Shown here piece after piece: positions 1-64,000 of a stretch of DNA of 64,000 nucleotides (within the stretch, counting starts at the first letter, position 1; each line of letters begins with the position of its first letter). Under the pieces are notes generated by a model. The model worked only from the letters and a program-made list of their open reading frames with translations. It was not told the origin of the DNA and made no database searches. The position numbers and the translations under genes were made by a program. Source of the DNA: an uncultured bacterium (lineage in GTDB: Bacteria; Bacillota; Clostridia; Lachnospirales; Lachnospiraceae); assembly GCA_947383005.1 (NCBI GenBank), contig CANDBT010000005.1:1-64000 (forward strand), in the 5' to 3' direction.

Positions 1-53
1 GGGCGGAAATAGCGAGTGCCGAATTCACCGGAATTTCCGCAAGGCAGTACTAG
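1..53. repeat. Right end of a CTAG-bounded MITE-like element
   Basis: The first 53 bases match the right end of the elements at 20248-20465 and 7458-7521. They hold a GCGGAAAT/ATTTCCGC stem and end in GTACTAG. The left part lies outside the window. Identification rests on within-window copies only. Confidence 0.7.
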
Positions 54-112
54 TTCTAAACAGCGGCTGTATTCATATATTATAAGGATGAACGAGAGCG
101 CAGGGGGCTGTT

Positions 113-1867
113 ATGGGGTCAAATCAGACCCAGCATCGCAAAAAAGCTGCACTTTTATGTTTCCTTCTATGTACAGCCATGGTGGGGTTGATGGGGCGTT
201 TGGCCTATCTGATGCTGTGCCGTTCCGGTCATTACAGCCAGATGGCAGAAGATCTTCATGAGCGGGAGCGGACGATTAAAGCGGCCCGGGGGAGGATAAT
301 CGATGCTAACGGGACAGTGATTGCCACCAACCGGACAGTCTGCACGATTTCGGTTATTTATAACCAGGTGGAGGACCGGGAGCAGGTAATCGGAATTTTG
401 TGTCGCGAATTGGGTTTGGCAGAAGAGAATGTGCGGAAAAAAGTCGAAAAAAGAAGTTCGCGGGAGATTATCCGCACCAACGTAGACAAAGAAACCGGGG
501 ACAGGATACGGGATTTTCATTTGGCAGGAGTTAAGGTTGATGAGGATTATAAACGGTATTATCCTTATGATTCCCTGGCGTCTAAAGTCCTGGGATTTAC
601 CGGGGGCGATAACCAGGGCATAATCGGTCTGGAAGTAGTCTATGAGCCGTATTTGCGAGGGATTAACGGCAAGATTCTGACTACGGCTGATGCCGCCGGA
701 GTGGAGATTGAAAATACCTTTGAGGACAGGGCCGAACCTGTGGCAGGAAATGATTTACATATCAGCCTGGACGTAAATATCCAGCAGTACGCCGAGCAGG
801 CAGCTTATGAGACGATGAAGAAAAAGGGGGCCAAGCGGGTATCTATTATTATTATGAATCCGCAAAACGGGGAGATTATGGCTATGGTTAATGTGCCCGA
901 ATTCAATTTAAACGACCCCTTTACCCTGAATATCGAAGCCCCGCCGGGTATTTCTGCAAAAGAAAAACAGGATTTACTGAATCAGATGTGGCGTAACCCC
1001 AGTATAAACGATACTTATGAGCCTGGTTCCACATCCAAGATTATTACGGCAGCGGCAGGATTGGAATCGGGAGTGGTAACTTTGAAAGATACGTTTTCCT
1101 GTCCGGGCTTTCGGATTGTTGAGGATCGGAGAATCCGCTGTCACAAAGTCGGAGGACATGGCCAGGAAACGTTTCTGCAGGGAGTGATGAATTCCTGTAA
1201 CCCGGTGTTTATCGATGTGGGACAGCGGCTGGGGGTGGATAATTATTGCCATTACTTTGAACAATTTGGCCTGAAGGAAAAGACGGGCATAGATTTGCCC
1301 GGCGAGGCGGCTACCATTATGCACAAAAAGGAAAATATGGGGCTGGTGGAGCTGGCTACCGTATCTTTCGGCCAGTCCTTTCAAATCACGCCGATTCAGT
1401 TGATTACTACCGCCTCATCGATAATCAACGGGGGAAATCGGATTACCCCGCATTTTGGCGTGAAGACAGTAAGCGGGGATGGGGAGACGATCCATAGGTT
1501 TGCCTATCCGATGAAAGGGCGGATACTGTCGGAAGAAACGAGCGCTTCCATGCGCTATGCGTTGGAACAGGTGGTGGCGGAGGGGGGCGGGAAAAAAGCG
1601 GCGTTAGAGGGCTATCGAATCGGCGGAAAGACAGCCACATCGGAAAAGCTTCCCCGAAGCCTGAAAAAGTACATTTCTTCTTTTATCGGGTTTGCGCCTG
1701 CAGATAATCCACAGGTCATCGCGCTGATCACCATTGACGAGCCGCAGGGAGTGTATTACGGGGGAACGATTGCCGCGCCGGTAATCGGCGATATTTTTGC
1801 TAATATTCTGCCTTATCTGGGAATTGAAAGCAGTAATAATACTGAAGATGCCCCCCGTGAACAGTAA
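113..1867 (+). CDS. Class B penicillin-binding transpeptidase (FtsI/SpoVD type)
   Basis: This 584-residue protein is a class B penicillin-binding protein that cross-links septal or spore-cortex peptidoglycan outside the membrane. One N-terminal membrane segment (about residues 13-35) is followed by a PBP dimerisation region and a transpeptidase domain. Visible motifs are SxxK (STSK, Ser306), SCN (Ser361) and a KTA triplet (Lys506) in place of the usual KTG. The protein ends soon after the transpeptidase domain and no PASTA domain is evident, so SpoVD and FtsI cannot be separated by sequence alone. The ATG at 113 follows a purine-rich CAGGGGG site. It opens the dcw-type cluster continuing with mraY and murD. 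A repeat element begins directly after its stop codon. Confidence 0.9.
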   Translation: MGSNQTQHRKKAALLCFLLCTAMVGLMGRLAYLMLCRSGHYSQMAEDLHERERTIKAARGRIIDANGTVIATNRTVCTISVIYNQVEDREQVIGILCRELGLAEENVRKKVEKRSSREIIRTNVDKETGDRIRDFHLAGVKVDEDYKRYYPYDSLASKVLGFTGGDNQGIIGLEVVYEPYLRGINGKILTTADAAGVEIENTFEDRAEPVAGNDLHISLDVNIQQYAEQAAYETMKKKGAKRVSIIIMNPQNGEIMAMVNVPEFNLNDPFTLNIEAPPGISAKEKQDLLNQMWRNPSINDTYEPGSTSKIITAAAGLESGVVTLKDTFSCPGFRIVEDRRIRCHKVGGHGQETFLQGVMNSCNPVFIDVGQRLGVDNYCHYFEQFGLKEKTGIDLPGEAATIMHKKENMGLVELATVSFGQSFQITPIQLITTASSIINGGNRITPHFGVKTVSGDGETIHRFAYPMKGRILSEETSASMRYALEQVVAEGGGKKAALEGYRIGGKTATSEKLPRSLKKYISSFIGFAPADNPQVIALITIDEPQGVYYGGTIAAPVIGDIFANILPYLGIESSNNTEDAPREQ

Positions 1868-2046
1868 CGTTCAGGATATTGTTCACACCATGGCTAATCA
1901 CTCCGCTGATTAGCCATGGGCAGATATCATTATGGGAGCAAAGCATATGCCCCCGTCTACACTCCGTTCCGGTCGGTTCTAAACAAGCGCCACTGGCGCT
2001 TAGAACCCGAAGGCAATTTAACATGGGCATATGCGGTTACGTTCAG
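1868..2046. repeat. Modular intergenic hairpin element, copy 1
   Basis: This stretch between the PBP gene and mraY carries a strong hairpin (CCATGGCTAATCA paired with TGATTAGCCATGG), a core (CTACACTCCGTTCCGGTC) and a CAAGCGCCACTGGCGCTTAG hairpin. The same end modules recur at 4561-4756 and 18462-18723. The core recurs inside the MITE-like elements at 7213 and 20248. No gene is seen between 1868 and 2171. Confidence 0.8.
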
Positions 2047-2171
2047 ACGATTTAAAATGGCATATGGTTGATTATTCTTCTAAAAAGACGTATACTATGA
2101 GATGGAACAAAGCGGCGTGATTGCGTAAGCATCACAGGATACGGAGGATACATAACCTATAGGAGTGCAGC

Positions 2172-3140
2172 ATGATTAACGAAACCATACTAGCGATTAT
2201 TATAGCCTTTGCCATCAGTGCGATACTTTGTCCTATTGTTATTCCCTTTCTTCACAAATTAAAATTCGGGCAGCAGGTGCGCACGGACGGGCCGCAAGCC
2301 CATTTGAAAAAGCAGGGGACGCCGACGATGGGCGGGCTGGTGATCCTGACCAGCATTATTATCACATCGTTGTTTTATATTCGGGATTATCCGAAGATTA
2401 TCCCTGTGCTGTTTATGACAGCCGGTTTTGGTATCGTGGGCTTTCTGGATGATTATATCAAGATTGTAATGAAGCGTTCGGAAGGGTTGAAGCCAAAGCA
2501 GAAGCTGGCAGGCCAGATTGTGATTACCGGTATTTTTGTGTATTATCTGATGAATTCCCGGGAAGTGGGGACGGAGGCTTTGATTCCCTTTACCGGAGGT
2601 TTTGACGGTGGATATTTCCTTAATATGGGAATTTTATTTGTGCCGTTTGTATTTTTTGTGGTGCTGGGGACGGACAACGGCGTGAACTTTACCGACGGAT
2701 TAGACGGGTTATGCACCAGTGTGACGATTTTGGTGGCTACTTTTTTGACGATTGTGGCTTTAGGTGAGGGAAGCGGCATCAGCCCGATCACCGGCGCGGT
2801 GGTGGGAAGCCTTCTGGGTTTTCTGTTGTTTAATGTTTATCCGGCCAGGGTGTTTATGGGAGATACCGGGTCCCTTGCTTTGGGGGGATTTGTGGCTTCC
2901 AGTGCATTGATGATGCAGATGCCCTTTTTTATCCCGATAATCGGAATAATCTATCTGATAGAAGTTTTGTCTGTTATCATACAAGTGGGTTATTTTAAAG
3001 CCAGCGGCGGAAAACGGATTTTTCGTATGGCGCCGATTCATCACCACTTCGAGTTGGGGGGATGGTCGGAAACCAGGGTTGTGGCAGTATTTTCTATTGT
3101 GACTTCGATTTTCTGCCTTTTGGCATATCTGGGGTTATGA
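2172..3140 (+). CDS. mraY: Phospho-N-acetylmuramoyl-pentapeptide-transferase MraY
   Basis: MraY transfers phospho-MurNAc-pentapeptide from UDP to undecaprenyl phosphate, making lipid I on the inner face of the membrane. The 322-residue protein has the family's usual length and is strongly hydrophobic. It carries the Mg-binding region NFTDGLDGL, the conserved GDTGSLALGG segment and the C-terminal HHHFE motif (MAPIHHHFELGGW). The ATG at 2172 follows AGGAG with normal spacing. murD follows after 37 bp, as in the usual wall-synthesis order, although murE is not between PBP and mraY here. Confidence 0.97.
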   Translation: MINETILAIIIAFAISAILCPIVIPFLHKLKFGQQVRTDGPQAHLKKQGTPTMGGLVILTSIIITSLFYIRDYPKIIPVLFMTAGFGIVGFLDDYIKIVMKRSEGLKPKQKLAGQIVITGIFVYYLMNSREVGTEALIPFTGGFDGGYFLNMGILFVPFVFFVVLGTDNGVNFTDGLDGLCTSVTILVATFLTIVALGEGSGISPITGAVVGSLLGFLLFNVYPARVFMGDTGSLALGGFVASSALMMQMPFFIPIIGIIYLIEVLSVIIQVGYFKASGGKRIFRMAPIHHHFELGGWSETRVVAVFSIVTSIFCLLAYLGL

Positions 3141-3177
3141 ACCGTTGCCGGCATCACAAGTTTAGGAGGATAAAAAT

Positions 3178-4536
3178 ATGGACGATCAAAAAGTATTGGT
3201 GGCCGGAGCAGGAAAAAGCGGCATTGCGGCGGTAAAGCTAATGCTGTCTTTAGGCGGTCAGGTAGTTCTTTATGACAGCAATGACCGGTTAGATCGGAAC
3301 CAGTTAAAAGCACAGTTTGCAGAGGGAGCGGACAGAGTTACGGTTCTTTTGGGGGAGCTTAACCGGACGGGGTTAGTCGGGGTGGAGCTGGCTGTTATCA
3401 GCCCGGGGATTCCGCTTCATGCGCCGTTTGTCTCTGTCCTGGATGAAGCGGGGATACCGATTTGGAGTGAGATTCAGTTAGCTTATCATGTGGCAAAGGG
3501 GAAGCTGATTGCCATTACCGGGACTAACGGGAAGACGACGACCACAGCGCTGACCGGTGCGATTATGGAGGCGTTTTTTGAAGAGGTATTCGTGGTGGGA
3601 AATATCGGCATACCTTATACGGAGACGGCTTTGAAGACGACGGAACGTTCGGTGACTGTGGCGGAGGTATCCAGCTTCCAATTGGAAACCATTATGGATT
3701 TTCATCCGAATATCAGCGCGATTCTCAACATTACGCCTGACCATCTGGACCGCCATGGCACTATGGAGAATTACACGGAGATTAAGGAAAGGGTTTGCAT
3801 AAACCAGACAGAAAAAGATTATGTGGTACTCAATTACGAAGATCCGGTGCTGAGGCAGTTCGGGGAAGGGAAAGGTTTGAAGCCTAAAGTATTCTTCTTC
3901 AGCAGCGCCCAGCCCCTCCGGGAAGGAATATACCTGGCGGGAAGCCAGATCGTATATGCACACGGGGGAGAAAAGGAAAATATTGTCAATGTCCATGAGC
4001 TTCAGCTTTTGGGCCGCCATAATTATGAAAATGTTATGGCCGCCGTCGCCATAAGCATTAGCATGGGGGTTCCCATAGAGGTGATTCGGACGGCGGCAAA
4101 AAGATTCAAGGCAGTAGAGCACAGAATCGAATTTGTATTGGAAAGGGCCGGGGTAAAATACTATAACGATTCCAAAGGGACCAATCCTGATGCGGCTATT
4201 CAGGCTATCCGCGCTATGCCCGGTCCTACAGTGCTGATTGCCGGCGGCTATGATAAACACAGCGAATATGACCAGTGGATTGAAGAGTTTGCAGGTAAAG
4301 TAAAATACCTGGTTCTTATCGGCCAGACGCGCGATAAGATTGCCGAGTGCGCCCGCGCCCACGGGTTCAATGAAATCATGTATGCGGAGGATATGTTCGA
4401 GGCCGTAAGCGTCTGTGCCGCTTATGCGGATCCCGGCGATAATGTGTTGTTGTCTCCGGCTTGTGCAAGCTGGGGGATGTTCGCCAATTACGAACAGCGG
4501 GGAAACCTGTTTAAAGAGTGTGTAAGAAACTTGTAA
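3178..4536 (+). CDS. murD: UDP-N-acetylmuramoylalanine--D-glutamate ligase MurD
   Basis: MurD adds D-glutamate to UDP-MurNAc-L-alanine in the cytoplasm using ATP. The 452-residue protein has the Mur-ligase order: an N-terminal nucleotide-binding domain (VLVAGAGKSGIAAVKL), a central ATPase domain with the P-loop GTNGKTTTT, the NITPDHLDRHGTM region, and a C-terminal ligase domain with YNDSKGTNPDA. The length is normal. An AGGAGG site precedes the ATG at 3178. It lies between mraY and ftsW; the gap after it holds a repeat element. Confidence 0.97.
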   Translation: MDDQKVLVAGAGKSGIAAVKLMLSLGGQVVLYDSNDRLDRNQLKAQFAEGADRVTVLLGELNRTGLVGVELAVISPGIPLHAPFVSVLDEAGIPIWSEIQLAYHVAKGKLIAITGTNGKTTTTALTGAIMEAFFEEVFVVGNIGIPYTETALKTTERSVTVAEVSSFQLETIMDFHPNISAILNITPDHLDRHGTMENYTEIKERVCINQTEKDYVVLNYEDPVLRQFGEGKGLKPKVFFFSSAQPLREGIYLAGSQIVYAHGGEKENIVNVHELQLLGRHNYENVMAAVAISISMGVPIEVIRTAAKRFKAVEHRIEFVLERAGVKYYNDSKGTNPDAAIQAIRAMPGPTVLIAGGYDKHSEYDQWIEEFAGKVKYLVLIGQTRDKIAECARAHGFNEIMYAEDMFEAVSVCAAYADPGDNVLLSPACASWGMFANYEQRGNLFKECVRNL

Positions 4537-4560
4537 AACGGAAAGGTGAAGAACATTCGG

Positions 4561-4756
4561 GGTTACTGTTCACACCATGACTAATCACTTCGCTGATTAG
4601 TCATGAGCCAACACAGCTATGGGGCTAAAGCATATGCCCCGGTCTACACTCCGTTTCGGCCGGTTCTGAACAAGCGCCACTGGCGCTTAGAACCGCCGTA
4701 GGCGATTTCAAATGGGCATATGCTGTTACGTTCATAGGGATCTGTGAACAGTAACC
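4561..4756. repeat. Modular intergenic hairpin element, copy 2, with perfect 13-bp terminal inverted repeats
   Basis: This 196-bp element begins GGTTACTGTTCAC (4561-4573) and ends with its exact complement GTGAACAGTAACC (4744-4756). Inside are the CATGACTAATCA hairpin, the CTACACTCCGTT core and the CAAGCGCCACTGGCGCTTAG hairpin shared with the copy at 1868. It separates murD from ftsW. No reading frame of note is present. Confidence 0.85.
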
Positions 4757-4775
4757 ATTCGGGAAAGGATGGGCC

Positions 4776-5909
4776 ATGGCGAAAAGAGAAAAAACGAAAC
4801 GTTTCTATGACTACAGCCTTTTGTTCGGTGTGATATTTCTGATGGCCTTTGGCCTGGTGATGATTTACAGCGCCAGCTCTTACACGGCGCAGTTAAAATA
4901 CGATAATTCTTCTTATTTTATGATGCGGCAGTTGAAGATCGCTATGGCCGGTCTGGCTATGGCTATAGTGATTTCAAAAATGGATTATCACTGGTATGCC
5001 CGATTTGCTCTTTTGGCGTATGCGTTTTCTTATGTGCTGATGATCGCAGTAGCTTTGGTGGGCCGTGATTCCCATGGCAGCCGGCGCTGGCTTACCGTGG
5101 CCGGGATCACGTTCCAGCCTACGGAGTTTGTTAAGATTGTACTGATTGTTATGCTGGCATCGGTGATTACGCATTTAGGGAAACGGATTAATTCCTGGAA
5201 ATCCGTAGGCTTGGTGGCGCTTTTGACTTTTCCGATTGCCGGATTGGTAGCTGCCAACAACTTGAGTTCCGGCATTATTATTGTGGGTATAGCCTTTTTT
5301 ATGTTGTTTGTAGCCTGTAAAAAGTCATGGCCATTTTTTCTGTGTGCCGCGCTGGGAATAGTGACAATTGTGACGGCTGGCCCTCTGGCTACGGCGCTGG
5401 AGTCGATAAAGGTGTTGAAGCCTTACCAGTTAGAGCGGATTCATGTCTGGCAGAATCCGGAGGCATTCCCTATGGACGGGGGATTTCAGGTACTGCAGGG
5501 ACTGTATGCCATCGGTTCCGGCGGACTGGTGGGAAAAGGCCTTGGGGAGAGCATCCAGAAGATGGGATTTGTGCCGGAGGCCCAAAACGATTATATTTTT
5601 GCGATTATATGCGAGGAATTGGGATTGTTCGGCGCAGTTTCCGTAATTATGTTATTCCTGTTTTTGATTTACCGGTTTATGGTTATCGCTGGAAACGCAC
5701 CGGATCTATTCGGTGCGCTGCTGGTGGTGGGAGTTATGGGGCATATTGCGATTCAGGTGATTCTGAATATTGCGGTAGTGACCAACACCATCCCCAATAC
5801 AGGAATTACCCTGCCTTTTATCAGCTATGGTGGGACTTCCGTGTTGTTTTTGATGATTGAGCTGGGCATGGTTCTCAGCGTTTCCAACCAGATTAAATTG
5901 GAGAGGTAA
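4776..5909 (+). CDS. ftsW: SEDS-family lipid II polymerase/division protein FtsW (or SpoVE)
   Basis: A 377-residue, strongly hydrophobic SEDS-family glycosyltransferase. The family polymerises lipid II at the septum together with a class B PBP, here plausibly the one encoded at 113. Recognisable segments are the N-terminal FGLVMIYSASSY, a central RRWLTVAGITFQPTEF and the C-terminal NTGITLPFISYGGTS signature. The ATG at 4776 follows GGAAAGGATG. FtsW and the sporulation paralogue SpoVE cannot be told apart by motif; placement in the division cluster favours FtsW or a dual role. Confidence 0.93.
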   Translation: MAKREKTKRFYDYSLLFGVIFLMAFGLVMIYSASSYTAQLKYDNSSYFMMRQLKIAMAGLAMAIVISKMDYHWYARFALLAYAFSYVLMIAVALVGRDSHGSRRWLTVAGITFQPTEFVKIVLIVMLASVITHLGKRINSWKSVGLVALLTFPIAGLVAANNLSSGIIIVGIAFFMLFVACKKSWPFFLCAALGIVTIVTAGPLATALESIKVLKPYQLERIHVWQNPEAFPMDGGFQVLQGLYAIGSGGLVGKGLGESIQKMGFVPEAQNDYIFAIICEELGLFGAVSVIMLFLFLIYRFMVIAGNAPDLFGALLVVGVMGHIAIQVILNIAVVTNTIPNTGITLPFISYGGTSVLFLMIELGMVLSVSNQIKLER

Positions 5910-5933
5910 AGACGAGAAAATCCAAACATTTTT

Positions 5934-5977
5934 CCTGGTATTTACATAGGATAGAATATAGGCAAATACCAGGGAGG
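5934..5977 (+). promoter_or_regulatory. Leader hairpin overlapping the murA ribosome binding site
   Basis: CCTGGTATTT (5934-5943) is perfectly complementary to AAATACCAGG (5964-5973). The second arm runs into the AGGGAGG ribosome site (5971-5977) ahead of the TTG start at 5985. The loop contains an AT-rich ATAGAATATA stretch that could also serve as a -10. The pairing is seen directly; a translational role is inferred. Confidence 0.45.
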
Positions 5978-5984
5978 TATCGGA

Positions 5985-7235
5985 TTGTCTGTTATTCGAA
6001 TCCAGGGACTGCATAGTTTACGAGGTGAGATTGAGATACAAGGTTCCAAAAATGCGGTGCTTCCGGTAATGGCGGCTGCCCTGCTTCACAGCGGAACGAT
6101 TGTGATAACCAATGTCCCCAGAATACAGGATATGTTCTGTATGATGGGGATATTGGAATATATGGGATGCCGGTGCCAGTTGGATGGGCACAGGCTGATT
6201 ATGGATACCCGGGGGCTGGTTTCTGTTCCTGTTCCGGAAGATAAGGGAAAACAGATGCGTTCTTCCGTCATGTTGTTAGGGCCTCTTTTAGGCAGGCTTC
6301 ACGAGGCTGTTACATGCCGTCCCGGCGGCTGTACCATAGGCAAGCGTCCTATTGACTTGCATTTCTATGTTTTGCGGGAGATGGGAGCCAGGATTGAGGA
6401 AGAGGGCGGACGGATCAAGGCATTTACCGGCGGTTTGAGGGGGGCGATGCTGAGATTGCCGTTTCCAAGTGTGGGCGCTACGGAAAATGCCCTCATGGCG
6501 GCAGTAGCGGCAGAAGGGGCTACTTGTATCCGGGGAGCGTCCAGGGAACCGGAGATTGAAACTTTGTGCAGGTTCTTGACGGAGATCGGTGCGAGTATTT
6601 CCGGTATAGGCACCAGTACATTGACTGTGCAGGGCGGCAAAAAGCTGCATGACGGGGAATTTGCCATTCCCGGGGACCGAATTGTAGCGGGAACTTATTT
6701 AGGGGCGGTAATGGCGGCTGGAGGAGAGCTGATCCTTTCGGGAGCGCCCATAGCGCATATGGCCGATACCCTTGAAGCAGCCGAACAGGCAGGCTGCGGC
6801 CTGGAGATTTCCGGAGGCGTAATCCGTGCCAGGATGAGAGGCCGTCCCAGGCCAGTGAGCCTGAGCACAGGGCCTTATCCGGCTTTTTCCACGGATCTGC
6901 AGTCGGTCATGCTGGCAGTAGCTTCCGTGGCCGGGGGGGATTCGCTGATCCGCGAAAATGTATTCGAAGAAAGGTTTGCCACTGCAGGCGAGCTGCAGAA
7001 AATGGGCGCGGATATTGTTATTGACGGGTCTGCGGCAAGAATATCCGGGAAAAAGTCTCTTATCGGCAGCAGAGTACAGGCGTCGGATTTGCGGGGAGGA
7101 GCGGCTTTGGTGGTAGCCGGCCTGGCGGCCGAGGGGGTAAGTGAAATTTACGGTTATTCTTATATCAGCCGGGGATATGAGGATATCAGCCGGGATTTGG
7201 CGGCGGCAGGCGCTAGTACTGCATTGCGGAAATAA
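5985..7235 (+). CDS. murA: UDP-N-acetylglucosamine 1-carboxyvinyltransferase MurA
   Basis: MurA transfers enolpyruvate from PEP to UDP-GlcNAc, the first committed step of peptidoglycan synthesis. The 416-residue protein has the EPSP-synthase fold signatures: GSKNAVLPVMAA near the N-terminus with the catalytic-loop lysine region, and RPGGCTIGKRP carrying the fosfomycin-reactive cysteine. The start is TTG at 5985, supported by AGGGAGG six bases upstream; no ATG fits. The last six codons (residues STALRK) and the stop lie inside a repeat element starting at 7213, so the native C-terminus after RGYEDISRDLAAAGA was probably replaced. Many Clostridia have two MurA paralogues; which one this is cannot be decided. 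Confidence 0.93.
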   Translation: MSVIRIQGLHSLRGEIEIQGSKNAVLPVMAAALLHSGTIVITNVPRIQDMFCMMGILEYMGCRCQLDGHRLIMDTRGLVSVPVPEDKGKQMRSSVMLLGPLLGRLHEAVTCRPGGCTIGKRPIDLHFYVLREMGARIEEEGGRIKAFTGGLRGAMLRLPFPSVGATENALMAAVAAEGATCIRGASREPEIETLCRFLTEIGASISGIGTSTLTVQGGKKLHDGEFAIPGDRIVAGTYLGAVMAAGGELILSGAPIAHMADTLEAAEQAGCGLEISGGVIRARMRGRPRPVSLSTGPYPAFSTDLQSVMLAVASVAGGDSLIRENVFEERFATAGELQKMGADIVIDGSAARISGKKSLIGSRVQASDLRGGAALVVAGLAAEGVSEIYGYSYISRGYEDISRDLAAAGASTALRK

Positions 7236-7461
7236 TGGTGAATACAGTGCTTGATATTTTCGTCATCTGTGCGTCTGCAAAGCGACGTTCTACACTCCGT
7301 TCCGGTCCTTGCTGGGCAAGCGCCACTGGCGCTTAGCAACGTAGCGGTGTCTACGTCTGCAAAACTCACCGTAGCTACCACTACGCCTTCGTTTCGCAGA
7401 CGCACAACTGACACGAATATCAAGCACATTTTATTTCAAGATTAATGCAATGCAGTACTAG
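7213..7461. mobile_element. MITE-like element with 15-bp perfect terminal inverted repeats
   Basis: The element starts CTAGTACTGCATTGC (7213-7227) and ends with the exact complement GCAATGCAGTACTAG (7447-7461). Similarity between the ends extends further inward (GTGCTTGATAT; TGTGCGTCTG). The centre carries the CTACACTCCGTTCCGGTC core and the CAAGCGCCACTGGCGCTTAG hairpin also seen at 1868 and 4561. It encodes no transposase. Its left end overlaps the 3' end of murA. Confidence 0.8.
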
Positions 7462-7521
7462 TACTGTATTGCGGAAATAGCGAGTGCCGAATTCACTGGA
7501 ATTTCCGCAAGGTAGCACTAG
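7458..7521. repeat. 64-bp CTAG-bounded mini-element abutting the MITE
   Basis: It runs from CTAGTACTGTATTGCGG to GCAAGGTAGCACTAG and shares a CTAG with the preceding element. The inner GCGGAAAT/ATTTCCGC arms match the sequences at 1-53 and 20412-20465, where the same block forms the right end of a longer element. The remainder up to ftsQ (7522-7585) shows only the ftsQ ribosome site. Confidence 0.7.
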
Positions 7522-7585
7522 GACGCAGAGGGAGTGCTCAGCGGCAGAAGGGCGGTGAATCAAACAGGCCCGGCGGGAGGAGAGA

Positions 7586-8311
7586 ATGCGGGGAAACACG
7601 AAAAAGAAAAAAAGGACAGGGCTGGTTGTGCTGCTGACACTGACGCTATTGCTGTTTCTGGTTCTGTCGCTGAAAATTAAAACCGTGACGGTGACGGGAA
7701 ATAAGCGATTTACCAAGGAGCAGGTGACGGAGCTTTTGTTTTCGGATAAGCTGAGCCGGAATACATTGTTTTGTTATCTGCAGGATCAATTTAAGCGCCA
7801 TGAACCGATTCCGTTTATTGAGGATTACCGGTTGGTTTTCCACGGGCCGGGCGAGGTGGAAGTGATTGTTTATGAAAAGAGCGTGGTTGGTTATGTGTCT
7901 TACATGAGCAGCTATATGTATTTTGATAAAGACGGCATTATCGTAGAAAGTGCCAATCAGGAATTGCCGGATGTCCCGCTGATATCAGGATTAAAATTCG
8001 GACAAATTGTCCTTTATCAGAAATTGCCGGTGGAGGACGAGAAAATATTTCAGGAAATCCTGAACCTGACTCAGATTCTAACCATTAATAATCTTCAGGT
8101 GGAGCGGATTCAGTACAGCAGCCTTGGAGAGGCAACCTTGTACCTGGGAGGGATTGAGGTTCTGCTGGGCGGAAACGAGCATCTGAACAGTAAGATTACG
8201 GAGCTGAGTTCCATGCTTCCCCAGTTGGAGGGACGCAGCGGGACGCTTCATCTGGAGAATTACGACGAAACAAATTCGGCGGTATCCACTTTCCAACCGA
8301 ATCTCCATTAA
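7586..8311 (+). CDS. ftsQ: Cell division protein FtsQ/DivIB
   Basis: A 241-residue bitopic membrane protein of the divisome. A short basic cytoplasmic tail (RGNTKKKKRTG) precedes one membrane segment (about residues 13-30). A POTRA-type domain follows (VTVTGNKRFTKEQVTELLF), then the beta domain. The length and order fit DivIB/FtsQ, which stabilises the FtsL-FtsB-PBP complex outside the membrane. The ATG at 7586 follows GGAGGAG. Position between murA and ftsZ is typical for Clostridia. Sequence conservation in this family is low, so the call rests on architecture plus context. Confidence 0.85.
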   Translation: MRGNTKKKKRTGLVVLLTLTLLLFLVLSLKIKTVTVTGNKRFTKEQVTELLFSDKLSRNTLFCYLQDQFKRHEPIPFIEDYRLVFHGPGEVEVIVYEKSVVGYVSYMSSYMYFDKDGIIVESANQELPDVPLISGLKFGQIVLYQKLPVEDEKIFQEILNLTQILTINNLQVERIQYSSLGEATLYLGGIEVLLGGNEHLNSKITELSSMLPQLEGRSGTLHLENYDETNSAVSTFQPNLH

Positions 8312-8319
8312 TCTTGTAC

Positions 8320-8452
8320 GTTGGAGGTATCTTCTTGTCCGGAATTGCCGGACAAGAAGCATCGGGCGTTCGCCCGATGGGGGAAACCGGATGAAAACAG
8401 TCTTACAAGCAAGCTTGACGCCTGTTTTCATCCGGTTTTCCCCGCCCCGTGA
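8320..8452. repeat. Triple-hairpin repeat, copy 1
   Basis: Three consecutive hairpins are visible: CTTCTTGTCCGG with CCGGACAAGAAG, CATCGGGCG with CGCCCGATG, and CCGGATGAAAACAG with CTGTTTTCATCCGG. The same order recurs at 41411-41556. It sits between ftsQ and the ftsZ promoter and might also end ftsQ transcription. Confidence 0.75.
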
Positions 8453-8494
8453 ACGGTAATCGAAAATTCCTATGAAATTTTTGCAAAATCACGG

Positions 8495-8523
8495 TTGATA
8501 TTTTTCACAAAATCACGTATAGT
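8495..8523 (+). promoter_or_regulatory. Sigma-A type promoter of ftsZ
   Basis: TTGATA (8495-8500) and TATAGT (8518-8523) are separated by exactly 17 bp, close to the vegetative consensus. ftsZ starts 94 bp downstream of the -10. Confidence 0.75.
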
Positions 8524-8616
8524 ATTAGGTAGGTTAAAATAAGTCAGCGTAAAACGGTAGATTACGAAAGCCTTTTTATGGCAGAGAAGTCCTAAGGTTG
8601 AAGGAGGAATACAGTC

Positions 8617-9858
8617 TTGTTGGAGATTAAAATAAATGAAGCGGATAATTCCGCTAGAATTGTGGTAATCGGTGTTGGGGGTGCGGGGAATAATGCGGTA
8701 AACCGTATGATTGATGAGAATATTGCCGGTGTTGAGTTTATTGGTATCAATACGGACAAACAGGCTCTGCAGTTTTGCAAGGCTCCTACCGCCATGCAGA
8801 TTGGAGAGAAGCTGACCAAGGGCCTTGGCGCAGGGGCCAAGCCGGAGGTAGGGCAGAAGGCTGCCGAGGAAAATTCGGAGGAGCTTGCGCAGGCCATGAA
8901 GGGGGCCGACATGGTATTTGTTACCTGCGGTATGGGCGGCGGTACGGGTACCGGCGCCGCGCCGGTTATTGCCCAGTTGGCCAAGGACATGGGGATTTTG
9001 ACGGTGGGAGTGGTGACAAAGCCGTTCCGTTTTGAGGCCAGAACGCGTATGACCAATGCCCTTTCCGGTATCGAGCGGCTTAAGGAGAGCGTGGATACGC
9101 TGATTGTTATTCCCAATGATAAGCTGTTGGAGATTGTTGACCGCAGGACGACTATGCCTGATGCGCTGAAGAAAGCAGATGAAGTTTTGCAGCAGGCAGT
9201 CCAGGGCATTACGGATTTGATTAATGTGCCTGGCCTGATCAATTTGGATTTTGCCGATGTTCAGACCGTTATGACTGACAAAGGTATCGCCCATATCGGT
9301 ATCGGACATGCCAAGGGTGACGAGAAGGCGCTGGAGGCAGTAAAACAGGCTGTGGCCAGCCCTCTTTTGGAGACGACTATCGAAGGGGCTTCCCATGTGA
9401 TTATCAATATTTCCGGCGATATCAGCCTGATTGAGGCCAATGAAGCGGCCAGTTATGTGCAGGAACTGGCTGGTGATGATGCCAATATTATTTTTGGCGC
9501 TATGTATGACGAAAATGCACAGGATGAGGCCAGTATCACGGTTATTGCCACAGGCTTGGACGGCCGGGAAGTGGCTGCGCCGGTGAGCAAGGCTATGGGC
9601 GGATTCGGTACATTCAAACAAGGCAAACCCCAGTCAGCGATGAATTATGCTTCTCAGAACACGAATTCACAGGCAGCCGCCACTGCGGAAACCAGTGCGA
9701 CAGCCAGAGCGGCCGGACAGCCCCAGGGTTCTCATCAAACTGGCCCGCGGCCTACTCCGGTACCCAACCAGCAGCCGGGTGCCGCCCAGTCTTCGTATCG
9801 TCCGCTGAACCGGGATATGCAGATAAATATTCCTGATTTTTTAAAGAATAAACGATAG
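8617..9858 (+). CDS. ftsZ: Cell division protein FtsZ
   Basis: FtsZ is the tubulin-like GTPase that forms the cytokinetic ring. The 413-residue protein has the N-terminal [13 protein letters not shown] loop, the tubulin signature [11 protein letters not shown] at about residues 107-117, the T7 region [11 protein letters not shown] and a disordered Ala/Gln/Pro-rich linker (about 335-395). It closes with the C-terminal binding peptide [11 protein letters not shown]. The start is TTG at 8617 with AAGGAGG just upstream; no ATG fits the conserved N-terminus. It has its own promoter (8495-8523) and a strong terminator at 9935, so it can be transcribed alone. Confidence 0.98.
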
Positions 9859-9934
9859 TCGGGCGAATACCTGATATTTAAAACCCTCCGGGCCGGAAGA
9901 TGTTCCGTCTGAACGGTTATAGATTATGGCGAAA

Positions 9935-9968
9935 AGACAGAAATCGAAAGGATTTCTGTCTTTTTTTG
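9935..9968 (+). terminator. Intrinsic terminator of ftsZ
   Basis: AGACAGAAATC (9935-9945) pairs with GATTTCTGTCT (9951-9961) over a five-base loop and is followed by a run of T. Confidence 0.93.
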
Positions 9969-10000
9969 TCGTGGAAAAAACTGGTCCTTTGTGTCTGTCT

Positions 10001-10033
10001 TTGACAAAATTTTCCTTGGGGGATGCTTATAAT
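10001..10033 (+). promoter_or_regulatory. spoIIGA-sigE promoter with over-long spacer (Spo0A-type)
   Basis: TTGACA (10001-10006) and TATAAT (10028-10033) are perfect hexamers but are 21 bp apart. In Bacillus subtilis the spoIIG promoter also has an over-long spacer and needs phosphorylated Spo0A. TTTGACA overlapping the -35 differs by one base from the 0A box complement TTCGACA. Sequence and spacing are seen; Spo0A control is inferred from homology. Confidence 0.7.
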
Positions 10034-10086
10034 GATACCGTAACAAATAAGATTTTCTGGCAGGAAAGGGGGCGGACAAAACCGAT

Positions 10087-10914
10087 GTGACAGTCAAATT
10101 GTATTTGGATGTCTATTTTGCCGTGAATTTTGCCATGGATTATTTGCTGCTCTCTATGGTAAAGTGTTTTTTTCATCTTCCTGCCCGCCCTTTGCGTTTG
10201 GCTATGGGAGCATTGGCAGGCGCCGGATGGGCATGTGTGGATTTGCTTTTGGGGTTGGCCGGCTGGATACAGTTGGCTTTTGCCTGGCTCGGAGCGGGAA
10301 GCCTTATGGTTGCTTTGGCTTTTGGCCTGAAAAAGAGCCGGGAAGGCATGCGGGAATTAGCTGTGAGGCTGGTGGCTTTCTGGGCGGTAAGTGCAGCAGC
10401 CGGAGGGCTTTTGGGTATATGGGAAAGCAGGAATTTTCAATGGTATCTGCCGGGGGAGGGAGGTTTTGGACAATGGAATTTGATGGCCTTGTGTTTCGGC
10501 GCGGCAGGGATTTATTTTGGTGTCAGCGGCTGTCTGAAGTTTATCAGCGGTCATATGCAGGAACAGCATATTCTTTATCAAGTGAGGCTATCCTGTAAAG
10601 GCCGGACAAAAACGGTGAATGCTCTGTGGGATACAGGCAATCATTTGTATGAACCATATAGCCATCAGCCGGTCCATGTGATTACCCGTGAAGTGTGCCA
10701 GCAGTTATGTAATAAGGTTTCACAGATCATTTATATTCCGTTTCGGACAGTGGGCTCCGATTATGGCCTGATGCCCGGGATACGGATAGATTTTATGGAG
10801 GTGGAGAAAGACGGAAAGCTAATCCGGCGGTACGAACGTCCCTGGCTGGCTGTCAGTCAGAATCCGCTTTCTGCCGATTGTCAGTATGAAATGCTGCTTC
10901 ACGGAAAGAAATAG
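10087..10914 (+). CDS. spoIIGA: Sporulation sigma-E factor processing peptidase SpoIIGA
   Basis: SpoIIGA is the membrane-embedded aspartic-type protease that removes the pro-sequence of sigma-E in the mother cell. The 275-residue protein has a hydrophobic N-terminal half with several membrane segments (about residues 1-150) and a soluble C-terminal half. The catalytic motif is WDTGNHLYEP, with Asp182. The start is GTG at 10087, which restores the family's N-terminal YLDVYFAVNFAMDYLLL. It precedes sigE by 15 bp, so protease and substrate are co-transcribed from the 21-bp-spacer promoter. Confidence 0.93.
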   Translation: MTVKLYLDVYFAVNFAMDYLLLSMVKCFFHLPARPLRLAMGALAGAGWACVDLLLGLAGWIQLAFAWLGAGSLMVALAFGLKKSREGMRELAVRLVAFWAVSAAAGGLLGIWESRNFQWYLPGEGGFGQWNLMALCFGAAGIYFGVSGCLKFISGHMQEQHILYQVRLSCKGRTKTVNALWDTGNHLYEPYSHQPVHVITREVCQQLCNKVSQIIYIPFRTVGSDYGLMPGIRIDFMEVEKDGKLIRRYERPWLAVSQNPLSADCQYEMLLHGKK

Positions 10915-10929
10915 AAAGAACTTGGAGGA

Positions 10930-11679
10930 ATGAAGGAAATGATAGTAAAGGTTTCGATACCGAACCGGTTCCAGTTTAAAGCGGTAACATCATTCAAAAC
11001 AATGTTGTGGCCAAAACAGGGGGAAGTGCACTACATAGGTGGGGCGGATATCCTTCCGCCGCCTTTAGACGGAAACGAGGAGGCAAAACTGATAGCCCGG
11101 CTGGGGACGGAGGGAGAAAAGGAAGCCCGTTCTCAGCTTATCGAGCACAATCTGAGATTAGTAGTTTATATTGCAAAGAAATTTGACAATACTTGTGTAG
11201 GTGTAGAGGATCTGATTTCTATAGGGACAATCGGTTTGATCAAAGCGATTAATACTTTTAACCCCAATAAAAATATTAAATTGGCGACGTATGCTTCCCG
11301 TTGTATTGAGAATGAGATATTGATGTACCTTCGCAGAAACAATAAAACCCGTATGGAAGTGTCTATTGATGAACCGCTGAATGTTGATTGGGATGGCAAT
11401 GAATTGTTGTTGTCCGATATTCTTGGTACAGACGAGGATATTATTTACCGTGGTCTGGAAGATGAGACAGAAAAGAGTTTGCTGAATCATGCCATCAGTC
11501 GTTTAAGTCCCCGGGAAAGAAAAATTGTAGAGCTGCGGTATGGGTTGAAAGATGTGGATGGGGCGGAAATGACACAAAAAGAAGTAGCGGACCTGCTGGG
11601 TATTTCCCAGTCTTATATTTCCCGGCTGGAAAAAAAGATTATGAAACGGTTGAAAAAGGAAATTGTCCGGCTTGAATGA
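10930..11679 (+). CDS. sigE: RNA polymerase sporulation sigma factor SigE
   Basis: This 249-residue sigma-70 factor directs early mother-cell transcription. Region 2 ([16 protein letters not shown] and [14 protein letters not shown]) and region 4 ([12 protein letters not shown], then a helix-turn-helix around residues 215-245 with [18 protein letters not shown]) are clear. The first 25-30 residues form the pro-sequence expected to be cleaved by SpoIIGA, encoded just upstream. The ATG at 10930 has GGAGG close by. The usual downstream partner sigG is not present; spoIIP overlaps its 3' end instead. Confidence 0.95.
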
Positions 11680-12994
11680 CTGGCTTGCTTGGTTGCGGTA
11701 TGGGCTGACAGTGCTGCTGGGAAGCTGTTATCCGGCTATATCCCCGGAAAAGCCGGAAAATGTTATCCGGGAAAAAGATCCGGCTTACGCCCTTTATCAG
11801 GAATACAGGTATACGTATGATACGTACGTATACCTTTTTTGGGATGAAAGTACAGGAGCAGGGCCGGAGGAAGCGGGAATCATGGATTTGGGCGGGGACG
11901 GATTTAGCGGCGGGACATGGAACCGGCTGGAATATTATGTTGACGGGAGCGGGCCAAACGGGGAAAATTTTGCTGACGGGAGCGGGCCGGGCGGGGAAAA
12001 TTATGCCGACGGGAGTGTGCCGGGCGGGGGAAATCCTGCCGACGGGAGCGGGCTGGGCGGGGGAAATCCTGCCAACGGGCAGGAGAATCTGCCTGCAAAA
12101 GGTTTTCCCGGTGCCGGAGGCAATGTCTATGGGGAAGCTCCTTCCGGTGCGGGAGATGTTGTTCCGGGAGAGAGCGGTCCTGGCGGCGGAACACCGACAG
12201 AAGGTGAAAACAAGAATACCGTGCCGGCAATGGCGCAGCTTCAGGATTATGATTTCCTGATGAAAAATTTCTATACTGTCCATACATCTACCACGGCGCC
12301 CCGGGATTTGATGAAAGCGGAAGTATTATTGGGAACGGATATGCGGTTGGAAAAGGACTCTTCCATACCGCAGATTTTGATTTACCACACCCATTCCCAG
12401 GAACGGTATGCTGACTATGGCCCGGATAACCCCGGCGCTACGGTGGTAGAAGCAGGGAATTACCTGACAGAGCTTCTTCAGAACAAAGGATGGCAGGTCA
12501 TTCATGATACGACTGCTTACGATATCAAAGGCGGTAAGTTGGACAGAAGCAGGGCGTATAATTATGCCCTGGAAGGGATCAGTGAAATTGTCAATAATAA
12601 TCCGTCAATCCAAGTTATTCTGGACATTCACCGCGACGGAGTGAAGGAGAGCCTGCACCTGATGTCAGAGGTGAACGGCAAGCCGACAGCCAATATTATG
12701 TTCTTCCAGGGGATGAGCCGGACGCCGGAGGCGCTTATCGACTATCTGCCAAATCCGAACCTGTCGGGGAATCTGGCATTTACCTTACAGATGCAGCTAA
12801 AAGCGGCCAGGGATTATCCGGGATTTACGCGGAAGATTTATATGAAAGGGTTAAGGTATAATCTGCATTTGCGGCCAAGGTCGGCTTTGGTAGAAGTGGG
12901 GGCGCAGACGAACAGCATCCAGGAGGCAAAAAATGCTATGGAACCGCTGGCAGAAATCCTGGATGAAGTGCTGTGTGCAGGTTCGGGCGAATAA
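11663..12994 (+). CDS. spoIIP: Stage II sporulation protein P (SpoIIP) with an internal Gly-rich repeat linker
   Basis: SpoIIP is a peptidoglycan amidase/endopeptidase needed for engulfment. The C-terminal domain (about residues 210-440) has the family motifs [22 protein letters not shown] and [11 protein letters not shown], including the zinc-ligand histidines. The N-terminus has a hydrophobic segment (about 8-25) for membrane attachment. Between about residues 95 and 145 lies a low-complexity tandem repeat built on DGSGPGGEN-like units. The best start is TTG at 11663 or TTG at 11672, both inside the sigE 3' end, implying coupling to sigE. Assignment of domain is firm; the exact start is not. 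Confidence 0.88.
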
Positions 12995-13033
12995 AGCGTA
13001 ACCGTTTAGGGGATATCTGGACGGTTACGCTTT
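12993..13033 (+). terminator. Stem-loop after spoIIP
   Basis: AAAGCGTAACCGT (12993-13005) pairs perfectly with ACGGTTACGCTTT (13021-13033). There is no long T run after it, so termination on the + strand may be weak. Confidence 0.6.
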
Positions 13034-13204
13034 AGAGGCAGAGGAAGCTTATGGCAGAGGAGTGGGGAGGGGAAAGATTTCGGGGACTGTGTGAAAGCCC
13101 GGCTGAAGGCGGAAAAGAAGAGGCTGGGGGAAAGCATGGGGAAGAAAAGCATGAGGAAGAGCCATAGGTAAGATTGTGAAAAAGCAAAACATATAGGTCA
13201 TGCT

Positions 13205-13645
13205 CTATTCTTTATGAGCATGGTCATACAAAAGCTGAATATCCTCAGGAAGCCGATCCGGCAGCAGCTCATGGATATGGTCCTCATTTCCGTCCTGGAT
13301 GGCCTGCTCATAATACCAGCATTTGAAACGGATCATATCTAATGTTTTCTCCAGCCGCTGGATTTCCGCCTCCACGGCCTCTTTTTGTTTCTGAAAAAGC
13401 TCCAGCCTCTGCCCGTAGGTTTCGCTGCCTAAGGCGCACCAGGCCATAAATTGCTTGATATTTTTGATTTCCATGCCGGATTTTTTCAGACATTCGATCA
13501 CACGCAGGGTCTCCATTTCCTGCTCTGTGAATTTCCGGATGCCGGAGGTGCGCTGCATATGGGGAAAAAGCCCCTCCTTGTCGTAGTAGCGCAGGGTGGA
13601 AATGGGAATATGAAACATCTCTGATATTTGTCCAATCGTATACAT
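13205..13645 (-). CDS. MerR-family transcriptional regulator
   Basis: A 146-residue regulator. The N-terminal winged helix-turn-helix (YTIGQISEMFHIPISTLRYYDKEGLF) is the MerR DNA-binding signature. A coiled-coil dimerisation helix follows at about residues 80-115. No cysteine pattern for metals is seen, so the ligand is unknown. It is divergent from a broken aldo/keto reductase gene at 13835; such regulator-reductase pairs are common, and the remnant was probably its target. It ends 210 bp from spoIIP on the opposite strand. Confidence 0.9.
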   Translation of the reverse strand: MYTIGQISEMFHIPISTLRYYDKEGLFPHMQRTSGIRKFTEQEMETLRVIECLKKSGMEIKNIKQFMAWCALGSETYGQRLELFQKQKEAVEAEIQRLEKTLDMIRFKCWYYEQAIQDGNEDHIHELLPDRLPEDIQLLYDHAHKE

Positions 13646-13834
13646 GGGAATTCCTTTGTTTATGAAAATTTTGTATTGACCTAAAGTCAGGTTCAGGTGT
13701 TAAAATAACATAAAACAGCGGGAAAGTCAAGATGGCAAGGGAAATTCCCATAACGAATCAGTGGAGTGCTGATTACTCGAGAATTTATGCTATGGCATAA
13801 ACAATGATACAGCAGTAGGGAGGATTTATCGCAT

Positions 13835-13964
13835 ATGGAATACAGAACTAAAAAAGACCGGAGATAAGGTCAGTATCATCGGCCTGGGAACCGGCTACAT
13901 AGCAGAAGTTCCTGAGAAGGAAGCGGTTAAGGCTCTTTTGCTTGCCCATGAAAAGGGAATCTAA
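13835..13964 (+). pseudogene. Aldo/keto reductase N-terminal remnant
   Basis: An ATG at 13835 after AGGGAGG begins MEYRT; the reading then shifts frame and continues as KKTGDKVSIIGLGTGYI and AVKALLLAHEKGI before TAA at 13962. This is the start of an aldo/keto reductase (N-terminal beta strand and first helix) with a small indel near 13850. The remaining 250 or so residues are gone. It faces the MerR gene and probably belonged to its regulon. Confidence 0.65.
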
Positions 13965-14042
13965 AAGGGTGTTATCAGATATAGATTTGCGCAGGGAAAC
14001 TTCAGGAGTATATAGGCTGAAAGAAAAAAGGAGGAAATTGTC

Positions 14043-15044
14043 ATGTCAGAGCAAAAGAAAGTTCCAGGAACAGGCGGAGATCATTACATTCCTTATGAGG
14101 AGCGCACCGGCGGGGAATCGGTGGTGTTTTTTACCCGTGATTTGTCGGCTGAGGGACTGGTGAAAATCTATGGGCGTATTCAGGAGGTATTAGAAGGCAA
14201 GGTGGCCGTAAAGCTTCATACCGGCGAGAAAAACGGTCCCAATATCATCCCGCGGGAGTGGGTAAAGACATTGCTGGAAGAGAAGCTGCCAAAGGGTGTT
14301 ATCATTGAGACCAACTCCTACTATGAGGGAGACCGGGATTCCACCGAGAAGCATCGGGAGACCTTAAAGGTCAACGGCTGGACCTTTGCGCCGGTGGATA
14401 TCATGGATGAAGACGGGACGGTGTTCTTGCCGGTAAGGAGGGGCAAATGGTTTACGGAGATGTCCATGGGCAAGACTCTGACGGAATATGATTCCCTGCT
14501 GGCCCTCACCCATTTTAAGGGCCATACCAAGGGGGGCTTCGGAGGTTCCAACAAGAACATCGGTATCGGCTGTGCGGACGGGAAGGTGGGCAAGGCCATG
14601 ATTCACACCACCCCGGGTCAGAATGACCAGTGGGATATCAGCGATGAGGAATTCATGGAGCGCATGACCGAATCCACCAAGGCGGTGGCGGATCATTTCG
14701 GCAAAAAGATTGCCTACATCAATGTGATGCGGAACATGTCGGTTTCCTGCGACTGCGAGGGGATCTATGCGGAGCCGGTGGTGACTCCCAATGTGGGAAT
14801 CTGCGCTTCTTTGGACATTCTGGCTTTGGATCAGGCATGTGTGGATATCATCTATGCCATGAAAGAGGAGGAACGCCATGCCCTGGTGGAGCGGATGGAA
14901 ACCCGCCACGGGCTGCGCCAGCTTTCCTATATGAAGGAGCTGGGTATGGGCAACGACCGGTACCGGCTGGTGGATATTGATAAGGAGGATCAGACGGTGG
15001 CTCTGGCGGATGTGGTGAAGGATCTGGCGCCGTTTGAAGGGTGA
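14043..15044 (+). CDS. DUF362 domain-containing protein
   Basis: A 333-residue cytoplasmic protein matching the DUF362 family by its conserved run: VAVKLHTGEKN near residue 60, VIIETNSYYEGDR near 95, LTHFKGHTKGGFGGSNKNIGIG near 165 and VGICASLDILALDQACVDI near 255. DUF362 proteins are often fused to ferredoxin domains; no CxxCxxC cluster is seen here. The biochemical role is not established. The ATG at 14043 follows AGGAGG. It stands alone, with a terminator at 15101. Confidence 0.85.
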   Translation: MSEQKKVPGTGGDHYIPYEERTGGESVVFFTRDLSAEGLVKIYGRIQEVLEGKVAVKLHTGEKNGPNIIPREWVKTLLEEKLPKGVIIETNSYYEGDRDSTEKHRETLKVNGWTFAPVDIMDEDGTVFLPVRRGKWFTEMSMGKTLTEYDSLLALTHFKGHTKGGFGGSNKNIGIGCADGKVGKAMIHTTPGQNDQWDISDEEFMERMTESTKAVADHFGKKIAYINVMRNMSVSCDCEGIYAEPVVTPNVGICASLDILALDQACVDIIYAMKEEERHALVERMETRHGLRQLSYMKELGMGNDRYRLVDIDKEDQTVALADVVKDLAPFEG

Positions 15045-15100
15045 CGGGCTTTGGCTTTTCAGATATCAGAACGGTGTTAAGAAACACGGATTAAGCAACT

Positions 15101-15136
15101 GTGGGGATCTCATTTTAAGGATTCCCACCTTTTTTA
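15101..15136 (+). terminator. Intrinsic terminator after the DUF362 gene
   Basis: GTGGGGATC (15101-15109) pairs with GATTCCCAC (15120-15128) and is followed by CTTTTTT. Confidence 0.85.
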
Positions 15137-15139
15137 TTT

Positions 15140-15262
15140 CATAGGAAAGTACGTCCTATGAAACAAAAACGCTCCGCGTGGATGCGTACTCCGCGCAAAG
15201 GAAGATGGCTGCTGGCGCAGCCGCGCTCCGGCACGAGAGTCCGGCAAGCCGGACTATTACAA
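15140..15262. repeat. Intergenic hairpin module (ACGCTCCGCG type)
   Basis: The sequence has CATAGGAAAGTACGTCCTATG, then ACGCTCCGCG and further short GC-rich hairpins (GCTGCTGGCGCAGC; GAGAGTCCGGC). A closely similar arrangement lies at 18540-18650, and part of it at 40371-40405. No gene is seen between 15045 and 15429. Confidence 0.65.
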
Positions 15263-15429
15263 TAAAGCATTTGAAATCGTCTAAAAGTTTTTTAATATTC
15301 TTGCAAATCTGAGGATTTCAGGGTAAGATAAAAGGATGTCAGGAGATATTGACGGGAAAACAAGAAAAACGATGTTAATGTTCGCAGGGGATCTGAGAAC
15401 GTGACAAAATGATCAGGAGAGAAAAACCT

Positions 15430-17244
15430 ATGGCAGCAATAGACCAAAGTAAAATTCGCAATTTTTGTATTATCGCTCACATTGACCACGGAAAATCCAC
15501 GCTGGCCGACCGGATTATTGAGAAAACCGGACTGCTGACCAGCAGGGAAATGCAGTCTCAGGTATTAGACAATATGGAGCTGGAGCGGGAACGGGGAATT
15601 ACCATCAAGGCTCAGACCGTGCGCATTATCTATCAGGCAAAAGATGGCCAGGAGTATATTTTTAATTTGATTGACACTCCCGGCCATGTGGATTTTAACT
15701 ATGAGGTCAGCCGCAGCCTGGCTGCCTGTGACGGCGCTGTGCTGGTGGTAGATGCTGCGCAGGGGATTGAAGCCCAGACTCTGGCCAATGTTTATCTGGC
15801 CCTGGATCATGATTTGGATGTATTCCCGGTAATCAACAAGATTGATTTGCCGAGTGCCGATCCGGACCGGGTGGCCAATGAAATTGAGGATGTTATCGGG
15901 ATAGAGGCTCACGACGCGCCGCGGATTTCGGCCAAGACCGGGCAGAATGTGGAAGAAGTGTTGGAGGCGATTGTCCATCGGATACCGGCGCCTGGAGGAA
16001 ATCCTGAGGCACCGCTGCAGGCATTGATTTTCGATTCCGTATATGATTCTTATAAAGGGGTTATCGTATTTTGCCGGATTATGGAAGGGACGGTAAAAAA
16101 AGGGACGTTGATCCGGATGATGGCTACGGGAGCCGAGGAAGAGGTCGTGGAGGTGGGATATTTTGGCGCGGGCCGCTTTATTCCCTGTGAAAGCCTCAGC
16201 GCAGGTATGGTTGGCTATCTGACAGCCAGTATTAAAAATGTGAAGGATACCCGTGTGGGTGACACGATTACCGATGTGGCCCATCCTTGCGAGCGGCCGT
16301 TGCCGGGATATAAAAAAGTGACATCCATGGTATATTGCGGGTTGTATCCGGCGGATGGGGCCAGATACAATGATTTGCGGGAAGCTTTGGAAAAACTGCA
16401 GCTTAACGATGCTTCCCTTTTTTATGAACCGGAGACTTCCGTTGCGCTGGGATTTGGTTTCCGCTGCGGTTTTCTGGGGCTTTTGCATTTGGAGATTATC
16501 GAAGAACGGCTGGAACGGGAATATAACCTGGATTTGGTGACGACTGCCCCCAGTGTGGTTTACCGTGTATATAAGAAAAACGGAGAAGTGATCGAGCTTA
16601 CGAATCCGACCAATCTGCCGGACCCGACGGAAATTGATTATATGGAAGAGCCGGTGGTGTCTGCGGAAATTATGGTGACGACAGAATTTGTAGGTGCGAT
16701 TATGACTCTGTGCCAGGAACGGCGAGGTGTTTACAAGGGGATGGAATATATGGAAGAAACACGGGCATTATTAAAATATGACCTTCCTCTGAATGAGATT
16801 ATTTATGACTTTTTTGACGCGCTGAAATCCCGCTCCCGGGGATATGCTTCTTTTGATTATGATTTAAAAGGGTATGAGCGCGCGGAGCTGGTGAAACTGG
16901 ATATTTTGGTGAACCGGGAAGAAGTGGACGCCTTGTCCTTTATCGTCCATGCAGCGTCGGCTTATGAGCGAGGGCGGAAAATGTGCGAGAAGCTCAAAGG
17001 TGAGATTCCCCGCCATCTTTTTGAAATCCCGATTCAGGCCGCTATCGGGGGGAAGATTATTGCCCGGGAGACGGTGAAGGCTGTGCGCAAGGATGTCCTG
17101 GCTAAATGCTACGGCGGCGATATTACCCGGAAAAAGAAACTGTTAGAGAAGCAAAAGGAAGGAAAAAAACGGATGCGTCAGATTGGCAATGTGGAGATTC
17201 CGCAGAAAGCCTTTATGAGCGTACTTAAGCTGGATGATGAGTAA
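15430..17244 (+). CDS. lepA: Elongation factor 4 (LepA), translational GTPase
   Basis: LepA is a ribosome-associated GTPase related to EF-G that acts in translation fidelity and initiation. The G domain shows AHIDHGKST, the effector region [17 protein letters not shown] and NKIDLP. The EF-G-like domains and the LepA-specific C-terminal domain ([19 protein letters not shown]) follow. The start is ATG at 15430, nine bases after AGGAGA, giving 604 residues, the usual length; an ATG at 15409 in frame lacks a ribosome site. It overlaps hemW by 11 bp, a common Firmicutes pair. Confidence 0.97.
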
Positions 17245-18451
17245 AAACGAAATGGAATTGTACATCCATATCCCGTTCTGCGCCCATAAATGCGGATATT
17301 GTGATTTTTTGTCTTTTGCCGCCCCAGAGCGGTCGTATCGGGGATATGTAGATAAGCTGATTGAAGAGATATATGGCCAGAGCAAGTATTTCCGCGGCAA
17401 TCATGTGACAACGGTTTTTGTGGGCGGCGGGACACCATCCATGCTGCCGTCAGAGATGGTGGAAGAGCTGTTTGCGGTTCTCTATGAATGTTTTGCCATT
17501 GATTTTGACGCGGAGATTACGATTGAGGCCAATCCCGGCACGCTGACTATGGACAAGCTGGAAACATATCGCCAGAGCGGGATTAACCGGCTCAGCCTGG
17601 GGCTTCAGTCCACGGATGATCAGGAATTGAAGACTCTGGGGAGGATCCATACTTTTGAGGGTTTTCTCAAAAGCTATCAGCGGGCCCGCCAGGTGGGATT
17701 TGCGAATATTAACGTGGATTTGATGTCTGCCCTTCCCGGACAGACGGTTCATTCATGGAAGAATACTTTGCGTAAAGTTACTATGCTGAAGCCGGAGCAT
17801 ATTTCTGCCTACAGCTTGATGATAGAAGAGGGAACGCCCTTTTATGAGCGCTATGGGCCGGCAAATGTAAGGCGCTACGACCGGCTTTGGGCGAAGAATA
17901 AAACAGAGGGCGGCCCGCAATGGGCAGCCTGGCCACCGCTGCCAACAGAAGATGAGGACCGGGAAATGTATCATCTGACCAAGGAATTTTTGGCGGCGCA
18001 GGGGTACAACCGCTATGAAATATCCAATTACGCCAAAGCAGGAAGCGAATGCCTGCATAATATCGGCTATTGGACTGGTGTGGATTATCTTGGCCTTGGC
18101 CTGGGTGCTTCTTCTTATATTGACGGCTGCCGTTATTGCAATACGCCGGATCTGCGGGAATATCTGTCTCTGGACTGGAAAAGGCCGAGAGCGGCCGTGC
18201 GGAATGTCCAGGAGCTGACCCTTGAGGAAAAGATGGAAGAATTTATGTTTCTGGGCCTGCGGATGGCAAGGGGAGTGTCGGGCAGCGAGTTTTTGGGCCG
18301 TTTTGGCAGGAATATGTGGAATATTTATGAAGCGCCGCTGAAAAAGCTGAAGGCGCAGGGGCTGATCGAGGTGGAGGCGCCCTGGGTGCGGCTGAGCCAG
18401 TTGGGGATAGATGTGAGCAATCAGGTGCTTAGTGAGTTTTTGTTGGATTGA
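17234..18451 (+). CDS. hemW: HemW-like radical SAM protein (heme chaperone family)
   Basis: A 405-residue radical SAM enzyme of the HemN/HemW family. The cluster motif is CAHKCGYC (CX3CX2C) near residue 14, followed by GGGTPS, the IEANPGT strand and a C-terminal HemN-type domain. HemW proteins are thought to handle heme rather than oxidise coproporphyrinogen; position directly behind lepA is typical of hemW. The ATG at 17234 overlaps the end of lepA, so translation is probably coupled. The usual following genes hrcA-grpE-dnaK are absent; a repeat element follows. Confidence 0.92.
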
Positions 18452-18461
18452 ACGGAAATAA

Positions 18462-18723
18462 GTTCATGAACGGTTGCAATCCGTAACCGCATATGCCCAT
18501 AATAAATTGCCTTCGGCAATGGGGCATATGCGTTTTTCTATCATAGGAAAGTTCGTCCTATGATAGAAAAACGCTCCGCGAGGATCGCACTGCGGCGGAA
18601 AGGAATCATGTCGCTGAAGCGACCCGCCGCAGGAGAATCCTGCGAAGCAGGATTCTTTGCTCCCATAATGATATCTGCCCATGGCTAATCAGCGGAGTGA
18701 TTAGCCATGGTGTGAACAATAAC
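18462..18723. repeat. Modular intergenic hairpin element, copy 3, with a different core
   Basis: The right end carries the same CCATGGCTAATCA hairpin arm set as the copy at 1868, in reverse orientation, then GTGTGAACAATAAC. The left side carries GCATATGCCC and a CATAGGAAAG/CTATGATAG hairpin. The core is not the CTACACTCCG type but the ACGCTCCGCG / TGTCGCTGAAGCGACCCGCC type found at 15140 and 40371. This shows ends and cores combining freely. Confidence 0.75.
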
Positions 18724-18846
18724 TTGCTGTTCCCTAAAACAAGAATAATTTTGTGATATGGGTTGTATTTTTTACACGCTTGATATATAATAAAAATGTG
18801 ATTGTGATGCACAATAGCTTCAATAAAAGTGTGAAGGAGTGTATCT

Positions 18847-20199
18847 ATGGAACGATTGATCTTGAATAAGCTGCTGGATTGGAAGAATTCAACTTACCGC
18901 AAACCGCTAATCTTAAAGGGTGTGCGTCAGGTGGGTAAGACTTGGGTCCTCAAAGAATTCGGCAGACGTTATTATGAAAATACAGCCTACTTTAACTTTG
19001 ATGAAAACGAGGAATACAAGCAGTTTTTTGAGACCACCAAAGATGTAGATCGCATTTTACAGAATCTAATGCTGGCAAGCGGCCAGAAGATCGTGCCAGA
19101 AAAGACGCTCATTATCTTTGACGAGGTGCAGGACTGCCCCAAGGTTATCAACTCCATGAAGTATTTCTGTGAGAATGCCCCGCAGTATCACATTGCCTGT
19201 GCCGGTTCTTTGCTGGGGATTGCCTTGGCGAGGCCAACCTCCTTTCCGGTGGGCAAAGTCAACTTCATGCAGATCGATCCTATGACCTTCATGGAATTTC
19301 TGCCCGCCAACGGCGACGAAAATCTGGCCAAATATCTGGAGAGCATGGATACCATTGAGCCGATTCCTGATGCCTTTTTCAATCCGCTCTATGAGAAATT
19401 GAAGATGTACTATGTTACAGGCGGTATGCCGGAACCAGTGCTCATGTGGACGGAAGCACGAGACGTTTCTGCTATGCAGGAAGCCCTTTCCGGGATCATC
19501 GGTGCTTATGAGCGTGACTTTGCCAAGCACCCCAATATCAGCGACTTCCCGAAGCTCTCTATGATATGGAAGTCCATACCGTCCCAACTGGCAAGGGAGA
19601 ATAAAAAATTTATCTATAAGGTGGTTAAAGAGGGAGCACGAGCCCGGGAATATGAGGATGCTTTGCAGTGGCTGGTAGATGCCAGGCTGGTGCATAAAAT
19701 CTACCGCAGCACCGCTCCCGGTCTGCCGGTAGCTGCCTATGATGACCTGTCTGCATTTAAGATCTATCTGGTGGATGTAGGGTTGCTCCGCCGTCTGGCT
19801 CAGCTGGCTCCTACAGCCTTCGGAGAAGGCAATCGTTTGTTCACCGAGTTCAAAGGCGCACTGACTGAGAACTTTGTGCTACAGACCTTAATTACGCAGT
19901 TTGAAGTGATTCCCCGGTACTGGAGCCAGAATAATCCGCCCTATGAGGTGGATTTCCTTATCCAGCGGGAGAATGATATTTTCCCCATAGAGGTCAAGTC
20001 CGAGGCCAACACCACCAGCAAGAGCCTAAAGAAATTCAAGGAGCTGTTCCCGAATCAAGTCAAGCTCCGTGTGCGGTTCTCGCTGGACAATTTAAAGTTG
20101 AACGATGATGTGTTAAATATTCCACTGTTTATGGCTGACCAGACGGATCGGCTGATTGGACTGGCATTGGAACAACAACAAATTGACACACGTAATTAA
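18847..20199 (+). CDS. AAA ATPase with DUF4143 domain
   Basis: A 450-residue protein of the AAA_14-DUF4143 family. The P-loop is GVRQVGKT (about residues 25-32), Walker B is TLIIFDEVQD, and the C-terminal DUF4143 region has a PD-(D/E)XK-like stretch (EVDFLIQREN then FPIEVKSE). Such genes are abundant and often accessory in gut Clostridia; their role is not known, though a nuclease-like or mobile-element function is suggested by the fold. The ATG at 18847 follows GAAGGAG. It stands alone between repeat elements. Confidence 0.88.
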   Translation: MERLILNKLLDWKNSTYRKPLILKGVRQVGKTWVLKEFGRRYYENTAYFNFDENEEYKQFFETTKDVDRILQNLMLASGQKIVPEKTLIIFDEVQDCPKVINSMKYFCENAPQYHIACAGSLLGIALARPTSFPVGKVNFMQIDPMTFMEFLPANGDENLAKYLESMDTIEPIPDAFFNPLYEKLKMYYVTGGMPEPVLMWTEARDVSAMQEALSGIIGAYERDFAKHPNISDFPKLSMIWKSIPSQLARENKKFIYKVVKEGARAREYEDALQWLVDARLVHKIYRSTAPGLPVAAYDDLSAFKIYLVDVGLLRRLAQLAPTAFGEGNRLFTEFKGALTENFVLQTLITQFEVIPRYWSQNNPPYEVDFLIQRENDIFPIEVKSEANTTSKSLKKFKELFPNQVKLRVRFSLDNLKLNDDVLNIPLFMADQTDRLIGLALEQQQIDTRN

Positions 20200-20247
20200 C
20201 TCCTCAGAGAATCGTAGATATCCAATGCCCATAGACAATATATTTAC

Positions 20248-20465
20248 CTAGTACTGCATTGCGGAAATAACAGTGAATACAGTGCTTGATATTTTCGTCA
20301 TCTGTGCGTCTGCAAAGCGACGTTCTACACTCCGTTCCGGTCCTTGCTGAACAAGCACCACTGGCGCTTAGCAACGTAGCGGTGCCTACGTCTGGCTTTG
20401 CAGGCGTGCAGAGGGCGGAAATAGCGAGTGCCGAATTCACTGAAATTTCCGCAAGGTAGTACTAG
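20248..20465. mobile_element. CTAG-bounded MITE-like element, composite copy
   Basis: This 218-bp element starts CTAGTACTGCATTGCGGAAA and ends TTTCCGCAAGGTAGTACTAG. The two ends are inverted repeats with about two mismatches in 20. It contains the CTACACTCCGTTCCGGTC core. The left part matches 7213 onward and the right part matches 7470-7521 and 1-53, so it looks like a fusion of the two neighbouring elements at murA with the middle lost. Confidence 0.8.
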
Positions 20466-20485
20466 TGTGCTGACACATTTACATT

Positions 20486-20830
20486 TTGCTAAATGACTTG
20501 CCTGAATTTCCATCTGCTGCGGTGGCATCGTCGACTGGAAACAACGCAGTCCAATGGGAAATTAGACAAGGAGGTTTGGATGAATATAATTGTGTCAGTA
20601 CAATAGATTATAAACAATATCAGGTTTTCTGCGAAAATACACCTTCTGTATTTAGTCTCAAAAACGACGATTCCCGCATGAGGGAAATTTCGGACTTAGT
20701 ATCTCAGGTAACCTCCGGTAAGACTCCAGCATTGGATTTTCCGTGCTTGTTTTTGACTTACTTTGCTAATGCTTATTTTGGCATTGCACAGTACTGTCAA
20801 ATTGATGTGATATGCAGTGTTATTGAGTAA
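20486..20830 (+). CDS. Uncertain small ORF
   Basis: An open frame of 114 codons with no recognised domain. The best ribosome site (AAGGAGG before an ATG at 20580) leads in another frame to only eight codons, so the long frame is not well supported at its start. It may be a remnant of a gene broken by the adjacent repeat element. The rest of 20831-21114 is AT-rich and shows nothing clear. Confidence 0.2.
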   Translation: MLNDLPEFPSAAVASSTGNNAVQWEIRQGGLDEYNCVSTIDYKQYQVFCENTPSVFSLKNDDSRMREISDLVSQVTSGKTPALDFPCLFLTYFANAYFGIAQYCQIDVICSVIE

Positions 20831-21114
20831 ATTGAAGATAAGCAAACCCAGAAGTATGATGTAAATGGTTTGGTTTTTTTGCAGGGAGAATAGATTATAG
20901 GCATGTATAAAAGCATGGAGCGGGCAGTGTCCAAAGTTTACTAATTAAGTACTATGATATGGAATGATATGCTTTCTCATGTAAGGCATTAACATCAAGA
21001 AGCGTTCCTGTTAAATCATCATTTATAGATGTTAGATTCAGTAAATTACAAAATTTTTTTGTGAAATTGATGAAAAGTCCTTGACGACTTGTTTCTGGGA
21101 TAAGATTTGGCGGT

Positions 21115-21591
21115 TTATTGGTGTTCAGTAAGGAGCATAAATGTTTCCGGCAGATGGAAAATAGCCTCTTTTATAAATATCGGATAAAAGTATTCGTCTT
21201 TCAGCCGGCCAAATTCCAGCCATTCAAATGTGTGAGTGTGTTTTCCTTCATACATGGTAAATTTTGTACCTTTTAAGAGCAGGCCGGTATTGGAGATATC
21301 CATAAGAAAATAAATACATAGTTCATGATAATCTAAATCTTTGACGTCTTCGGTGAAAAATGCCTGATCCAGCCAAAGTGGGCGCACGATTGCGGGAGTA
21401 ATGGCAAGCTCCTCCTGGATTTCCCTGATTATGGCGTGTTCTGCGGTTTCCCCCATTTCGACCCTGCCGCCAGGCAGGTAAAAGTAAGGGGAGCATTCGT
21501 CGTGCATGGTCAAAATTTTGCCGTCTGAAATAATGATTGCACAAACCCGGTAATTAAACTTTCCTTTTTCCGTTTGAAAAGAAATATCCAT
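21115..21591 (-). CDS. NUDIX hydrolase
   Basis: A 158-residue pyrophosphohydrolase of the NUDIX superfamily, cleaving nucleoside diphosphates linked to another group. The Nudix box is visible near residues 46-68 as GGRVEMGE followed by REIQEEL, matching GX5EX7REUXEEXGU in all key acidic residues. The exact substrate is not predictable. The start follows an AGGAGG-like site on the minus strand (complement of 21596-21602). It is a single-gene unit. Confidence 0.9.
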   Translation of the reverse strand: MDISFQTEKGKFNYRVCAIIISDGKILTMHDECSPYFYLPGGRVEMGETAEHAIIREIQEELAITPAIVRPLWLDQAFFTEDVKDLDYHELCIYFLMDISNTGLLLKGTKFTMYEGKHTHTFEWLEFGRLKDEYFYPIFIKEAIFHLPETFMLLTEHQ

Positions 21592-21671
21592 TTTGTCCTC
21601 CTGTCGTGGTTATCCACAGGGCATATGTGTTTATGGAAGCTCTTCTGTACTTGCCCTTGTGGCTGTTTTTT

Positions 21672-21844
21672 TGCACAGGCCCGCACAGAGGAATATGCCG
21701 CTAAAGCGGCGTGCGGGCCGCGCGGCGAGTGGGGGAAGTAACCTCCCCCTACTCGATTGCGCAGACCCGCTATGGAAATTTGCTGCTGACGCGGCGTGCG
21801 GGCCACGCGGCGAGTAGGGGGAAATAGCCTCCCCTGCTCGATTC
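21672..21844. repeat. GC-rich CGAGTAGGGG repeat, two tandem copies
   Basis: Two head-to-tail units of about 86 bp (21672-21758 and 21759-21844). Each has GCRCAGRCCCGC at the left, a GCGGCGTGCGGGCC hairpin arm, then CGAGTRGGGG paired with CCCCTACTCG and a terminal GATT. Single copies lie at 30437-30524 and, inverted, at 49561-49648. No reading frame is supported. Confidence 0.75.
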
Positions 21845-21894
21845 GTCCGGACGGTTACTTATGCATACCAATTTTGCCTATCTGGCAAAAACTA

Positions 21895-21935
21895 TCCCAC
21901 AAAATCAGGCACAGAGAAGCTCTCTAAGCCCCGAT
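21895..21935. repeat. Short copy of the CAGGCACAAAGAG repeat
   Basis: CCCACAAAATCAGGCACAGA and the following GAAGCTCTC resemble the longer copies at 31040-31160, 34280-34390 and 41570-41655. Confidence 0.45.
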
Positions 21936-21944
21936 TCCCTGACC

Positions 21945-23096
21945 CTATGATTCCTGTGTCTCCTGTGTTTCCCGATGGAGAATCTCGATATAAGCTAAAA
22001 TCAGCGGCGCGACGCCTTTGGCTTCGTTTTTTACAATCGGCTCCCGCATATAATAATCAAAAGTGCCTTCCCGCATTTCTTTATTCCCGAGCCCGGCTAC
22101 CAGGCAGATGCCTCCAAGCTGCAGTTCCCCGTCTTCTTCAGAGAGATAAGTCCGGCAAATGCCGTCAAAAGCCTTTTTTCCATAAGAAAAATAAGATTCG
22201 TCCAAAAATCCCAGCCGGACGCTTTTCATGATTGCATAGGCGAAAATTGCCGATCCGGAGGTTTCCAGATAATTCGGTTTGATCCCGCCCCGGTTGACGA
22301 CCTGGTACCACATGCCGGTTTCTTCGTCCTGATAGGGCAGCATGGCGTCGATTAATTCTTTATAAATACGGTTCAGCTCTTTCTTTTCTTTTCCTAAACG
22401 GTCATCCGGCATGACATCCATCGTGTCAATCAATGCCATGGCATACCAGCCTAAAGCTCTTAACCAGAAGTTGTCAGATAAGCCGGTCACTTTGTCGCAC
22501 CAGAACATTTTCCGGGAGTCGTCATAGGCATGGTAGTAGAGGCCATTCAAGGGGTCGCGCATCAGGCGGTATACCTGCAAAAACTGCTGGTAGCAATCCT
22601 GGCAGCATTCTCCGTTATGGTAAGCCAGTTCATACTGCATATAGAACGGCTGAGCCATATAAAGGCCGTCCAGCCAGATTTGGTCGGGATAGATTTTTTT
22701 GTGCCAGAAATTGCCGGTGGAAGTGCGGGGCTGGGTGGCAAGCTGGCTGTATACGGTGTCGATAGCTTTGCGGTATTTTTTCTTGCCGGTTAATTCGTAT
22801 AGATCAAACAAGGTTTTACCGGCATTGACATTGTCCAGATTGTGTTCTTGCGGGTCATAGGAACGGATGGAACCGTCTTCTGACACAAAGTAGTCGATAA
22901 AGCTGTCTGCGAAAGCCAGGTATTCTTCCTTTTTGGTAATATGATACAATTCAATGATTGCTTTAATCATACATCCATCCATATAATTCCAGGAAGGTTT
23001 TGCGCCCTGTTTAATCTTTTCGATGTTCCAGACAGGCATCTGCGGGCTGCTCTTGGCCAGAAGCTGGCTGATGTAGCGGTCAAGAATTTTCATCAT
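21945..23096 (-). CDS. Unsaturated rhamnogalacturonyl/glucuronyl hydrolase, GH88/GH105 family
   Basis: This family hydrolyses unsaturated uronic acids from pectin or rhamnogalacturonan fragments made by lyases, usually in the cytoplasm. The roughly 382-residue protein has the (alpha/alpha)6-barrel landmarks: WNYMDGCMIKA near the start, QIWLDGLYMAQPFYM with the catalytic aspartate, and LRALGWYAMALIDTMD. No signal peptide is seen. The start is ATG at 23096 or 23093, just after GAAGGGAG on the minus strand. It is divergent from the sugar ABC operon, with operator-like sites between them, and fits a pectin-use locus with the GH28 gene. Confidence 0.9.
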   Translation of the reverse strand: MMKILDRYISQLLAKSSPQMPVWNIEKIKQGAKPSWNYMDGCMIKAIIELYHITKKEEYLAFADSFIDYFVSEDGSIRSYDPQEHNLDNVNAGKTLFDLYELTGKKKYRKAIDTVYSQLATQPRTSTGNFWHKKIYPDQIWLDGLYMAQPFYMQYELAYHNGECCQDCYQQFLQVYRLMRDPLNGLYYHAYDDSRKMFWCDKVTGLSDNFWLRALGWYAMALIDTMDVMPDDRLGKEKKELNRIYKELIDAMLPYQDEETGMWYQVVNRGGIKPNYLETSGSAIFAYAIMKSVRLGFLDESYFSYGKKAFDGICRTYLSEEDGELQLGGICLVAGLGNKEMREGTFDYYMREPIVKNEAKGVAPLILAYIEILHRETQETQES

Positions 23097-23123
23097 GATT
23101 CTCCCTTCATAAAAGTTACAAAA

Positions 23124-23167
23124 TACAAACGTTTGCAATTATAGAAATTCTACCATAAAAGCTGCAA
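23124..23167 (-). promoter_or_regulatory. Promoter and LacI-type operator of the GH105 gene
   Basis: On the minus strand TTGCAG (complement of 23162-23167) and TATAAT (complement of 23138-23143) are 18 bp apart. Immediately downstream lies the palindrome TGCAAACGTTTGTA (complement of 23124-23137), with the central CG typical of LacI-family operators. The likely binder is the LacI-type regulator encoded at 29413 (inferred). Confidence 0.65.
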
Positions 23168-23225
23168 AAATGATATTGTATACTTTACATAAAAAATATT
23201 CTTGTAAACTAGGCAATATATATAG

Positions 23226-23254
23226 TTGACAGATTAGGAATTCAGTGATATAGT
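23226..23254 (+). promoter_or_regulatory. Promoter of the sugar ABC transporter operon
   Basis: TTGACA (23226-23231) and TATAGT (23249-23254) are separated by 17 bp. The first gene starts 156 bp downstream of the -10, leaving a long leader with two operator-like palindromes. Confidence 0.75.
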
Positions 23255-23299
23255 AAAGATATCAAAAAAATATATACATATCTGTCGATGTTTTTGAAA

Positions 23300-23315
23300 T
23301 TGTAACCGCTTACAA
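23300..23315. promoter_or_regulatory. cre-like palindrome (catabolite control)
   Basis: TTGTAACCGCTTACAA is palindromic except at the centre. Its inner 14 bases fit the CcpA cre consensus TGWAANCGNTNWCA at every defined position. It lies about 45 bp downstream of the -10, a roadblock position. It could equally be bound by the local LacI-type regulator. Confidence 0.6.
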
Positions 23316-23346
23316 CTAGCAGATATGTATAATTTTTTAAAAATAT

Positions 23347-23362
23347 ATGCAAACCTTTGCAA
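23347..23362. promoter_or_regulatory. Second LacI-type operator-like palindrome
   Basis: TGCAAACCTTTGCA (23348-23361) has perfect six-base arms around CC and resembles the palindrome at 23124. It sits between the promoter and the first ABC gene. Confidence 0.5.
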
Positions 23363-23409
23363 AACTTTCAACCAGCAAAGGAGCATAATAAAAGAAGGGA
23401 GAGAATTTC

Positions 23410-24792
23410 ATGAAAAAACGTATCAGGCAAGCAGTGTCATTGGCTTTGGCCACAACCATGGTTCTGTCGTTGGCGGCATGCGGGGGAGGTTCTTCCGAAC
23501 CGACTACGGCTGCGTCAGCAGATTCCGGGAGCGGCACACCGGAGACGACTGCAGAGCCGGCCGCAGCAGAGGGCCTGACGGTCAATACCACAGATCCCAT
23601 TACTCTGACCTTTAGCTGGTGGGGCGGTGATGCCAGACATGAGGCCACGCAGAATGCGGTGAAGAAGTTTATGGAAAAGTATCCGAATATCAAAGTTGAG
23701 AACCAGTTTGCTGCATGGAGCGGCTGGGAAGACAAAATGAGCGCTTCCTTTGCTACCGGGACGGCGCCAGATGTGAATCAGATCAACTGGAACTGGATCA
23801 CTTCTTTCAGCTCGGACGGTTCCGCCTTTTATGATTTGAACAAAGTATCGGATATTTTGGATTTGAGCCAGTTCTCCGAAAGTTCCCTGGCTGACTGTAC
23901 GGTAGCAGGTGAGCTGCAGGGCGTGCCGATTTCCTTGACCGGGCGGATCTTCTACTGGAATAAAACCACTTTTGAAAAAGCCGGGCTGGAGACGCCCAAG
24001 AGCCTTGCTGATTTGATGGCAGCAGGTCCTGTTTTCCAGGAGAAATTAGGAGAGGAGTATTATCCCATAGCCCTTGGCGAATATGACCGGATGATCCTGA
24101 TGGTATTTTACCTGGAATCCAAATATGGCAAACCTTGGGTAGAAAATAACCAGCTCCAGTATTCGCAAGAAGAGATTGAGGACGGTTTGGAATTCATCCA
24201 GTCCCTGGAAGATAACCATGTGACTAATACCATCAAGGGTATTGCCGGTGACGGCGCCGATTCCCTGGATAAGAACCCGAAATGGATGGATGGCAGATAT
24301 GCGGGTATTTTTGAGTGGGATTCTTCTGCTTCCAAATTTGAAGGTGCATTAAATGACGGAGAAGAATTTGTCGTCGGTGAAGAGTTCGAGGATATGGGTG
24401 ATGCAAACGGAGGATATGCCAAAGTTTCCATGTGCTTTGCCATTTCAGAAACTACCGAGCATCCGGCTGAATGTGCTGCTTTGATTAATTTCCTGCTTAA
24501 TGAAGAGGAAGGCGCCGATATTATGGGTATTGAGCGCGGCATTCCCTGCTCTAAGGCCGGTCTTAAAGTCTGCGAGGATAAAGGGCTTCTGTCGGATAAG
24601 GTAGCCGAAGCCAATGCCAAGGTTCTGGCGTATGTCGGATTCCCGCTTGACCCCAAGTTTGAAGCGGCTGCCCTTAAGAACAGTGATGGTACATATTATG
24701 ATGTGATGGCTGGATTGAGCTATGAGGATTATGATGTGGAAGAAGCTGCGGAGCTCTTGATTGAAGGTATTGAGGACGTATTAAATAAGTAA
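23410..24792 (+). CDS. Extracellular sugar-binding lipoprotein of an ABC transporter
   Basis: A 460-residue family 1 solute-binding protein that captures an oligosaccharide outside the membrane. The signal sequence ends in the lipobox LAAC (Cys near residue 25), followed by a Ser/Thr/Ala-rich spacer. The mature part opens with the family motif ITLTFSWWGGDARHEA and contains MSASFATGTAPDVNQINW. The ATG at 23410 follows GAAGGGAG. Two permease genes follow; no ATPase gene is present, so a shared MsmK-type ATPase is presumably encoded elsewhere. The pectin-degrading neighbours suggest oligogalacturonide or rhamnogalacturonan fragments as ligand (inferred). Confidence 0.93.
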   Translation: MKKRIRQAVSLALATTMVLSLAACGGGSSEPTTAASADSGSGTPETTAEPAAAEGLTVNTTDPITLTFSWWGGDARHEATQNAVKKFMEKYPNIKVENQFAAWSGWEDKMSASFATGTAPDVNQINWNWITSFSSDGSAFYDLNKVSDILDLSQFSESSLADCTVAGELQGVPISLTGRIFYWNKTTFEKAGLETPKSLADLMAAGPVFQEKLGEEYYPIALGEYDRMILMVFYLESKYGKPWVENNQLQYSQEEIEDGLEFIQSLEDNHVTNTIKGIAGDGADSLDKNPKWMDGRYAGIFEWDSSASKFEGALNDGEEFVVGEEFEDMGDANGGYAKVSMCFAISETTEHPAECAALINFLLNEEEGADIMGIERGIPCSKAGLKVCEDKGLLSDKVAEANAKVLAYVGFPLDPKFEAAALKNSDGTYYDVMAGLSYEDYDVEEAAELLIEGIEDVLNK

Positions 24793-25009
24793 AGCAACTG
24801 TCAAAAACGCAGGAGTGATAAGGCTGTACAGGAGGCTTATGGTAACCCCCTTTCGTTTATGGCGGCGCCGGGGATTCCTGCATCCTCCGTCTGCTTTAAA
24901 GGTGTACCTTGCGGTTCGGCGAAAGCCGAACCGCCTGCTGCAAAGCAGCAAGAGCCAAGGAGTACCCGGAGGGGGGTATGGCAGGCAGCTTCCTGTAACA
25001 GGGGAAAAT

Positions 25010-25621
25010 ATGAAGAGGGAAAACGGGATGGATGGATTTCCTGACAGTGACAGGATACAAGAATTGCTGGATCAGGTAAGGATGGGAGATATTCCGAAAG
25101 ATAAAAGTATGCTGTTGACGGAGGGCCGGAAGCTTAGGGGTGTCGAAAGCAGCCATGAATTGTGGCTGTATATGCCTTTTTCTATGATGTGTGAGACGTA
25201 TTATGGGAATAAGGAGGGCTATCAGGATATTATCCGGCAATTTAGCCGAATCAAAGTTTGTGACTATGACCGGATGGTAAAAGGAGCCTGTGAGGGGAGA
25301 AAACAGGACAGCCGGGAATTGGCTTGGTTTTTGGCGGCATGTACAGACACATTGGAATTTACTTCCATGGAGATTTATGAGCATTACCGGTATTTAGCAG
25401 ATTTGATTCAGGCTACCGTGCGTATTTTGGCAAAAGAGTGCTGGCAGGGCGGCGGCATAGAGAGGACAGAGCGGGAGACGGCGGGGGTGTTTGCAGATGC
25501 CGTGCTGAAAAGCTGCCGCATGCGGGTGCTGCTTCGGGAAAAATACGAAGATTACGGGAGGGAGTTGTTGGCCCGCAGCCAAAAGAATAGTTACTGTCTA
25601 TCGCAGGATAGCAGGCGGTAA
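25010..25621 (+). CDS. Small protein between ABC genes, possibly a shortened GH88/105-like protein
   Basis: A 203-residue protein starting at ATG 25010 after AGGGG. It is not clearly recognised. The segments LLTEGRKLRGVESSHELWLYMPF, read in two pieces around the WLYMPF block, and AWFLAACTDTLEF followed by a helical IYEHYRYLADLI stretch, resemble parts of the GH88/105 barrel (WxD...PF and GWY..ALIDT). However, the protein is about half the family length and lacks the catalytic WLD motif. It might be a degenerate hydrolase or a separate alpha-helical family. It sits inside the transporter operon. The 215 bp before it hold GC-rich palindromes. Confidence 0.45.
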   Translation: MKRENGMDGFPDSDRIQELLDQVRMGDIPKDKSMLLTEGRKLRGVESSHELWLYMPFSMMCETYYGNKEGYQDIIRQFSRIKVCDYDRMVKGACEGRKQDSRELAWFLAACTDTLEFTSMEIYEHYRYLADLIQATVRILAKECWQGGGIERTERETAGVFADAVLKSCRMRVLLREKYEDYGRELLARSQKNSYCLSQDSRR

Positions 25622-25669
25622 CGGAAATTCCCCTTAACAAGGAAATTGTTTAATTAGGAGGAGTAAGGT

Positions 25670-26572
25670 ATGTCCAATAATAAAGGCTTTAAAAAGTGGA
25701 TGTCAGAAAACCTGGGAATGATGTTTATTCTGCCATGGCTGATTGGTTTTCTGATTTTCAAAGTATATCCATTTGGATCATCATTGATTTACAGCTTTAC
25801 GGATTATCATTTGTTTGATGGCATCCGGGAGTGGGGATTGATGAACTATGTGGAGATCTTTACAAAATCCAGAATTATTAAGGCGTTCAAGGTGACTTTT
25901 ACTTATGCGTTTATGACCGTGCCCTTGAAGCTGGCCTTCGCGTTGTTTATCGCATATATTCTGAATTTTAAAATCAAAGGCGTAAACTTGTTCCGTGTAG
26001 CTTATTATATTCCGTCGATTCTGGGCGGTTCCATTGCTATTGCCGTGTTGTGGAAGGCTATTTTTAAGAGCGATGGCATTGTCAATATGATTTTAGCTAT
26101 TTTTGGCATTAAGGGGCTGGATTGGTTGTCTGAGCCGGGGTATGCGCTGTTTATTATCTGTTTGCTGCGTGTATGGCAGTTTGGTTCTGCCATGGTAATT
26201 TTCCTGGCGGCCCTTAAAAATGTGTCCCAGGATCTTTATGAAGCGGCTTCTATCGACGGCGCTACCAAATGGAGGCAGTTTTTCTCCATTACCGTGCCGA
26301 TTATTACACCGGTTATTTTCTATAACCTGGTTACCCAGCTCTGTGAAGCGTTCCAGGAGTTCAACGGCCCGTATATTATTACAGCCGGCGGCCCGAGAAA
26401 TGCGACGACGCTGATTTCCCTGTTGATTTACAACAATGCGTTTAAGAGCTATGAAATGGGCTTGGCCAGCGCTCAGGCATGGTGCTTGTTCATTTTGGTC
26501 TGCACATTGACGGTAATCGCGTTTATCAGTCAGAAAAAGTGGGTTTATTATTCGGATGAAGACGGGAGGTAG
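25670..26572 (+). CDS. Sugar ABC transporter permease (MalF/UgpA type)
   Basis: A 300-residue inner-membrane permease with several membrane segments. The cytoplasmic EAA loop needed for ATPase docking is visible as EAASIDGATKWRQFFSITVP near residue 190. Conserved ITAGGPRNATTLI follows. The ATG at 25670 follows AGGAGG. It forms a heterodimer with the product of the next gene, six bases downstream. Confidence 0.94.
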   Translation: MSNNKGFKKWMSENLGMMFILPWLIGFLIFKVYPFGSSLIYSFTDYHLFDGIREWGLMNYVEIFTKSRIIKAFKVTFTYAFMTVPLKLAFALFIAYILNFKIKGVNLFRVAYYIPSILGGSIAIAVLWKAIFKSDGIVNMILAIFGIKGLDWLSEPGYALFIICLLRVWQFGSAMVIFLAALKNVSQDLYEAASIDGATKWRQFFSITVPIITPVIFYNLVTQLCEAFQEFNGPYIITAGGPRNATTLISLLIYNNAFKSYEMGLASAQAWCLFILVCTLTVIAFISQKKWVYYSDEDGR

Positions 26573-26578
26573 AATCGG

Positions 26579-27436
26579 ATGACAAGAGAGACAAGAAAAC
26601 ACGTAACCATGTTTTTTAGCTATGCAGTGTTGATTTTAGTCGGCGTCATCATGGTTTATCCTCTGCTTTGGATGATTGGTGCGTCGTTTAAGACGAATAA
26701 CGAGATTTTCAGCGGCATTGGTTTTATTCCCAAGAGCCCGACTTTTTCCGGTTATCAGAATGCCATGAAAAGCTATGGCGGCGATATTGATCTGATCAAG
26801 GCCATGATTAACACATATACGATTGTTCTGCCCAAAGTGCTGTTCACTATCGTATCAGCTACGGTTACGGCTTATGGTTTTGCCCGGTTTGAGTTTAAAG
26901 GGAAAAATATGCTGTTTGCGCTTTTGATGTCAACATTGTTTTTGCCCCAGGTAGTGCTAAATGTGCCTCAGTATATTTTGTTCAACAAGTTTGGATGGAT
27001 TAACCATCCCTGGTATCTGGCACTGATTATCCCTACGTTGTTTGCGACAGAGACACGTTTTGTCTTTATGCTGAATCAGTTCCTGAGAGGCATACCCAGG
27101 GAGTTGGAGGAGGCAGCCAAAATTGATGGCTGTAATGCTATCCAGACTTTATGGTATGTGATTGTGCCTATGCTGAAGCCATCCATTACTTCGGTTGCGT
27201 TGTTCCAGTTTATGTGGTCATCGAATGACTTTATGGGGCCGTTGCTGTATGTGAGCGCACCGTCCAGATATCCGGCGTCTATTTTCGTAAAGATGTCTAT
27301 GGACGCTGACAGCGGTTTTGAGTGGAACCGTGTGCTGGCGATGTCTTTGATTTCCATTATCCCGTCGCTGGTCGTGTTCTTCCTGGCGCAGGATTCCTTC
27401 GTTGAAGGAATATCGGCTGGTGGTGTAAAAGGTTAA
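26579..27436 (+). CDS. Sugar ABC transporter permease (MalG/UgpE type)
   Basis: A 285-residue permease partner of the preceding gene. The EAA loop appears as EEAAKIDGCNAIQTLWYVIVP near residue 180 (read as EEAAKIDGCN plus QTLWYVIVP), and the C-terminus ends AQDSFVEGISAGGVKG, typical of MalG-type subunits. The ribosome site GGGAGG lies at the 3' end of the preceding gene. A strong terminator at 27458 closes the operon. Confidence 0.94.
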   Translation: MTRETRKHVTMFFSYAVLILVGVIMVYPLLWMIGASFKTNNEIFSGIGFIPKSPTFSGYQNAMKSYGGDIDLIKAMINTYTIVLPKVLFTIVSATVTAYGFARFEFKGKNMLFALLMSTLFLPQVVLNVPQYILFNKFGWINHPWYLALIIPTLFATETRFVFMLNQFLRGIPRELEEAAKIDGCNAIQTLWYVIVPMLKPSITSVALFQFMWSSNDFMGPLLYVSAPSRYPASIFVKMSMDADSGFEWNRVLAMSLISIIPSLVVFFLAQDSFVEGISAGGVKG

Positions 27437-27457
27437 ACTGGTGTGCATAGAAAAGTT

Positions 27458-27487
27458 AAGGGGATTCTCGCTGGGGAATCCCCTTTT
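27458..27487 (+). terminator. Intrinsic terminator of the ABC transporter operon
   Basis: AAGGGGATTC (27458-27467) pairs with GAATCCCCTT (27476-27485) over an eight-base loop and runs into T residues. The remaining gap to 27679 shows only short imperfect palindromes. Confidence 0.9.
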
Positions 27488-27679
27488 CCCTTAAGCGCTA
27501 AATATTCACCCGTGCTGATCTGACGGCTTGCCTGTATGGCAATAAATTGCATGCAGGCAAACCATTGGACCACAACCGTACAGGCGGGAAAGTTTTGGCC
27601 ACGGTTCAGATCATGGCCGGAGGCGTAACCGTTCAGGGGTTAGCCGTCCGGCTGACAAGTATAAATTGAGGAGTAGGAA

Positions 27680-29251
27680 ATGAAAATCAGTAATATTTTT
27701 CAGACTGCCAGGTGTGTGACGGTGGAAATAGAAGACGGCGGTATTTTCAATACAAAACGCAGTTACGAGATTTATGTGGATGGACAGTATTATGGCGGGA
27801 CGGACCGCGTGGTTACAAGCATTTACGGATTGAAGCCGGATAAACGATATCGGATTGACGTGCGGGCGGAGGAAGACAGCGGCTGTTTAGAAGTAAAAAC
27901 CGATTATGAGTTTGTTACTCTTAATGTCAGGGACTTTGGCGCTAAAGGAGACGGTGTGCAGGACGATACCGGCTTTATCCAGGCAGCGATCATGGCTTGC
28001 CCGAGAAACAGCCGTGTGCTGGTTCCGGAAGGGACTTACCGGATTACCAGTTTGTTCCTGAAAAATGATTTGCAGATGGAACTGGCCAAAGGGGCTGTGC
28101 TGTCTGCCGAAACCGACCGGAACCGTTTTCCGGTGTTTCCGGGGATGATTCAGTCTTACGATGAAGAGGGGGAGTATAATCTGGGAACCTGGGAGGGAAA
28201 TCCCCTTCCTATGTTTTCTGGTATTATTACTGGCGTTAATGTCAAACATGTGGTATTATATGGACAAGGAACAATAAACGGAAATGCGAATGACAATCCA
28301 GATAATTGGTGGTATAATCCTAAGATAATGAGAACTGCCTGGCGTCCGCGGATGATCTATCTCAATTATTGCGAGGATATAACCATACAGGGTATTCAGG
28401 TGCAGAACAGCCCAAGTTGGAATATTCATCCTTATTTTTCCAATCATTTGAAATTTGTGGATTTGACCGTGCTGAATCCGCCGAATTCGCCCAATACCGA
28501 TGGCTTGGATCCGGAGTCTTGCCGGAATGTGGAAATTGCCGGCGTGTATTTTTCCCTGGGAGATGACTGTATTGCCGTTAAATCGGGAAAAATCTATATG
28601 GGCGCCAAATATAAGACGCCTTGCGAGAATATCCTTATCCGTCAATGCTGTATGCGGGACGGACATGGATCGATCACTGTGGGAAGTGAGATGGCCGGGG
28701 GAGTGAAGAACCTGACGGTAAAAGATTGCCTCTTTCTTCATACGGACCGGGGATTGCGAATCAAGACCCGGCGGGGAAGGGGGAAGGACGCCGTATTGGA
28801 TGGCATAGTTTTTGAAAATATCTGTATGGACCATGTGATGACGCCTTTTGTTGTGAACAGTTTTTATTATTGTGATCCGGACGGGTTTTCCGAATATGTA
28901 AGAAGCAAAGAGGCGCTGCCCGTGGACGAGCGGACACCATCCATCCGGTCATTGGTATTCCGGAATATTGAGGCAGAGAATTGTCATGTGGCGGCCGCTT
29001 ATATGTATGGGCTTCCGGAGAAGAGAATCGAAGAAGTAAAGATGGAACATGTCCATATCCGTTTTGCCGGGGAACCGCGGGAGGATCTGCCGGTGATGAT
29101 GGAAGGAGTAGGCCCCTGTAAGGCGATGGGGATTTTTGCCTGCAATATTGAGCGGCTGTATTTGCGGGATGTAACCGTGGACGGGCAGGAAGGAGACGCT
29201 TTTTTGCTGGATAACATCGGTCAGGTTGAAATCCAGGAAGATATGGGATAA
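27680..29251 (+). CDS. Glycoside hydrolase family 28 (polygalacturonase-type)
   Basis: GH28 enzymes hydrolyse alpha-galacturonosyl linkages in pectin. The 523-residue protein has an N-terminal beta domain (about 1-75, Fn3-like), then a right-handed beta-helix starting at LNVRDFGAKGDGVQDDT. The four GH28 signature sites are all present: NTDGLDP (Asp274), GDDC (Asp295, Asp296), GHGS (His329) and RIK (Arg360, Lys362). No signal peptide is seen, so it probably acts inside the cell on imported oligomers. The ATG at 27680 follows GAGGAG. A LacI-type regulator follows. Confidence 0.93.
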   Translation: MKISNIFQTARCVTVEIEDGGIFNTKRSYEIYVDGQYYGGTDRVVTSIYGLKPDKRYRIDVRAEEDSGCLEVKTDYEFVTLNVRDFGAKGDGVQDDTGFIQAAIMACPRNSRVLVPEGTYRITSLFLKNDLQMELAKGAVLSAETDRNRFPVFPGMIQSYDEEGEYNLGTWEGNPLPMFSGIITGVNVKHVVLYGQGTINGNANDNPDNWWYNPKIMRTAWRPRMIYLNYCEDITIQGIQVQNSPSWNIHPYFSNHLKFVDLTVLNPPNSPNTDGLDPESCRNVEIAGVYFSLGDDCIAVKSGKIYMGAKYKTPCENILIRQCCMRDGHGSITVGSEMAGGVKNLTVKDCLFLHTDRGLRIKTRRGRGKDAVLDGIVFENICMDHVMTPFVVNSFYYCDPDGFSEYVRSKEALPVDERTPSIRSLVFRNIEAENCHVAAAYMYGLPEKRIEEVKMEHVHIRFAGEPREDLPVMMEGVGPCKAMGIFACNIERLYLRDVTVDGQEGDAFLLDNIGQVEIQEDMG

Positions 29252-29412
29252 TGGGATCGGAGGATGCCGCTTCCTAATCCCGTTCTTGCGCAGATCAGCG
29301 TCGGAGTGCCGGACATCCTGGCTTTTGTCCGGCGCAGACGGGCAAGAAGATGCCCTGTTTGAGCGGTTATATAGATTGGGCTACTTTGGGGAGAAAGGGA
29401 GCAAGGGGGATT

Positions 29413-30414
29413 ATGGCAGTAACGATTAAAGATATTGCGAAACGAGCCGGGGTTTCTTATTCGACAGTTTCCCGGGCGCTGAATAATGTAGGAAGTGGTA
29501 AAGGAGAAACACGAAAAAAGATTCTCGATCTGGCAGATGAAATGGGATATGTGAGGAACCAGGCAGCTTTAAATCTGAAATTGTCCAGGTCTTACATGAT
29601 TGGGCTGTATTTTTCTACCATCAGTAAGATGACATCCCCTTTTGTCCTTCATGATGTGCTGACCGGGGTTTACAGCATTATCGGCAGTAAATACAATGTG
29701 GTGGTCAAAGGCATAGATATGCACGAACCTGGCACCTTAAATCCCAGCTATTTTGACGGAATTATTGTGTTGAGCCAGCGGACGGAAGATCTATCTTTTA
29801 TGGAAGAAGTGCTGGAAAAAAAGATTCCGATGGTGGTAATCTGCCGGGAAGTTTTTATTAATGTGCCCAATGTTACGACCAATGAAGCAGCGGCTATGGA
29901 AAGGGCTATGGATTATTTGATCGAAAACGGGCACAGGAATATCTGCGTTATTGAGGGACAGCCTAACTTAGACTCTACCAGGCTGCGCCATCAAGGGTGG
30001 CAGGTGTCGGCAAAAAAGCATGGCCTGGACCCGGATGCAATTCCGTCGGTACCGGGCACTTACCGCTATACCAGCGGCTACCAGGGAGCAAAATTTTTGT
30101 TGGAATACAAGCCTACGGCTATTCTTTGTTTTAATGATGAAATGGCTTTCGGCGCGAAGCAGGCGATTACGGAAGCGGGGCTTGAGGTGCCGGAGGATAT
30201 TTCTCTGATTGGTTTTGATAATTGGGATATGTCCGGTTACGGCAATATGCGGCTGACTACCGTGGAACGCAGCATGAGCGAGATTGCCAAGGAGGGGACC
30301 CGGGTATTGTTGCGGCGCCTGGAAGAAGGCGTGGTGGATAACCGCAGGGTTTATCTGGATAATAAGTTGATTATCCGGGATACGGTGAAGGATATCCGCA
30401 GGAGGAAGGCGTGA
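29413..30414 (+). CDS. LacI-family transcriptional regulator
   Basis: A 333-residue repressor-type regulator. The N-terminal helix-turn-helix is VTIKDIAKRAGVSYSTVSRA, with the hinge helix after it. The remainder is a periplasmic-binding-protein-like effector domain, with CFNDEMAFGAKQAI and SLIGFDNWDMSGY as landmarks. The start is ATG 29413 after AAGGGGGA; an upstream in-frame ATG at 29350 lacks a ribosome site and adds non-family sequence. It probably senses a pectin-derived sugar and binds the palindromes at 23124 and 23347 (inferred). Confidence 0.93.
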   Translation: MAVTIKDIAKRAGVSYSTVSRALNNVGSGKGETRKKILDLADEMGYVRNQAALNLKLSRSYMIGLYFSTISKMTSPFVLHDVLTGVYSIIGSKYNVVVKGIDMHEPGTLNPSYFDGIIVLSQRTEDLSFMEEVLEKKIPMVVICREVFINVPNVTTNEAAAMERAMDYLIENGHRNICVIEGQPNLDSTRLRHQGWQVSAKKHGLDPDAIPSVPGTYRYTSGYQGAKFLLEYKPTAILCFNDEMAFGAKQAITEAGLEVPEDISLIGFDNWDMSGYGNMRLTTVERSMSEIAKEGTRVLLRRLEEGVVDNRRVYLDNKLIIRDTVKDIRRRKA

Positions 30415-30436
30415 ATTTACGCAGCTTCTTGTTTAT

Positions 30437-30524
30437 GCACAGACCCGTGCAGAGGAAATATGCCACTGAGGCGGCGCACGGGTCGTGCGGCGAGTAGGGG
30501 AAGATGGCTCTTCCCTACTCGATT
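30437..30524. repeat. GC-rich CGAGTAGGGG repeat, single copy
   Basis: Same order as at 21672: GCACAGACCCGTGC, a GCGGCGCACGGG arm, CGAGTAGGGGAAGA paired with TCTTCCCTACTCG, then GATT. Confidence 0.7.
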
Positions 30525-30539
30525 CGTTTTGGGGGTAAT

Positions 30540-30611
30540 ATGCTCTAAATGAATTCTTAATCACGGGATTTTCTTATGGTTAGGGAAGAACTCATTTAGA
30601 GCATTTTTCGT
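30540..30611. terminator. Bidirectional terminator between the LacI and XRE genes
   Basis: TGCTCTAAATGA (from 30541) pairs with TCATTTAGAGCA (to 30602), with further pairing inward (TTCTT/AAGAA), and runs into TTTTTCG. The flanking genes converge, so one hairpin can serve both. Confidence 0.75.
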
Positions 30612-30633
30612 GCAAGGGAGGCAGATGCATAGC

Positions 30634-30685
30634 CGACACGAATATCAAGCGCGTTTTACTTTAAGATTAATGCAAGGCTGTACTA
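30634..30685. repeat. Right-end fragment of the CTAG-bounded MITE
   Basis: GACACGAATATCAAGC, then TTTAAGATTAATGCAA and GTACTA match the right end at 7410-7461. The left half is missing. It abuts the 3' end of the XRE gene. Confidence 0.65.
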
Positions 30686-30985
30686 AATATCTGTCATTTT
30701 TTCGATTATCAAAAGAGCGTAGTCTTTCTTTTTTTCATCCAGTAAAGCCCAGGAATTAAGGAGCCGGACTTGGTCCGGAGTCAGATCCGGGTATTCCCCG
30801 GGTTCAGAGAAAAACTGAGCCACGGATATGCCAAGAGCGTCGCAAATCCGCTGAATCGTGTCTAAAGACAGGGAAGATTGCTGACGTGCGATTTTGGAAA
30901 AGGCAGATTGGGAAATTCCTGTGATCTGGGAAAGGCGGTATTTACTTATCTTATGTTTGCTGCACAAATCGTCGATGCGCTCCAT
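30683..30985 (-). CDS. XRE-family helix-turn-helix regulator
   Basis: About 100 residues from the ATG at 30985 (ATG 30994 is an alternative), with AGGA about ten bases upstream. The helix-turn-helix spans IDDLCSKHKISKYRLSQITG and SQSAFSKIARQ, ending with the family's ICDALGISVAQFF. A short C-terminal helix follows. The open frame continues upstream to 31156, but that part is repeat-derived and unlikely to be translated. Target genes are unknown. A truncated relative lies just upstream at 31216. Confidence 0.85.
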   Translation of the reverse strand: MERIDDLCSKHKISKYRLSQITGISQSAFSKIARQQSSLSLDTIQRICDALGISVAQFFSEPGEYPDLTPDQVRLLNSWALLDEKKKDYALLIIEKMTDI

Positions 30986-31039
30986 AATATTCATTTCCTG
31001 ATTTTGCTCCGTTTCTATATTGGTATTGGGGAATCTTTT

Positions 31040-31160
31040 TGGTTTTATGTATTCTCGGAGTCTCTTTGTGCCTGAATTCGTGAGATGATTTTTTGTCAAT
31101 TGTGCATAAATTTGTGAGGCGTACGTGGAATGTACGTTAATTGAATTTAAGTGCATATGA
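31040..31160. repeat. CAGGCACAAAGAG repeat, long copy
   Basis: On the minus strand, CGTACGTTCCAC-like sequence is followed by CAAATTTATGCACA, TCTCACGAATTCAGGCACAA and AGAGACTCCGAGA. Near-identical order occurs at 41570-41655. A more diverged copy lies at 34280-34390. Confidence 0.6.
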
Positions 31161-31215
31161 CGGAAAATCAGTCACAAAGGCAGGTGCAAAAGAGATCCCG
31201 GGGATATTTTATTGG

Positions 31216-31427
31216 CTATGGCAAGGAAGATTGATGTGCCGGACCAGAGCTTTGGCTGATGACAAAAGCCTTTAAAATGGTGTTAATGCTCTCTTCCACT
31301 AACTGAAGCTGATTGAGCGGGAGATGCTTCAGGCGTTCAAAAGTGGCTGAAATATCGTTGTTCTCCTGCTTGCCGAAAAGCAGATAATCGCTGGATACAC
31401 AAAGGACATTGCAAATCAGATTTGATT
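31216..31427 (-). pseudogene. C-terminal remnant of an XRE-type regulator
   Basis: Reading leftward from about 31427, the frame gives LICNVLCVSSDYLLFGKQ, then ATFERLKHLPL and QLVEESINTILKAFV, ending at TAG (complement of 31216-31218). VSSDYLLFGK is the typical end of an XRE helix-turn-helix domain. The N-terminal DNA-binding half is missing. The rest of 31428-31642 is AT-rich with a possible divergent promoter. Confidence 0.55.
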
Positions 31428-31642
31428 TTTTGTGGTTTGGATTTTAACTTGGTGTAAGATTTTTTGATACTTTCTTTTAAGAAACTGCTTACTTTCTTTT
31501 AAGAAAATGCTATAATTTTTTAAACCATAAAGAAACAATAAATATTTTTACAGAATTGTGGATATAGGTTGGAAGATAAAAAAATTGAATTTGGCATTGG
31601 TGAGGAAAATATTAAATTATACAGAGAGGATGGGATGATGTT

Positions 31643-32059
31643 TTGAGTCAAGATAAGGAATTTGAAGATTTAGTGAGATTTCGGGGATTACTTATTTTAG
31701 AAGAGGAAGAATTAAAGAATAGAGGGCGGTTATTGAAAGAAGTAAAAAGCAGTTTATTAAATGATAATTATTTGCAGATTTATGAGAGGGCTCTTGTTGG
31801 AAAATGTGCATATGTAAGGCCATATATAATGTCAGAAACTCGAGATTTTGCATTAGGGCTATCACGCGTTTTTATGTGTGGTTCTTCTAAAAGAGAACTG
31901 AGTCTTTATGTAGACCAAGATGTAAATCCTGTATTATATAGTGAAAATTTTTCATCAACACATCCATATTATAATGTGTATATATTATCGGGAATAAGAT
32001 TTACACGAATATATGATTTTTTAAGGGATTATATGTACAAATATCAAGAAAATACATGA
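31643..32059 (+). CDS. Hypothetical protein in an AT-rich island
   Basis: A 138-residue protein starting at TTG 31643, since the ATG codons just upstream run into TGA; GAGGATGGGA provides the ribosome site. It is rich in charged residues with a helical first half (EDLVRFRGLLILEEEELKNR) and no membrane segment. No family is recognised. Its low GC matches the next two genes, and the three probably arrived together. Confidence 0.55.
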   Translation: MSQDKEFEDLVRFRGLLILEEEELKNRGRLLKEVKSSLLNDNYLQIYERALVGKCAYVRPYIMSETRDFALGLSRVFMCGSSKRELSLYVDQDVNPVLYSENFSSTHPYYNVYILSGIRFTRIYDFLRDYMYKYQENT

Positions 32060-32132
32060 GAGAATAAACATTATAAATTTTTTTTATAAGAAATGAATCG
32101 TAATCGAAAAGTAAAAGACTAAAGGAAATATT

Positions 32133-32980
32133 ATGTTTGGGTATGTAAAATGTTATAAAAATGAATTGAAAGTAAAACATTCAAAACAATATGATATTTA
32201 TTATTGTGGAGTATGTTTTTTCGGATGTCATTAAGTTATGACGCTACATTTCTTAGTATATTTTTAGACGGATATAGTACAAAATTGGAAAGTTGTCAGT
32301 TTCGCTGTCTGTTTGTGCCATTTGGAAGAAGAAGGGAATTGAAATGTAATATTGCTGTGTTAGATTATGCTGCTTTAATTAATGGATATTTGTTTGTTAA
32401 AAAATTGGAGGATAATTTTTGTGATGATAAAAATTGGTTATGTGGTATAGTATCGTTTCTTTTAAAAAAGACGGCAAGATATCGTAATTTTAGAACAAAT
32501 CATGAAAAGCTATTTTTAACTTTAGAAAATTGTTATTTTCAATATATGAACGCAGAAAAGAACCAATTATTTTGCTCTGCTGATGAATATATTGGTCTTT
32601 TTGGTGATTTTTTAGGGGAGGTTTATCAAGGAATTTTTGAATATAGCCAAGAGGGTTTTGAAGATAAGAAAATAAAACAAAATCTATTTATATTTGGTAA
32701 AATTATTGGTATGTGGATTTATACTATCGATGCACTAGACGATTATGAAATAGATAAAAAAAGACATAAATTTAATCCTTTAATGTATATGAAAGAAGAT
32801 ACAAGCACTTTGCCGGGTAAAGTAGAGAAAATGTTAATATTGATGCAAACAGATTTGTTTATAAGATTCAAAGAAATTGAGAGTAATACGAATGGAGAGA
32901 TTATTAAAAATATACTAACTTATGGAATGCGAAGAACGATGGATAATGTTATGAAAGGTTGGAAAAATGAGGGAATATAG
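32133..32980 (+). pseudogene. DUF5685-family gene with an internal frameshift
   Basis: The ATG at 32133 (AAAGGA upstream) begins MFGYVKCYKNELKVKH and reaches YYCGVCFFGCH before TAA. The second part continues one frame back as SLSYDATFLSIFLDGYS to 32980. Together they match DUF5685: the FGYV start, YYCGxC, LSYDxTF, the FRCLFVPFGRR region and YTIDALDDYEIDKK. About ten residues normally lying between YYCGxC and LSYD appear missing, so a deletion with frameshift is likely. A slippery heptamer T TTT TTC (32216-32222) sits exactly where a -1 shift would join the two frames. The family's function is not established. Confidence 0.7.
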
Positions 32981-33263
32981 TACAAATGGCTGGGATGGTA
33001 TGCAACAGATAAAAAGATTGAAGAATGAATTTTTTTATGAAAAAGCAGCAGAGGAGTGGATAAAATTGGAAGGGTATGCACAGAATACGGAAGTTAAAAA
33101 AGCGTTAATTTCCTTGTACGCAGATTATGATAGTGATTGTAGCCCATTAATATGGTTTTGTCTTGGCTGTGAATCGGCAAGTTCTGAGGAAACTTGTAAA
33201 GGAGAAGATTGTTGTGGATGTATATGCTGTGGAATAGCTATATGTCTTATGTGCAATCATTAG
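32967..33263 (+). CDS. Small protein with a cysteine-rich C-terminus
   Basis: A 98-residue protein whose ATG overlaps the end of the DUF5685 gene. The first 60 residues are helical and charged. The last 35 hold eleven cysteines, including CCGCICCGIAICLMC, in a hydrophobic setting that could bind metal or insert in a membrane. Small Cys-rich proteins next to DUF5685 genes are familiar in gut Clostridia (from memory, not checked). No catalytic motif is seen. Translational coupling to the preceding gene is likely. Confidence 0.6.
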   Translation: MREYSTNGWDGMQQIKRLKNEFFYEKAAEEWIKLEGYAQNTEVKKALISLYADYDSDCSPLIWFCLGCESASSEETCKGEDCCGCICCGIAICLMCNH

Positions 33264-33419
33264 AATAATAATTATATGATATTTCTGAATAATACATATG
33301 AAAGATTCCTGTATAATATAAAGTGTAAAGGAAGTTGACCCAAAAAGATACCTCATGTAAAGTTGGATTGTTACTGACCTGACCGTTGGTAAAATCCAAA
33401 AATACAAGAGGTATCTAAG

Positions 33420-33830
33420 ATGAATAGTAAAGGAAAAAAGGCAAAAAAGCAAGTAGTAACCGATAATTCAACCGTAAATGTTCTTTCCCAGGAAGAACAC
33501 GCCAGAAGAATCGCCGCGATTCAGGAAGGCATGAAGGCTTCAACCTGGCGGGAATTGGAAACAAACGGCAAGCTCACAAAGAACGATAAGCTCACATTCA
33601 TTAGCGATGACATGCTGATCCTTGGCTGCGATATTGGCAGCGAGACCCACTATGCGAGGGCTATCGATTCCAGAGGGCGGGAACTGAGCGGGGACGCGTT
33701 CCCCTTCAGCAACAGCGAGGAAGGCTTTCAGAGCGCGAAAGCCTGGGCTCTGGAGCTGGCTGCCACGAATGGCAAGCGCCAGATTGTGCTTGGCCTTGAG
33801 CCGACAGGGTACTACTGGTTCTGCAATTGG
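33420..33830 (+). pseudogene. IS110-family transposase, N-terminal fragment
   Basis: The frame from ATG 33420 shows the DEDD-type transposase start: ILGCDIGSETHYARAID and, later, LGLEPTGYYWF, which carry the first two acidic residues. After about codon 137 (near 33830) the family sequence stops and unrelated wall-binding sequence begins, so some 270 residues are missing. About 110 bp upstream (33310-33419) may be the left end of the element. The GC content is higher than that of the AT-rich genes before it. Confidence 0.75.
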
Positions 33831-33839
33831 CGGGCCGGG

Positions 33840-34257
33840 CTCTGCACCAGGATTATCGCTGCCCTCTTATGTGGTCACAGGAAATTGGACACAGCATGCG
33901 GATGGAAGATGGAGTTTTTCCGACTCTGCCGGGATAGCCTATAAAAACCAGTGGGCTGCGGTATATAATCCCTATGCGGATACCGCTAAAGGAGCCAGGA
34001 ATTATGACTGGTTCCGGTTTGATGAGAATGGATTTATGCTGGCCGGATGGTTTACTGACCCGGCAGACCATAATCTGTACTATCTAAGCCCGGTTTCGGA
34101 TGGGACTTGTGGGAGGATGGTGACTGGCTGGACAGTTATCGATGGTCAGGAGTACTATTTTAATCCGATTTCGGATGGAACCATGGGACGGATGCTGAGA
34201 AATGAGTCTACCGGAGACGGCCATTTTGTGGGGAAAGACGGGAGAAAAGTGTATTAG
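33840..34257 (+). pseudogene. C-terminal remnant of a wall-binding-repeat protein
   Basis: From about 33860 the frame reads GNWTQHADGRWSF, FRFDENGFMLAGWFTD, LYYLSPVSDGTCGRMVTGW and EYYFNPISDGTMGRML, ending at TAG 34255. These are choline/glucan-binding type repeats (aromatic-rich, GW...YYF units). The start of the gene was replaced by the IS110 fragment, so no ribosome site or signal peptide remains. The next intact gene at 34441 has the same repeat type. Confidence 0.65.
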
Positions 34258-34279
34258 GGAACAGGTGATAACATTATGA

Positions 34280-34390
34280 GTACTTTGGGAAGCTCTTTGT
34301 GTCCGGATTGGTGAGATGATTTATTGTCAGAAGCCCCCAATTTATGTTGGTTAAATTTGGGTGCTTCTGGCGGAAAAACAGTCATAAAGA
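34280..34390. repeat. Diverged copy of the CAGGCACAAAGAG repeat
   Basis: AAGCTCTTTGTGTCCGGATT, then GGTGAGATGATTTATTGTCA and GGCGGAAAAACAGTCAT parallel 31060-31175 in order, with a different middle (GAAGCCCCCAA...TTGGGTGCTTC hairpin). Confidence 0.45.
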
Positions 34391-34440
34391 TGAGGATAAG
34401 GGAGTTTCCAAGAAAGTTCGCTATGAAAAGGGAGATAACG

Positions 34441-35364
34441 ATGAGGAAAAAGAGATTTGCCATATTGTTTGCGGGGATAATGACGTTTGGCATTGGTTTT
34501 TCTTCTTATGCAGGCCAATGGAAATCCGATGAAACAGGATATTGGTATGAAGAAGAAAATGGTTCATATGTAATGGATGAATGGAGGAATATTGGAGGAA
34601 AATGGTATTATTTTGACCACAATGGATATATGATGGAGGATACCTGGATAGGGGATTACTATGTGGGTGAAGATGGAGCCATGCTGGCTAATACCCTTAC
34701 GAAAGATGGGTATTGGCTGGATGGGGACGGGATAAAAGATGAAAAGAAAAGAATTTACGGAGAAATGGTATTTAATCCAACAAATTATAAAAAAGAAGGG
34801 GATCGGATAGAAATTGTCGGCGATATATGCGATACCGGGTATATGGCGCAGGAAGAAATTGAGAAATTGCGGGTAGGAGACTGGATTGTTTTACCTGATA
34901 AAAAACAAATAGGAAGGGTTCGGGAGTTTACGGTTAAGGTTCCAATCGTGGATGTTAAAGTGGATAGAGGATTAAAAACGGTAATCAGCGCCCCATATTA
35001 TTATCAAGATGAAGGGGATCCTTATGCATTGCCGGGAGAGGGCTATGAATATTGGCTGAATTCGCAGTCAATAAGCGAGATAGGGCTGGAAGGGACGATA
35101 CATATGGGAGATTATGTCTATCGTATCGTCAAGAAAGATGCGATGCTGATTGCTGATTCCCGTACGGAATTTATCGATGAAACCGCGCAGATGTATGGAG
35201 ATGAAACACGCCCCAAAAATTCTCTTGAGACATATTTACAAAGCTATGTTGGCAACCCTATTGCATATGGACATTCGCCGGATGCAAGTAAAGTCTTGCA
35301 GATAAGCATTACCGGCAACCATATTGACCAGGCGGTTGATATGTTTGAAAATTATGTGGGATAA
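34441..35364 (+). CDS. Secreted protein with N-terminal wall-binding repeats
   Basis: A 307-residue exported protein. The start is ATG 34441 after AAAGGGAG, giving a clear signal peptide (MRKKRFAILFAGIMTFGIGF, cleavage near SSYAG). Residues 25-100 contain aromatic wall-binding type repeats (GYWYEEENGSYV, GGKWYYFDHNGYMMEDTW, YYVGEDGAML). The remaining 200 residues form an unrecognised extracellular domain (GDWIVLPDKKQIGRVREF). It probably binds the cell wall or a surface glycan. The neighbouring remnant at 33840 suggests a former cluster of such genes. Confidence 0.75.
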   Translation: MRKKRFAILFAGIMTFGIGFSSYAGQWKSDETGYWYEEENGSYVMDEWRNIGGKWYYFDHNGYMMEDTWIGDYYVGEDGAMLANTLTKDGYWLDGDGIKDEKKRIYGEMVFNPTNYKKEGDRIEIVGDICDTGYMAQEEIEKLRVGDWIVLPDKKQIGRVREFTVKVPIVDVKVDRGLKTVISAPYYYQDEGDPYALPGEGYEYWLNSQSISEIGLEGTIHMGDYVYRIVKKDAMLIADSRTEFIDETAQMYGDETRPKNSLETYLQSYVGNPIAYGHSPDASKVLQISITGNHIDQAVDMFENYVG

Positions 35365-35510
35365 GCGGATAATAAGATAAAATGATGCCATTAAATAAAA
35401 CCTCTAAACATACTAAGTGCTTGCATTGACGCAAACATCAAGTTTTAGTGACTATTGTGTGTGCTATACTTTTTCTGTTACCGCCCCGATACTGGCAGCA
35501 GGAGGGGGGC

Positions 35511-35594
35511 GTGAATATATTGCTATCTTTCGCTATCTCCGTATTGGCCAGTGTAGTCGCCTATTACCTGTGCAAGTGGTTAGATGGGGAATAA
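35511..35594 (+). CDS. 27-residue hydrophobic peptide, candidate type I toxin
   Basis: A GTG start at 35511 preceded by GGAGGGGGG opens a 27-codon frame: a single membrane-spanning stretch (ILLSFAISVLASVVAYYLC) followed by a KWLDGE tail. The length, one membrane helix and basic/acidic tail fit small type I toxins. A hairpin at 35643 ends the transcript and a convergent promoter lies at 35726-35754. The tail resembles SKWLDS of the second ORF at 35829. Expression and toxicity are untested. Confidence 0.6.
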   Translation: MNILLSFAISVLASVVAYYLCKWLDGE

Positions 35595-35631
35595 ATAGCC
35601 GGTAACCTAACCCAGACGGTTGGCTTCTCCG

Positions 35632-35719
35632 TAAAAGAAGAAGAACCCCCGAATGTACGGCAATACAATCGGGGGTTCGTTCTTTTTGTGTTTCCGCGAA
35701 TATTATTATCCTTTTGCCT
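35632..35719 (-). ncRNA. Candidate antisense RNA to the tiny ORF at 35511
   Basis: On the minus strand TTGTAA (complement of 35749-35754) and TATAGT (complement of 35726-35731) are exactly 17 bp apart, predicting a start near 35719. The RNA would read through the GAACCCCCGA/TCGGGGGTTC hairpin (35643-35678) into TTCTTCTTCTTTT. It would overlap the 3' end of the peptide mRNA, as in txpA/RatA-type systems. Confidence 0.5.
35643..35678. terminator. Shared hairpin between the tiny ORF and antisense RNA
   Basis: GAACCCCCGA (35643-35652) and TCGGGGGTTC (35669-35678) form a 10-bp stem. T-rich sequence lies on both sides (GTTCTTTTT on +; TTCTTCTTCTTTT on -), so it can end both transcripts. Confidence 0.7.
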
Positions 35720-35828
35720 ATTGGCACTATAGCATATACAAACCTAATTTACAATATATCCCCGAAAATATTTAATTGTCAATTTTCTATTCACAACCTG
35801 ACTTTATACTTATAATAACAAAAAATCT

Positions 35829-35951
35829 TTGTATCGCCTTAATGTAGCGGTTTTACAAGGATTTCTTTTTTTAATCACTGTCATGGCAGGTGTGGTTAGC
35901 CACCGCATCAGCAAATGGCTTGACAGTCGAGATTCAAAGGACAACAAATAG
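35829..35951 (+). CDS. Second tiny hydrophobic peptide, candidate type I toxin
   Basis: The frame from TTG 35829 to TAG 35949-35951 encodes up to 40 residues with a membrane stretch (FLFLITVMAGVVSHRI) and the tail SKWLDSRDSKDNK, similar to the KWLDGE tail of the first peptide. The start codon is unclear because no good ribosome site is seen; ATG 35883 would remove most of the membrane segment. A TATAAT lies 20 bp upstream. A hairpin at 35988-36025 and a convergent promoter repeat the layout of the first unit. Confidence 0.45.
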   Translation: MYRLNVAVLQGFLFLITVMAGVVSHRISKWLDSRDSKDNK

Positions 35952-35974
35952 CCTGGCGGGTGCTTTGCCGCCAT

Positions 35975-36064
35975 AACAAGAAAAGAAGAAACCCTGGACT
36001 GTGCTGGAACACGGTTCGGGGTTTCGTTCTTTGTCCACATGGACTTATCATTTCTTTTAGCCTA
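35975..36064 (-). ncRNA. Second candidate antisense RNA
   Basis: On the minus strand TTGCCA (complement of 36094-36099) and TATAAT (complement of 36071-36076) are 17 bp apart. The sequence around it (TATGCTATAATTGCCAATAG) closely matches the first antisense promoter (TATGCTATAGTGCCAATAGG). The RNA would cover the GAAACCC/GGGTTTC hairpin at 35988-36025. The rest of 36100-36403 is partly GC-rich with no gene seen. Confidence 0.5.
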
Positions 36065-36403
36065 TTGGCAATTATAGCATATGCAGTTCCGTTTGGCAAT
36101 ATTCTTTTTCATATATGCTTCCAAGTTCCTGCCCCGTGAAAAATAATCCCTAACTCTGAAACAACCTTGGGAGCGTTCAGTTATCCTCTTTACATTCATT
36201 TTGACATAGTTTATAATTGAAGCATAAATAGCCTGTTTTCCAAGGAATGGGCAGATTTGAGGTGTTTTAGGGCGCTAAGCGTCCGGCGGACGTTTGCCCG
36301 GCGCCGCCGGAGTGGAGGCGCGGGAGCATGGGATGCGGGGCAATCCATGTACCATAGAGGGCCAAAACATTTTTGGTCCTGACATCATGAAATGGAGATA
36401 AGT

Positions 36404-38986
36404 ATGAAAAAACAGGAAGGCCACGGGAAAAACAGAGGATTTTCCTTGATTTTTTCCATTATATTGGTTTTTTGCATTTTGGGAGTAGTTGTGTTCTCCG
36501 TGGCGCGGAGAATATCGGCAGAAATGTCTTTGTCTGCGATTCACAATTTGAGTGAAAGCCTGGGGTTGATTAAAGGCACAACAGAAGCAATTTTGGTTAA
36601 GGAGGCGGAGTTTCAAAAGCTGATTGCCCAGGAAATTGCCATGGTTGAAGAGCAGGAAAATTTCATTCACTCTTATAATAAGAACCGGACCATGGTGAAG
36701 ATTTCTCTGATTATGGCAGGAGAGACAGAAGGGATTTCCAATACGGGAGATGTGTTTTCAGAGGAGGGATTGGATTTCTCTTCCGGAAAAAAGGTTGAAG
36801 AACTTCCGATTTCCCAGTCTTATCTGAATCAAATGGGAACTTGGGCATATACGATGAAGTGTCCGGTTGTGAAGGACAATGAAGAAATTGCCACTCTTTA
36901 TGTAGAATATATTTATGACTCTTTTGACGATGCGCTGCCGGGCAGCTTTTATAATGGGAGCGCGATGCTCTACATCATGGATGCCAAAAGCGAACGGATG
37001 GTTTTGAAGCCCAAAGGGATGGGCGAGCGGGTTGCGGGGCATTTAAACCTTCAGGATTTTTACCGGTCGAATAATATTTTGGAAGAGGAACTTCAGGCTG
37101 AAGTGGCTGAGAGTATCCATTCAGGAAAAGATATTATGTTCTATCATGATATCCGGGGGAAGGATTCCCTGATATATATGTGGGCGGTTAATGAAGGGGC
37201 GATATACCTGATTGGCTATGTGCCTATAGAGGCGATTCAGCAGGAGGGAAGAGCGGTAAATCAGAATATTCTGGCGGTTGTGATGGTGATGCTGGTTGCT
37301 TTTCTTCTTTGCTGCATATTATATTATTTGAATCAGAGGCAGCAAAACCGGATACGAAAAGAGCAGGAGGCAGAGAGGGAGGTTCATAATAAACAATTAG
37401 CTGAGGCGTTACAGGCGGCGCAGATTGCGAGCAAGTCCAAGACGACTTTCCTTTCCAATATGTCCCATGACATTCGCACGCCGATGAATGCGATTCTTGG
37501 ATTTACGACTTTATTGGCCAAAGATGCGGATAATCCGGTTAAAGTGAGAGAATATACAAAAAAGATTACGGCATCAGGCCAGCATTTGCTCAGTTTGATT
37601 AACGATGTTTTGGATGTTTCCAAAATCGAAAGCGGCAAGGTTGTGCTGACATTGGGAAAGTTTACGCTGAACAATCTGGTATCCTCTGTGGATGCGATTA
37701 TCCGTCCTATGGCAAATGCAAAGGAACAGGTTTTTGATGTGTCAGTGACGGACATCAAACATGAATATTTAGTGGGGGATGAGACGAGGATCAATCAAAT
37801 CCTGATAAACCTTCTGTCCAATGCGGTAAAATATACGCAAAATGGGGGGAATATCTGGTTCCGTATTATCGGGCAGCCGCAGCATTCCAGCCAGTATGAA
37901 CATATCCGCATTGAGGTGGAAGATAACGGGTACGGGATGACTCCGGATTATCTCAAGACGATTTTTGAGGCTTTTACCAGGGCGGAAAACAGTACGACGA
38001 ATAAAGTACAGGGTACAGGGCTCGGTATGGCTATCACGAAAAATATTGTGGAGCTGATGGGCGGGAGCATAGAAGTTTTCAGTGAAGTGGGCAAAGGAAG
38101 CCTCTTCAGAGTGGATCTGGAGCTGCGGATTCCTGATGAGCAGACAGACAGGGAATTTTGGGAGAAAAGCGGCATTACCCGTATTTTGGCTGTGGATGAC
38201 GACATGGAGAACTGCAGGAATATTCAGACTTTAATGAAAAATACAGGGGTGACTGTGGATGCGGTGTTTAGCGGCGAGGAGGCGATCCGGCGGATCGGGG
38301 ATGCTTTCCGGGCCGGCCAGGGTTATCAAATGATTTTGCTGGATTGGAAGATGCCGGATATGGATGGGATTGAGACGGCAAAATGGATTCGTGTTATGAT
38401 ATCTGATCCGCTGCCGATTTTGTTCCTGACCGCTTATGAAGGCGAGGATATGGAAGATGAGATGCTTCGCGTGGCAAATGCGGGGATATTGGCAAAACCG
38501 TTTTTTGTATCGGCCTTCAAGGAGAAGATCTTGGAAATGCAGTCCGGACAAAAAGGAAAACGTGTTATGGCAGAGGCGCCGGCCGGCAATAGTATAGAAG
38601 GTCTGCATCTTTTAGTGGCAGAGGATAATGAGATCAATGCGGAGATTCTGGAAGAGCTTCTGGATGTGGAAGGGGCGACTTGTGAAATTGTTGAAAATGG
38701 CCGGTTGGCCGTGGAACGTTTTGAAAAAGCGAAGGAAGGTGAGTTTGACGCGATTTTGATGGATGTCCAGATGCCGGTGATGAACGGGTATGAGGCATCG
38801 CGGGCGATTCGGGCGTTAAAGCGTGATGAGGCTGGGAAAATTCCTATTATTGCCATGACGGCTAATGCTTTTGCGGAGGATGTAAAGGATGCATTGGATG
38901 CAGGCATGAGCGTTCATATAGCGAAGCCGATTGATATGGAGCTTCTGAAAAAGACATTGAACCAATGGATACAAGGAAAGGGATAG
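36404..38986 (+). CDS. Hybrid sensor histidine kinase with two receiver domains
   Basis: An 860-residue membrane kinase. One membrane helix lies near residues 10-35 and a second near 285-310, enclosing an extracellular sensor of about 250 residues. Then come a coiled coil, HisKA with NMSHDIRTPMNAILGF (His355), and HATPase with LINLLSNAVKYT, VEDNGYGM and GTGLGMAI. The first receiver (Asp647, LLDWKMPDMDG) and second receiver (Asp787, ILMDVQMPVMNG) follow. No Hpt or output domain is present. The start is ATG 36404 with GGAG upstream. A solute-binding lipoprotein gene follows after four bases, so the pair may form one sensory unit. Confidence 0.93.
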   Translation: MKKQEGHGKNRGFSLIFSIILVFCILGVVVFSVARRISAEMSLSAIHNLSESLGLIKGTTEAILVKEAEFQKLIAQEIAMVEEQENFIHSYNKNRTMVKISLIMAGETEGISNTGDVFSEEGLDFSSGKKVEELPISQSYLNQMGTWAYTMKCPVVKDNEEIATLYVEYIYDSFDDALPGSFYNGSAMLYIMDAKSERMVLKPKGMGERVAGHLNLQDFYRSNNILEEELQAEVAESIHSGKDIMFYHDIRGKDSLIYMWAVNEGAIYLIGYVPIEAIQQEGRAVNQNILAVVMVMLVAFLLCCILYYLNQRQQNRIRKEQEAEREVHNKQLAEALQAAQIASKSKTTFLSNMSHDIRTPMNAILGFTTLLAKDADNPVKVREYTKKITASGQHLLSLINDVLDVSKIESGKVVLTLGKFTLNNLVSSVDAIIRPMANAKEQVFDVSVTDIKHEYLVGDETRINQILINLLSNAVKYTQNGGNIWFRIIGQPQHSSQYEHIRIEVEDNGYGMTPDYLKTIFEAFTRAENSTTNKVQGTGLGMAITKNIVELMGGSIEVFSEVGKGSLFRVDLELRIPDEQTDREFWEKSGITRILAVDDDMENCRNIQTLMKNTGVTVDAVFSGEEAIRRIGDAFRAGQGYQMILLDWKMPDMDGIETAKWIRVMISDPLPILFLTAYEGEDMEDEMLRVANAGILAKPFFVSAFKEKILEMQSGQKGKRVMAEAPAGNSIEGLHLLVAEDNEINAEILEELLDVEGATCEIVENGRLAVERFEKAKEGEFDAILMDVQMPVMNGYEASRAIRALKRDEAGKIPIIAMTANAFAEDVKDALDAGMSVHIAKPIDMELLKKTLNQWIQGKG

Positions 38987-38990
38987 AAAG

Positions 38991-40316
38991 ATGAAAACGG
39001 TTGGGAAAAAAGTCATCATGAAGTCGGTTGGCATTTTGCTGGCAGGAATAACGGCATTTGCCGCTGTCGGTTGCAACGGCAAAACAGACGCCACGAAAAA
39101 ATTGATTGCCATCAAAGAAGATGAAGGAAAAATAGTCAATGTATTCGGGCCGATGGAAAAATCAAAACCGAATGCCGATAATGTTGCCAGGACAGCTTTT
39201 GACATGACGGTCAGCATGGCGGAAGAGAAACTAAAACTGACGGTGGAGTACAGAACCTACACGGCAGAAAATTATCAGGAGAAAACTTATGATGATGTGG
39301 TGCTTGACCGCGTACGCAACAATATGGATGATTTCTATTTGCTTAATCCGGATAGTATCAAGATTTTGGGAGAAGAGGGAAAACTGCTGGATTTGTCGGA
39401 TTTGGAATGTGCAAAAAACATAAGGGATGTGGTAAAGGCAGCGAATACGATTGACGGAAAATTGGTAGCGATACCACAGGAAATCGTAGCTTACGGTTTG
39501 TTTATTAATAAGGATATGTTTGACCGTTATCATCTTTCTTTGCCAAATACGCCGGAAGAGTTTTTGGAATGCTGCCGTGTGTTCAAGGAGAATGGCATTG
39601 AGACACCGGTTGGCGCTAACCGCTGGTGGCTGGAGACTTTTGTTTTTGCGCAGGCTTATGCAGAAATGTATAATGGCGGGAATACACAGGCAGAAATTGA
39701 AGCGCTCAACAGCGGCGATAGCAAATACAGCGATTATATGCGTCCGGGGTTTGAATTTTTGCAGGAGTTGATTGACAAAGGCTATATTGATGCCAAAGCA
39801 GCATATACCTATGAAGCGATTGAGGGAGAAGGGCCGGATTTCCTGGCACAGAAGACACCGATTGTGATGGCTTATTGGGGGGCTGCCAATGCGGATACGG
39901 CTTATGGGAAGTCGGATTTCAATATGCAGGTGATTGGTTTTCCCAGCAGCCTGGGCCAGATGCCGGTAGTGCCGATCACCGGTTATGCTATTAGTGCGGA
40001 GGCGGAGCATTTGGAGGATACCAGGGAAGTTTTAGAGGTTATCTTATCCGACGAGGCGCTTAAAACTTATTCGGAGATAAACAAGGTGATTCCCGCGACA
40101 AAAAATGTGGAAGTAGACTGCATCCCGGCTTTGGAACCCTTGAACAAAAAGATGGAAGAAGGGGTTTATGTGCTGGCTACCAATGCCAGCATGAATGTGG
40201 AACAGTGGGGGAATATCTGCCTGATTGTGCGGGAATTGCTGAACGGCGCCACAGTAGATGAATGTATGGCCGAATTTGACCGGCTGCAGGAGGAGTCTTT
40301 AGCTAAGGATTCGTAA
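38991..40316 (+). CDS. Extracellular solute-binding lipoprotein linked to the hybrid kinase
   Basis: A 441-residue family 1 solute-binding protein. The signal peptide ends in AAVGC (lipobox, Cys near residue 28). The body shows YRTYTAENYQEKTYDDVV, GLFINKDMFDRYHL and a C-terminal hinge region typical of sugar-binding proteins. The ATG 38991 starts four bases after the kinase stop. No permease or ATPase follows; a terminator lies at 40321. It therefore likely presents its ligand to the kinase's outer domain rather than to a transporter (inferred). Confidence 0.88.
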   Translation: MKTVGKKVIMKSVGILLAGITAFAAVGCNGKTDATKKLIAIKEDEGKIVNVFGPMEKSKPNADNVARTAFDMTVSMAEEKLKLTVEYRTYTAENYQEKTYDDVVLDRVRNNMDDFYLLNPDSIKILGEEGKLLDLSDLECAKNIRDVVKAANTIDGKLVAIPQEIVAYGLFINKDMFDRYHLSLPNTPEEFLECCRVFKENGIETPVGANRWWLETFVFAQAYAEMYNGGNTQAEIEALNSGDSKYSDYMRPGFEFLQELIDKGYIDAKAAYTYEAIEGEGPDFLAQKTPIVMAYWGAANADTAYGKSDFNMQVIGFPSSLGQMPVVPITGYAISAEAEHLEDTREVLEVILSDEALKTYSEINKVIPATKNVEVDCIPALEPLNKKMEEGVYVLATNASMNVEQWGNICLIVRELLNGATVDECMAEFDRLQEESLAKDS

Positions 40317-40320
40317 ACGG

Positions 40321-40359
40321 AAAATGCCTTTTGGGGATTGATTTCCCAAAAGGCATTTT
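40321..40359 (+). terminator. Intrinsic terminator after the solute-binding gene
   Basis: AAAATGCCTTTTGGG (40321-40335) pairs with CCCAAAAGGCATTTT (40344-40358), ending in a T run. Confidence 0.95.
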
Positions 40360-40370
40360 TCCGTTGCTAT

Positions 40371-40405
40371 AAGGAATCATGTCGCTGAAGCGACCCGCCG
40401 CAGGC
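40371..40405. repeat. Fragment of the TGTCGCTGAAGCGACCCGCC module
   Basis: AAGGAATCATGTCGCTGAAG and CGACCCGCCGCAGG are identical to part of the element at 18600-18634. Confidence 0.7.
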
Positions 40406-40411
40406 GGAGGA

Positions 40412-40504
40412 GCTGTTGCAAAATAACAGACGTATACAATATATGGCATAGTAGTCACGCGTACTCTTGCCATATATTGTAGAATTACTGAATTTTGCAA
40501 CAGC
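40412..40504. mobile_element. 93-bp nested palindrome, MITE-like
   Basis: Outer arms GCTGTTGCAAAAT (40412-40424) and ATTTTGCAACAGC (40492-40504) are exact complements. Inner arms TACAATATATGGCA (40435-40448) and TGCCATATATTGTA (40468-40481) are also exact. No coding capacity. It may be a non-autonomous element or a strong bidirectional terminator. Confidence 0.7.
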
Positions 40505-40516
40505 CCTTTTGTTTCC

Positions 40517-41317
40517 TCAGGTGTTTTCGTACTCGGGGTCCAGAACTGCCAGATCGTAACGTCTGCTGGGGTGGGAGAATGCCGCCAGTACCCAAAAATA
40601 AGTGTTTCTGGTACCTGGAGAAGCTACCGTGGGATGATATCCGGCGGGAGCTAAAATCATGCTGCCACTGCGTACCATATGCGTAACGATGTCTTCCACC
40701 TGGCCGCTCTTCAAATAGCTGACATGGAATCCAAAGTGCGGCGCATCCATGTCAAAATAACAATAGACTTCCTCCAAATCGTTTTCATGTTGATGTGGCG
40801 GCCAACTGGTCCAGGCTCCGTTTCCGCCCCAGGTCAATCCGCACAGAAGCCGGGAAGCTTCCACTTCCGGATTCAAGGTAAAAAATACTTCCCTTTGCCC
40901 TACGCCGTGGCCGTGGATCTGATGGATGCTGCCCAAAGGCAAATCTTTTTCAAATTTGCGGAAAAACGGTTTGCCATATCCTTCGCATGTAGCTCCGCCA
41001 ATATAGAAAATGCAATCCTCTGTTGCGCGAATTTCTACGGAGACGCCTCCGTTTATATAGAAAGAATCAAGCGCTTCCATTTCTTGCTGGAATGATTCGC
41101 AGGAAACATGGGCTTTTCCTTTAATTAAAACCGGATTCATCTCCAATTTTCCGGATTCCAGAATGTATTGGGAACCGGCATGCAAATTCAAGCGGTAAAT
41201 ATGTACGGCTTTGCAGTCCTGGATTCCCGGCACGATACACGGATGAAAACCTTCTGTTTCGGGAGAAGTGATATCCCACCCTTCCATCCGTTTTTTATTT
41301 TCTGCATTTCCAATCAT
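40517..41317 (-). CDS. KduI/IolB-family isomerase (cupin)
   Basis: A 266-residue cupin protein of the KduI/IolB family. Members isomerise 5-keto-4-deoxyuronate (pectin breakdown) or 5-deoxyglucuronate (inositol breakdown). Metal-site region: WPPHQHENDLEEVYCYFD, with HxH and Glu, plus a later APAGYHPTVASPG. The layout is nearer to IolB than to KduI, but the nearby pectin genes leave either possible. The start is ATG 41317 with GGAG upstream; an ATG at 41329 lacks one. It is a single-gene unit converging on the sensor operon. Confidence 0.8.
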   Translation of the reverse strand: MIGNAENKKRMEGWDITSPETEGFHPCIVPGIQDCKAVHIYRLNLHAGSQYILESGKLEMNPVLIKGKAHVSCESFQQEMEALDSFYINGGVSVEIRATEDCIFYIGGATCEGYGKPFFRKFEKDLPLGSIHQIHGHGVGQREVFFTLNPEVEASRLLCGLTWGGNGAWTSWPPHQHENDLEEVYCYFDMDAPHFGFHVSYLKSGQVEDIVTHMVRSGSMILAPAGYHPTVASPGTRNTYFWVLAAFSHPSRRYDLAVLDPEYENT

Positions 41318-41410
41318 GATTTTCTCCATTTCTTTTTATGTACTTTCGGAATCTTTCCTGCACCTGCTTTTGCGGCTGATTTTACGCCATATGCAACTAA
41401 ATTTAGCTGT

Positions 41411-41556
41411 AACAGTTCAGACGGGTATCTTCTTGTCCGTCAACGCCGGACAAGAAGCATCGGATGTCCATCTGATGTGGAAGAACGGATAAAAACAGTC
41501 TTACAAGCAAGTTTGACGCCTGTTTTTATCTGTTTTTTCCCGCCGTCTGAACTGTT
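41411..41556. repeat. Triple-hairpin repeat, copy 2, with perfect 14-bp terminal inverted repeats
   Basis: AACAGTTCAGACGG (41411-41424) and CCGTCTGAACTGTT (41543-41556) are exact complements. Inside lie the CTTCTTGTCC/GGACAAGAAG and CATCGGATG/CATCTGATG hairpins and the AAAAACAG/CTGTTTTT hairpin with the same TCTTACAAGCAAG loop as at 8320. Confidence 0.8.
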
Positions 41557-41569
41557 ATATTTAATCAAC

Positions 41570-41655
41570 GTACGTTCCACGTACGCCTCAACAATTTATG
41601 CACATCTGACAAAAAAGCCATCTCACAAATTCAGGCACAAAGAGACTCCGAGAGT
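41570..41655. repeat. CAGGCACAAAGAG repeat, copy 4
   Basis: ACGTACGTTCCACGTACGCC, AATTTATGCACATCTGAC and TCTCACAAATTCAGGCACAA parallel the copy at 31040-31160 in the opposite orientation. The rest of the gap to 41788 shows a GCAAGCTGTGGGG-like hairpin near the TRAP gene 3' end (CCCCACAGCTTGCTGCGGGG). Confidence 0.55.
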
Positions 41656-41788
41656 GCATTTTTCTTGTGATTTTGTGACATGTTTATTTCCGTGGGCAAC
41701 GAGCCAAGCGGACATGCTTGCATGTCCATTTGACGACTGCTGCGAGGGTCAAATACCCCACAGCTTGCTGCGGGGCGTTTGATTTCTG

Positions 41789-43678
41789 CTATTCGGCTGC
41801 AGCATGAGCTTTAGCCTGACGATAATTTCCCAGTATAACTACAGCCAGGATAGCGATACCGATGATATCGGTAATCGTCTCCGGGACAATGGATAAGAAC
41901 GCACAGCCTAAAAGCAAAGTTCTTGTCACCTTATTGAGCGGGGCGAACATAAATCCGGCGATGGATGCCGCCAAAGCGTATACGCCCAGGAACAAGGTAA
42001 ACGAGCTGGTAATCGTATTTAAGAGCGGTCCCTGTAGTAAGACAGCCGGCTCGTAGGCAAATACGAAAGGTACGATAAATGCTACGGAAGCATAGATGAA
42101 GCCTGTCCAACCGGTTTTCCAGGAGTCTGCACCTGCTATTCCGGCTGCCGTGAAAGAGGCCAGGCAGACGGGCGGCGTTATCTGAGCCATTACCCCGAAG
42201 TAAAAGCAAAACATATGGCATACCAGCAAGGGAAGGCCCAATTTGACTAATACCGGAACAAACAGCACTACGGCAATCAGGTAAGCAGCTACGGTAGGCA
42301 GCGCCATTCCCAAAAGCATACAGCCCAGCATGGTGATCAACAGAGCCAACAGCAGGCTGGAACCGCCGACGGTTGCGATGACGCCGGAGAATTTGTTGGC
42401 TAGTCCGGACTGTACCACGGTTCCGATGATGATACCGCAGGCGGCAACCGGGACTGCCACGTTGGCGCACTGTTTGATTCCGTCAATAAATGCTTCAAAA
42501 AGTTCTTTAATCCCTAAGCGGTTTTTGTTGAATATATTTAAAACCAGGATAATTGCCGTCGCCACCAAAGCAGATGAGCGAAGGGATTTGCCGGTCAATA
42601 CCATATATACCAGTACCAATGCCGGGAGAAGCAGATATAAGCGGTTCAGGATGGGATTGACCTTAAAAGTCAGTTCATCTGCACTTACATCTGTGCCGAT
42701 GTGTTTCCATGTATTTGCCCTTGCCAGAAAACCTACCAGCAAAAATACCGAAGCGAAATATGCGATGGCGGGAATTGCTGCGGAAAGGGCGATTTGTCCA
42801 TATTGGACGCCTAACAGCTCGGCCATGATGAATGCGCCAACCCCCATGATAGGAGGCATAATCTGTCCGCCGGTGGAGGCTACCGATTCTATTGCGCCTG
42901 CCTGTTCCGGGGTATAGCCTGCTTTTTTCATCATAGGAATAGTCATGACACCGGTGGTAGACACATTGGCGACAGCCGAACCGGATATCATTCCCATAAG
43001 TCCGGAAGAGAGTACGGCAGCTTTTGCCGGTCCGCCGGTCTTGGGGTTACTGAATTTCATTCCGATATCAATCAAAACCTGCCCGCCTCCGCAAGCGGCA
43101 AAGAGGGAACCGAAAATCATAAAGTAGAAGATATAACTGGCTGTAGTGGAAAGAGGCGTCCCATATATCCCCTGAGAAGTCAGTGTCATGATTTCCGTGA
43201 ATTGTTTTATATTAAAACCGGAAAATTTGGTAAATCCGGGACAATACTTGCCCAGGAAGCAATAGGCAATAAACACCAGGACAAAAACCAAAAGATTCAA
43301 TCCGATGACTCTGCGAACTGCCTCCAACAGCAATATCATAATAATGAACATGGCAACTTTGTCTGCTCCCAGCACCGGCTCAATATAGGGAATACGGCTG
43401 ATGATCCGAAGCTGTTCAACAAAGGAATACCATATTACCCAGCCAAAGACCGGGAAGGTCAAAAAATCAATGATCCTAAGCCAAGGATATTTATCGCTTC
43501 CCGGAAATGGCTTGTTAATAAAAACAATGGCCAGGGCAAAGCACAGGAAAATCGGGCTTAGCGTCATGGGGTGTATCGGTTGGACGAAAGTGAAATATAA
43601 TTGGCTAAGCATCCACACAGATGCCAAAATCCCCAATGTAATGTTGGAAACCCGTTTCAATCTGTCTTCAAAACTCAT
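41789..43678 (-). CDS. TRAP transporter fused permease (4TM plus 12TM)
   Basis: A 629-residue, almost wholly hydrophobic permease of the TAXI-type TRAP family. These use an ion gradient to import organic acids with an extracellular binding protein. The central part has the DctM-type signatures GGSSLLLALLITMLGCMLLG and ALPTVAAYLIAVVLFVP, and MMISGSAV-like GMISGSAVANVSTTGVMTIP. The small DctQ-like section is fused at the N-terminus. It lies 13 bp behind the TAXI binding-protein gene, in one operon. Confidence 0.92.
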   Translation of the reverse strand: MSFEDRLKRVSNITLGILASVWMLSQLYFTFVQPIHPMTLSPIFLCFALAIVFINKPFPGSDKYPWLRIIDFLTFPVFGWVIWYSFVEQLRIISRIPYIEPVLGADKVAMFIIMILLLEAVRRVIGLNLLVFVLVFIAYCFLGKYCPGFTKFSGFNIKQFTEIMTLTSQGIYGTPLSTTASYIFYFMIFGSLFAACGGGQVLIDIGMKFSNPKTGGPAKAAVLSSGLMGMISGSAVANVSTTGVMTIPMMKKAGYTPEQAGAIESVASTGGQIMPPIMGVGAFIMAELLGVQYGQIALSAAIPAIAYFASVFLLVGFLARANTWKHIGTDVSADELTFKVNPILNRLYLLLPALVLVYMVLTGKSLRSSALVATAIILVLNIFNKNRLGIKELFEAFIDGIKQCANVAVPVAACGIIIGTVVQSGLANKFSGVIATVGGSSLLLALLITMLGCMLLGMALPTVAAYLIAVVLFVPVLVKLGLPLLVCHMFCFYFGVMAQITPPVCLASFTAAGIAGADSWKTGWTGFIYASVAFIVPFVFAYEPAVLLQGPLLNTITSSFTLFLGVYALAASIAGFMFAPLNKVTRTLLLGCAFLSIVPETITDIIGIAILAVVILGNYRQAKAHAAAE

Positions 43679-43691
43679 ATATGCCTCCCTT

Positions 43692-44810
43692 TTATTGCAT
43701 CAACCCCGCGTCTTTGTAGTAAGCAGCCGCACCTGGATGAAGCTCGATGCCTGTCATTTCAATCTTCCAGGCAACTTCCGGATCAAAACTTTCCATAGCC
43801 GGAACCAATTCTACAATCTGCCCTTTTTGTTCACAAATCCCTTTTGTCATAGCATAAACAACATCATCGGGCACATCCTTGCGAACCAGTACCGTCTCGC
43901 AGCCACATATCGTTTCGATAGGTTCGGTCTGCCCATTCCAGCTATTGGCCGGCATGGTCATGGAATTATAACCCTTTTCATTCATCTTTTTGCGGGTTTC
44001 TTCACCAAGCTCAACCACGTGCATGGTAGAAGTCATGCAAAGCTCAGTGAAAGCCGGCTGTCCGATAGAAACGACATCGATGGAAACGTCTGCAGAACCT
44101 TCTTTTAACATATCGGTCATCTGGCTGGGGGCAATATGATAAGAAGCGCCGCCCCAGGAATCGATATCCTCCCAGGTAATCCCGAAACAATCCAGGAGAT
44201 CATTGGCGCCGTCCATACCAAAGGAGCCGGGAGCTTTGGTCACAATACGTACAGGATGTTTAGCTTCAAATACTTCTTCCAAAGTGGTAAAGCCTGTGCT
44301 CTGTACAAAAGCATCCGTAAACATGATGGTTCCCCAAGTGATATCCGTACCTCCGCAGACGGCGGCTACGTTCTGGAGGGGTGCGCGGCCTTCTCCATAG
44401 GTTCCTTCTGCCAGTCTCTTGCCCGGTACGTTAGAGCCGCTGGCAAAACTGCATTGGTTTTCTTCCAATAAGAGGGCGCCTGCTGCGCCGCCGGTGGAAA
44501 TCGGCTGAATTTCTATCGTATTGCTTCCCAAGGTCCCTTTCCCCAAAACTTCAACGATAGCAGCCATACGGGAATATACGGTGGTATCTACTCCTTGGGT
44601 AGCCAGGATAAAGTTTTGATTTGATGTGGTCAGCTCCATTCCTCCCGCTGCTTCAGGTGCTGCCGTATCTCCGGAAGCCTCCGCGGCGGTAGGAGCGGCG
44701 GTAGTAGGCGCTGCCGTTTCCGCCGGTTGTCCGGAGCCGCTGCAACCTGCCAGACCAGTGGTCATTGCCGCAACCGTCAACAACGCTGCTATCCTCATGC
44801 TTTTTTTCAT
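43692..44810 (-). CDS. TAXI-family TRAP solute-binding lipoprotein
   Basis: A 372-residue exported binding protein. The signal peptide ends in GLAGC (lipobox), then an Ala/Thr-rich spacer. The mature part has the TAXI features: ILATQGVDTTVYSRMAAIVE, EIQPISTGGAAGALLL and a C-terminal HPGAAAYYKDAGLM. It delivers substrate to the fused permease encoded next. An AGGAGG-type site precedes the start (complement of 44817-44823). The substrate is unknown; the neighbouring DHQase-like and hydroxyacid dehydrogenase genes point to a hydroxylated or cyclic carboxylic acid. Confidence 0.92.
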   Translation of the reverse strand: MKKSMRIAALLTVAAMTTGLAGCSGSGQPAETAAPTTAAPTAAEASGDTAAPEAAGGMELTTSNQNFILATQGVDTTVYSRMAAIVEVLGKGTLGSNTIEIQPISTGGAAGALLLEENQCSFASGSNVPGKRLAEGTYGEGRAPLQNVAAVCGGTDITWGTIMFTDAFVQSTGFTTLEEVFEAKHPVRIVTKAPGSFGMDGANDLLDCFGITWEDIDSWGGASYHIAPSQMTDMLKEGSADVSIDVVSIGQPAFTELCMTSTMHVVELGEETRKKMNEKGYNSMTMPANSWNGQTEPIETICGCETVLVRKDVPDDVVYAMTKGICEQKGQIVELVPAMESFDPEVAWKIEMTGIELHPGAAAYYKDAGLMQ

Positions 44811-44856
44811 TTTGTGTTCCTCCTTTTTTTGTATAGGTTAGGTTGATTGTTTTTCA

Positions 44857-45297
44857 TTATTGAATATCGGTAATTCTCAAGATATTGTCCAGAGCGGCTT
44901 TGTAAGTCTCGCGCCCGAATCCGCAAACCAGCCCTGTGCATACTGGTGCGAGAACGGAATGATTTTCCGGTTTCCGGTAAAAATTTGCCAGATGGACTTC
45001 GATGCAGGGAACAGGCAAAGCGTCAATGGCTTCCTTCAGGCCAATACTATAATGTCCAAATGACCCTGGGTTAATCAAAACCCCATCATATTGTTCCATA
45101 GCCTCGTGAAGGATGTTGATTATCTCGCCTTCTACATTGCTCTGATAGGGAACGGCGTCTGCTCCGATTTCTTTTGCGTATTGGATGAGCTCTTCCATGA
45201 GGACATCCAATGTGTCGGTTCCCAGAGCGTTTCGATCACGTTTCCCCAGCAAGTCCATGTTGGCTCCGTTTACCACCAGTATTCGTTTTTCTTTCAT
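44857..45297 (-). CDS. Type II 3-dehydroquinate dehydratase-like protein lacking the catalytic tyrosine
   Basis: A 146-residue protein of the AroQ fold. Conserved parts: ILVVNGANMDLLG, Arg20, QSNVEGEI (Asn54, Glu56), LINPGSFGHYS (Asn76, His82) and EVHLAN with the catalytic His102. In standard enzymes the lid reads REPxxYG; here it is RDRNALG, so Leu25 replaces the tyrosine that abstracts the proton. It may use another substrate or residue, or be non-enzymatic. The start is ATG 45297 after GGGAGG. It heads the TAXI-TRAP operon, unlike shikimate-pathway aroQ, which supports a catabolic role on an imported compound. Confidence 0.8.
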   Translation of the reverse strand: MKEKRILVVNGANMDLLGKRDRNALGTDTLDVLMEELIQYAKEIGADAVPYQSNVEGEIINILHEAMEQYDGVLINPGSFGHYSIGLKEAIDALPVPCIEVHLANFYRKPENHSVLAPVCTGLVCGFGRETYKAALDNILRITDIQ

Positions 45298-45530
45298 GTA
45301 CTGCCTCCCGTCAAACAATAAACAAAGTATTTATTTGTAAATCAAAAATAAATATTTTATTTAACGATTAATTTTTATAGATTTATTTTACAACATTTCT
45401 ATTAAAAAGTCAAATACAAGTTTAATTTTGTACAATATATACATATAATCAGATTTTTTATGTATAAAATCACAATTTTATTTTTGATAAAGATAAATAT
45501 TTTTTTGCTTCTTGTGTTAAGTCTATTAAT

Positions 45531-45630
45531 ATGATGATACCAGGGTTCCAAAGTCAAAAATCCGATGTAAGCTTGCTTGCAAGAGGATTTTTGACCTTGG
45601 AACCCGCAAAAACACCTAAAAGTAGCCATT
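45531..45630. repeat. Left arm of a roughly 100-bp inverted repeat flanking the PAS regulator
   Basis: Runs from GATGATACCAGGGTTC through AAGCTTGCTTGCAAGAGGA to AACACCTAAAAGTAGCCATT. The reverse complement of 46515-46617 has the same sequence with few differences. The arm itself holds a shorter GGTTCCAAAGTCAAAAATCC / GGATTTTTGACCTTGGAACC hairpin. The rest of 45319-45530 is very AT-rich. Confidence 0.8.
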
Positions 45631-45704
45631 CAGGAAAAAATATGCTGTCAGCCCCTTATCGGAAAGCCAACAGCATATTCCCCATTTTCCCATTCCCGTT
45701 TATT

Positions 45705-46367
45705 TTATTTTTCCGCAGTTTTGTCACTTCTGATGCAATTGAGGTAGTTATATAATTTGAACTTTGAGATTCCCAGAAATTCACATACCCGATCTCCGGA
45801 TTTGGTAATTAAAAATGCGCCTTTTTCATCTAAATACCTAATGACGCTTTCCTTTTCTTCTTTTGTCATCTTATCCACATCTTTGCCAATCATGGCGACG
45901 GCCTGATTCATCAGTTTAGTCAAAAGTTCATTTACATCCGTAAAAATCGTGGATTCCGGAATTTGGTCGCTCTTGGAAGGATCGTACATATTGAAGCATC
46001 TCAAATATTCTTCACAGCGGACTAAATCGGATATGTCTGTGTTTACACAAATGGAACCGATAATCGAGCCGTCATTTCCCTTGAAGAATACGGTGGAAGT
46101 ACGGATGATTTTGCCGTCCCGGGTGTGGAATACCCGGTTGTAGCGGCTTCCGTCTTTAATTGTTCCTGATAATACTTCGATTCCCCAGTCGCCGCCCGGA
46201 TCGCCAATTTTTCTCCCCGAAAGATAACCGTTGCGGATATCGGCAATGGTATTGCCATAATCCTTCTTTAAATCATGTAAAACAACTTCACTTTTTGTCC
46301 CTAAGTGTTGTTCCAGCAAATTTAAATATTGTTGAAACATATCCCAATTGTCATAAATGCTTTCCAC
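45705..46367 (-). CDS. YheO/DauR-like PAS and helix-turn-helix regulator
   Basis: A 220-residue regulator with an N-terminal YheO-type PAS domain (EVVLHDLKKDYGNTIADIRN through SIIGSICVNTDIS) and a C-terminal helix-turn-helix (VCEFLGISKFKLYNYL). The start is GTG at 46367, five bases after GGAGGG; upstream in-frame codons belong to repeat sequence. Relatives sense small molecules and control amino-acid or acid catabolism. It lies between the TRAP operon and the dehydrogenase gene, so it is the likely local regulator. The gene is boxed by inverted repeats. Confidence 0.85.
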   Translation of the reverse strand: MESIYDNWDMFQQYLNLLEQHLGTKSEVVLHDLKKDYGNTIADIRNGYLSGRKIGDPGGDWGIEVLSGTIKDGSRYNRVFHTRDGKIIRTSTVFFKGNDGSIIGSICVNTDISDLVRCEEYLRCFNMYDPSKSDQIPESTIFTDVNELLTKLMNQAVAMIGKDVDKMTKEEKESVIRYLDEKGAFLITKSGDRVCEFLGISKFKLYNYLNCIRSDKTAEK

Positions 46368-46400
46368 TTTTTCCCTCCGTTTTTTCGGGCAATGGGTTGG

Positions 46401-46445
46401 GCAAGCTTGCATCGGATTTTTTGACCTTTGAACTTCTATGATACC
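46401..46445. repeat. Partial third copy of the inverted-repeat sequence
   Basis: GCAAGCTTGCATCGGATTTT then TTGACCTTTGAAC and ATGATACCA repeats part of the right arm at 46569-46612, directly upstream of the regulator start. Confidence 0.6.
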
Positions 46446-46514
46446 ACGGATTGCTCCGCATTTCATGCTCCCGCAATCCTAAAACACCTCAAATTCGCTC
46501 ATTTTTCTGCGAAA

Positions 46515-46617
46515 AATGGCTACTTTTCGGTGTTTTGGCGGGTTCAAAGTTCAAGAATCCTCTTGCAAGCAAGCTTGCATTGGATTTTTTGACCTTTGAA
46601 CCCTGGTATCATCATAT
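46515..46617. repeat. Right arm of the inverted repeat flanking the PAS regulator
   Basis: AATGGCTACTTTTCGGTGTT, then GCAAGCAAGCTTGCAT and GAACCCTGGTATCATC form the complement of the left arm at 45531-45630. The remaining gap to 46838 is AT-rich and presumably holds the dehydrogenase promoter, but no strong hexamer pair stands out. Confidence 0.8.
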
Positions 46618-46838
46618 AATATTTTTTGTGTTCTGTAAAGCTTCATGGCAAAAAAAAACTTTGATTTTATCTATTTTTATTGATAAAAACCTATTTTTTT
46701 GTTATTTTTCGTTGATATGTATAAAAAAATGTTTTTTTTTTAGGAAATAATTCTATATACATCAAAAAAATAATAATATATAATGGCAATATCAAAAAAA
46801 TAATTTGTTTCGTATGATGAATTGGAGGAGGTTTAGCT

Positions 46839-47828
46839 ATGGCAGCAAAAAGAAAAATTATGGTACCTTATCCCGTCTTAAAAGAGGGTCTGACCGAATT
46901 GTTTGAGAGATATGAAGTTTACTATCCGGATCGGATTGTGCCCAGGCAGGAAATTCTCGATGTGCTTCCTCAGTATGATGCTCTGATTTCCTGTGGTTTT
47001 TTGGCTAATGCGGAAGCCATTGAACGTATGGATAATGTAAAAGTCATGAGTACTTATGGAGTAGGGTATGACAATGTAGACTTGAAAAAAATGAATGAAA
47101 AGGGCATTCTGGTCTGCAATTTGCCGGATATCGTGACGGAATCTACGGCTGAATTTGCTATGGGGCTGATGTTGGGAGTGATGCGGCGTATTCCGGAAAC
47201 GGATCATAAATTGCGTCTGATACCTGATTTGCGCTGGGGACCGATTGCTAATCTGGGTCATGGACTGAATGGAAAGAAGCTGGGGATTGTCGGCATGGGT
47301 CGGATCGGACGGGCTGTCGCACGCAGGGCGAAACCGTTTTTGATGGATATTTCCTACCATAACCGCCATCAGCTTCCGCCGGAGGTAGAGGCCGAATACG
47401 GTGCTACATATGTACCCTCTTTCGAACAAATTTTGAAAGAGTCCGACGTGGTTATTGTGAATTTGCCGCTGACTCCGGAAACCCGCCATAAATTTAACCT
47501 GGCCCAGTTTGAGATGATGAAGCGTTCCGCTTATTTTATCAATGTAGGCCGTGGTCCTATTGTCAATGAGCCGGATTTGATTGAAGCGTTGGAAAAGGGG
47601 CTTATTGCCGGTGCAGGTTTGGATGTATTTGAACATGAGCCGAATATCCCCAATGCTTTCAAGGGAATGCCAAACGTGGTTTTGGGCGCACATATGGCGA
47701 CGGCTACAGTGGAAACCCGGACAGAGATGGTGCGTTTGGCCTGCAAAAATATCATTGATTATCTGGAATATGGCAAGCATCCGAATCTGGTCAATCCGGA
47801 AGCTTTGGCTAACCGCCGGCCATTGTAA
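46839..47828 (+). CDS. D-2-hydroxyacid dehydrogenase (NAD(P)-dependent)
   Basis: A 329-residue enzyme of the glyoxylate/hydroxypyruvate reductase-like family, converting 2-keto acids and D-2-hydroxy acids. The Rossmann motif is GIVGMGRIGRAVARRAK near residue 150. The catalytic residues are visible as NVGRGPIV (Arg), DVFEHEP (Glu) and GAHMATAT (His). The ATG 46839 follows GGAGGAGG. A terminator lies at 47934. With the TRAP transporter and the DHQase-like protein it suggests uptake and breakdown of a hydroxy acid (inferred). Confidence 0.92.
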   Translation: MAAKRKIMVPYPVLKEGLTELFERYEVYYPDRIVPRQEILDVLPQYDALISCGFLANAEAIERMDNVKVMSTYGVGYDNVDLKKMNEKGILVCNLPDIVTESTAEFAMGLMLGVMRRIPETDHKLRLIPDLRWGPIANLGHGLNGKKLGIVGMGRIGRAVARRAKPFLMDISYHNRHQLPPEVEAEYGATYVPSFEQILKESDVVIVNLPLTPETRHKFNLAQFEMMKRSAYFINVGRGPIVNEPDLIEALEKGLIAGAGLDVFEHEPNIPNAFKGMPNVVLGAHMATATVETRTEMVRLACKNIIDYLEYGKHPNLVNPEALANRRPL

Positions 47829-47933
47829 GAAGAAAGCTTGGCGCCCCAAGTTCATGCCAAATCTCTTGCTGTCTGAACGGTTGCGTTGAATAAAAGGATG
47901 AGCGGAAAATCGGGGAAACCGCTGAAATAAAGG

Positions 47934-47966
47934 GTTCCGGCACGTTGGATGTTGCCGGAACTTTTT
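47934..47966 (+). terminator. Intrinsic terminator of the dehydrogenase gene
   Basis: GTTCCGGCA (47934-47942) pairs with TGCCGGAAC (47953-47961), followed by TTTTT. Confidence 0.93.
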
Positions 47967-47970
47967 AGTG

Positions 47971-49386
47971 TTATCTGGCTTTTTCATACTTCTCGATCTT
48001 ACACTGATGCTTTTTTTTCCCAGCCGGGGCTTCTTTGTCATAGTTGATCCCTACCAGAAGAATATCGCCTCCATACCCCTTAACCGCGTTCGGATACTGT
48101 CTGCCTTTTATTTGTCCAATCGCGCCTTCCGCTGACTTATTCCATTTCAATTCAATTATCAAAGCCGGCAGCATGGAATCTTTCTTTGCCTCTTCCCTTC
48201 CATGGACCGTATCTTCTATAAGCCGTTGGCTCTCCTGTACCCGCCGAATGGTATCATCCCGTCTTACCTGTCGGATGGCTTTGGCGAACTCCAGACGGAT
48301 CTCTTCATTGGGAACCCGGGCTTTTCCCGTTCTCTCGTCATAGGCCAGATATCCCAGATGGATCAGCAGAGTCAGCACATCATCCCTGTCCCGGAACGTC
48401 GCTAGGTCATTGGCAAAGCCTTTGGTGTCTACCTTTGTCTCCACACCGCCGATCAGCCCCGCAACAGTCCTGCCCAAGCCATCAAAATCAAGGTTAATGT
48501 ATCCCATCAGACTCTCAGCGGCAGAAGTCTGGGTCCAGTAGGAATCAAAGTCATCATTGCGAATAGCCTCTATCACAGAATTGGGATTATAGACGGACTG
48601 GATATTCCGAAAACCATATCCATCATACCACTGTTTCATTTTTTTAAAGTCCCTGCCATGTTCCCGGCAGAGAGTTCTTACCTCGTCCTCCGTAAATCCA
48701 ACATATTTCTCGAACTGCCTGGGCTTGATCATGGTAAATTCTTTAAAATCCGATATGGCTGACTGGGAGCTCTCTTTCTTGACAGGCAGGATTCCGGTCA
48801 TGTATACTGCCGCGAAGGTTTTACTTGTCAGGCCGCTGTTCTTGAACAGAGAACGCAAGAATTCCAGATATTTTTTCTGCAAATCCGGGCGATCCCCGGC
48901 CTCTCTGATGGGAGCATCCCACTCGTCTATGATCATGATAAATTTGTTTCCCGTTTTTTGAGTCCCATTGGCCAGTGTCGCGCCGAAACCCTCCACAACA
49001 TCCAGTCCGGGATACTGATCCCTCAACTCACGGATTATATTCCGCTGGATATAAGGCACCACATCCATAACAGAAGCTTCTCCTATAACTCCGGTCATGT
49101 CCAGGTAGATCACGTCATACCGGTTCCGATGCTCTTCATATCCCGGGTCGCCGGCAATATCCAGATCATCAAAAAGGCTGGATGAATCACAGGTTTTGTC
49201 ATAATAAGCACACAGCATCTGAGCTGCGAAGGATTTTCCAAAACGGCGGGGACGGCTTACGCAGGTCAGGCATCTTGGCGTATCTATGGTCTGGTTGATC
49301 AATCCGATCAGCCCTGATTTATCTACATAAATATCTCTTCTGATTCTGGAAAATCCGCTGTTGCCCGGATTTACATAATTTCCCAT
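47971..49386 (-). CDS. AAA-ATPase-like protein with PD-(D/E)XK nuclease-type domain (DUF1703)
   Basis: A 471-residue protein common in multiple copies in gut Clostridia. The N-terminal half is AAA-ATPase-like: VDKSGLI, SRPRRFGKSFAAQML as the P-loop region and IMIIDEWDAPI as Walker B. The C-terminal half has the DUF1703 nuclease-like core (ALIIELKWNKSAEGAIGQI, then YGGDILLVGINYD). Function is not established; mobile or defence roles have been suggested for the fold. The ATG at 49386 has no strong ribosome site. It is a single gene converging on the dehydrogenase. Confidence 0.88.
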   Translation of the reverse strand: MGNYVNPGNSGFSRIRRDIYVDKSGLIGLINQTIDTPRCLTCVSRPRRFGKSFAAQMLCAYYDKTCDSSSLFDDLDIAGDPGYEEHRNRYDVIYLDMTGVIGEASVMDVVPYIQRNIIRELRDQYPGLDVVEGFGATLANGTQKTGNKFIMIIDEWDAPIREAGDRPDLQKKYLEFLRSLFKNSGLTSKTFAAVYMTGILPVKKESSQSAISDFKEFTMIKPRQFEKYVGFTEDEVRTLCREHGRDFKKMKQWYDGYGFRNIQSVYNPNSVIEAIRNDDFDSYWTQTSAAESLMGYINLDFDGLGRTVAGLIGGVETKVDTKGFANDLATFRDRDDVLTLLIHLGYLAYDERTGKARVPNEEIRLEFAKAIRQVRRDDTIRRVQESQRLIEDTVHGREEAKKDSMLPALIIELKWNKSAEGAIGQIKGRQYPNAVKGYGGDILLVGINYDKEAPAGKKKHQCKIEKYEKAR

Positions 49387-49560
49387 AATTACCCCTCATA
49401 ATCGATTTTCCTAATACCTGTCTGAATGGTTACATTTTATCATACTCCCCTTGTCCCCGCAAGAGAGTATACTATTTGGCCTGTAACCATAACCCTGTTA
49501 AGGTCAAAATCTGCTTTTTCGCCTAAAACCCTTGTTGCCTGAAATTGTTATTTTTGCGAC

Positions 49561-49648
49561 AATCGAGTAGGGAAGAGCCATCTTCCCCTACTCGCCGCGC
49601 GGCCCGCGTGCTGCGTCAGCAGCAAACTTCCATACGCGGGCCTGTGCA
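49561..49648. repeat. GC-rich CGAGTAGGGG repeat, inverted copy
   Basis: AATCGAGTAGGGAAGAG and CTTCCCCTACTCGCCG followed by GCGGCCCGCG and GCGGGCCTGTGC form the reverse complement of the units at 21672 and 30437. Confidence 0.7.
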
Positions 49649-49780
49649 TACAAAAAAGCAAGCTTTAAAATAAAGCCTGCAAATAAAAACTCACTTATCC
49701 CCTAACTTATGCTGTTTCCCAGCAGGGAAGTTCAGCTTTTGCTGAATCATGAGGTATAATTTTGGTATTTGGCGGAGTGG

Positions 49781-49810
49781 TTTTTCGCGGACTAACCTAT
49801 TCTGCGAAAA
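49781..49810 (+). repeat. Left recombination-site-like inverted repeat
   Basis: The 30-bp block reads as 11-bp arms TTTTCGCGGAC (49782-49792) and TTCTGCGAAAA (49800-49810) around the 7-bp spacer TAACCTA. It is inverted relative to 51258-51287 with 28 of 30 bases identical. This is the expected shape of a tyrosine-recombinase core site. A TATAAT at 49755-49760 points toward it from outside. Confidence 0.75.
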
Positions 49811-50062
49811 GAAAAACCAGGCATCCTTTCTGTGTTATTTGCTATATCGGCATAATTTTATCATAGTTAATAGGAAATCACTATAATTTTTTTCATTTCG
49901 GGTGGTTTTTGGGCGGCTGTAACAGCGGTTATTCCGGATAGCCGGTATCCCATCAGGGCAGAAAGTTCAGGAAAACGGGCAGGAGCAGGGTTTTATGGTC
50001 ACTTTCATGGTCAAAATTTCCGGGAGAGAAGCTGTCCCGGGCGGGCAAAGGAGGAACAGGCA

Positions 50063-51226
50063 ATGGCAAGGCATGGGGAAAATATCAGGAAAAGGAAAGA
50101 CGGGAGATGGGAGGCGCGTTACCGGGCGGATAATGTGGGGGAAGGCCGAAGGACTTATCGTTCCGTGTATGGGAGAACTTATGAGGAAGCAAAGGAAAAG
50201 CGTGTAAATGCTATCCGGGCGGAAGAAAAAACGCCTGTCCATGATACAAGGCGTATTGGTGTTTGCATGCCAGGTGAAGGGGACATACTCAGCCGGCAGG
50301 TATTATTTTCCGAAGCGGCGGATCACTGGCTGGAAAAAATAGCAGGCAAGCGGAAGTATTCTACTTATATAAAGTACAGGAACATTTACCGGCTCTATTT
50401 GGAAGAGGCATTAGGCCCATGCCTGCTTTGCGATACGTCGGGTTCGGAACTCCAGGAAAAGATTTCTGACCACGTATTGGAGAGCAGGCTGTCCGACAGC
50501 ATCAAAAAGAGTGTCTGCTGTGTCACCAATCAGATTTTGAAGTTTGCAGCCAAGGAGTATTCCGTCCACATCCCTGTATTGAATCCGGAGGCGCCAAAGC
50601 GGGAAAATAGGCTGGTGGAGACGTTTACCAGACAGGAGCAGTCCCGGCTTTTGGAGTGCATTTATGGCAGCCTGGATCTGTTTAAGATCGCCATGCTCCT
50701 TTGCATGTACACAGGAATGCGTCTGGGAGAGCTGTGTGCGTTAAAATGGACGGATCTTGATGTTCGTGACGAAGTGGTGACTGTAAACAGGACGGTGCAG
50801 CGAATTGCCGTGAAAGGATGTGAGAGCAAAACCATTCTGATGGAAACCGAACCCAAAAGCGCGTATTCCAAAAGGACAATTCCGCTTAGCGCGGAGATCC
50901 TGGGGCTGCTAAAAGGAATTCAAGGGGACAAACCGTATGTGTTTGGCGGGGATAAGCCTCTGGAACCCAGGACGATGCAGTACCGGTTTCAAAAGATCCT
51001 GGACGAGGCAGATGTAGACGGCAGGAATTTTCATATTCTCCGTCATACTTTTGCCACAAACTGCGTGGAAAGCGGCATGGACGTAAAGACGCTGAGCGTG
51101 ATCCTCGGCCATTCCGACGTGAAAATTACCCTGAACCGTTATGTGCATCCGACGATGGATTCCAGGCGGAGGCAGATGGGGCTGCTTCCGGGCTTTTATG
51201 GTCAGATTCGTGGTCAGACAGTCTGA
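50063..51226 (+). CDS. Tyrosine recombinase/integrase
   Basis: A 387-residue phage-type integrase. An N-terminal AP2-like arm-binding stretch (ENIRKRKDGRWEARYRA) is followed by a SAM-like core-binding domain (about 80-170) and the catalytic domain. Catalytic residues are visible as GMRLGELCAL (Arg), HILRHTFATN (HxxR), ILGHSDVKITL (His) and the nucleophile in NRYVH (Tyr). The ATG 50063 follows GGAGGAA. The gene is enclosed by inverted 30-bp sites at 49781 and 51258, so its likely reaction here is inversion of its own segment. A candidate promoter with TATAAT lies near 49881. The gap from 49387 holds a repeat copy and the left site. Confidence 0.93.
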   Translation: MARHGENIRKRKDGRWEARYRADNVGEGRRTYRSVYGRTYEEAKEKRVNAIRAEEKTPVHDTRRIGVCMPGEGDILSRQVLFSEAADHWLEKIAGKRKYSTYIKYRNIYRLYLEEALGPCLLCDTSGSELQEKISDHVLESRLSDSIKKSVCCVTNQILKFAAKEYSVHIPVLNPEAPKRENRLVETFTRQEQSRLLECIYGSLDLFKIAMLLCMYTGMRLGELCALKWTDLDVRDEVVTVNRTVQRIAVKGCESKTILMETEPKSAYSKRTIPLSAEILGLLKGIQGDKPYVFGGDKPLEPRTMQYRFQKILDEADVDGRNFHILRHTFATNCVESGMDVKTLSVILGHSDVKITLNRYVHPTMDSRRRQMGLLPGFYGQIRGQTV

Positions 51227-51257
51227 AAAGCGTTGTGTTTATTGGAATTTAGAGGGA

Positions 51258-51287
51258 TTTTCGCAGAATAGGTTATTCTGCGAAAAA
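51258..51287 (-). repeat. Right recombination-site-like inverted repeat
   Basis: Arms TTTTCGCAGAA (51258-51268) and TTCTGCGAAAA (51276-51286) are exact complements around spacer TAGGTTA, which is the reverse complement of the left spacer. It lies 31 bp after the integrase stop and 75 bp before the TnpB-like gene. Confidence 0.78.
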
Positions 51288-51361
51288 GCGGATTATGCCT
51301 GGATGCGGGAATTCCAGCCGTCATCTGGCCGGGCTTATCCGGCATCGCAGGGTGAGGTGGT

Positions 51362-52795
51362 ATGAAAGGGCATAAGGATACTATATGCATGAAAGGGCAT
51401 AAAGATACTATATATAAGACCGTTTACCAATACAATCAGGTTCCTGTTTCTGCTGCCGACATGGAAAAGCTCCAGGAGCTTGCCAGAAATTGTCGGGATG
51501 TAAGAAACTCCGTCTACGAAAGATATGGCGGAATCCGGGGGCTGTCCAAGATCTATCCGGGCTACACCGCACAGAATGAAATGACAAAAAGCAGGCTTAG
51601 GGAGCAATTGAACCTCCCGGCAGTATATTTTTACCTATCTATTTTTGATGCGTTGGGAGATATCAAGAGCCAGTGGGCGTACACAAAGAAGCAGGTGGAG
51701 AAAAATATCCGTGCGAACCCGAATCTGAGTCCGGAGGATTGCCATTACCTGCGGTTTGTCATGAAGCAAAGCCAATGTTTTGCGTCCGTCCTGGCTGGAG
51801 GAGAACCGCATCTATCCGGTATCTGGGAGGAGCGGTATGCGGCTGTCCGTGAAAAGGTGGACATCCACAGGCTGGACGGGTATTTGCGCCGGCAGGTGCG
51901 CCGTCACTTGGGAAAATCCCATACCGACGTGGCAGACGGGTTCCCAGCCTCGCCCAAAGGATACCGGTATGCAGACCATGGGATTTACCTTACCACGAAG
52001 GAGCGGGGGAAACGGATTTTTATCCCGTTGACGGATAATAACCGGTATGACCGTCAGATTTACATCCGCCTTTATCCGGAGGAGAGAAACATAAGGATCA
52101 GCGTGCCTGTCGAGGTGAGGCAGAGACATCCGGAAGGGTATGAAGGGGAATTGGGACTTGCCATGGGCCTTAAATGTATGTTTGTAACTGATCAGGGCAG
52201 GACTTACGGGGAAAAGTACCTGGAATATCAGTCTGCCCTTACCGATTATGTGAGGGAGCGGCTGCCTCGCCACCAGAAGAATGCCAGGAACAACCCTGGG
52301 ATGAAAAAGTATAATGCGGGGAAGATAAGGCTGGAACGGGCGATGCACGGATATGTGAACGCGGAGATTAACCGGATGCTGGAAACGGAGAAGCCGGAGA
52401 TTGTCTATTTTCCGAAGCTGCCCCCACAGTCGAAGCCTGGTTTTAACCGGAGAGTGAACGCCACCGTCAGCATGTGGCAGAAAGGTTTCATCAAGAACAG
52501 GCTGGCCCGGAAATGCTGGGAGCGCTCCGTTGAACTGGTGGAGGTATTCGGAAAAGGAATCAGTACCCAGTGCAGCCGCTGCGGGACTGAAGGGATGAAA
52601 GAAGAGAATCTGTTTTGCTGCCCGTCCTGCGGGCTTGTGCTGCCGGAAAGGCAGAACACCGCAGGGAACGTCCTGGGGAGGGGGCGTGCATTGCAGGGGG
52701 CTGCTGGAAGTGGCCATAGTGTTATACAGCAAATTAAAAGGAGTGGCGACTGCAAAGAAAAGGGGCCGGAAAACGGCATGGCTAAAGTGTTTTAG
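51362..52795 (+). CDS. Nuclease-dead TnpB-like protein (RNA-guided family)
   Basis: A 477-residue protein matching the IS605-type TnpB/OrfB fold in its C-terminal half. The RuvC-I strand is GELGLAMGLKCMFVTDQG, where Ala267 stands in for the catalytic Asp (GxDxG). The second strand is PEIVYFPKLP, with Phe350 at the Glu position. A zinc ribbon (Cys404, Cys407, Cys420, Cys423) is kept. The last motif is LPERQNTAGNVLG, with Arg430 at the Asp of DxNAA. So RNA and DNA binding may persist without cleavage, as in TldR-type repressors. The N-terminal 20 residues hold a duplicated MKGHKDTI unit, making ATG 51362 and ATG 51389 both possible starts. No TnpA is nearby. Confidence 0.8.
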   Translation: MKGHKDTICMKGHKDTIYKTVYQYNQVPVSAADMEKLQELARNCRDVRNSVYERYGGIRGLSKIYPGYTAQNEMTKSRLREQLNLPAVYFYLSIFDALGDIKSQWAYTKKQVEKNIRANPNLSPEDCHYLRFVMKQSQCFASVLAGGEPHLSGIWEERYAAVREKVDIHRLDGYLRRQVRRHLGKSHTDVADGFPASPKGYRYADHGIYLTTKERGKRIFIPLTDNNRYDRQIYIRLYPEERNIRISVPVEVRQRHPEGYEGELGLAMGLKCMFVTDQGRTYGEKYLEYQSALTDYVRERLPRHQKNARNNPGMKKYNAGKIRLERAMHGYVNAEINRMLETEKPEIVYFPKLPPQSKPGFNRRVNATVSMWQKGFIKNRLARKCWERSVELVEVFGKGISTQCSRCGTEGMKEENLFCCPSCGLVLPERQNTAGNVLGRGRALQGAAGSGHSVIQQIKRSGDCKEKGPENGMAKVF

Positions 52796-53165
52796 TAAAG
52801 TTCAGTAAGAAGGGTTCTGTGGATGAACGTACCGTAAGGATGCGTTTGACCGAAACCGGGGACGGGAATAGGAACGCGGGATAATTCTTTTGATAAAAAA
52901 TAAGGACGGCATTGGAAGCCGGTTCCTTCGGGAGCCGGGTATTGGGTATGCCAGGACCTATGGGAACTTCCAGGCGGGTTTACCCCGAGTGGAAGAAGTA
53001 CCGGGAGCGAAGCAGGCAGGGGCGGCCATAGGGCGAAAGCCTATAGGGGCAGGCACTGTCGGCACCGTCCGGGAGGGCGGCAAAATATGTCTTATTAAAA
53101 AAATGGCGCCGGCGGTGAAGGCCATTCACCCTTTGGCAGCAGAAATGTCCGGCCAATTCATATGA
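52796..53165 (+). ncRNA. Hairpin-rich region after the TnpB-like gene, candidate guide-RNA scaffold
   Basis: No convincing gene occupies this stretch. Strong local hairpins are visible: CCGGTTCC-TTCG-GGAGCCGG (52919-52938), CGGG-TTTA-CCCCG near 52977, ATAGGGC-GAAA-GCCTATA near 53030-53047, CCGTCC-GGGA-GGGCGG near 53067-53082, and GGTGAA/TTCACC near 53115-53131. UUCG and GNRA type loops suggest a folded RNA. In TnpB loci the guide RNA overlaps the gene's 3' end and extends downstream, so this is the expected place. RNA boundaries and guide are not known. Confidence 0.45.
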
Positions 53166-53210
53166 TGATATGAGGTAAAAAAGGGACAGCCTTGATGGGA
53201 GGAAGCGGGA

Positions 53211-54608
53211 TTGGAGAGATGTAAAAAGAAGAATATTATCAATCTGATAAACAAGATGTCAGAGGCAAATGACGCGGTCATGAAAGCAGTTCCCGCCCTT
53301 CCCGAGAAATTTACCGATGTATTTGCCCAATGCCAGGATGCGGCTTTTGAGATTGGCACATACCTGGAAACCTTTGGAGAGCAGTATCGCTCCATGGTAG
53401 AGGAGCTGGAGGATTACTGTGAAAAAATATACCAGATGAGTATTGCCACATCCGAGGAAAACACATGCCGGAAGCTGTCCAAAAAAATCAGAAAACAGCT
53501 AAGCCGGCTACAAAGCAGAATCCAACAGGAGATGCCGGAGGATCGGAAGGAAGTGGTATTTCTGCCCTATAAGGCTTCCATGTGGGACTCTTTGGAAAGC
53601 GTGTGGAGGGCAGCAGATGAGGATGAGAACACGGATGCCTATGTGATTCCCATCCCTTATTACGATAAAAACCCGGACGGAAGCTTTCGGAAGGAGCATT
53701 ATGAGGGTGACTTGTACCCAGTGGATGTTCCGATCACGGGATATGATGAATATGATTTTGAAAACCGCAGGCCGGATATGATCTTTATCCATAATCCGTA
53801 TGACAATATGAACTATGTGACCAGCGTCCATCCCTTTTTCTATTCGGAGAATCTAAAAAGGTTTACTGACCAGCTGATCTATATCCCGTACTTTGTATTG
53901 GGAGAGATTGATCCGGATAACGAAGCGGCGGTTAAAGGGATGGAACATTTTTGCATTACCCAGGGAGTAATCCACGCAGATAAGGTGATTGTGCAGTCAG
54001 AGTCCATGAAGAAAATCTACGTAAATGTGCTGACAGACTTTATGAAGAAAAATATTGGACAGGACACCCGGGAGTATTGGGACAGGAAAATCTTGGGGCT
54101 GGGATCGCCGAAATTTGACAAGGCGGTGAATACCAGAAAAGAGGATGTGGATGTGCCGGAGGAGTGGCTGAAGGTGATCGAAAAAGAGGACGGGAGCTGG
54201 AAGAAGGTTATCTTTTACAATACCACCGTCCAGGCCCTGTTGGATCACAGAGAGAAAATGTACCGGAAGATCAGGGATGTGCTGCGGGTGTTCAAAGATA
54301 ATCAGAAGGAAGTGGCGCTGCTGTGGCGCCCCCATCCACTAATCGAAGCCACGATCCGATCCATGGGGCTGGAGGGAGGAGAGGAGTACAGGGAGATTGT
54401 GGAGACCTACCTGACGGAGGGATGGGGAATCTATGATGATACGGCGGATCTGGACCGGGCGATTGCGCTGAGCGATGCTTATTATGGGGATGGGAGCTCG
54501 GTGGTGGAGCTGTGCCGGGAGAGAGGAGTGCCGGTGATGATACAGAATGTGGAGGTTGTGGGGGAAAGAATACAAGGAAGAAATGTAAGTAGAAAAACGA
54601 GTCGATAG
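53211..54608 (+). CDS. CDP-glycerol glycerophosphotransferase-like protein
   Basis: A 465-residue protein with an N-terminal helical part (about 1-115, coiled-coil-like) and a GT-B-type C-terminal part related to teichoic-acid glycerophosphotransferases. Landmarks are VVFLPYKASMWDSLESVW, PDMIFIHNPYDNMNYVTSVHP, LLWRPHPLIEATI and SDAYYGDGSSVVELCRERG. The start is TTG 53211 after GGGAGG. The C-terminus (GERIQGRNVSRKTSR) coincides with a sharp fall in GC content and may be truncated. It may act in surface polymer synthesis, as suggested by the genes up to 64000. Confidence 0.7.
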   Translation: MERCKKKNIINLINKMSEANDAVMKAVPALPEKFTDVFAQCQDAAFEIGTYLETFGEQYRSMVEELEDYCEKIYQMSIATSEENTCRKLSKKIRKQLSRLQSRIQQEMPEDRKEVVFLPYKASMWDSLESVWRAADEDENTDAYVIPIPYYDKNPDGSFRKEHYEGDLYPVDVPITGYDEYDFENRRPDMIFIHNPYDNMNYVTSVHPFFYSENLKRFTDQLIYIPYFVLGEIDPDNEAAVKGMEHFCITQGVIHADKVIVQSESMKKIYVNVLTDFMKKNIGQDTREYWDRKILGLGSPKFDKAVNTRKEDVDVPEEWLKVIEKEDGSWKKVIFYNTTVQALLDHREKMYRKIRDVLRVFKDNQKEVALLWRPHPLIEATIRSMGLEGGEEYREIVETYLTEGWGIYDDTADLDRAIALSDAYYGDGSSVVELCRERGVPVMIQNVEVVGERIQGRNVSRKTSR

Positions 54609-54674
54609 TACGTGTATTCCATCATACTAAAGTGACTGGCTATAAAAATATATTGGCAAAAGGATTTTAAATAT

Positions 54675-55832
54675 ATGAGTAGTCTATATATATTAAGAAA
54701 TGAAAAGTATGTTGAGATAAGAAATGAAATTTGGTTTGCAAATTTACAATTTAATGCATTAGTGAAAATTGAGAAAAGTTCTGGGAAAATCCGGTTAATG
54801 CGGAAATTTCCTCATTATAATATTGGGTATGGATGGTTATATTCAATGGTATATAATGTAGAAAATGAATTGATATTCCTTCCATGTTATAGCGATGAAA
54901 TAGTATTGTACAATATTGATTTGGATAGATTTACCAGTATTGCTTTGGACAAAAATATTTTAGGTGATTTTAAACCTTATTTTGGGAGCGCCTATTATTA
55001 CGGACAATACATATATATGTTTCCTGTCAGAGCCAAAAAAATTGTTAGATATGATGTGATTAAGCATTCAGTAAAATATTTGAGTAGTGAATTAGACTTT
55101 ATTTTATCTAAACACACTGAAGAATCTGTTTGCTTTTATAAGCAATTTGAAATTTTAAAAGAAGAAATATATCTTCCATTTGCAGAATTAAATGCAGTAG
55201 CAATATTTAACCTTAAAGATGAGAGATTAAATATTAAATATTTAAATATTAATGGCGGATGTTCAACAATTAATTATGTTAATGAAAGATTCTATTTATC
55301 TTCATGGTCTTCCTGTAATATATACTGTTGGAATCCCAAAATGGACAAAATAATATTATATTCAAATTTTCCAGATAATTTTGAACCGGGGGATTATTTG
55401 TTTTCTTATGTTTGTATGGAAAAAGAAAAACTTTTTTATTTCCCTCACCGTAGTAATGCGGTTATTTCTTTTAATATTAAAAATGGCGAAATACTTGAAG
55501 AAAGAAAAGTGAATAATGGATCTGTTGGAACGTATTATATGCAGCAGGAAGGAAATAAGATTAATATTTTAATGGAGGATATGGAAAATCCATATACAGT
55601 AAATATTGAAAATGGGAAATTACATTGGGAACTTTATATACGATTAGATAATTTGTATAACAAACAACAGATTAGCGATTATCTTTTAGAGCATAACTAT
55701 TATGAGTGTTTTATTGAGGGAAAAGAAAGCCTGGACGAATATATAGATGTTTTATTAAATTCTAAAAACATAAAAAAGCATAAAAAGATAGGTGGTTCAG
55801 GAAATTTAATATTTAGTAAGATCCGATATTAA
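54675..55832 (+). CDS. Beta-propeller-like repeat protein (first of two)
   Basis: A 385-residue protein of low GC. Repeated segments of about 45-50 residues have the pattern hydrophobic-W/Y-F-P followed by a turn: YSMVYNVENELIFLPCYSDE, YYYGQYIYMFPVRAKKIVRY, FYLSSWSSCNIYCWNPK and KLFYFPHRSNAVISFN. This suggests a beta-propeller. No signal peptide or membrane segment is seen. A paralogue-like protein lies at 57717. Ligand and role are unknown; the pair flanks two exported proteins. Confidence 0.6.
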   Translation: MSSLYILRNEKYVEIRNEIWFANLQFNALVKIEKSSGKIRLMRKFPHYNIGYGWLYSMVYNVENELIFLPCYSDEIVLYNIDLDRFTSIALDKNILGDFKPYFGSAYYYGQYIYMFPVRAKKIVRYDVIKHSVKYLSSELDFILSKHTEESVCFYKQFEILKEEIYLPFAELNAVAIFNLKDERLNIKYLNINGGCSTINYVNERFYLSSWSSCNIYCWNPKMDKIILYSNFPDNFEPGDYLFSYVCMEKEKLFYFPHRSNAVISFNIKNGEILEERKVNNGSVGTYYMQQEGNKINILMEDMENPYTVNIENGKLHWELYIRLDNLYNKQQISDYLLEHNYYECFIEGKESLDEYIDVLLNSKNIKKHKKIGGSGNLIFSKIRY

Positions 55833-55903
55833 TCATCTATAAGGAAGGAATTAAAGATTTTTAATAGATGTTTAATATAAAGTTGCTGATAGGAGGTACA
55901 TAT

Positions 55904-56431
55904 ATGTCAAAACAAAATGAGCTTGGTGGAAAAAAGAAAGGGGGGAATATTGTTTTTATCATATGCATTGTGGTTATTGTAATACTTTTGGCTTTAGTTA
56001 TATATTTGCTTATGAGATCCAAAAAAGGGGATGAACCAATAAACCGTAATATAGTGGTTAATTCTGAGAACGTGGAACAGGTTCTGGAAAATCTGGAAAG
56101 AGAAGAAAGAGTGCCTGTTGGAAGTTATGAAGTAACGATGAATACTACTTGGAATTTTTCTCGTGGTGATGCTCCTTCAGACAATGCATATGTAGAAAAT
56201 GCAAAATCAAATACTAATTCCGTTTATTTTGATGTTATACGTTCAGATACGGAAGAAACTATTTATGAGTCACCAATATTGCCAGTAGGAAGCTATCTGG
56301 AAGACATTACGTTAGATACAATATTGCCTGCAGGAACATATGACTGTTTATTAATTTATCATCTTCTTGATGATGAGAACAACAGTATAAGTACAGTAAA
56401 GCTAACTTTGACAATAGTTATTGCTCAATAG
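55904..56431 (+). CDS. Single-pass membrane protein with extracellular beta domain
   Basis: A 175-residue protein starting at ATG 55904 after AGGAGG. A Lys-rich cytoplasmic tail (NELGGKKKGG) precedes one membrane helix (NIVFIICIVVIVILLALVIY) and an outside domain of about 130 residues. Its alternating pattern (SVYFDVIRSDTEETIYESPI, AGTYDCLLIYHLLDDE) suggests an Ig-like beta sandwich. It lies immediately before a secreted protein and may anchor or partner it. No family is recognised. Confidence 0.6.
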   Translation: MSKQNELGGKKKGGNIVFIICIVVIVILLALVIYLLMRSKKGDEPINRNIVVNSENVEQVLENLEREERVPVGSYEVTMNTTWNFSRGDAPSDNAYVENAKSNTNSVYFDVIRSDTEETIYESPILPVGSYLEDITLDTILPAGTYDCLLIYHLLDDENNSISTVKLTLTIVIAQ

Positions 56432-56492
56432 AAGTTTGAATCCTATCAGCAGAGAAAAAGAAGTGATAATTTTTAAGGAGGTCATGCGAATA

Positions 56493-57524
56493 ATGTATAA
56501 GAAAATTTTGGCAGGATTTTTAGCAGCTACAATGGTAACAGGAAGTTCTTTTATGGCGTTTGCTGCACAAAGCGGTTCCACATCTGGTGAAGGTTCTTTG
56601 GATATTGTAGAGAAATCTGATGTTTTTAACGTGGTTCTGCCGACTGTTCCAGCGGATGGTGATACCAGGTTTGACTATATCCTTGACCCTACATCAGTAA
56701 TTAACGGTACAAGTGCGGCAAAGTATAATGGCGCAACTTTTGCAAGTGGAAAGACGGTTTATTTTAAAAACGCTCCTACAACTGATGGCGGAGCTGCAAG
56801 CTACAGTGAAAAAAGCGATACGCTGACGATAACGAACAAAGGGACGGTTAATGTAGATGTTACAGTTAGCGCTTCTGTTAAAGCGGTAACAGGTATTACT
56901 ATGGCTTCAACCGGTACATTTACAGATACTACGGATAAAACAGCGAGTTTATATCTTGCCTTAACTGATGGAACAAATACAAATCCAATTACTTCTTCAG
57001 GAGGAACATTAACAAGCACACTTGCTGGAAGCCCATCTGCTTATGAACCCAAGTTTGTAGATGGAAAATATGTAATGGTAGAAAAAGAAAATTCGGGAGT
57101 AACATTTAATACATTCTCCTTTGGCCTTACTGGTGCTTGTAATCCTAACGGGGTATGGACTGGATTGACTGATAAACCGCCGGTGGTTGATTTGGTTTGG
57201 ACAGTAACTGACAGCACGGTAACGACAACTGTTGCTCTTTCTGCTACTGGAGAAGTTACCTTAAGCGATTTGACCAAAGATGCTAATGTTGTCAGTGCCA
57301 GCACAGATATTACACTGGGTGTGGGTGGTGCTTTATATCCTGTGGATGACAGCGCGGTTACCTGGGATGTATCAGCTTGGACAGCAGAAAATGGCGGTAC
57401 GCTTAAATTTACATTAGGCGATGCCTACAAGGCTGCCTATAATGGGAAAAAGGTTACCGTTTCGGTTAAATTGAATAATGGCTCTGTAATTAGTTGTGTT
57501 GCTGATCTTAATATGCCAGAATAA
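56493..57524 (+). CDS. Secreted Thr/Ser-rich surface protein
   Basis: A 343-residue exported protein. The start is ATG 56493, eleven bases after AAGGAGG; ATG 56484 is an alternative. The signal peptide MYKKILAGFLAATMVTGSSF ends near AFAAQ. The mature protein is rich in Thr, Ser, Gly and Val with beta-strand patterns (TLTITNKGTVNVDVTVSAS, VVDLVWTVTDSTVTTT). It has almost no cysteine and no LPXTG anchor. It may be a fimbrial-like or surface-layer type subunit. Role unknown. Confidence 0.65.
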   Translation: MYKKILAGFLAATMVTGSSFMAFAAQSGSTSGEGSLDIVEKSDVFNVVLPTVPADGDTRFDYILDPTSVINGTSAAKYNGATFASGKTVYFKNAPTTDGGAASYSEKSDTLTITNKGTVNVDVTVSASVKAVTGITMASTGTFTDTTDKTASLYLALTDGTNTNPITSSGGTLTSTLAGSPSAYEPKFVDGKYVMVEKENSGVTFNTFSFGLTGACNPNGVWTGLTDKPPVVDLVWTVTDSTVTTTVALSATGEVTLSDLTKDANVVSASTDITLGVGGALYPVDDSAVTWDVSAWTAENGGTLKFTLGDAYKAAYNGKKVTVSVKLNNGSVISCVADLNMPE

Positions 57525-57716
57525 ATTTAGTAATTTACGAATAAGTAAAACAGAATTCTGAAAACTGATTTTAGGGTAGACAAAATAATACTTGATTTAG
57601 TTTCTTTCAATTATTGCCGCCTGTCTCAGCAGTTGATAAGTAGGTAGCTGCCTGTGCAGGCGGTGATCATTTGATTATAGGTTGATGGAGTAATAAATAG
57701 ATATATGAGGAAATAA

Positions 57717-58757
57717 ATGAACGTAGAAAGGGTAATGGAAGAATATCGCAGATATATATCTGAAAATATAAATGTGAAATATGATGTTTGTTTTAAAAAA
57801 CTGCCTCCAGCTTATGCAATGCATAAGTGGGTTGGCGCACAGTGGACATATGATTGCTTATATGGGATACCTAATGATATGGATGCATTCTTAAAATTTT
57901 CATTGAGTGGAAGTATTTATTTGGGAGAAGTCGGAAGAGGACTGTTTAAGTGGACGGGGGGCTGTATTTGGAATAGATGCTTATATGGTTTTCCGAGAAC
58001 AAGTAATAGCCTTTTAAAGATGTCACTAGATACAGGACAGATAGAATATATTCATTTATCTGAAGGCTATAGGAAAGAGCATCATTATGGCGGGATATGT
58101 ACAGAAAATGGTATTTTGTATCAACCACCACGAGATGAAAAGCATATTCTTGTATGGGATTTAAAAACTGGGAAGACAAGAAAAATAAATTTGGTATCTG
58201 AAGAAGAAAATACTATTTTTCGCTATTGTGGCAGTATTTTGCACCCAAATGGTTTTGTTTATTTTTTACCGGAAATGGGCGGGAAGGTAATTAAACTGGA
58301 TATAAAAACAGAAGAATGGACATTTATTGGAGAACAAATAGATGCTATGGTTTTTGATGCGAAGGTTGCTGTAGATGGCAATATCTATGGATATAGTGCG
58401 TATTGTCCAGGAATATTAAAAATTGATGTGGAAACTGATATTACAGAGATGATCCATAAGGAAATTTGTCCAGGAGCGTATGGTACAAAATTGGGCATAA
58501 ACGGGCATTTATACAGTATACCAGGAATTGGTAATTATGTATGGGATTATTGTCCAATGACTGATTCATTAAAAACTATTTATGAATTTACTAAAACTGA
58601 GCTTAAAGCAAAGTATGCAGGAGGGGCATCAACAAAAAATGGAAATATATACGGTGTTCCGGCAGAGGAAAATAAACTTTTTTGTTTAAATGTTCAAGGA
58701 AATTATTCTGAGATACCGAAAGAACTCTATCGGCATTTTTTTTGTGATTGTTATTAG
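57717..58757 (+). CDS. Beta-propeller-like repeat protein (second), about seven blades
   Basis: A 346-residue protein with a short motif recurring about seven times: CLYGIPND, CLYGFPRT, ILYQPPRD, FVYFLPEM, NIYGYSAY, HLYSIPGI and NIYGVPAE. Spacing is roughly 40-50 residues, which fits a seven-bladed propeller. It is similar in plan to the protein at 54675. No signal peptide. A leader hairpin (CCGCCTG with CAGGCGG, about 57617-57662) lies 50 bp upstream and might regulate it. Function unknown. Confidence 0.6.
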   Translation: MNVERVMEEYRRYISENINVKYDVCFKKLPPAYAMHKWVGAQWTYDCLYGIPNDMDAFLKFSLSGSIYLGEVGRGLFKWTGGCIWNRCLYGFPRTSNSLLKMSLDTGQIEYIHLSEGYRKEHHYGGICTENGILYQPPRDEKHILVWDLKTGKTRKINLVSEEENTIFRYCGSILHPNGFVYFLPEMGGKVIKLDIKTEEWTFIGEQIDAMVFDAKVAVDGNIYGYSAYCPGILKIDVETDITEMIHKEICPGAYGTKLGINGHLYSIPGIGNYVWDYCPMTDSLKTIYEFTKTELKAKYAGGASTKNGNIYGVPAEENKLFCLNVQGNYSEIPKELYRHFFCDCY

Positions 58758-58829
58758 TTAAGGATAAATATGACAAATTTAAATAGATAATAAATGATAA
58801 TACCAATGTCCACAAGGAGAATATGAGGT

Positions 58830-60473
58830 ATGAATATTTTGGATAAGAAAATTTTCTTATATGGAAATAAAAAAATACAAGAAGATTTTAAATTCTTATT
58901 TCAAGAATTGAACATTATGCAAAATAATATTTTCGAAAATAATTCAAACATAAAAGAAAAAATGGGGGAGCGCTTTATCGTTGTTTGCGAGAAGAAAAAT
59001 CATACTGATTTTGAAGAGTACGCAAAGAAGCAGAACTTACAATATGGGATTGATTATTTATATATAGAAGATTTTTTTGCGTATTATAATCCTATTTTTT
59101 TGAAACGGGGGAATCGTAAACTTGCTGTTTGGGGCACAGGTAATGCTTCATCCGAATTATGGGATTTTATGAACAAATTAGATATTTCTTCAGAAATAGA
59201 TTTTTTTATTGATAATGCCAAAAACAAGGATTTATTTAAAGGGAAAAATGTAGTTTCTCCAACAGAAATACTAGAGTGGAAGGATATTTACATTGTTGTT
59301 GCGACATACAATTACCAGCGGGAAATTTATTATCAACTGGAAAAATATGGTTGTCAATCTCAGAAGGATTATGTTCATTGTACAGTAGTAAGCAGAAATT
59401 ATATTGAATTATTGAAAAAGGTATGTTTTTCAGAGCGAAAATATGCAGGTTATTGTGAACGTCCTATGGGATATTGTGATGTAATTGGTGATAATCTATA
59501 TTTATGTTGTCCTGATTTTTTGCCTATTTCTGTGGGAAGTATGCGATCAGAATCATTTATGAGTTCTTGGAATTCTTATATTGCGAGGATATTACGACTG
59601 TCTGTCATAAATAACACATTTGCATTCTGTAATAAACAATATTGTGATTTGTTTGATTTTGAAGAACAAAAGGAAGAAGAACTTTCGTTTCGTTTGAATA
59701 ACAGACAGAAACATCTTACATATCCAAATACATTGATGGTAGGGGTTGATTATACATGTAATTTAAAATGCCCCTCATGTAGAGAAAAAGTATGTGTAGC
59801 CAGTTCAGATGAAGAAAAAGATATAGAACAGTGGGCAGAGGATTTATTGGAAAATGTTATTCCTTATGTAAAACGTTTATGGGTAGCAGGAAATGGTGAA
59901 GTGTTATTTAGTAAAATTTATAGGAAGATGATAGACGATGATCGATGTAAAAGAAGGGGTAATATAAGCATATTATCAAACGGAACATTATTTGATGAAA
60001 GAAATTGGAGATGGTTGGAGAAATCTTATAATTCTATTGAAATTGTTATTTCTATGGATGGATTAAAGGATGAAACAATAGAAAGATTGCGAAAGGGTGC
60101 CAATGCTAATCATATTAAAAAAAATTTGGAGTATTTAGGCGGATTGAGAAAAAGAGGGAAAATACGTAAACTATTTGTGAACTGTGTTTTACAAACCCAG
60201 AACGTGAGCGAGATATATGATTTGATGGAGTATTGTAGAAAAATAGGTGCAGATAAGGTGCAATTTTTGAAATTGAAGGATAATGGAATTTACCGAGACG
60301 ATAAACAATTTGAGAAAATGTCAATTTTCGATCAGAATGATTGCTTAAAAAAAGAATTTTCCTTTTACTTTACAAAGAAAGTCTTGCAGCATCCACTGGC
60401 GGATTGGTTTAACAATAGCAAAGCACTGCAGATTGAAAGAAAGCCGAGATTAGATAAATATGATACATTATGA
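58830..60473 (+). CDS. Radical SAM protein with an N-terminal SPASM-like region
   Basis: A 547-residue protein. Residues 80-190 form a Rossmann-like domain (KLAVWGTGNASSELWDFM) resembling those in glycan-synthesis proteins. Residues 205-275 carry a cysteine-rich SPASM-like block (YCERPMGYCDVIGDNLYLCC, later FCNKQYC). The radical SAM cluster motif CNLKCPSC (Cys310, Cys314, Cys317) follows, then the usual GNGEVLF and SMDGLKDETIERLRKG strands. In most family members SPASM is C-terminal; here it comes first. It may modify a peptide or sugar in this envelope cluster. Confidence 0.72.
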   Translation: MNILDKKIFLYGNKKIQEDFKFLFQELNIMQNNIFENNSNIKEKMGERFIVVCEKKNHTDFEEYAKKQNLQYGIDYLYIEDFFAYYNPIFLKRGNRKLAVWGTGNASSELWDFMNKLDISSEIDFFIDNAKNKDLFKGKNVVSPTEILEWKDIYIVVATYNYQREIYYQLEKYGCQSQKDYVHCTVVSRNYIELLKKVCFSERKYAGYCERPMGYCDVIGDNLYLCCPDFLPISVGSMRSESFMSSWNSYIARILRLSVINNTFAFCNKQYCDLFDFEEQKEEELSFRLNNRQKHLTYPNTLMVGVDYTCNLKCPSCREKVCVASSDEEKDIEQWAEDLLENVIPYVKRLWVAGNGEVLFSKIYRKMIDDDRCKRRGNISILSNGTLFDERNWRWLEKSYNSIEIVISMDGLKDETIERLRKGANANHIKKNLEYLGGLRKRGKIRKLFVNCVLQTQNVSEIYDLMEYCRKIGADKVQFLKLKDNGIYRDDKQFEKMSIFDQNDCLKKEFSFYFTKKVLQHPLADWFNNSKALQIERKPRLDKYDTL

Positions 60474-60536
60474 TTGCATGTAGACAGGATGGGTTTTGTG
60501 AAGCGTGATCAAGGAAAATAACAGGGAGTATAGCAT

Positions 60537-61280
60537 ATGAAGTTATTAACAGATAAAAGGGCAATTATAACAGGGGGAGGAAGTGGTATAGGGCTGGCAA
60601 TTGCAAAGAAATATGGTGAAGAAGGAGCCAGAGTACTTATTACTGGGAGAACAGAGGAAAAATTAATCTGTGCATGCAAAGATTCTAAATGGATAAAAGA
60701 ATACATTACATGGGATGTAAGAGATTATATGAATTGTCGTAGCAATATCGAAAAAGCTGCGGAAATGTTGGGGGGACCAATTGACATATTAGTCAATAAT
60801 GCAGGTGTATTGACAGCGAATGATTTCGAATGGAAGTATTTGGATTTAACACCGGATGAATGGGATTATGTTATGGATATAAATTGTAAGGCTGTATATT
60901 TTATGTGTCAAAATATGGCAAAACATATGCTAAAAAATGGAATTAGAGGTCATATTGTAAACATTGCATCGGAGATGGGAGTTCGTCCTGCTTGTGTTAC
61001 ATATGGTATTTCAAAATGGGGTGTTATTGGAATGACAAAAGGGCTGGGAATGATGTTAGCTCCCAGAAAAATTGTTGTAAATGGGATTGCACCTGGAGCC
61101 GTTACAACAGAAATGATGAGGTGGAGAGAAGGGGATTCTTGTTATCGGGAAAGCCATGCAAATAAACGATTTGGGATTCCTGAAGAGATTGCTGATTTGG
61201 CTGTATTTTTGGGAAGTAATAAGGCAGACAATATTATTGGTGAAGTCGTTTTGAGTGATGGGGGAAGTTCGTTGTATTAA
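60537..61280 (+). CDS. Short-chain dehydrogenase/reductase
   Basis: A 247-residue NAD(P)-dependent SDR. The cofactor motif is TGGGSGIGLAIAKKYG (glycine-rich loop), with NNAGV near residue 88 and the catalytic YGISK (Tyr, Lys) near residue 160. The C-terminal LSDGGSSLY is typical. The ATG 60537 follows CAGGGAG. It probably reduces or oxidises a sugar or polyol precursor; neighbours point to glycan synthesis. Confidence 0.92.
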   Translation: MKLLTDKRAIITGGGSGIGLAIAKKYGEEGARVLITGRTEEKLICACKDSKWIKEYITWDVRDYMNCRSNIEKAAEMLGGPIDILVNNAGVLTANDFEWKYLDLTPDEWDYVMDINCKAVYFMCQNMAKHMLKNGIRGHIVNIASEMGVRPACVTYGISKWGVIGMTKGLGMMLAPRKIVVNGIAPGAVTTEMMRWREGDSCYRESHANKRFGIPEEIADLAVFLGSNKADNIIGEVVLSDGGSSLY

Positions 61281-61355
61281 TTATTTATGTTGCGATAGCA
61301 ATGTAAAATAATAAACATGGATAAGGAAAAAATCTAATTTAGCATATGAGGATTT

Positions 61356-62495
61356 ATGGATAAATATAGAGAGACAGTTAGGACAAAAAAATGTACAGGT
61401 TGCAATTCTTGCGTAAATATCTGTCCTGTAAATGTAATTTCAATGAAGGAAGACCTCGAAGGATTTAATTATCCCATAGTAGATGTGGACTCTTGTATCA
61501 GATGCGGAAAATGTGAAACAGTTTGTCCGGTACTGCAGGATGAGTATCATTATTTGAATGATATTATTAAAAAAAATGCTATGAAAATATATGCAGCATG
61601 GTCAAAAAATGATGATATACGAAGACAAAGCACATCTGGCGGTATCTATAGTGAATTGGCCGCATCTATTTTAGACAATCGAGGATATATTAGTGGAGCG
61701 GTTTATGATGAAGCACATATGGTTCGGCATTGGATAACGGATCAAAGAGAGGACTTAGAAAAATTACGACAATCAAAATATGTGCAGTCAGATATGGGAA
61801 GTATTTATAAGAATATTGGTGATTTACTGAATCAGGGAAAAATAGTATTATTCTGCGGAACACCATGCCAATGTGAAGGTGTATTTCATTACTGTAAAGC
61901 ACAGGGAATAGAGACAACCAGATTATATTTGATTGATTTTATCTGCCGTGGGTCAAATTCTCCAAAAGTCTATAGAAAGTTTTTGGATGAACTAGAAGAA
62001 AAATATCATTCTAAAGTCAGCAGAGTTTGGTTTAAAAATAAGACTTTTGGTTGGAATTGTTTCAGCACAAAAATTGACTTTGAGAATGGGACATGCTATT
62101 TAGAAGATCGCTTTCACGACACGTACATAAGAGGGTATATAGAAGAAAATCTATATATTCGTCCGTCTTGTTCTGACTGTAAGTTTAAGGGATTGCGGAG
62201 GATTGCAGATATAACCTTGGCGGACTTTTGGGGTGTCCAGTTAGAAGAGGCCATGCAGGAAACAGATGGTGGAACATCAATGGTAATGGTACATACAGAA
62301 AAAGGAAAGAGATTGTGGAATTCTATAAAACCAAAAGTTTTTTGGAAAGAAAAAAAACTGGAAGATGTGATTCCGGGAAATGATTGTTTTGAGCATTCAG
62401 TAAAACCGGGTGTACATAGAGAACAGTTCTTTTTAGATTTAGATAATATGCCTGTCATTGAAAATATTGAACGTTTTTTGAAAAAACGGGAATAG
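61356..62495 (+). CDS. FrhB-family iron-sulfur protein (coenzyme F420 hydrogenase beta-like)
   Basis: A 379-residue protein with an N-terminal 2x[4Fe-4S] ferredoxin domain (CTGCNSCVNICP and CIRCGKCETVCP) and a FrhB-type flavin/iron-sulfur domain (STSGGIYSELA, FCGTPCQCEG, RPSCSDCKFKG, ADITLADFWGV). In Firmicutes, such proteins commonly lie in capsule or exopolysaccharide clusters, where they may reduce a sugar or lipid intermediate. No F420 synthesis is implied. The ATG 61356 lies 75 bp after the SDR gene. Confidence 0.88.
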   Translation: MDKYRETVRTKKCTGCNSCVNICPVNVISMKEDLEGFNYPIVDVDSCIRCGKCETVCPVLQDEYHYLNDIIKKNAMKIYAAWSKNDDIRRQSTSGGIYSELAASILDNRGYISGAVYDEAHMVRHWITDQREDLEKLRQSKYVQSDMGSIYKNIGDLLNQGKIVLFCGTPCQCEGVFHYCKAQGIETTRLYLIDFICRGSNSPKVYRKFLDELEEKYHSKVSRVWFKNKTFGWNCFSTKIDFENGTCYLEDRFHDTYIRGYIEENLYIRPSCSDCKFKGLRRIADITLADFWGVQLEEAMQETDGGTSMVMVHTEKGKRLWNSIKPKVFWKEKKLEDVIPGNDCFEHSVKPGVHREQFFLDLDNMPVIENIERFLKKRE

Positions 62496-62523
62496 AAAGA
62501 GGGAATAGGGAGGGAAGGAAAAT

Positions 62524-63138
62524 ATGGAACCAAATCCGGATAAACTGATTGATAAAGAAAAATATAATTTTATAAAGAAGCAATATCATCAGGAAAATCT
62601 AATCCCATACAAAGGCACATATTTTGCGCTGGATCCCTCTGCCAAGTTAGACATTAAAGGAAAATTAAACTTAAATACAAACTGTTTTCAGGGAAACGGA
62701 CGTGTCACGAATTTGCGGATGGATGCAGACTCTCAATTCCTTGTACATGGTAGTTTTGATATTTTTTATGGCGGAGATATTATCATTTTTGCCGGTGCGA
62801 AACTGGAGATAAGAAGCGGCTTTTGCAACAGCAATCTTTTACTTCGCTGCACAAATTGTATATGGATAGGGGACGAGGTGGCGATTTCCCATAATGTTAC
62901 AATTATGGATTCGGATGCTCACGAGATAGTGGAGAATGAACATGCGAAAACACAGCCGGTCAGAATCGGAAATCATGTATGGATCGGTTCCGGAGCCAAG
63001 GTCTTAAAAGGCGTAACGATTGGGAATGGCGCAGTGATTGCAGCTGGTGCTGTAGTTACACGGAATGTTCCTGATCGATGTATGGCGGCGGGAGTTCCAG
63101 CCAGAGTGGTAAAGAAAGATATTGACTGGAAACTGTGA
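62524..63138 (+). CDS. Hexapeptide-repeat acyltransferase (WbbJ-like)
   Basis: A 204-residue left-handed beta-helix transferase. The C-terminal half shows hexapeptide periodicity and the catalytic His region (CIWIGDEVAISHNVTIMDSD, then GSGAKVLKGVTIGNGAVIAA, VVTRNVPDRCMAAGVPARVV). It is likely to O-acetylate a surface sugar. The ATG 62524 follows GGGAGGGAAGG. It belongs with the preceding FrhB-like gene. Confidence 0.88.
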   Translation: MEPNPDKLIDKEKYNFIKKQYHQENLIPYKGTYFALDPSAKLDIKGKLNLNTNCFQGNGRVTNLRMDADSQFLVHGSFDIFYGGDIIIFAGAKLEIRSGFCNSNLLLRCTNCIWIGDEVAISHNVTIMDSDAHEIVENEHAKTQPVRIGNHVWIGSGAKVLKGVTIGNGAVIAAGAVVTRNVPDRCMAAGVPARVVKKDIDWKL

Positions 63139-63204
63139 TTTTAATTGTTGTTGAATTTGAAAACATAGAAAGAATTTAAAATCTGAGTCAGGTGAGTGAA
63201 GGAT

Positions 63205-64000
63205 ATGAAAAATAAAACACAGATGATCCTTCTTGCAGGGGGAAAAGGCGAACGGTTTGGTGGCGAATTGCCTAAGCAATTTGTAAAGATTGCGGGACGA
63301 ACAGTAATTGAGCATACCATTGACCAGATAGAAAAATCTGAATTTATCGATTCGATGATTATTGTAATTAACGGAAAGTTTTATGACTATATGAATGATT
63401 TATTATTGAAAAATCATTTTCGGAAAGTCAAAAATGTAGTAATTGGAGGAAAGACCAGACAGGAATCTTCTTATATGGGAATTTGCGCCTGCGATGAAGA
63501 TACCGATAAAATATTATTTCATGATGCGATCCGTCCGTTTGTATCCGGAAAAATACTGGAGGATGTAGTAAAAGCCTTGGATAGTTATGATGCGGTGGAT
63601 GTAGCTATAGAATGCGCAGATACAATCGTGCAGATTGATGATAAAAGGATTATCGATAATATTCCGAAACGAAAATATCTAAGACGAGGACAGACGCCAC
63701 AGGGGTTTCGTAAGAGTGTAATAGAAGAGGCGTATAGAAGATATTTTGCTGATGGCTCTTTGGAGGTAACTGATGATTGCGGAATTGTCAGAGAGTATGA
63801 TCTGGCGGATATTTATGTGGTAGATGGAAGCGAGCAGAATATAAAGCTTACTTATCAGGAAGATATATATTTGGCGGATAAGCTTTTTCAGATCCGCTCT
63901 GTCAGAGGAAATACCCAAAATGAAAGAGGACAAGATATCTATTGCGCTTTGAAAGCTAAAGTGGGGGTTATTATTGGGGCTGGCGGAGGAATCGGAGCCG
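63205..64000 (+). CDS. IspD/TarI-type cytidylyltransferase fused to an SDR domain (3' end outside window)
   Basis: The frame from ATG 63205 (GAAGGAT upstream) is open to the window end. The first 230 or so residues match the IspD/TarI cytidylyltransferase family: MILLAGGKGERFGGELPKQF, FHDAIRPFV, ADTIVQ and RGQTPQGF. At residue 255 a second domain begins with the SDR cofactor loop GVIIGAGGGIGA. Fused cytidylyltransferase-SDR enzymes such as Bcs1 make CDP-ribitol from ribulose 5-phosphate, so this may supply CDP-ribitol for a teichoic-type polymer. Completeness cannot be judged. Confidence 0.85.
   Translation, partial: MKNKTQMILLAGGKGERFGGELPKQFVKIAGRTVIEHTIDQIEKSEFIDSMIIVINGKFYDYMNDLLLKNHFRKVKNVVIGGKTRQESSYMGICACDEDTDKILFHDAIRPFVSGKILEDVVKALDSYDAVDVAIECADTIVQIDDKRIIDNIPKRKYLRRGQTPQGFRKSVIEEAYRRYFADGSLEVTDDCGIVREYDLADIYVVDGSEQNIKLTYQEDIYLADKLFQIRSVRGNTQNERGQDIYCALKAKVGVIIGAGGGIGA

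Follow-up and report, generated by a model that had tools for sequence, protein, structure and literature searches.

A TnpB-like protein with a replaced RuvC triad

In the window, by which we mean the whole 64,000-nt stretch analyzed here, an open reading frame (51362..52795, +) encodes a nuclease-dead TnpB-like protein of 477 amino acids, preceded by a recombinase gene within an inverted-repeat-bounded segment and followed by a structured RNA and a series of genes on the same strand. Pfam Cas12f1-like_TNB matched the protein at E = 1.6 × 10⁻⁶ (28.6 bits; cut-off 26.3) and NCBIfam guided_TnpB at E = 4.3 × 10⁻¹³ (49.3 bits, under its cut-off of 100), and a profile built from 18 family proteins found Cas12f (E = 5.8 × 10⁻⁸) and, weakly, ISDra2-type TnpB structures (8bf8, E = 0.024). 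Together with an alignment to a live TnpB, these matches place the product in the TnpB superfamily. At the 5′ end of the gene, a 25-nt tandem repeat with 27-nt spacing gives two ATG codons, 51362 and the alternative start 51389, and close relatives align with the second.

A sequence-only reading of this DNA had proposed that all three RuvC catalytic positions are replaced, and this stands, with one residue corrected. We aligned the protein with L105, a live TnpB of another family in the same class (122/446 identities). The catalytic Asp of L105 aligns with Ala267 (52160-52162, +) of the RuvC-I motif GLAMG, as had been read. At the second position Phe350 had been named, but Phe350 lies opposite a Met of L105, and the residue opposite the catalytic Glu (EIVMEQL) is Pro351 (52412-52414, +); the replacement is thus real and the residue was off by one. 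The third Asp of L105 stands two residues before a conserved Asn, where the window protein has Arg430 (52649-52651, +) ahead of Asn432, again as had been read. A one-residue gap in the BLAST alignment at RuvC-III prints the live Asp opposite Glu429, a position at which several relatives carry Lys, Thr, Ser, Arg, Ile, Val or Gly, so that an acid is not conserved there. The window protein accordingly lacks the intact Asp/Glu/Asp of active IS200/IS605 or IS607 TnpBs. Its zinc ribbon (Cys404/407/420/423; 52571..52630, +, by alignment) is intact, in agreement with the earlier reading.

Relatives were found in 9 of 299 family genomes and in 14 of 295 close-relative genomes (the latter including the window's own genome and several of the 9), with eight loci from the GTDB contig collection and one from a viral contig. 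A class-wide search matched 4 of 391 genomes, two of them already in the set and the other two contributing the live L105 and L106. Before counting we dropped repeat entries of one locus, the broken copy L043 and fragments (L024, L107, L108 and small pieces), which left a comparison set of 34 dead and 2 live rows. Intact dead-tnpB copies number one to three per genome and two in the window's own genome; one family locus (L019) belongs to a strain with a name, Schaedlerella arabinosiphila DSM 106076. On a tree holding the dead family and the two live relatives only, a 100/100 branch parts all 34 dead rows from the live pair (midpoint root; bootstrap not settled).

The replacements proved to be fixed among orthologues under purifying selection, a check that the earlier reading had itself proposed. 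RuvC-I carries Ser in 18 dead rows, Ala in 15 and Asn in 1; RuvC-II carries Pro in 23, Ala in 5, Val in 4 and Ile in 2; and RuvC-III carries Lys in 20, Arg in 13 and Gly in 1. All three positions are non-acidic in 34/34 dead rows (L041, counted among them, has one in-frame stop) and read D/E/D in 2/2 live rows, and all four zinc-ribbon cysteines are kept in every dead row. The dN/dS of dead tnpB was 0.072–0.138 in nine of ten pairs, ratios that are rough because most dS values exceeded 1 and the tenth pair gave no estimate; values of 0.07–0.14 argue that the gene is not decaying. Fixed triad changes, low dN/dS and the covarying RNA 3′ of the gene (below) together support the view that the window protein is a nuclease-dead, domesticated TnpB.

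A functionless mobile-element remnant, riding on a mobile invertible cassette, would account for the presence of one to three intact copies per genome, for the copy on a viral contig, for the broken or fragmentary copies L043, L107, L108 and L024, and for the in-frame stop in L041. The selection result disfavors such a remnant, as do the fixed triad changes, the conserved RNA, the downstream gene families that recur across loci and the absence of TnpA among the nine neighboring window proteins scanned; we consider it very improbable.

A covarying RNA follows the gene

Conservation 3′ of the tnpB reading frame reaches far past the coding region and stops after CTTAT, which we took as the guide start. 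Its 5′ part (52796..52905, +) is marked by sequence conservation only and lies outside the covariance model. The structured core (52906..53095, +), a presumed guide-RNA scaffold delimited by conservation and covariation, ends in TATGTCTTAT. The presumed guide (53096..53115, +) starts where conservation ends, and these coordinates do not define its length.

A covarying RNA lies 3′ of dead tnpB in 33 of 34 loci, the exception being L035. The fold, drawn from 26 of the 33 core sequences (the other seven being near copies, divergent or interrupted by long inserts), has 24 pairs, 19 of them with two-sided changes. Pairing cells reached 94.0%, against 81.1% in shuffled and 31.6–41.4% in slid alignments, and the covariation score was 0.438 against 0.203 in shuffled alignments, with 0 of 500 shuffles as high. 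Applied to 14 sources outside its training set, the covariance model matched eight, namely the seven left-out dead loci plus the broken L043; it gave no match at L035, the two live loci or three fragment loci. One of the matched loci, L094, is a close copy of L093, on which the model had been trained. The model matched once within the 64-kb window and nowhere in L173–L176, and no Rfam family covers the RNA. A GGCAT/ATGCC pairing at the RNA 3′ end was dropped, being broken in several loci.

At the live relatives we saw, by eye, a hairpin that gives way to an AT-rich block, past which the flank diverges. Kinship of the family RNA with this RNA (omega-RNA) was considered and set aside: the two look alike by eye, yet the covariance model finds nothing there. 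The live loci L105 (6753-8138) and L106 (family f43), whose TnpBs are only distant relatives of the dead family, also each have a conserved block of ~500 nt, ~200–700 nt upstream of the gene. These loci bear some resemblance to IStrons, but that label was rejected; Rfam gave no intron there at gathering score. At L043 (G283:C75) dead tnpB is broken by stops or frameshifts and the RNA (6088-6238, −) is intact at 112.6 bits; it could still act in trans as an RNA supply. Elsewhere in the window, Rfam places a Clostridiales-1 RNA at 46439-46611 (−; 119.1 bits, above gathering score); another match, at 45535-45650 (+), stays below threshold (41.4 against 48).

An invertible segment with a putative promoter lies upstream of the gene

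The sequence-only reading had seen a tyrosine recombinase beside dead tnpB, and this gene is real (50063..51226, +; Phage_integrase E = 1.4 × 10⁻²⁷). It reads towards dead tnpB and lies inside an invertible segment of 1447 nt between arms (1.45 kb; 49811..51257), delimited by the arms and by comparison with relatives. A repeat search placed the left arm at 49781..49810 (30 nt, 93% complementary to the right arm) and the right arm, a near-palindromic site TTTTCGCAGAATA-GGT-TATTCTGCGAAAA, at 51258..51287. A putative promoter (49855..49883, −; extended −10 TGATAAAAT, poor −35) was placed by homology with L017 and L020; it points away from tnpB, so that the window copy, by this placement, is in the OFF orientation. 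A hairpin scan found a terminator-like hairpin (49658..49680, −) that closely flanks the left arm on its outer side and lies downstream of this OFF-oriented promoter. The earlier reading had noted neither the repeats around the recombinase nor the promoter within them, nor the structured RNA that follows tnpB. Beyond it lies an AAA-ATPase_like gene with a weak PDDEXK_9 match (47971-49386, −), towards which the OFF promoter points.

Comparison between loci shows this segment in both orientations. The window segment aligned with that of L017 at 1038/1421 positions when inverted and at 440/970 when direct, and the recombinase is reversed in L017 and L020 relative to the window, the promoter there being aimed at dead tnpB. 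L093 and L094 represent one locus in two species of one genus; their 95-nt segments aligned at 93/95 inverted and 32/66 direct, with a collinear tnpB side (429/460) and a left flank that is not collinear (129/269) because L093 carries a duplication there. Both pairs thus present the two orientations in different species. The duplication, in L093 (G699:C33), consists of additional, incomplete copies of the start of tnpB ~60–1064 nt upstream, one of them inverted and each with inverton arms (434-nt arms); such local duplication beside an intact gene might permit larger rearrangements.

Across the family, a segment bounded by inverted repeats lies upstream of dead tnpB in 28/34 loci, 13 of the long and 15 of the short type. 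Eleven of the 34 have the recombinase inside the segment; no recombinase lies between the similar arms of L032 and L033, which are separated by 311 and 393 nt. The earlier reading had taken the recombinase for an unusual substitute for TnpA; this does not hold, since the gene belongs to an invertible promoter-bearing segment and 15/34 loci have a short segment instead. A role as transposition partner was likewise ruled out, because the gene sits within the segment that inverts. Strict promoter scanning called a promoter in 23 of 28 family segments; two strict scans made no call for the window promoter, and one of them made none in L018 and L032 either. By eye, each of the 11 recombinase genes is preceded by a promoter-like sequence aimed outwards from the cassette. 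Judged by recombinase orientation, the promoter faces tnpB in 2/11 and points away in 9/11, the window among the nine. A terminator outside the left arm, tried as a further feature of these segments, was rejected (8/28 loci against 4, 0, 0, 1 and 0 of 28 in five controls).

Short-type segments have 95–137 nt between arms such as TTCCCAAAAAGTGTACTTTTTGGGAA, which we take to resemble serine-invertase sites. Two of these loci have a serine recombinase upstream of tnpB, L146 at a distance of 282 nt (Resolvase E = 4.4 × 10⁻²⁹) and L092 at ~1.5 kb, and the fetched flanks of the remaining 13 short-type loci held no homologue; recombinase homologues thus lie near 2/15 short-type loci, with a weak tyrosine-recombinase match near L036 in addition. 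By best call, the short-type promoter faces tnpB in L093, L096, L102 (where the reverse call is nearly equal) and L146, points away in eight loci and is tied in L097, with no call in L098 and L103. A clear invertible segment was absent at six of 34 loci (L034, L035, L039, L041, L100 and L101). Because arm pairs of 13–20 nt also occur at loci without a segment, live loci included, L103 (18-nt arms) was accepted for its motif alone. The tyrosine-type label requires three changes on the tree, of which supported branches force just one; repeated exchange of switch types during the history of the family is consequently likely rather than shown.

The adjacency of segment and gene in 28/34 loci, with a recombinase inside in 11, would also suit a dead TnpB–RNA complex that aids or steers the neighboring recombinase at its inversion sites and leaves other genes alone. 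Two different site types are in use, however, six loci have no segment, and guide matches to the loci's own upstream regions did not exceed those of mismatched pairs; a role as a recombination factor therefore seems to us quite improbable.

The RNA is followed by genes on the same strand

Downstream of the RNA in the window lie a glycerophosphotransferase-like gene (family c2; 53211..54608, +), a gene without a family above cut-off (54675..55832, +; PQQ_2 E = 0.39), a gene whose product has one N-terminal hydrophobic stretch by eye (family c3; 55868..56431, +; no Pfam match above cut-off) and a gene whose product has a signal-peptide-like N-terminus by eye (family c4; 56421..57524, +; no Pfam family). 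In all 32 loci where it could be read (of 33 with the RNA), the next reading frame after the RNA shared the strand of dead tnpB; at L039 this frame is a doubtful one of 100 amino acids, and the next long one is reversed. Family c2 occurs in 18/34 loci (more than 4 kb downstream in two), c3 in 10 and c4 in 9, and c2 or c3 lies downstream of dead tnpB in 26/34. A cytidylyltransferase/oxidoreductase fusion and an IspD-like protein are among the other neighbors. Families c2 and c3 suggest surface glycans or secreted proteins, "surface glycan" being a label that we infer from the gene sets, because Pfam support for c2 (Glyphos_transf) is modest in the window (E = 3.7 × 10⁻⁵, just above cut-off) and absent in three longer homologues.

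Two loci deserve separate mention. L146, on the viral contig IMGVR_UViG_3300035516_000911, combines the dead member with Asn at RuvC-I, the serine recombinase, the RNA, an inverted-repeat promoter facing tnpB, a c2 gene and the cytidylyltransferase/oxidoreductase fusion; its upstream reading frames look phage-like by eye (lysin and holin). L039 (G057:C9), which has no clear invertible segment, is the sole family member with a flagellin-like reading frame directly upstream of dead tnpB, a neighbor that recalls the fliC–TldR pairing.

Guide-target searches gave two leads

Searches of the own genome, the own locus and across copies, with counts that include self-hits, established no guide target and stayed at or near control level. 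Own-genome 18-mers with up to three mismatches gave 14 matches against 11 in the control (4 against 3 in a second search), and 14-mers with one mismatch gave 2 against 4 (2 against 2 in a second search). Guide prefixes showed no excess over mismatched pairs at their own loci (32 loci). Across copies in seven genomes the mean was 9.95 against 10.25, a control inflated (~9.8 otherwise) by two values of 20, probably from the near copies L093/L094. A paralogue of the downstream gene (L145) gave no match from the guide start longer than 8 nt.

The guide of L093/L094, searched as a 15-mer with two mismatches in two sister genomes, gave 26 matches against 8 in the control, an excess that is unexplained; most lie inside reading frames, and just one orthologous pair lies in a promoter. 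We note two sites as leads only. The window guide, with position 4 as its only mismatch, matches G000:C11:41320-41333, a site where licD ends (3′) and an IspD-like gene follows; the surrounding cluster also holds genes for a NusG-like protein and a sugar transferase. The L093/L094 guide matches 13 nt exactly over the −10 of an HlyD/ABC-transporter promoter in both sister genomes, which count as one orthologous observation. Ahead of an HlyD/ABC-transporter operon, at ~4882 (+) in L175 and ~4580 (−) in L176, stands a promoter-like block with a G run in its spacer (TTGACA...GGGGGGGGGTAAAATGGATTGAC); the two genomes, which belong to one genus, agree fully in this block and differ in its flanks.

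The conserved 12-mer AATRTGYCTTAT was also tried as a universal guide and rejected, with 37 matches against 38 in the control over nine genomes (7 against 2 in G000). Of the 37 matches, 30 were taken on as loci and 29 contexts were inspected; 11 are known RNA loci and the others lack the scaffold, so that neither an orphan RNA nor a common target came to light. For one TldR, guides of only 6 nt are enough, according to Walker et al. 2026 (PMC13418256), and whole-genome matching with a guide of undefined length consequently has little power. Of the sequence-only description of a domesticated, non-cleaving RNA-guided DNA-binding protein, then, domestication and loss of cleavage are upheld; RNA-guided DNA binding is the part for which the searches established no target.

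These searches bear on a further alternative, in which dead TnpB binds the RNA of its own transcript and controls downstream processing, termination or translation as a cis-acting leader regulator with no DNA guide. The RNA does intervene between dead tnpB and its downstream neighbor, with a shared strand in all 32 readable loci and, in some, only ~20–30 nt left before the next start, and the absence of a guide target fits as well. Against this, the RNA has a kept 3′ end followed by divergent sequence, like a guide RNA, and the dead TnpBs described in PMC13418256 act on DNA. We regard a cis-acting leader as unlikely.

A model for the switch

Comparison of the loci has established a segment between inverted repeats found in opposite orientations, the fixed loss of the RuvC triad, purifying selection, a covarying RNA and downstream genes on the same strand. 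A dead cutting site, a retained RNA and a flipping promoter together look like an RNA-guided regulator that is switched on and off. We therefore favor, and think rather probable, a phase-variable, TldR-like regulator that heads surface operons and for which we infer RNA guidance.

In this model, a site-specific recombinase would flip the promoter-bearing segment directly upstream of dead tnpB; in the window, recombinase gene and promoter would share one 1.45-kb segment. In the ON state the promoter would drive dead tnpB, the RNA and the surface genes together, and in the OFF state transcription would head away from tnpB, in the window into the terminator. By analogy with TldRs, dead TnpB would bind its RNA and, via a short guide, DNA, and might thereby repress a competing gene set elsewhere, most simply a competing surface locus.

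More tentatively, and with less than even confidence, we propose that this is a family of phase-variable RNA-guided repressors that cross-regulate surface polysaccharide loci in gut Lachnospiraceae, the ON state pairing expression of a surface operon with silencing of a competitor by dead TnpB and its guide. Tyrosine-type modules and, judging from adjacency at two loci, serine-type modules would work one and the same switch, and a viral contig carries one member. In this locus, which heads a surface operon of a gut bacterium, DNA inversion meets what we presume to be RNA-guided DNA binding. If the repressor role is true, these bacteria would have a means of showing one surface coat at a time, and TldR biology would widen from flagellin and transport to surface glycans.

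Comparison with known systems

Gut bacteria use invertible promoters (invertons), and in Bacteroides the UpxZ proteins are trans-inhibitors of capsule loci. The window locus likewise has a putative invertible promoter before surface-polysaccharide-like genes and a presumed trans-inhibitor heading the operon; its presumed inhibitor is dead TnpB with an RNA, whereas UpxZ is protein-only. The flagellar phase switch of Salmonella, hin-fljBA, also places a recombinase gene and an outward promoter in one invertible segment and co-expresses a repressor with the alternative surface structure, as we presume here. It differs in using a serine rather than a tyrosine recombinase, and the repressor at the window locus is presumed to be RNA-guided.

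TldRs (TnpB-like nuclease-dead repressors) were reportedly described by Wiegand et al. in 2024, with a fliC and an oppF type. They share with the window family the dead RuvC, the intact zinc ribbon, the RNA after the gene and domestication; a putatively phase-variable promoter and a surface operon set the present family apart. Among the papers listed by the literature searches, which covered few subscription papers and are weak evidence on this point, none linked a dead TnpB with segments of the tyrosine-recombinase kind or with operons for surface glycans.

The closest precedent is the csrA-linked TldRs. According to Walker et al. 2026 (PMC13418256), dead TnpBs are known as RNA-guided repressors, and csrA-linked TldRs occur with hin genes and ~120-bp promoter inversions, which are offered as a possible extra layer of control. 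Common to these and to the window family are a nuclease-dead TnpB, an adjacent RNA, an invertible segment with a promoter ahead of the gene, the presence of several copies in a genome and gut Clostridia-type hosts. Particular to csrA-TldR, as described in PMC13418256, are the serine invertase hin, adjoining csrA and fliC, and guides that target fliC by RIP-seq and ChIP-seq. In our set, a crude pattern found no CsrA-like motif in the 36 oriented loci and, at that level, no csrA within 3 kb, flagellin adjoins only one of the 36 (L039), and a serine recombinase lies upstream of tnpB only in L146 and L092, with no hin-type invertase upstream at the window. The window locus instead carries a tyrosine recombinase inside its 1.45-kb segment and, downstream, genes that suggest surface glycans or secreted proteins.
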